This document shows positions 1 through 64,000 of a stretch of DNA of 64,000 nucleotides, in pieces. Below the pieces are notes generated by a model that was not told where the DNA came from, did no database searches, and was given only the letters and a program-made list of their open reading frames with translations. Source of the stretch: Glandiceps talaboti (lineage: Eukaryota; Hemichordata; Enteropneusta; Spengelidae); contig NC_135560.1 of the NCBI RefSeq assembly GCF_964340395.1, forward strand, positions 13,232,598-13,296,597, written 5' to 3'. Position 1 is the stretch's first letter; the number at the start of each line of letters is the position of its first letter. The position numbers were made by a program, and so were the translations under genes.

Positions 1-435
1 GAACACAATTATTATCAAAGAATCACCTTTTGTACATTAACTTATATGTATGTACATTTTGTATATTAATCAGTAAAGCTACAGCAGTTTCAATAAACTA
101 GTCTTAACTTCACAATCGTAGCTAAATTTGTAGGAAACTTTTTGAAAAATCTAAAATTATGCTCGTCTCATTGTTCTATGTATATCTTGTGCTGAAATCC
201 GTAAGCTATTTTGAAATAGAGGTATACACAATAGTTAACTTCTTTGCATGAGAATGCATAATACATAAGTGACATGCACAAGTCACATCTCAGTACATAC
301 ATGTACCATACAAAGGTATTACAAGGTGTCCTAAACACTTTGATGAGCTTAATGACCCATAGAGGTACGTTCAGGAAAGTCCAATTTATGTCTGCCTGAA
401 GTAATTATTTAGTTTTGGTGTCATCTTTTCTACAG

Positions 436-20710
<20,275 letters not shown>

Positions 20711-21340
20711 AATGACACAGTCAAACACTATCACACAGCAAACTGACCAAAAAATGACCTCAAACAAAGGTCACAATTTCATCCCTTATCACACTGTGCA
20801 AAATGAACTTAACGAAGACTGTACAATACATAAAACTTACCGGTGTGTACCAACAACAACACCAAAGAACAATCTAAATATCATCATAACACCATCAACA
20901 GATGAATTATGGAAACATAACTGTATTATAAGTAGCATCAATTAATTTGAATATTCAAAATCTGTAATTACTCAATTTTTCCCCCCTTTTTTTCTTTAGT
21001 ATTAAAACTCAAAGTGTACATTATTATTGTATGTTGTCCTGATAGTATTTTTCACCCTTTGTACAATGTTTATTATAATTGGACAATTATATAAAGTATC
21101 TTCAGTGTGTATATTATCAAATTGATACTGGGTGATGCCAGTTTAAAGTCTTTCCCTTAGTCGTAGTTAGTATAATGCATCCATGGGTAGTTTACAAGGA
21201 TTTTCTTTTTTTCTCTGCTGTAAAGTTCACTGCAATAGCAATACAGTAGAAGTGTATAAATTTTGAGGGTGGCAGACATACCTTCAGAACTGCCATACAC
21301 CTCCTCATGTATGCCATTGTAAATTGAGTCCATATTTTGA

Positions 21341-21346
21341 ATAAAG
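21341..21346 (+). terminator. Likely DNAI1 polyadenylation signal
   Basis: AATAAA on the plus strand, about 630 bases after the DNAI1 stop codon, followed by a T-rich and GT-rich stretch. It is the first canonical hexamer after the stop that I noticed. Further AATAAA motifs occur near 21972-21986. Confidence 0.5.
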
Positions 21347-22544
21347 TTTTCAATGATATTCAGTTTGTGAGGTGAGAGTCAGTTTTGTATGATGTTGTGT
21401 CAAAAGTTGCATATGAATATGGCATGTCGGTATGAAATCTACATGAATTTTAAAGTGTATTTATCAGTCTGTTTTGACTGATCATCTTTATAAATTTTAA
21501 TCCCCATTTTAGCCATTCATCACACATAAAAAGTAAAGTATGGGGGGGGGGGTGCTCTCTGAAGACTTCTTCATGTGTGTGTGTGTGTGTGGGGGGGGGG
21601 GGGGTTGTGTTCTCTGAAGATTTGTTTAAAACACATGTATGCAAACAAAGAGAAATGCATTCCCTTTTAAGAAAGATACAAAAATGCTCTAGATTCAGAC
21701 ACTCATTTAGATTGACACTTGTTTTGAATAATTATCTCAGATTCAAGTATGTACCACTAGTAAGTTACCAAGATAATCTTGCAATAAGTGAACCCTATGA
21801 AAGATATAATAAGGGAAGAGACAAGAAGATCAGAGAGATTATGGTACATTCTGAAGTGTATAACAAAATGTGTGTATCTAGTGCTTGTATTGTTGAAAAA
21901 AATTATGGTTTTAACCACATTAAACAGACTTTCATTCTAATCTGAGCCATACATACTTTTTTGTAAGAGTGAAATAAACTAAATAAAGTTTGTTGATGTG
22001 TCAGTCATTCAGTCGGGTATCTTGACACGGAGGTATGTATGACACTTGTCAAAGCAAGCTGAATCTGATGCTGGTAATGCCACACTACACTGTCAGATCT
22101 GAATCTGATGCTGACATTACCAGAATTACATTCACTACATACATTCACCACATAATATCACGGTTCATACTTGCTTACTAACTAACTATAAATTGACGAG
22201 GTAAAGACAAGGCCCTTAGAAAGTTAAAACTTTACAATATCATATTTTCAAACTACCATGTTTCATATTTGATATTTTTCACGGTAAAAGCCGAAGAAAG
22301 TGACATAATGTGTGTGGATGGACTTTTCATGTTGACTTAAAAAAAATCAAAAAGCTGGCAATTAATTACTAAAAATGTATTGAACACTTTTATTTACTGA
22401 AAAGTTGAGTAAAATAAATACATTCGCTGATCTATAAAAGACAAATGGCAAGTAATATACAATGTGACTAATTTGATAAAAGTGACCACAGATTTGACGT
22501 CGTATAAAAAGATAAATAGTAGTTGTTTTAGGGAAGGATTTGCC

Positions 22545-22626
22545 CAGAGACTTGCCTTGGTGTTTACTATCTCAAGAGGTTAGTGTAGAAAGCTTCTTTG
22601 GTTAGTAACACCAAGACAAGTCTCTG
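22545..22626. repeat. 82-base hairpin beyond the FKRP 3' end
   Basis: CAGAGACTTGCCTTGGTGTT (from 22545) pairs with AACACCAAGACAAGTCTCTG (ending 22626) with a single mismatch. The loop is about 40 bases. It lies beyond the nearer putative FKRP poly(A) signal. Confidence 0.8.
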
Positions 22627-22689
22627 CACTAGCTAGACAATGAATCAGGTTAGATTCCATAAAATATTTTACATTTTACGAGTGGGCCC

Positions 22690-22695
22690 TTTATT
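22690..22695 (-). terminator. Possible FKRP polyadenylation signal
   Basis: TTTATT on the plus strand reads AATAAA on the minus strand, about 140 bases after the FKRP stop. Another candidate lies at 22389-22394. Confidence 0.4.
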
Positions 22696-22835
22696 CTGTA
22701 TTTTACACATTACTTGTCTTCTAAGACAAAGTTGTTATAAATATGATGGGAAATATATTAGTGGCTCATTCTCAGTGAGTTGGTTACTAATTTAAGACAT
22801 TACAAAAATAAAATTTTGACTTCTATTCTCAATTT

Positions 22836-24407
22836 TCAGATATTTTTTGTCATCTTCACTTTATCTGGGTCTGGATATTGTGGATTTTCAATGACACCTT
22901 CACCAAATTTCAATTCTAGGAATTCTCTATAATTATTTGGCACAGAGACTTGCATTCCTATAAATTCTATTTTGTCCAGTGGTTTCAGATAATGTTCCGG
23001 GAATTCTGTATCTTGTCTATGTGTCTTAATCCAAGAGTCCTTCGTCATTATGCCATCTTTTTCATAAAATGGGAATATATCCACATGCATGTGATTTGTT
23101 GAACTGTACTGTACACGGAAGAAGTCTCCTTCCTGTGCCTTTTCCCATACATATCCATCGCGATCTACAACCGGATCCCCGACATCAAGATCTTTAAGTT
23201 GATCACACTTGGCAACATCTTCTTTGTATATTCCAATATCGACATCATAATCCCATGGAATTACATCACCCTGTCTAGCAGCACCTAGCAAACTACCTCC
23301 TTCTAACCAGTAACGTACTCCAGCTGATTCTAAAATCTCAAACACATATGCTGCAGTGTATTTTAAATGCTTCATACAACAAGGTGGGGTCCATTTCTGA
23401 TGATACAAGTATTCTGGCATGTCGTCCACAATAGTACCAAAACACCTTGATGTCCCTTTGCTGCATCCATACCAGTCCGTTAGACCATCTGTCTGTACGA
23501 CTTGCTTGATGCCAAAATCGTTGTAAAGCGAGGTCAGTTTTTCTTGATGACTGTTTGTATATTTCCAACGAGAATGAGGATTTTTATACAACCTGCTAAA
23601 AGACACTGACTGACTCGAAGTCATCAACATCACTTTCCATTTCCGTAAACTTGTTTGGATGTACAAGCTATCAGGTAGTGGTCTAGCATAAGGATGACTC
23701 AAACACATAAAGTCGTGTTTGTGCATCAATATAGCATGTACACCAGTGACAGCATCACATATATTTTTCTCAGACTTAGAATAAGTCATGTTCCATCCTC
23801 TCAAATCAACGCTCAATGATAAACACTCTGCCTGGTCGTTCTCCTCGACTGTGTCTACCTTCAATGCTATTGCACGTACATTGGTTGTCCCATGAGATTG
23901 TCTATACGACTTGAGTTTGGTGATCATTGATTCTAAAATCTTCGATGTATGTAAACGTATTCCGTCTGGTAAAAACAGTAAAAATTCAGTATGGATATAG
24001 TTTTCGGGTTTAGATTCAGCGTGAGATTTATCAAGTGGCGCCGTCAATGTTATTACCTTTACTTCGTTGTCCACGTTCCTTGGCACGTCAAGTGGCGGAT
24101 ATGGCTTCTTGTCAGCAATCACTACGACTGGAAGGGTTGGAAAAATATTGAAAACTGATTTTATCGTCTCTGATATCCCGTTATCGTAATCCTCAAATTC
24201 CCGAAGGATAACAGTGGTTTGTTCATGAGGCTGGAGTGTTTTTCCATCGGGTATGGCCCGACGATCGTCATCATCTTCGTCGGCCAGGGTGGCTTCATCG
24301 TGATATTGGTCGTCTAAACGTTGCTGCGTCCTTGCAACGTAATAAAGACCGACAAAATTCACACATATAGCGATAACTAAAAGTCCCTGGCACCTGGTTA
24401 TCCTCAT
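22836..24407 (-). CDS. FKRP: Fukutin-related protein (ribitol-5-phosphate transferase), single exon
   Basis: In vertebrates FKRP is a type II Golgi enzyme that adds the second ribitol-5-phosphate of the tandem pair from CDP-ribitol to the O-mannosyl glycan of alpha-dystroglycan. The ORF is intact at 523 residues against 495 in human. The start MRITRCQ matches the vertebrate start MRLTRCQ, and a membrane anchor follows at about 8-24. A stem and GT-like region (about 60-300) lead to the LicD-type catalytic domain: WYGC and RCFG (Cys315, Cys322) with PPCC (Cys343-344) form the family's zinc site. YWLEGGSLLGAARQGDVIPW is followed by the DxDxD motif D386-Y-D388-V-D390. GDFFRVQYS, HVDIFPFY and the end LELKFGEGVIENPQYPDP are also conserved. 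A single coding exon agrees with vertebrate FKRP. All key residues are present. Confidence 0.96.
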   Translation of the reverse strand: MRITRCQGLLVIAICVNFVGLYYVARTQQRLDDQYHDEATLADEDDDDRRAIPDGKTLQPHEQTTVILREFEDYDNGISETIKSVFNIFPTLPVVVIADKKPYPPLDVPRNVDNEVKVITLTAPLDKSHAESKPENYIHTEFLLFLPDGIRLHTSKILESMITKLKSYRQSHGTTNVRAIALKVDTVEENDQAECLSLSVDLRGWNMTYSKSEKNICDAVTGVHAILMHKHDFMCLSHPYARPLPDSLYIQTSLRKWKVMLMTSSQSVSFSRLYKNPHSRWKYTNSHQEKLTSLYNDFGIKQVVQTDGLTDWYGCSKGTSRCFGTIVDDMPEYLYHQKWTPPCCMKHLKYTAAYVFEILESAGVRYWLEGGSLLGAARQGDVIPWDYDVDIGIYKEDVAKCDQLKDLDVGDPVVDRDGYVWEKAQEGDFFRVQYSSTNHMHVDIFPFYEKDGIMTKDSWIKTHRQDTEFPEHYLKPLDKIEFIGMQVSVPNNYREFLELKFGEGVIENPQYPDPDKVKMTKNI

Positions 24408-24620
24408 TGAGCTCCAAGATCAAGTTACAGCGAGAGGATGGGATGGGAAAGTCATTCATCACTGGAAGACGCCATATTGGAATATGCTGAAATCGGATTC
24501 GGATTCTAATTCTCATTCAGAATCGGAATCATATTTTTGTGGCGCTCCAATTTTTAAAGCCTCCAACAGTGAAGTGAAGATGACTGAGTCAGTTTTCGGC
24601 GATGTTTTAATTCCGCTAGC
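24408..24620 (-). promoter_or_regulatory. FKRP 5' untranslated and promoter region
   Basis: Read on the minus strand, CCAATATGGCGTCTTCC lies at 24480-24464, about 60 bases before the start codon. This YY1-type motif often sits at transcription starts of broadly expressed animal genes. The same 11-mer CCAATATGGCG occurs in the CpG-rich block at 4646. Upstream is a small imperfect palindrome of GATTCGGATTC-type units (24490-24530). The start site is inferred. Confidence 0.5.
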
Positions 24621-25793
24621 ACCTCTTTCAAGAATCAAAGCACTTAGAATGGCGAATGGTTCAATTTTAATTCTTTGCGGATTCACTCTGTGTGTCTGTC
24701 TGTCTGTCAGCCCCTCCGTCTGTCCAATTTACTATGTTTACAAAAAAAAGTAATACATGTAGATGTGTATGACAGGTTCGAAATGAAACATTGAGCCTGA
24801 AAGAATGTTGGCAAGCGCATTCAAATAAATATTTTGGTGTCGAGCAAAGTTTGCAGCTGATTAAATGTTTGGCAATGGTGGGAAATATGATCATAGAAAC
24901 TAAGATTTGAATGTAACAATATTCCAAGTTATTTTTTCCAACAGGTTAAGCAAATGAAATTTTCTTTATATTAAAAAAAAATACATTATTACTATTGATA
25001 TTAGCAGCTACATTGTAAGAATGAAAACTACCATACCTTTAGCGGTGTCCTCCTCGTACTTGATGTTTCGCTCATCAGCCCTAGATTCGCATTCCAACGT
25101 CAAATTCATAAATCAATTAATATATCAACACAAATAGAAAACTTTGACCGTTGAACTTGACCAACATTTTCAAGGCCAAATAGCCAGAATTTCTCTTTCT
25201 ACTCTGACTCAAGAGGTTGAATACACTCCAAGACCTTACCATTCAAACATCTACACCCATATTATAACATTTGAGCTTTCTTTTCATACTCTGATCTTTG
25301 AAATTTTCCTCCATCTTCGACTCCGAGGAGATTGTCACATGTTTTTAAATCTCTGATGTAACCCAATTTCTAATGGCTTGAAAAACTGTGGGACTGTCTT
25401 AGTCTCATGACAAATTAACGGACGTAGAAGATAGTTGTGTTGTGTTGTGTTGTGTTGTGTTGTGTTGTGTTGTGTTGTGTTGTGTTGTGTTGTGTTGTGT
25501 TGTGTTGCGTTGCGTTGCGTTGCGTTGCGTTGCGTTGCGTTGTGTTGTCTAGCCATGTTGTTTTGTTCCTTCAGGAGTAGAACAACCTTTCCGAAATATC
25601 AATTCTAAGGTCAATGCATGCATCCCTTTAGAAGAAGGAAAATGTGGTTAACATTTTATTTTTATTTTTCCCAGTTACTAGTAGCCTCCCAAGGGACAAG
25701 GGCTCTCTAAGCAATCTCACCACTGTTTCGCAATCACTCACTGAGTTAACTATTGCACACAAAAGAAAGAGAACACATTTGTTTTTGAAATAT
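24621..25793. other. Short FKRP-receptor intergenic region
   Basis: About 1.2 kb between the FKRP promoter and the putative receptor poly(A) site. It contains a short CTGT run near 24693-24712 and the TTGTG pentamer array. No gene was recognised. Confidence 0.55.
25434..25549. repeat. (TTGTG/TTGCG)n pentanucleotide array
   Basis: Tandem pentamers start as TTGTG and switch to TTGCG for the last third, with a final TTGTG. The block switch suggests expansion from a single C-to-T or T-to-C variant unit. Confidence 0.95.
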
Positions 25794-25799
25794 TTTATT
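25794..25799 (-). terminator. Likely polyadenylation signal of the glutamate receptor gene
   Basis: AATAAA on the minus strand (TTTATT on plus), about 140 bases after the predicted TAG at 25937. Its position supports the short terminal exon at 25937-25996. Confidence 0.5.
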
Positions 25800-25936
25800 C
25801 CAATAAACACTGAAAAATAGCCTGTGGACTTGAGCAAGTCTAGTCTCTGAAATAAGAGTATACTTTGTCAAATAAACACTCAGCTAAAATAAATCCGTCT
25901 AAAGCAAAGATGTCTCGCGACTATCTGAATAGTGAG

Positions 25937-43621
<17,685 letters not shown>

Positions 43622-44499
43622 TGCCTTGTTTAAGGTAAACGATAGGTGATAAAATCCATGCCCGGCTGGTAGATTAACTCAATGTATCCTGTAGTTTCAT
43701 CAATATTGTCCCCCACTCTGACATATCCACAGACTTTGGCTAAAATATATTGGTGTCTACGTGTCACGGTAGTCGAGATATATTACATATGAAAAGATGT
43801 TTCCATAGAGACGAAGAGAGTGTACTAATCAATCAGTGACAATTGATGAGTGGTTAATAAACATTGACAGTGAAAGTGACACTGTGCTGATGACGGTACG
43901 GTATGCTTCCCACGTCGGATTTACTCAAGTCCTGTTCGTTCGGCCATTCCACTAAATCGTAGGTGTGCAAGTGTCTGACGGTAGAGATGAGACCCATAGT
44001 ATGGTATGCGGAAAAGTAATCCAACTTGTCAAACCAATTTCCCCTTTTCAATATAATTTTATATATAGTATCCCCCAAATATCATTATCATTATTGAAAA
44101 AAAATGCTCGCTTCTAGCTAATAAAGACACTGCAAACTATTATGAACAGACCTATTAATACAACAATACGCCCATTCTCGATCGATTCATCGCATTTCAT
44201 GGTACTACGCTTAAGTAAATATACCCATTTTCTTTGACTATTAACATTTATTGTTAGTTTGTTTGCGCCGCGAGGACTCCCACCTTCTGTGTCAAATCGT
44301 CCATTCAGTAACTTTTTCTAAAACTGTTGATATTGCCTTTTGACAGGTTAGTGTCCTATTTCAGGCGTTCAAGTAAAAACACACACGTTAATGTAAATGT
44401 ATTAATTGCAATAATGTAATTGTGCATGTCTAATTGAAAAATGAGGAGTGTCGGAAATGAATTTAATGTAATGACGTGTTAATGATTACATATAAAGTC

Positions 44500-45000
44500 C
44501 TTAGAGCTGCACTGTCTGCAACTGTAACATTTTTATTAATGTTTTGTTTGATACAATAACTTACTCCTAATATCATACATCCTGGATAGTATTGAATCAC
44601 TTGTAGGTAAACATATTTTGTGTAGATGTATATACAATAAATAAAATAAAATAAAATAAAATAAAATAAAATAGATTTTTTGGACCCGCACCCAAAACAG
44701 CGCCCTCAACGACGATCATTATTTCAACCTGTTTCTGTACTGCTTATGGATAATACTGACCACTGCACTGGTTAACATTTACAATGTCTAATTATAGGTA
44801 TTTTAACAATTTTCAGGGAATGTATTGTGGCTGTCTGGTCAAAAAAATGATACTCCAGTTACACCAGTGCAGTTTTAACATGGTAACAGCTTCAAAACGG
44901 AGCTTTCGCTCAAGATTTAAATTTGCCACTACATTACCTACGGATAATATTGACCCCAAATTAACAAGTAATTTCTTAATAATCAGCCAGGCCATCTCTA
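44500..45000. repeat. Inverted-repeat family D, copy 1
   Basis: The left end reads CTTAGAGCTGCACTGTCTGC. Body blocks shared with 53058-53601 include CAACCTGTT, CTGCTTATGGATAATA, CAATGTCTAATTAT, CAATTTTCAG, AGAGCTTTC and CAAGATTTAAA. The right end is diverged, so that border is approximate. It carries an internal (AAATA)n run. Confidence 0.75.
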
Positions 45001-45704
45001 TTTCAAGGAGTATTTGTTGACACTATATATGAAATGTCAATTCAGGGGAAGGAAACAGAGAAAATGTGAAACTCTCTTATTAGACAAACTCAATCGTTGG
45101 TGGAGCTCTGCATCATTAGGCTAGTGTCATGGGTGTCATGTATCAAACTTTCTGGTTGTATGTTAAGCACACGTGTCAGATTTCTAGATGACTGAGTCAG
45201 GCGGTAAATTTTTTGCATGTTTCAAAGTTTGAGATAACAACGGCAAGGAAGTATTTCAGATCAGATCAGATCTAATCTAATCTAATCTAAGTGATTTCTG
45301 ATATCAAAATATCACAACTTGAAATTCATATATTAATATCTTTACATCCTACTTTCAAATAATTATGACAGTTTCTCATATTAAACTGTTACAAAATAAA
45401 ATGTGATGTTTATTTGATTGCATGACTTAATGGATAAAATATACATCAACATGTAAAAAGTAAAGTGAGAATAACTGATAGTTATAGGTCAAGTCAGAGG
45501 CCATTAACTGAAAATAATCGGACACTGTTGGGTAAAGCGTCATTATTTTGTCAGAGGCACAGCGTCATACTGTAACAAAGATACAGTGCCAATTCGAACA
45601 GTATTTCTGTTTTTACTCACCCATAGCTCTGTTGCTAACCCTGGTGCACATATGATTTGTCAAGTCAATGAACAAACAATATATGGAAACCTGCTTTCTG
45701 CACA

Positions 45705-45790
45705 AGTCACTTTGTAGTGAAGTAGTTATAGAGCATGTCTTTGGATAGATAGGTACAGAACTAGAGGTACTGTGTTCGAGACCCACCAAG
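45705..45790 (+). ncRNA. Possible tRNA-derived SINE head
   Basis: A-box-like TAGTTATAGAGCA and a good B-box GTTCGAGACC lie about 50 bases apart, the spacing of an internal RNA polymerase III promoter. I could not fold a full cloverleaf, so a functional tRNA is unlikely. A tRNA-derived repeat or chance remains. Confidence 0.3.
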
Positions 45791-46750
45791 GTAAGGGACA
45801 ATCTTTTACACACACTTTACAGAATGACAGGTGCAGCAGAAACATAGTATTAGGCAGGGCAGCAAATGGTGGTTGCATTGTAACAGTTGACAAGTTGGGG
45901 ACAGTGCTATCGAAATGATTAACTTGCTAAAGACAGTTTCATTCATGGGTGGAAAGTGTTAGCAGACAGTTCCTTTCATGGATTAACCGTATGCAGACAC
46001 TTTCTTCGCGTAAAAGTGTCCCGTTAACTGAAAAAGTGTCCGCTAAATGAAATTAAGGACACAGTTGAAACAATGGGGACGACCTCATAAATAAACAAAT
46101 ATTTACACATAGTTCACATGTTTGAATGAAAACATTTCTAAGGTCAAGAGCTGTGTATGAAAAATACAATTTACAGTACAAGTCATCTAGCATATTTATT
46201 ACATTACAAGTTTGGTTCAATAAATTACTATACAATGGATGGAGGGAAAATTGTAAGTTTTTGACAAAATAGCTGCACTAATAAGTTAATCTGGAACAAT
46301 ACATGACACTGAATTGTACAACTTTGCATATGCAAATATCTAAGCAATGACTACCATATAGAGTAAATAAATAAACATTGTAAGGTAAGTACAAGCATGA
46401 ATACACTTTAACCATATAGTACATGTACATCAAAAACTGACTATATATACATTAATAAGTACATCAAAAACAATTTGATAAAATTTAAAGTAACTCTGGA
46501 CAAATGTTCAATCTTTTAAAATAAAAATATTGTTTTATTTGATCTAGATAACTAGTATTATACCATTCATGAACCAAGTTGAACAAAAAATATGGAATAT
46601 ATACTCTGGTCATTCTATGTCACGACAACACATGTCTATGTCACAACAACGCGTGTCTATATCACTGGTTCTGCTGTGTTCAAAATATAAGTCAAAACAT
46701 TCAAAATTACCATTACTTTCCCCAATTTTTCCTTGATATTACTGGAGTTG

Positions 46751-46913
46751 GTATAATTATTATGTTATTTTCTAATATATTTCTTCGTTCAGCAGGAAAA
46801 TACTCATGACCTAAGGGTTTTGTCACTACTCTTCTAGTGACTCATAGTGACAGAGCCCCTTAGGTCACTTGCATATTCCTTGGCTGAATGTAGAACAATA
46901 CTGGGGAATATTA
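46751..46913. repeat. Inverted-repeat family A (MITE), copy 2
   Basis: Ends GTATAATTAT, TTCTTCGTTCAGCAGGAAAA and TGACCTAAGGG on the left, mirrored by CCCCTTAGGTCAC, CCTTGGCTGAATG and ACTGGGGAATA. Same family as 15988-16148. Confidence 0.85.
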
Positions 46914-47940
46914 ACATCGCACTATCATGGCAATAAATGAGATATATTATTTCATATCCGTCCACCCTGAATTTAACAAGATTGACTTTTGAGTACATAC
47001 CCGGGACTACTTCTACGACACTGTAATCAACTTTATAGTGAGTTGATATAATCCTGGAATCAAAACTACATAATTCTACAATCAAGAGTACATTATTTTC
47101 ACTGTATATTATATATCATCACAGTCAATATGGACATCTAAGATAAATTTCATGATCACCGACAAATATATATTATGTGATATTTATGATGTAAATGTGA
47201 AATCATTCTTGTAATGTTTGTAAAGACATTGAACATCTTATTAGTACACAGATACCCTGTAACACTGTGTCATTTCCATACATGAAACAGTATAGTGTAG
47301 ATGCCATAAAACAATTATGACAAATCATACAATCATTTTACTAGAGTGTTACAAGTTACGGTGTAGCTGTTATTACAACACTTCTTTTTTCTTGCATGTA
47401 TTTCTGCTATTCTAAAATAAAATCCATCTATATCTCCACATAATCATTGGATCTCCATAGCAACTATCTAGTTATCTTTACTTCAGTCAGTCAAGTAGTA
47501 TTTAAGGAGAGCAAAACACATCGATTTACTTTTCTCTAAATATATAATTTTTGAAACTATACACAGGTTAGTGGTCTACCTAGAATGTATTCAGAAGAGG
47601 ACTTAGCAACCTGTAATATTTTCCAATAGCGTTAACACGGTATCCAGTGGCCATATTAGATTCCAGTGGCCATATTGGATGGTGGCCATATTGGATGGTG
47701 GCCATATTGGATTCTGAAATCAAATTCTGATACCATTTTGATCTCTATTTAAAAAATATGTAAGGTGCCCACAGATTGATTGTAACTGAAAATAGGTTTG
47801 AATTGTCTTGAACAAATAACGGAAAAAGTTTTAAGATAAGAATTAATATCCAAGATGCATTCTACATCAAGGGAGACCTCATATATTTCATCATTTTCAT
47901 TTTCATCGTAAAGTATACTCATGAATTATCAGAAACATAT

Positions 47941-50900
47941 CTACACAAGTTCCTCTTGATCCAAGTCAAATTTTGTTTTGAGTACTGTGACTGGTTTCTT
48001 TTCTGATTCCTCTAAATAAGCATTCTCTTGCATCTCGTATCGATGAGAGAGTAAATTCCGGAAGCCAATTTCACTCAGCCCTAGATCACTAGAAAGAATC
48101 ACTGGCCAGTCATACTTGAAATCGGCAATTGCTTCCTGGTCGAATGACACATCACCTAGTGTGTTGACATGGTTGAATGGATTGTAATTGACTTGTCTAT
48201 CTTCACAGGGTAACTCTAAAGAGAATTCAGGGACGGCTGGTGGATCTTTCCTGGTTAATATTAGTGGAATCTCCATGGCATGTTCAAACCATTTCTGAGT
48301 ATAAGGAAATTATAGAAATTAGAATGATGGAAACTTTAAGGCTGCAACAGGACCAGTTTTTTAAAACCATTTTGTTAGAGATGATGATTCGCACTAAAAT
48401 TGCACATAATTTGATTTTTCCTTTATTTTCACACAGTGTGAATATTTTACATATTTAAAATTAATTTGGTTATTAGATATTATGAAACGATATCACATTA
48501 ACATGTATTCAAAAATCTTCTTACGTTACAAAGTTCATTCACATTTAAATTCATGCCACAGACGTAAAAGTAAGAAGTTTGTATTGAGTTGTGAATTAAT
48601 GTTTTGACTGTTATACAAATGAAGTAAAAAGTTCATTTTTGTAAAACTATTTGTAATGTGCTAGAACAACAAAAGAAGACTTACCACATTATTTTTCAGA
48701 ATGTGAAACACCTGCAACAACGACTTCTCACCTGGAATGGTGTTGGAAAAAAATGGAGGAAAAATATCAATATCAATGGTTTTTGAATGAAGGTAAGGGT
48801 GAAGACATTAGTGTTAGTGTTACCTTCATGAAAAGGTGGAAATACAGAAAGTGAAGTTCTTCTTCAAAGGGTTGCTGAACTAACAGTAAGTGGAAAACAA
48901 ACCAAACACAGAAGGAGAATTAGATGTTTTTCCCCATTAATTTTCTTCATTCAGCCAAGGGAAATACGAGTGACCTAAGGGTACTCGTAAGCGATTCGTA
49001 GTGACAACCCTTAGGTCACTCATATTTTCCTGCAGAATGAAGAAACATATTGGAGAATAACATAATTATACAAGCAACTCAGGCTGTGTTATAATAGTCA
49101 ATGTGCATGTAAAAGAACATAAAATGAAGTATTCATGATTATTTTATTTGAAGGTTTACAACTATAAGTCATGAATATTAATGTTTGCAGCAATCATACA
49201 TAATTTATGCAATGTAAAATTATGAATTATTCTCCACAACCAAAAGTTTATAAAAAAATACCTTCCTGGAGTGACATTCACCTTTGAACACATATGAAAT
49301 CAGTCTCAGGAGCTTGAATGATACTTGAGAAACATATGCATTGTTTGCTGTCATACAACATTCATTCTTGGAAGCTATTTTGAAGGGAGAAATAAATAAA
49401 GAGTTTTTTACCTTCTGAAGTGTTACAGATCTCATGGGATTGGATTGTCAGATAATATTCCATAAAATCCGTAGGGATACCTTCAGTAGAATATGCCTCA
49501 ATTTCAGAATATGCCCTGCAATGTACAAATAAAAATATGAGTCAAACATCCAATGTACAAACACACTGTTTTTATTCAATACAAGTCTTTTACATTCAAA
49601 GACAAACACTATTTAATGACAGTGTGAAATATGGTTGTACAATTCAGTGGTAAGTTCATAACATCACACATATAGCAAAGACTACTCATAACACATACTG
49701 ATGTTAATTAACCAATATAAATTGATTGTACATAGTACAAGATATTAAGAAATGGGACAATGTCAGTGTGACTGGATGAATTGTCTTTGTATCAAACTCT
49801 TGAGTCGTGGTGAAAGACAAATTGTGGCTCTTTGACCTGAAAATGTTGATCAGGGTCAAAGGTCAAGGTCTCATTAGGTGCCTCTATTGATAATGTGAGA
49901 TAGACACTTGAGTGGTTGGTGGTGGTGGTGGTGGTGGTGGTGGTGCTATAAATAAATGATAATAACAGATACAGCTCTGCCTATCTGCCAGTCTGTCTGT
50001 CTGTCTCGCTCACTCTCTCTCGTCACAGATTTGATATGTACTGTACAGGTTTATGTACAAGAAAACTGTGTGTATTTAGAGGAAACAAAAAACTCACTCA
50101 TTTCTAAGTTGTGATACTATGACTTCAATTTGCCGTGGCAACCAATCACAATGGACTTTGAGGAATATATGAGCCAGCTTAGACATACTACTCTTGTTGC
50201 CTGTCAAAATAAATCAAAATGTGAAATTAGAGAAAGAACGTAAGTTTTATATCATACAGTTGATGGTCAAACTAAGATTCTTGTCAGCAGGATACAAAAT
50301 TGGTATAATTATATGTTGTCTAACATACAATATACTTATACCCAATAAATATCAGCTATGTAAATTATGTCTTGTCTATTACACCATATACTTACCATAT
50401 GTAGATGTTGTGAGTATAGGGTATATACTATCAGCTATGTGAATTACATTGTCTATTACACCATATACTTACCATATGTAGATGTTGTGAGTATAGGTAT
50501 ATACTATCAGCTATGTGAATTACATTGTCTATCACACCATATACTTACCATATGTAGATGTTGTGAGTATAAGGTATATACTATCAGCTATGTGAATTAC
50601 ATTGTCTATTACACCATATACTTACCATATGTAGATGTTGTGAGTATAAGGTATATACTATCAGCTATGTGAATTACATTGTCTATTACACCATATACTT
50701 ACCATATGTAGATGTTGTGAGTATAGGGTATATACTGTCAGCTATGTGAATTACATTGTCTATCACACCATATACTTACCATATGTAGATGTTGTGAGTA
50801 TAAGGTATATACTATCAGCTATGTGAATTACATTGTCTATTACACCATATACTTACCATATGTAGATGTTGTGAGTATAGGTATATACTATCAGCTATGT

Positions 50901-53900
50901 GAATTACATTGTCTATCACACCATATACATGTACTTACCATATGTAGATGTTGTGAGTATAGGGTATACCGGTATACTATCAGCTATGTGAATTACGTTG
51001 TCTATCACACCATATACTTACCATATGTAGATGTTGTGAGTATAGGTATATACTATCAGCTATGTGAATTACATTGTCTATCACACCATATACATGTACT
51101 TACCATATGTAGATGTTGTGAGTATAGGGTATACCGGTATACTATCAGCTATGTGAATTACATTGTCTATCACACCATATACATATACTTACCATATGTA
51201 GATGTTGTGAGTATAGGGTATATACTATCAGCTATGTGAATTACGTTGTCTATTACACCAGCAGCAGTTTCTTCATTTAACATGTCACTCAATCCTTCAC
51301 GGTCTTGCAATTTGTTGAAAAGACAACTTGCTATGATCTGTGTAATAAAACAAAAGGAGTATTTCAGCTGTAAGTTATTTTATATGAGATCATACTCAAA
51401 GGTATTATGGTATCTCATGTAAGTGGTACTCTAAGGTGACGACCATAAGGATGATATTCATATTTTGAGCGAAGTTGGTGATTTGATTCTTTGTTGATTT
51501 TAGTACGAGTCTTCACAACTTCGGACAGTTTTAACTTGGTGCTGTCAACACTTCATACAGTACTGACAACCTTTCACACCTATCAAGTTTACATTGAATT
51601 CATCATCATGACAGTGTTACCATATTGGAGCTTACATACCTGCAAGCCAATACAGTTGTGGGCAGTCCTGATATCAGTGTCTTGTAACTTAGTCTGTAAA
51701 TGTTTGAAAAACACACACAGCGGAGTAGGCATTGTTGGGATTTCTTCTGTTAACTTGATGATCAAACCTCTAATGGCATTGAACAAGGGATCCATGGGAC
51801 CTGAAACAAAGGTGGAATATAGAGATTTAAAACTGAACTAGAACCAGATTCGTAAGTTTAGACGTTTCTTGTTAAAGGTGACCGTTGACTCTGGAATGAC
51901 TCCTTATCACAGTATGACAGTAAAAACTTGTGATTTCTGACCCTGGGGTGACAATGACATTGGTGACCCCTGAGCATGTATCAATGAAACTGGCAACCCC
52001 TGAACCTGCATTACAAACAAGTTGGTGACCTATGACTCATATAAGACAATTAATAACTGGTGACCCCTGAGCCCAGTACAACAATCAAACTGGTGACACA
52101 GTAAAAGAATCAAATTGTATTTTGCTTTTATCCATTAGATAACATTTTCCTATGTATCGTTTTCCTGGTCTCGTGAAATAAATTATTACTTTGATATGTA
52201 AACTGCTGACCAAGGATGACAATTAATAACTGGTGACCCCTGACCCCAGTATGAAATTAAACTATCTTTAATATTTTTAGTAAAACCTTAGCATGTAATA
52301 CAGATTATGCTGTTACCATGGTGTTTGATGTCCTTGTCCTTGTTAGCTGGTTTACAACCACATGGTAATTCTTTCAGGATTTCTGAGAAGGAAGGAACAA
52401 TGCTGTCCTTGGTTTCTGTATCCACTATCAGTAGTTTTATCACTGACTTGATGATTCTAAAAAAATATGATGAAATACATGTAGAGTAAGAATTTACAAT
52501 AAACTCATAAATGTTAACACCCATTCATGACTAATCAGTTTGTGACACAGAGAGCATTTTTTTGCGTACTTTTGTTCATTCAGAAATGTACACAGTCATG
52601 ACATTGTCAAATACAACACATGCTCATGGTGTGATGGCTTCATACACACTCTCTAACCAGGCAGGACTGGGTACAGTTACTTACCTATCAACCCATGGTG
52701 TGATGGCTTCATACACACTCTCTAACCAGGCAGGAATAGCTGCTGTCTTCCCAGGTATACAGTTCTGATCAAATATCTCCAAATTCTCATCCCTGTAGAA
52801 AAAAAACAAACTTTGAATGTTGTTGCATGAAGGAGAGTTATATTCTAGTAATTATGCTTACTGGAGATAATATGTGTAACTGATTACATAATGCTATCTA
52901 CCAAGTGAAATACGTAATAATGGGATTTCAGTAAAATAATAAAATTTGACTTCGTCATTGTGTATTTTATTTTCATTGATGTTATTTACTTGTTTCTAGG
53001 TGGATATACTGGTTCAGGGGGTAATTTAAGTCAATTTTAATCCAGACTTCTTTTGAACTTAAAGCTGCACTAGATACAACTGAAAAGTTAAAAAACCTTT
53101 TTGGTTAGGAATGATAATTTACTAGCAAGATTGTACATTGTGAACAGTATTGCATCAGGAAACATATTTTTTGTAGTTCTATGCACGAGAAATCAAATTA
53201 AATTGATTTTTGGGTTTTTCCCAAAATCAGTGCCCTCAACATCGATCATGATTTCAACCTGTTCCTATTCTGCTTATGGATAATATTGACCACTGATTGA
53301 CATGTACAATGTCTAATTATTGGTATTTTAGCAATTTTCAGTGAATATATTGTAGTTGTCTGATTGAACAAATGATACAACTAGTACATTTTCAACATGG
53401 TGACAGATTCAAAACAGAGCTTTCATTCAAGATTTAAACTTACCACTACACAACTTAAGGATAATATTAACCACTGATTAACAGACACAACATTTTTTTT
53501 TTCTTTTTAAAAAAAAAAAAATAATTGACTAATTTCCAGTGAATATATCTTCGGTTATTTGATGAGAAAAATTTACCAGTGGCAGCTAGTGCAGGTTTAA
53601 GAGATACATTCACACACAATATACAATAACAAAAAAGCAAAAAAAAAAAGCAAAAAAAAAAAAAAAAAAAAAAAGCAAAAAAAAAAAAGCACACTTGATT
53701 GACTAAATGACACAAATACCAAGTATTTTGATGTGTTGAAATAACACCTACTTTTCAATCATAGCCATGAGGACATTAGACAGTGCTATAGGTTGGTTCT
53801 TACACAGAACTAATACATCTACAATTGGTTGTACACAGTCAGGGATATCTCGACTACTAGATGATACACAACTGCTTCCTGGGCAACAGACTCCTCTACA

Positions 53901-56900
53901 TCCCTGATCTGCATCACTTGATAAACTCTCCGTTGATCCTTGATTTAGAGATGGATCTGTATGTCGAAATGAGAGGTATATAGTTGAAATCTTCACAGAG
54001 TATTTTACACAATAACACTTCTCTTTTTTTCAGTGAGAAACAGAACACAGAAAATAATAGTCTGACCAACAATCCTCCCAACCTTGACTTCTAAAATGAT
54101 GGAAATGGTTTCCCTCTGATCTCCTCTCTCTCTGAACATCCCTAAAATTCACACTGTAATAATGTTCCATTCATTGCTTTTGGTATTGGATTTAATTATT
54201 TAGCGCCCCCAGTGGTGGCTTTTGTGCAATCAGCTCTTTTCCCATGATTCATTTCATATTGCCACTTCTACAAGTTGTTTACTGTGTTTGATGATTTGAG
54301 TGTGATTGCATGGATAAATTCTTTTTCATTTCAGTTATCATACGAGTGCTGATCTAGCTATCATGACTAAATTGGCCTTTCCAAAATTTGCCATGGTGGC
54401 GCTCTACTTCCTATCTGTGTGTACCTTGGGGTATACATGGTATAGGTTACTCGGTAAATCATAGTGCACTGCTGCTTACATCGATGTCTGAACAACATCC
54501 CTGTAGATGTATGAAAAACATCCCTGATTTACACTTCTACAGAATACCCCAAGGGACAAAGCTCTTAAGAAACAGTACAATGAGGTGAAGATAAACCAAA
54601 TTTGAGTGAGGGCACTGTTTTACCTGTTTGCAGTCTGGAATGGCCTATTATACAAGTATCAAGAGGTACAAATATGTTCAGCCTTTACTTATAAAAAAGG
54701 TAAAATATATTGCTATCAATCAAGACCACACATACCTGCATTGGTAACAAGGAACACTGGCAAACAGGCATCTTTCATGAGTAATGCCTATCACAGAAAG
54801 AGAGACAAAAATAACAAGTTAACCTTCTAACAGTGTCAAAGTTTCAATATCTATTTCATGTTTTTGTACTTCTTGCATTTTTATTTTTTTGGAGATTAAA
54901 ATTTTTGCCAAATGACAAGCAATTTATAGTGGCCATATGGATGAGGATTCAGTGTTTATTGTGGATTTTACTCATGGCTTCCTACTTGAAAAATCAATGT
55001 GAAACAACATAGACCAAGTCTGTGTTTGTAACTCAATAAATGGCAAAATTATAATAAATGTCTAAAATGTTTGTTATTGTACGTACAATAACAAACATTT
55101 TCTCACACAATTTTTTTATATAGCTTTTTGCAATGTATTGAGTACAAAGTAACATAGATTTAGTCAATGTTGGTTTCATATTGTTTTTTCAAGTAGGAAG
55201 CCATTATAACATTTTTTTTCAATATTTTTGGTTGGGAAACTGCTTCGACCCATAGACAAGACACTTTTCTTCGTCACAATACTTCTGTGATAGTTTGATG
55301 AGGTGTAATAATAGTAAATAAAGACAATTATAATGTGAAGTATGCTAACACAATATGCAGAGTGTATTGTATAAATTCATGACAAATTGCAGTTTTGAAT
55401 GACTCCATATTTCTGGAATTGGATTTAAAAAAAAGAATTGACCTAAGATACTTTGGCAAGAAAAAGTAAATTCTCGCCATTTTATTTTTTTTTTAATGTA
55501 AAAAAATGTTTAGGGTCAGCAGCTTAAACTAGGGTCGGTCAGGTTACCGGAAAGACACAATTTATTTATTTGGCCTTATTACATTACCTGTAGTAAGAGA
55601 ACCAGGTTTGGTATCGGCTGACTTGTCACCAACTTCAGTAGAATGTAAGCAGCAACCTTGTCTGAAACCATGTCAAGGCTATGAAAGGTGACAACAAATT
55701 AAATATAGAATTATGTACATTAGATTTTCATTTCATAAATGTACATGTACAGGTTTTTGTTTTTTAATGACCTTTGTTCAAATTTTTCCAATTTCATTTC
55801 AAATTGTAAAGTCTACTATGATATATAGCCAGGCAGTAGATTGAAAATACATTATTCATGGCGACAAGAACAAATTAGACAGTGAAATATGGTTACTTTG
55901 GAACAGTGCAATAGAAAAGAATGTGACATTTCAATTCATCCATCTATTATGGACATTGAACACACTAAGATTTATTACTCAGTAATAATGTTTGAAGTGG
56001 ATCTATGACGTTGAGGGCAGTAGACTTAAATTACCACTAAAGGATGACACGTTTAAAATAACTTTGGCCTGTAACTTACTTTCTTGGCTGTCCATCAAAT
56101 AGTCCAGGTCGTAACCATGACAACCACTGAGTGATATGGCCTTGGAATTGCTCTTCTTTATCAGGCGATTTGACACTTGAAGATGAGCACTTCTTCTTGT
56201 GAAAGCCTCTTTTGTACATTTTGTAAAGGTCATTTAAAGGTGAAGTGACAACAACAATAGAAGACAGTAGGCAGGAACACAGATTGTGAATAGAACTATG
56301 AGTGTTGCTGGACATAGGGTCTAACAGTTTACCAACAGAGTTGGAACATGACCACAGGAAGTGGTTGGTTGATAGTAGGATAGCTGTAATGTCAGACCTG
56401 AAAGTTATACAAATTAGAAACCACCATTTTAATCTGACATTCTTTTCACTATCAGGATGACAATTTCGTTTATTAAAGTTGAACACAAAATTATTTCATT
56501 GCCTAAAAAAATGTCTGTTCTTAGATTCTTTAGCTCTTGGTAATTGTATAATGCTGCTGTACCTGTTATTTATTTCAAATTGGATAAAGATTTTTAGTCG
56601 CTGTATGGAAAAAAAAAAATTGTTCAAATAGATACTACACAGTGTATGCTTTCCAATATATAATCCATGACATTGCCATGGAAACTATCGGTGTCTAACC
56701 AGTGTCATTGTGTCATGTCACATGCCCAGGTGTATCTATTACAGCACATATTCTGCTCATACATATAAACTGTTATGTTAACTTTATCTGCACTCTACTA
56801 GAAGATTGGTTAGCATAGATACAAATGTACCAAGCTGCTCAACAACTGGGTCATGAATAACATCAACATATGTACAATGTAAGTCTATCAGTATAAATGT

Positions 56901-59900
56901 GAGACAGGTGTATAAAAGGCCCCCTAAGTTTGTAGGCGTTACTGTCAAACTTGAATGTGTACAGTGACAGACGAAATTTTGGTAATACGTTTGGTATGTG
57001 TGGACGTATGAATGTCTTGGGAATGAGTGTGTTACAAAAAGTTGATATTTATACATGGTATATAAAATTTTGGACAAAAAATAATTGGACTGGGGTTTAT
57101 TCATTACTTGTACTGAAAAGCTGTTACTATTCATTACTCTATATTATTCAAGATTAGGACATCGAGATGCTAACGACAACCACACAGGTGGCCAGCTTCA
57201 CCTTAACAGACTCTCTACAGTTGTAGCAACGTATAGAAATTGTCTCCCACCCCCACCCCAACCAGAAGGGCATGGTCAATGCAGCTGAATGACTGAGCTT
57301 TAATTTGACATTTGTGTATATTAATTGCAATGTGTTATAATACAACCTACCTCATCTGTTTAACTCTGTTGTACGATGGTTTAGCTTTACTGTACCGTTG
57401 CACCAATATTGTCAACGCTTCATTAAGTATTGACAGGAACATATTCTGAGCAAGTTGAGGGGGACAGTTAGTGAATAAGTCATGTTGTAAACCTCTCATG
57501 TGATAGTTCCACATCTGAATAGCAAATGAACACCTTTCATCCTGTAAAATATCAACGAATATTATAGCATCATAAGTCTTTCATAAAAAATAAAATGCTG
57601 GTATGTTGGCAGATCAGTTCGGTTATGAAATAATTTTCTTTTCTCTTTTTTATCTTAAAAAATCTCAATGATCAAAACCTCATCATACACATTTTGTCAA
57701 TCTGTGCTCCTCATCCATGGAATTGCCATCACTGATCCGAGCTGCTTCTTCATACAACAGTTTTAAAAGAAGTTTGAAAACTTACCTTTTTAAGTCGTTT
57801 TATACTTAGCCATTTGACATATTTTACCTTTTTGCATGTGAACCTTTTTTTACTAGTTAGTAAGTATGTTTCTAACATAGGGACATTTTTAACAGTTTTT
57901 TTTCTTCAAATAGTGTATTTTTGTTGTCTTTTATGTCTGTCTTTGTTTTTCTAATCAGTTGTGCAGCGCATTGTGATTATTCTTAATGCAATGCGCTTGA
58001 TAAGAATTAAAGATTATAATTATTATGATTGCCTTACCTCATAAAATGCACGCTGATCAGCCCAGTTATGACTCTCAGCATCTTGTAATACAACTGTTGC
58101 AATGATATGATTTTGATATTCCATCAAATTTCTAGATATCAAGTCTACCAAGTCAGAAAACAACTTTTGATTGATTGTCAAAACATGCCTGTATTTAAAA
58201 CATAAATTGAAATAAATTTTAAAAAAAATAATTAAGACAATAGTTCATTTCCTCATAAACTGACTGGGTAGACAACTGTTGTAATTATTTCCCTGTATAT
58301 CTGTTTGTGACATGTTTCCTCACGGCCAGACTGGCTTTCACGACATATGCAAATTGTAATACATAAAGACATTCAAGTGTCTACCCCTATTATCAGGTAC
58401 AGATTTTCTTTTCAGCCTTTGATCTTGACCTTCAGGGTCAGTTATTGAAATCCAGTCTTCTCCGGCATATCACAGACACAATTTAGTATTTATTTAATAT
58501 TTGTTACCACAAAATCATGTCACCATTCAGTCACACAGAAGTAAAGTATTTGAGGGGGGGGGGGACTGTGTCTTCTATGAAGCCTTGTCTCTTACTACAT
58601 TTTGTCTTTTCTGGAATAATCCATAATGTACTGCAACTAGACATAGGCATGTGGGCACCAATGTTATGATATCTGCATTTGATGTCTGCATGGTGACACG
58701 TCAGCTCATTTCATTTTAGACAAAATGTAGTAAGAAACTGTATTCATTCAATCTTGCTATCCTAGCGTGTAGCATGTGTAGTTTCTTATTAGTTTTTGTG
58801 TGGTTGTATCAAACAGAACCAGTCAATGGAAACTTGAAACAGCCTGTAAAAATTTGGGGTTGGATGCAGCATTACTTGAAAAGTAAAGATATTCGATGTA
58901 GCACTGTCAATCGTTCTGAAGTTACATTGAGTTCTCAAACATATCTGATATGGGTATCGTAGACACATACATAGTTATTACCTTGGGAGTTGAGCCTTCA
59001 GTTTTCTAAGATAGTCACAAACTGAAAATATTGTCACATGTTGCTACAACAGTGATAAACTACTGAATGGATGTTGGTGTAATTATAGTCTCAGTCAGGA
59101 GGCGTCTCTGAAAACTAGTTCATTTAGAGTTCCATGAACTCTCAGTGTTGTTTTAGGACTTCCAATGTTTACACTATGTTGATCACAGGGTGATTAGAAT
59201 CGCACAACAGAGGAACCACTATCACTTGTGTAATCTACCATATTGAAGAACAATAGATTTAGTTTGCATCTATCTTAGTAAACTGAAGGCTGGATTACCA
59301 GAGTGGTATCAGGACAATACTATCATCCAGATATAGTAAAAAAACCTTACCTTGACTCTTCCCCCAGTACTTTCTCATAGTAACCCAAATGACATCGGAT
59401 GAACGACGCTGTAGATAGTGTTACGTACAAACACTGGATTGGTGAGGTCTCAGGTACATCACCACTAATCTGGTTGTACACATAATAGATAATACATTTT
59501 GTATATTCATAAACTCTACTACTTTCTAAAAACCATTAATAAAAGTGAGAGCACATTACATGTATCGTCCTTACCACTGAATACCTATGCTGGACAAGAT
59601 AGTTGTTGGCCTTAATGTAATGAAAATGTTCAGAGTGCAACCCATGGCTGTATTTTACAGTGTACTTAAAATGACCAGATAAAATTTTTGTTCTTGTTTT
59701 AGCATTAGGCCAAAAAAGAAAAGAAAAGAATTGGTTCTGGTCAGCGCGTGCATCACTTAAAATACCTCTGTATTGATCTTTTTTTTTCATGTTTGTCCAG
59801 CCCATGCAGTCTGAAGATCTGGGGGGAAATACATGTACCCTCCCTACATTGATTGCTACTTCAGTGAAGACAACTGTAGAGCCAATCATGAACAAGCAAC

Positions 59901-62900
59901 TGACATCTGCCCCACATACACACTTGCTCTAACATACTAAATAGTACAGTAACTGCCATAAATAGTAGATTGAGCAACAGGTTTGTTGAGAATTACAACA
60001 AAATTTTGTCGTTGCACCACTTTAGACATCACATTCTTAGCCTATTTCGTATTTTCAACAAGAATATGTTTGAACATATTTTGACATATTTTTATCTGAC
60101 ACAAGACAAATTTTACTAGTTATATTTTACATTTCTGAATGTATACACAGTTTTTTTTAAAAATTTGCATCTTGCTGGGTCCAGTACAAATAACTAAAAT
60201 TTCTGATATTATAAATATGGACTAGAAATGTGTATACAACACATATCCTTATAATACAGGCTCTGTTATCAATGGTGCACATGTATCATACCATTGCCGA
60301 CTTCACTAGAGATCATTTATTACTCAAACTTGCAGTGTCAGAGGTAAAGAAGTTTTAAGAATCAAGTACACCTACCTTTGTCAGTCTTTCATAGAATAAC
60401 CTGCAGCTGCCGATGATGGATTCTGTAAATGCAGCTCTGATTTGTTGAAATACACTTTCAGATGAAGCAATAGCCATTGGTAGCAGACTGTCCAATGTTT
60501 GGATTACTGTTGCACAACTCTACAAGTGTAAGGATGGAAAGTCATATCATTAGCATAGGGTAAGTGTAGAGCTATTAAGTGAACCAAGGTCCATGAACCA
60601 TCTCCCTATCATCCAAATATTTATTACAGGAACCCAATTACAAATTAGTGTTATGTGGCTCGTACATTCTCACATGCTGCTTCTGGTCTGTCGAATAAAC
60701 CCCCATTGAAATTATGGCAAAAAAACCTACAACTACTACCTTCAGAAAGAATTTAACAACTTTCTATTCTTGAGAGCTAGCCTCCTAGTACATCTTTGAA
60801 CTTCATACTATAAAATGGTCACTGGTGCACCACAAATTGATTGACTAACATGGTTTCCATCAAAAGTTACTTAGCAGAGGTCTATGACACCTTTCATGTT
60901 AGTCTGGATGCCAACATGGTCTCTAACAAAACCATGTCTAGTGAAAGTCCCTCAATCAGCACAAAAAGATGTTCATCCAATTGGTGAACTGCAACTGTTA
61001 TAGTGATGTAAACAGTGTATAAGTAGCATCCTGAGTTGACAAATATACCATATTTGGGCATCATGTAACACTAACTTTATGAGGAACTGTGTTATTGGTT
61101 AGAATATTGTGATTGATTAACAAAGACATGATGAAGTGTAGATTATTGGAGTGACTTCAATGAATGTATCTTGTAGTCTACTGTGCATAGACTAGTCATG
61201 TGACATAACACTTACCCTGGTGATTCTCTTGGGATAATCACTCTTTCCACCAATCAAATCACCTACATTTGGGTAAAAAAGTAAAAGAACATTAACAATG
61301 AGAACCCACTGGTTTGGCTTTGTTTCTTTCTTCACTATTTTGTGATATAAACTAATATTTCACTCAGTTTTATGTCATTATGTGATGCAGGTGTTTCTGT
61401 GCCACTACATGGGGTATAGGATAAGGGTTTTGCTGACCTCAGTAATATTGCTACTAAAGTTGGGCCCTTCCACTGTACAACCTCAGTCCGTGAAACCCAT
61501 ATCTGGGCTGTAAAGATTATTAGTCTTTACGGCCCATATATGGACATGTTCAGTACATCATTGTACACCCCTATATTTGTGTAACAATGTCATACATTCA
61601 ACTGAGCTAACCTAGAGATTGGAACTGAAACTTACGGAACTTTCATGAAGGCAAAGTCTGATGAAATTTGCTCTCAGGACCAAAATCTCATACATGCAGA
61701 TAACTCATTAAGTCTGCTTCAGTATGTTCACTTGACTCAAGGAAACAAAAACCTGTTTCAGTCCCCAATGTTACGATTAATATTGGAGGCAAATAACAAA
61801 GACTAAAGTCACTTAGAACATGACATTTCAAAACCGACAAACTTACCACAAACAGCCTCAGTTTCCAAAGTGTGTTCATTTTCATAGATCTTGAAATCTG
61901 CTGTCAGTGCTTCATGTGTTGTAGTCTCCACCATGGTTGACAAGGACTTAGATATTGATGGTATCAACTTTTCATAATTATTACACCATTCCCACTTTGG
62001 TTTATCCTGTAATAACATACATGGTGTTATGGAAGTGAATTTACTATTTACATTAGGGCGTCTATGTTTCTCATCATAACGACTTAAAAATGATGGGTCA
62101 GTTGGCAGGTTAAAAATTTTAAAAAGTAAAATAAAGTAAGTGTAGATGTACATGTTGGTGATACTTTAATTTCATAACCATACTGTTACAGTCTGAATGA
62201 CTTAGAAATGACAATTATTAACCCATAACATCAAAGTAAAGCATTTTCTGTATGTACCACAATCGTTTATAACATCCATATTAAGTGTAAAAGTATACTG
62301 TTTCATTTGCTATTTGACCACATTAGATAGCCCACATGCTGGGCTTATAAATAAACCAATTGAAGCAGTATACTTTTACACTTGATATGAATGCTAAAAA
62401 AATGAGCACAGCACATAGAGAAAGTGCTTTACTTCAGTGTTACTCATTGTAAATCCAGAAGGAAACCATTCGTTTTATTATGGTTTGCAAAGTTTAGCAA
62501 TAAATGCTAATTTTCGAAAAAATTATGAATATAAAAGAGTAACACCTACAATAACTGGCAGTCTATTTTATTCCACATCACTCTGAGACATTACTTTATT
62601 ACTGACATTTGAACAGAGCAAGATAAACTATTTTGTAGTTTTACAAGTTTTTGAGACTTACCACACTGGCTATTTTTCTAATAGTTGGTGGTGTTTCCAG
62701 GTGTGTACCATCCTCACCTAACATCGCCTGAGTAACACCAAATGGTGGAGGTATGGAATCAGGTTGCAAGGAATGATTTGAGGTTGCAAAACTGATATCT
62801 TTATCGGTGTTGTAGCCCCGCTTCTCTTTCTCCCTTTCACGAAAATTGTGCTTCAAAACACCTGCAAGACATAATGCCACTGTCACTGAAATCTGATTGA

Positions 62901-63713
62901 AATCAAAGTGTGGGAAACATGCATACATCGTGTTCGGGTATGAATATGGGAAAGGCTGCTTAAAGTTTGCAAAATCAAGTGCTGGTAAATTACATGCCAT
63001 AAATCAAACCATCAAAATTATACGTGTTTATAAATGAACACCTTCTTAAGCAACAAATAATGTATATAAAACTTCAAACTAAGTGAAATCGTTTATTAAC
63101 TCTAGTCCTCCAACAGACCATGAAATTATTGTTAGAGTAACAACTTTGCTTTTTTATTTTAAAGACATGATGACAGAACGTCATGACATGTGGGTGCAGT
63201 GCGGAGTACTCAAGGTATTTGCACAAGTGCTTGCAGTGTTCTCTGTGGTTGTTCCTTTGACACTGTGAGCATGAGTTCAAATACCCCTAAGTATCCACAT
63301 TGTCACTTACGCAGCATGGGGTTCTGTTATTATTACATTTGTTTATCCAAAACGGCAGATTTCCATAAAAATCATACTGTGCGATTGTGTGTGCATGGAA
63401 CAACCGTGCCCTCATTTGAATAATGTTTTCAGTATTGCACTGCAGTGCCAATACCACTAGTATGTGCATGCAACAGTGCAAAGTACTCTTTGGTACTTTA
63501 TGTACTAAATGTAAACTGCACAGGTACCAAGAATTGTGATGGTATACAATGATTTACCTCTCAGTGTATTTTTCTGCCTTGACGGTTTATCTCCAACTAC
63601 AGGACTCCATATGGTCAGTTTGTGGAGATCATCTATAAAAGTTTCCAGCTCACTGGTAGCAGACAGCATAGTTACAAGGCTGTACACATCACTCCTAGAT
63701 AATATCTTGCAAT
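47941..63713 (-). CDS. Large conserved helical protein, unnamed (KIAA0825/DUF4495- or CCDC142-like?), last 20 coding exons
   Basis: Twenty exons join in frame into 998 residues ending TAG at 47941; the 5' part lies beyond the right edge. I see no catalytic motif, signal peptide or membrane segment. The sequence looks alpha-helical with many Leu/Ile repeats. The most conserved-looking parts are DDLHKLTIWSPVVGD (first exon), CSFAIQMWNYHMRGLQHDLF with CPPQLAQNMFLSIL (57351-57541), SDITAILLSTNHFLWSCSNSV (56080-56397) and MWNY-type Trp/Tyr clusters. The helical layout, the CPPQLAQ block and the size remind me of KIAA0825 (DUF4495), with CCDC142 as alternative. This is recollection, not a search, and no biochemical function should be inferred. 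The phase agreement over 20 exons makes a real gene certain. Confidence 0.85.
48333..48420. repeat. Inverted-repeat family D, partial copy
   Basis: CTTTAAGGCTGCAACAG, CAGTTTTTTAAAACCATTTT and GTTAGAGATGATGATTCG follow the same order as the left end of the copy at 53058. Only the left part is present, in the intron before the last exon of the unnamed gene. Confidence 0.5.
48925..49071. repeat. Inverted-repeat family A (MITE), copy 3
   Basis: CTTCATTCAGCCAAGGGAAA and GAGTGACCTAAGGG are mirrored by CCCTTAGGTCACTCATATTT, GAATGAAGAAACATATTGG and GAATAACATAATTATAC. The extreme left end is diverged. Same family as 15988 and 46751. Confidence 0.85.
49918..49944. repeat. (GGT)n microsatellite
   Basis: About nine GGT units in the intron between exons 49412-49515 and 50098-50200, with a short CTGT run 45 bases further on. 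Confidence 0.9.
50351..51260 (-). repeat. Exon-derived minisatellite with repeated splice donors (about 77-base unit)
   Basis: Eleven tandem copies of a unit holding GTAGATGTTGTGAGTAT (starts at 50401, 50478, 50554, 50631, 50708, 50785, 50862, 50944, 51027, 51109, 51198; spacing 76-89). On the minus strand each unit is the 3' half of coding exon 51193-51337 (IADSIYPILTTSTYG) plus its donor TATG|GTAAGTATATGG and the first intron bases. The rightmost copy is the real exon end; the others lie in the intron. Every copy keeps the GTAAGT donor. The unit is not a multiple of three and some copies have lost one base. Confidence 0.93.
52625..52735 (-). repeat. Tandem duplication of part of a coding exon
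   Basis: A 42-base segment at 52694-52735, inside coding exon 52685-52792 (PAWLESVYEAITP), is repeated without change at 52625-52666 in the following intron, 69 bases away. The intron copy has no donor immediately after it, and read-through from the exon meets TAA at once, so it is probably not coding. Confidence 0.9.
53058..53601. repeat. Inverted-repeat family D, copy 2 (most complete)
   Basis: The termini are inverted: CTTAAAGCTGCACTAG at 53058 and the complement of CTTAAACCTGCACTAG ending at 53601. The element is about 540 bases and contains internally repeated GGATAATATTGACCACTGAT-type blocks and A-rich tracts. It is non-coding, within an intron of the unnamed gene. Confidence 0.75.
53620..53690. 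repeat. A-rich (GCAAAA..)n tract
   Basis: Runs of 8 to 20 A bases separated by GC, directly after the family D element. A poly(A)-like low-complexity tract. Confidence 0.85.
54928..55220. repeat. Inverted-repeat family B, copy 2 (complete)
   Basis: Left arm GTGGCCATATGGATGAGG, then GGCTTCCTACTTGAAAAA. The right arm carries the complement, TTTTTTCAAGTAGGAAGCC. The centre is a perfect 38-base palindrome at 55064-55101 built on TTATTGTACGTACAATAA. Shares all blocks with 14671-14885. Confidence 0.85.
58591..58736. repeat. Inverted repeat with a 100-base loop
   Basis: CTTACTACATTTTGTCT on the left and AGACAAAATGTAGTAAG on the right are exact reverse complements. A small foldback element within an intron of the unnamed gene. 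Confidence 0.6.
58995..59292. repeat. Inverted repeat with a long spacer
   Basis: GCCTTCAGTTTTCTAAGATA near 58995 pairs with TATCTTAGTAAACTGAAGGC near 59273-59292 with one mismatch. A likely transposon remnant in an intron of the unnamed gene. Confidence 0.6.
62226..62446. repeat. Inverted-repeat family C, copy 2
   Basis: The left end AACATCAAAGTAAAGCATTT and the right end AAAGTGCTTTACTTCAGTGTT are inverted. The inner arms AAGTGTAAAAGTATACTG and CAGTATACTTTTACACTT are exact complements. Related to 19211-19356. Confidence 0.75.
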
Positions 63714-64000
63714 CTGATCAAAATAAAGTAAGAATAGTGAACAAAGTGAGAGGGAATGCTAATGTTGAGATCGCAGCCAAAATTTGGGATTTGTTTTCAA
63801 AGAATTCTTTGACTTTGCGATTAGAAATTTTCATCTGCAAACGTGAAACAAAATTATAAATTTTGATGCAGAACTAAATTTGTGATCTCGGCACTAAACA
63901 AGAAATGGCCTGACTAGACTTGTGTATCATTATAAAGTAAATTCATGGTAGTATAGCAATGCGAGAGTTGAAAGTAAAAGTATCATTCTGGGAGAGGAGA

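Follow-up and report, generated by a model that had tools for sequence, protein, structure and literature searches.

Eleven identical splice donors in a minisatellite at a presumed exon end of a DUF4495 gene in Glandiceps talaboti

A gene on the minus strand of the hemichordate Glandiceps talaboti carries a minisatellite whose units appear to repeat the 3' end of a coding exon (exon D) together with its splice donor. Eleven full units stand in tandem, all with the same donor over nine bases, in the 64,000-nucleotide stretch of DNA that was analysed (the window). The available data make it probable that this is a homogenised minisatellite of the kind called mirages in amphioxus, mostly tolerated by the gene, with the first donor chosen in splicing. 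Specifically, some 77 bp of a DUF4495 (KIAA0825-like) gene, comprising the 3' end of exon D and its donor, would have been duplicated in tandem. The array presumably then grew and was homogenised, either by slippage or by unequal exchange, so that ten complete decoy exon-ends and one decayed edge copy now stand in the intron. The spliceosome would most likely take the first donor, at 51192, because it alone among the eleven closes an exon of ordinary size (145 nt) with the frame open. Chance use of a decoy would yield a message stopped at 51172, which should be destroyed by nonsense-mediated decay (NMD). The structure would be mainly tolerated because misspliced messages are expected to be removed in this way.

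The tandem array itself is confirmed as real. Tandem Repeats Finder reports a minisatellite at 50350-51260 (period 77, 11.5 copies, score 1408), and a separate repeat search recovers 11 copies of the array core. Split along the minus strand, the array consists of 11 full units of 76-89 bp followed by a decayed twelfth copy, which bears out a preliminary description of eleven tandem copies of about 77 bases. The full units, U1 to U11, start at 51259, 51176, 51087, 51011, 50922, 50846, 50769, 50692, 50615, 50538 and 50462 and measure, in that order, 83, 89, 76, 89, 76, 77, 77, 77, 77, 76 and 77 bp. In minus-strand orientation, each comprises an exon-like stretch of 66-73 nt, then the donor ATG/GTAAGT (the slash marks the junction) and a few bases of intron. 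The donor is present in 11 of the 11 full units and absent from the twelfth copy. Of exon D, 145 nt long, the unit covers 67 nt, and the earlier proposal that the unit is exon-derived and retains an intact GTAAGT is supported, provided that exon D ends at 51193. Exact ATGGTAAGT occurs 11 times on the two strands of the window, every time in a full unit, compared with 1.04 occurrences expected by chance; none of 100 dinucleotide shuffles reached 11. A perfect 14-bp palindrome, GTATACCGGTATAC, lies at 50964-50977 and 51129-51142, in the exonic part of both 89-bp units.

The host gene matches Pfam DUF4495 (PF14906) with an E of 2.3e-37 in a join of two stretches (58244-57347), and a crude join of 633 residues reaches further, over positions 67-246 of the 319 in the profile. 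By this profile match it is a DUF4495 gene, presumably KIAA0825-like, as DUF4495 is the domain of KIAA0825. An RNF213-like identity was dropped once Pfam gave DUF4495, and naming by solved structures returned chance-level matches (best E 0.3 and 0.86). The DUF4495 match stops before exon A, and homology gives the end of exon D no confirmation; exons B-D alone match no Pfam family up to E 1. The end of exon D drew 10 pattern matches in a prokaryotic contig collection and the DUF4495 region 6 in a viral one, none of them confirmed, and in both collections a miss was expected. Exons A-F were placed by splice context and frame (Table 1), and the joined frame is open across all six when donor 51192 is used. 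Exon D is bounded by the acceptor ...TTATTACACAG/ATC and the donor ATATG/GTAAGT, and exons A-C, E and F measure 103-161 nt.

Table 1. Positions of the modelled exons, donors, array parts and duplicated segments
Feature	Position	Strand	Basis
Exon A	52792-52685	-	splice context and frame
Exon A segment, source of duplicate	52694-52735	-	self-comparison
Intronic 42-bp copy of that segment, 100% identity, in next intron	52625-52666	-	self-comparison
Exon B	52456-52317	-	splice context and frame
Exon C, upstream of D	51800-51640	-	splice context and frame
Exon D (presumed), 145 nt; phase 0 at its start, phase 1 at its end; its final 67 nt form the exonic part of U1	51337-51193	-	splice context, frame, codon score
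Weak alternative donor GTGTAA, score 2.5, phase 1 (79-nt exon), at exon-side array edge	51253..51258	-	donor score and frame
Presumed true donor GTAAGT, score 10.1	51187..51192	-	splicing to exon E leaves frame open
Ten inner (decoy) units U2-U11, each with ATG/GTAAGT	50386..51176	-	repeat split, alignment, motif count
TGA TAG, in frame for any of ten inner GTAAGT donors, 165 nt into exon D	51167..51172	-	frame reading
Inner donors U2-U6, first intron base	51103, 51021, 50938, 50856, 50779	-	
Inner donors U7-U11, first intron base	50702, 50625, 50548, 50472, 50395	-	
Decayed twelfth copy, distal (intron) edge, without GTAAGT; far limit approximate	50300..50385	-	unit alignment, repeat families
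Exon E, downstream partner of D; acceptor TTTTGACAG/GC, phase 1	50200-50098	-	splice context and frame
Exon F	49515-49412	-	splice context and frame

The consequences of using an inner donor can be read from the frame. The preliminary description had held that such use lengthens the exon in steps of 76-89 bases and meets an in-frame TGA soon after the first junction, and both statements hold: with an inner GTAAGT, exon D gains 89-797 nt, growing from 145 to 234-942 nt, and the TGA at 51172-51170, 20 nt beyond the normal junction, is common to all ten inner GTAAGT donors. A stop upstream of further exons makes a message a target of NMD. Since exons E and F lie downstream, misspliced messages are expected to be such targets. 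Copy number could alter how often decoys are used but not the truncated product, because the stop is identical for every inner GTAAGT. The array also contains six further donor-like ATG/GTGTGA sites (score 5.8), at 51175, 51086, 51010, 50921, 50768 and 50537, five of which run into this same stop. The first of them (51175) would close an ordinary-sized exon of 162 nt, in a shifted frame that reaches a stop 243 nt after D begins.

Three functional readings had been offered for the array, namely a tolerated oddity, a sink for U1 snRNP and a copy-number-dependent source of unproductive transcripts. The first fits best by analogy with the amphioxus mirages, because the data of their authors suggest no interference with regular splicing (PMC3087553), and toleration with normal splicing at the first donor appears most likely on that analogy. 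Against the choice of the first donor stand the identity of all 11 donors over nine bases, the weak phase-compatible donor 51258 at the array edge and the ordinary-sized exon offered by 51175. Nor is the first donor favoured by predicted local RNA folding: its six-base unpaired probability is 0.045, while the ten decoys range over 0.008-0.31, with two of them clearly more open. By the same prediction, the donors of the two palindrome-bearing 89-bp units are the least folded among the eleven. Moreover, competing equal strong donors can favour the site nearest the 3' splice site, and such a preference can pick a decoy here, the intron to exon E being 195 nt long from the last decoy versus 992 nt from donor 51192. 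The decoys might matter, as a leaky brake that depends on copy number: as units are added, a larger number of transcripts would be unproductive and NMD-targeted, or the intron would trap a larger amount of U1. The ten decoys do equal the presumed true donor over nine bases, share one stop and offer the shorter introns, but the exons that inner GTAAGT sites create (234-942 nt) are longer than the other five modelled exons, and in amphioxus the authors' data suggest no splicing interference, so that we regard a brake as unlikely, though worth keeping in view.

The reading of tolerated decoys presumes 51193 as the last base of exon D and 51192 as the start of its donor. Two frame-compatible donors are available to exon D, 51192 and 51258, and their scores, 10.1 versus 2.5, rest on consensus frequencies, not on a trained model. 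Between them are encoded 22 residues, GVIDNVIHIADSIYPILTTSTY. The codon log-odds of these last 22 codons are matched by 39 of the 780 intron windows that were free of stops (out of 2970) versus 542 of 699 coding windows, where windows overlap, the coding set is in-sample and the 22 tested codons lie outside the training set. The codons are coding-like because such a score is rare in intron and common in coding windows. In an alignment read by eye, substitutions fall at four sites of the units' exonic part, three of which are synonymous (GTA or GTG, AAC or AAT, GAT or GAC), and the fourth, CCT or CTT, changes P to L. The chance of at least three synonymous sites in four is 0.044, or 0.065 when transitions only are considered, which lends weak support to a coding exonic part. 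The end at 51193 is favoured because its donor scores far higher, the 22 codons are coding-like and three of the four sites are synonymous. Disfavoured, and fairly improbable in our estimate, is a wholly intronic array, in which exon D would end at 51259 after 79 nt with the donor GTGTAA and the GTAAGT sites would be chance donors in an intronic minisatellite. Donor 51258 is phase-compatible with the frame open, the array edge falls at that donor, and the donor of exon E, itself weak, scores 5.3, so weak donors do occur in the host gene; against these points weigh the low score of the 51258 donor itself, the coding look of the 22 codons and, weakly, the mostly synonymous variation.

Under the favoured exon end, the end of exon D appears to have taken part in unit turnover. 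As the preliminary description had noted, the copies are near-identical: any two full units are separated by 0-3 substitutions and 0-3 gaps, two sets of units (U6, U8 and U9; U3, U5 and U10) show no differences among their members, and the same pair of 89 and 76 bp recurs in U2-U3 and U4-U5. U1, the exon copy, is not an outlier, as it has a C in common with U4 and a 6-nt intronic extension in common with U2 and U4. The exon copy would have been involved in homogenisation because its variants also occur in those units. In their exonic part, three of the ten inner units (U3, U5, U10) have a frameshifting 1-nt deletion and two others (U2, U4) an insertion of 6 nt, and exchange could carry such indels into exon D. 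The distal edge of the array is decayed and the exon-side edge intact, an asymmetry that selection on the exon copy would produce, as would polar turnover. Near-identical units, several of them exact, would also suit an assembly in which the copy number or unit order is wrong, the array having been collapsed or expanded, and one amphioxus mirage seemed aberrantly assembled in the draft genome according to its authors (PMC3087553). We consider such an error distinctly improbable, as the diagnostic unit lengths (76, 77, 83 and 89 bp) and the decayed edge copy indicate that the array exists, whatever its exact number. Highly implausible, finally, is that the units are cassette microexons (CACATAG/CTGAT...ATATG/) adding 13 residues each, for which the stretch has the required 39 nt and phase 1-1 in 6 of 11 units, 45 nt in two and a frame-breaking 38 nt in three, since the in-unit acceptor was rejected as weak (score -2.5 versus 2.6 to 8.9 for the six modelled acceptors), a score equalled or bettered by 376 of 902 AGs on the same strand at 47.9-63.9 kb, and the best AG in the whole array scores -0.2.

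The homogenised array of presumed exon ends has close published counterparts. Amphioxus mirages are length-variable tandem repeats that span exon-intron boundaries and keep many splice signals (PMC3087553; PMC3902484), and they occur in Adh3, the globins BflGb6 and BflGb9 and troponin C, with similar imperfect repeats in PGBD5 (PMC3087553, PMC3902484). Their units are homogenised with the copies at cluster boundaries left out, and arrays of this kind have been put forward as a source of new introns (both PMC3087553). Like them, the exon D array has a unit that spans an exon-intron boundary (if exon D ends at 51193), splice signals in its inner copies (here in 11 of 11 full units), homogenised inner units and a decayed boundary copy, although here the boundary copy on the exon side is intact. 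As in BflGb9, it is the 3' boundary of an exon that is duplicated. It differs in the gene concerned and in its 11 full copies that all have the same nine-base donor. With exon D ending at 51193, the array would be a genuine member of the known mirage kind, and it may be a mirage outside the cephalochordates. The window has a GC content of 34.9%, and GC3 in its long open reading frame for fukutin-related protein is 37%; Branchiostoma has a GC of about 41%, so that these values do not point to that genus.

Two further systems share some of these properties. In human segmental-duplication genes, minisatellites likewise lie at exon-intron boundaries, where they are able to change splicing or give rise to new introns (PMC2812944); there, gene structure changed between paralogs with transcript support, whereas the exon D array was read from genomic sequence. 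The polyubiquitin gene UBC has an array of dual-specific splice sites, one per tandem unit (PMC10809524), and thus resembles the exon D array in having many donors on offer. The UBC sites delimit coding monomers and serve as both donor and acceptor (AGGT), while the sites here read TATG/GTAAGT, without AG, and the acceptors in the units are weak, so an array of the UBC type is not supported.

A second duplication in the same gene, which speaks for the mirage reading of the array, involves exon A, a segment of which recurs in the following intron (Table 1). The offset is 69 bp, the implied unit spans the exon A donor at 52684, and the intronic copy is without a donor of its own. This duplication, the decayed twelfth copy and the phase-compatible donor 51258 go beyond the preliminary description. 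Same-strand self-comparison within 2 kb found six repeat places, two of them accounted for by the array at exon D and the duplication of exon A, which suggests that the host gene or genome may be prone to exon-end duplications. The places at 26.5 and 40.7 kb are not exon-end-like by eye, and the two remaining lie at 52.0-52.3 and 53.3-53.5 kb. Exons B and C are separated by an intron that holds two copies, 52045-52091 and 52218-52263, 173 bp apart and 89% alike. Elsewhere in the window, 22836-24419 (-) is the long reading frame that matches fukutin-related protein (Pfam FKRP_N and LicD), and exon-like stretches of an ionotropic glutamate receptor extend, by eye, over 27492-38230 (-), with a Lig_chan match for 28860-29168. 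That region includes long tetranucleotide arrays, among them (TGTC)n at 35428-35661, and near the receptor gene lies a minisatellite of 62-67 bp units (26523-26806), non-coding by eye. A scan of the window against Rfam gave no family at or above its gathering score.

These findings bear on splicing and on the evolution of exon ends. A far-reaching reading, doubtful at present, would join a mirage probably outside the cephalochordates to an exon end that evolves in concert with its intronic copies and to a unit number that sets how large a share of the transcripts is unproductive. With eleven donors that match over nine bases, placed between two acceptors, the array constitutes a natural test of how the spliceosome chooses among equal sites, a choice that pits position and exon size against U1 affinity. 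If the number of units differs between individuals, the dose response would be directly readable. The array also leaves the end of a coding exon open to gene conversion by intronic copies whose frame is shifted.
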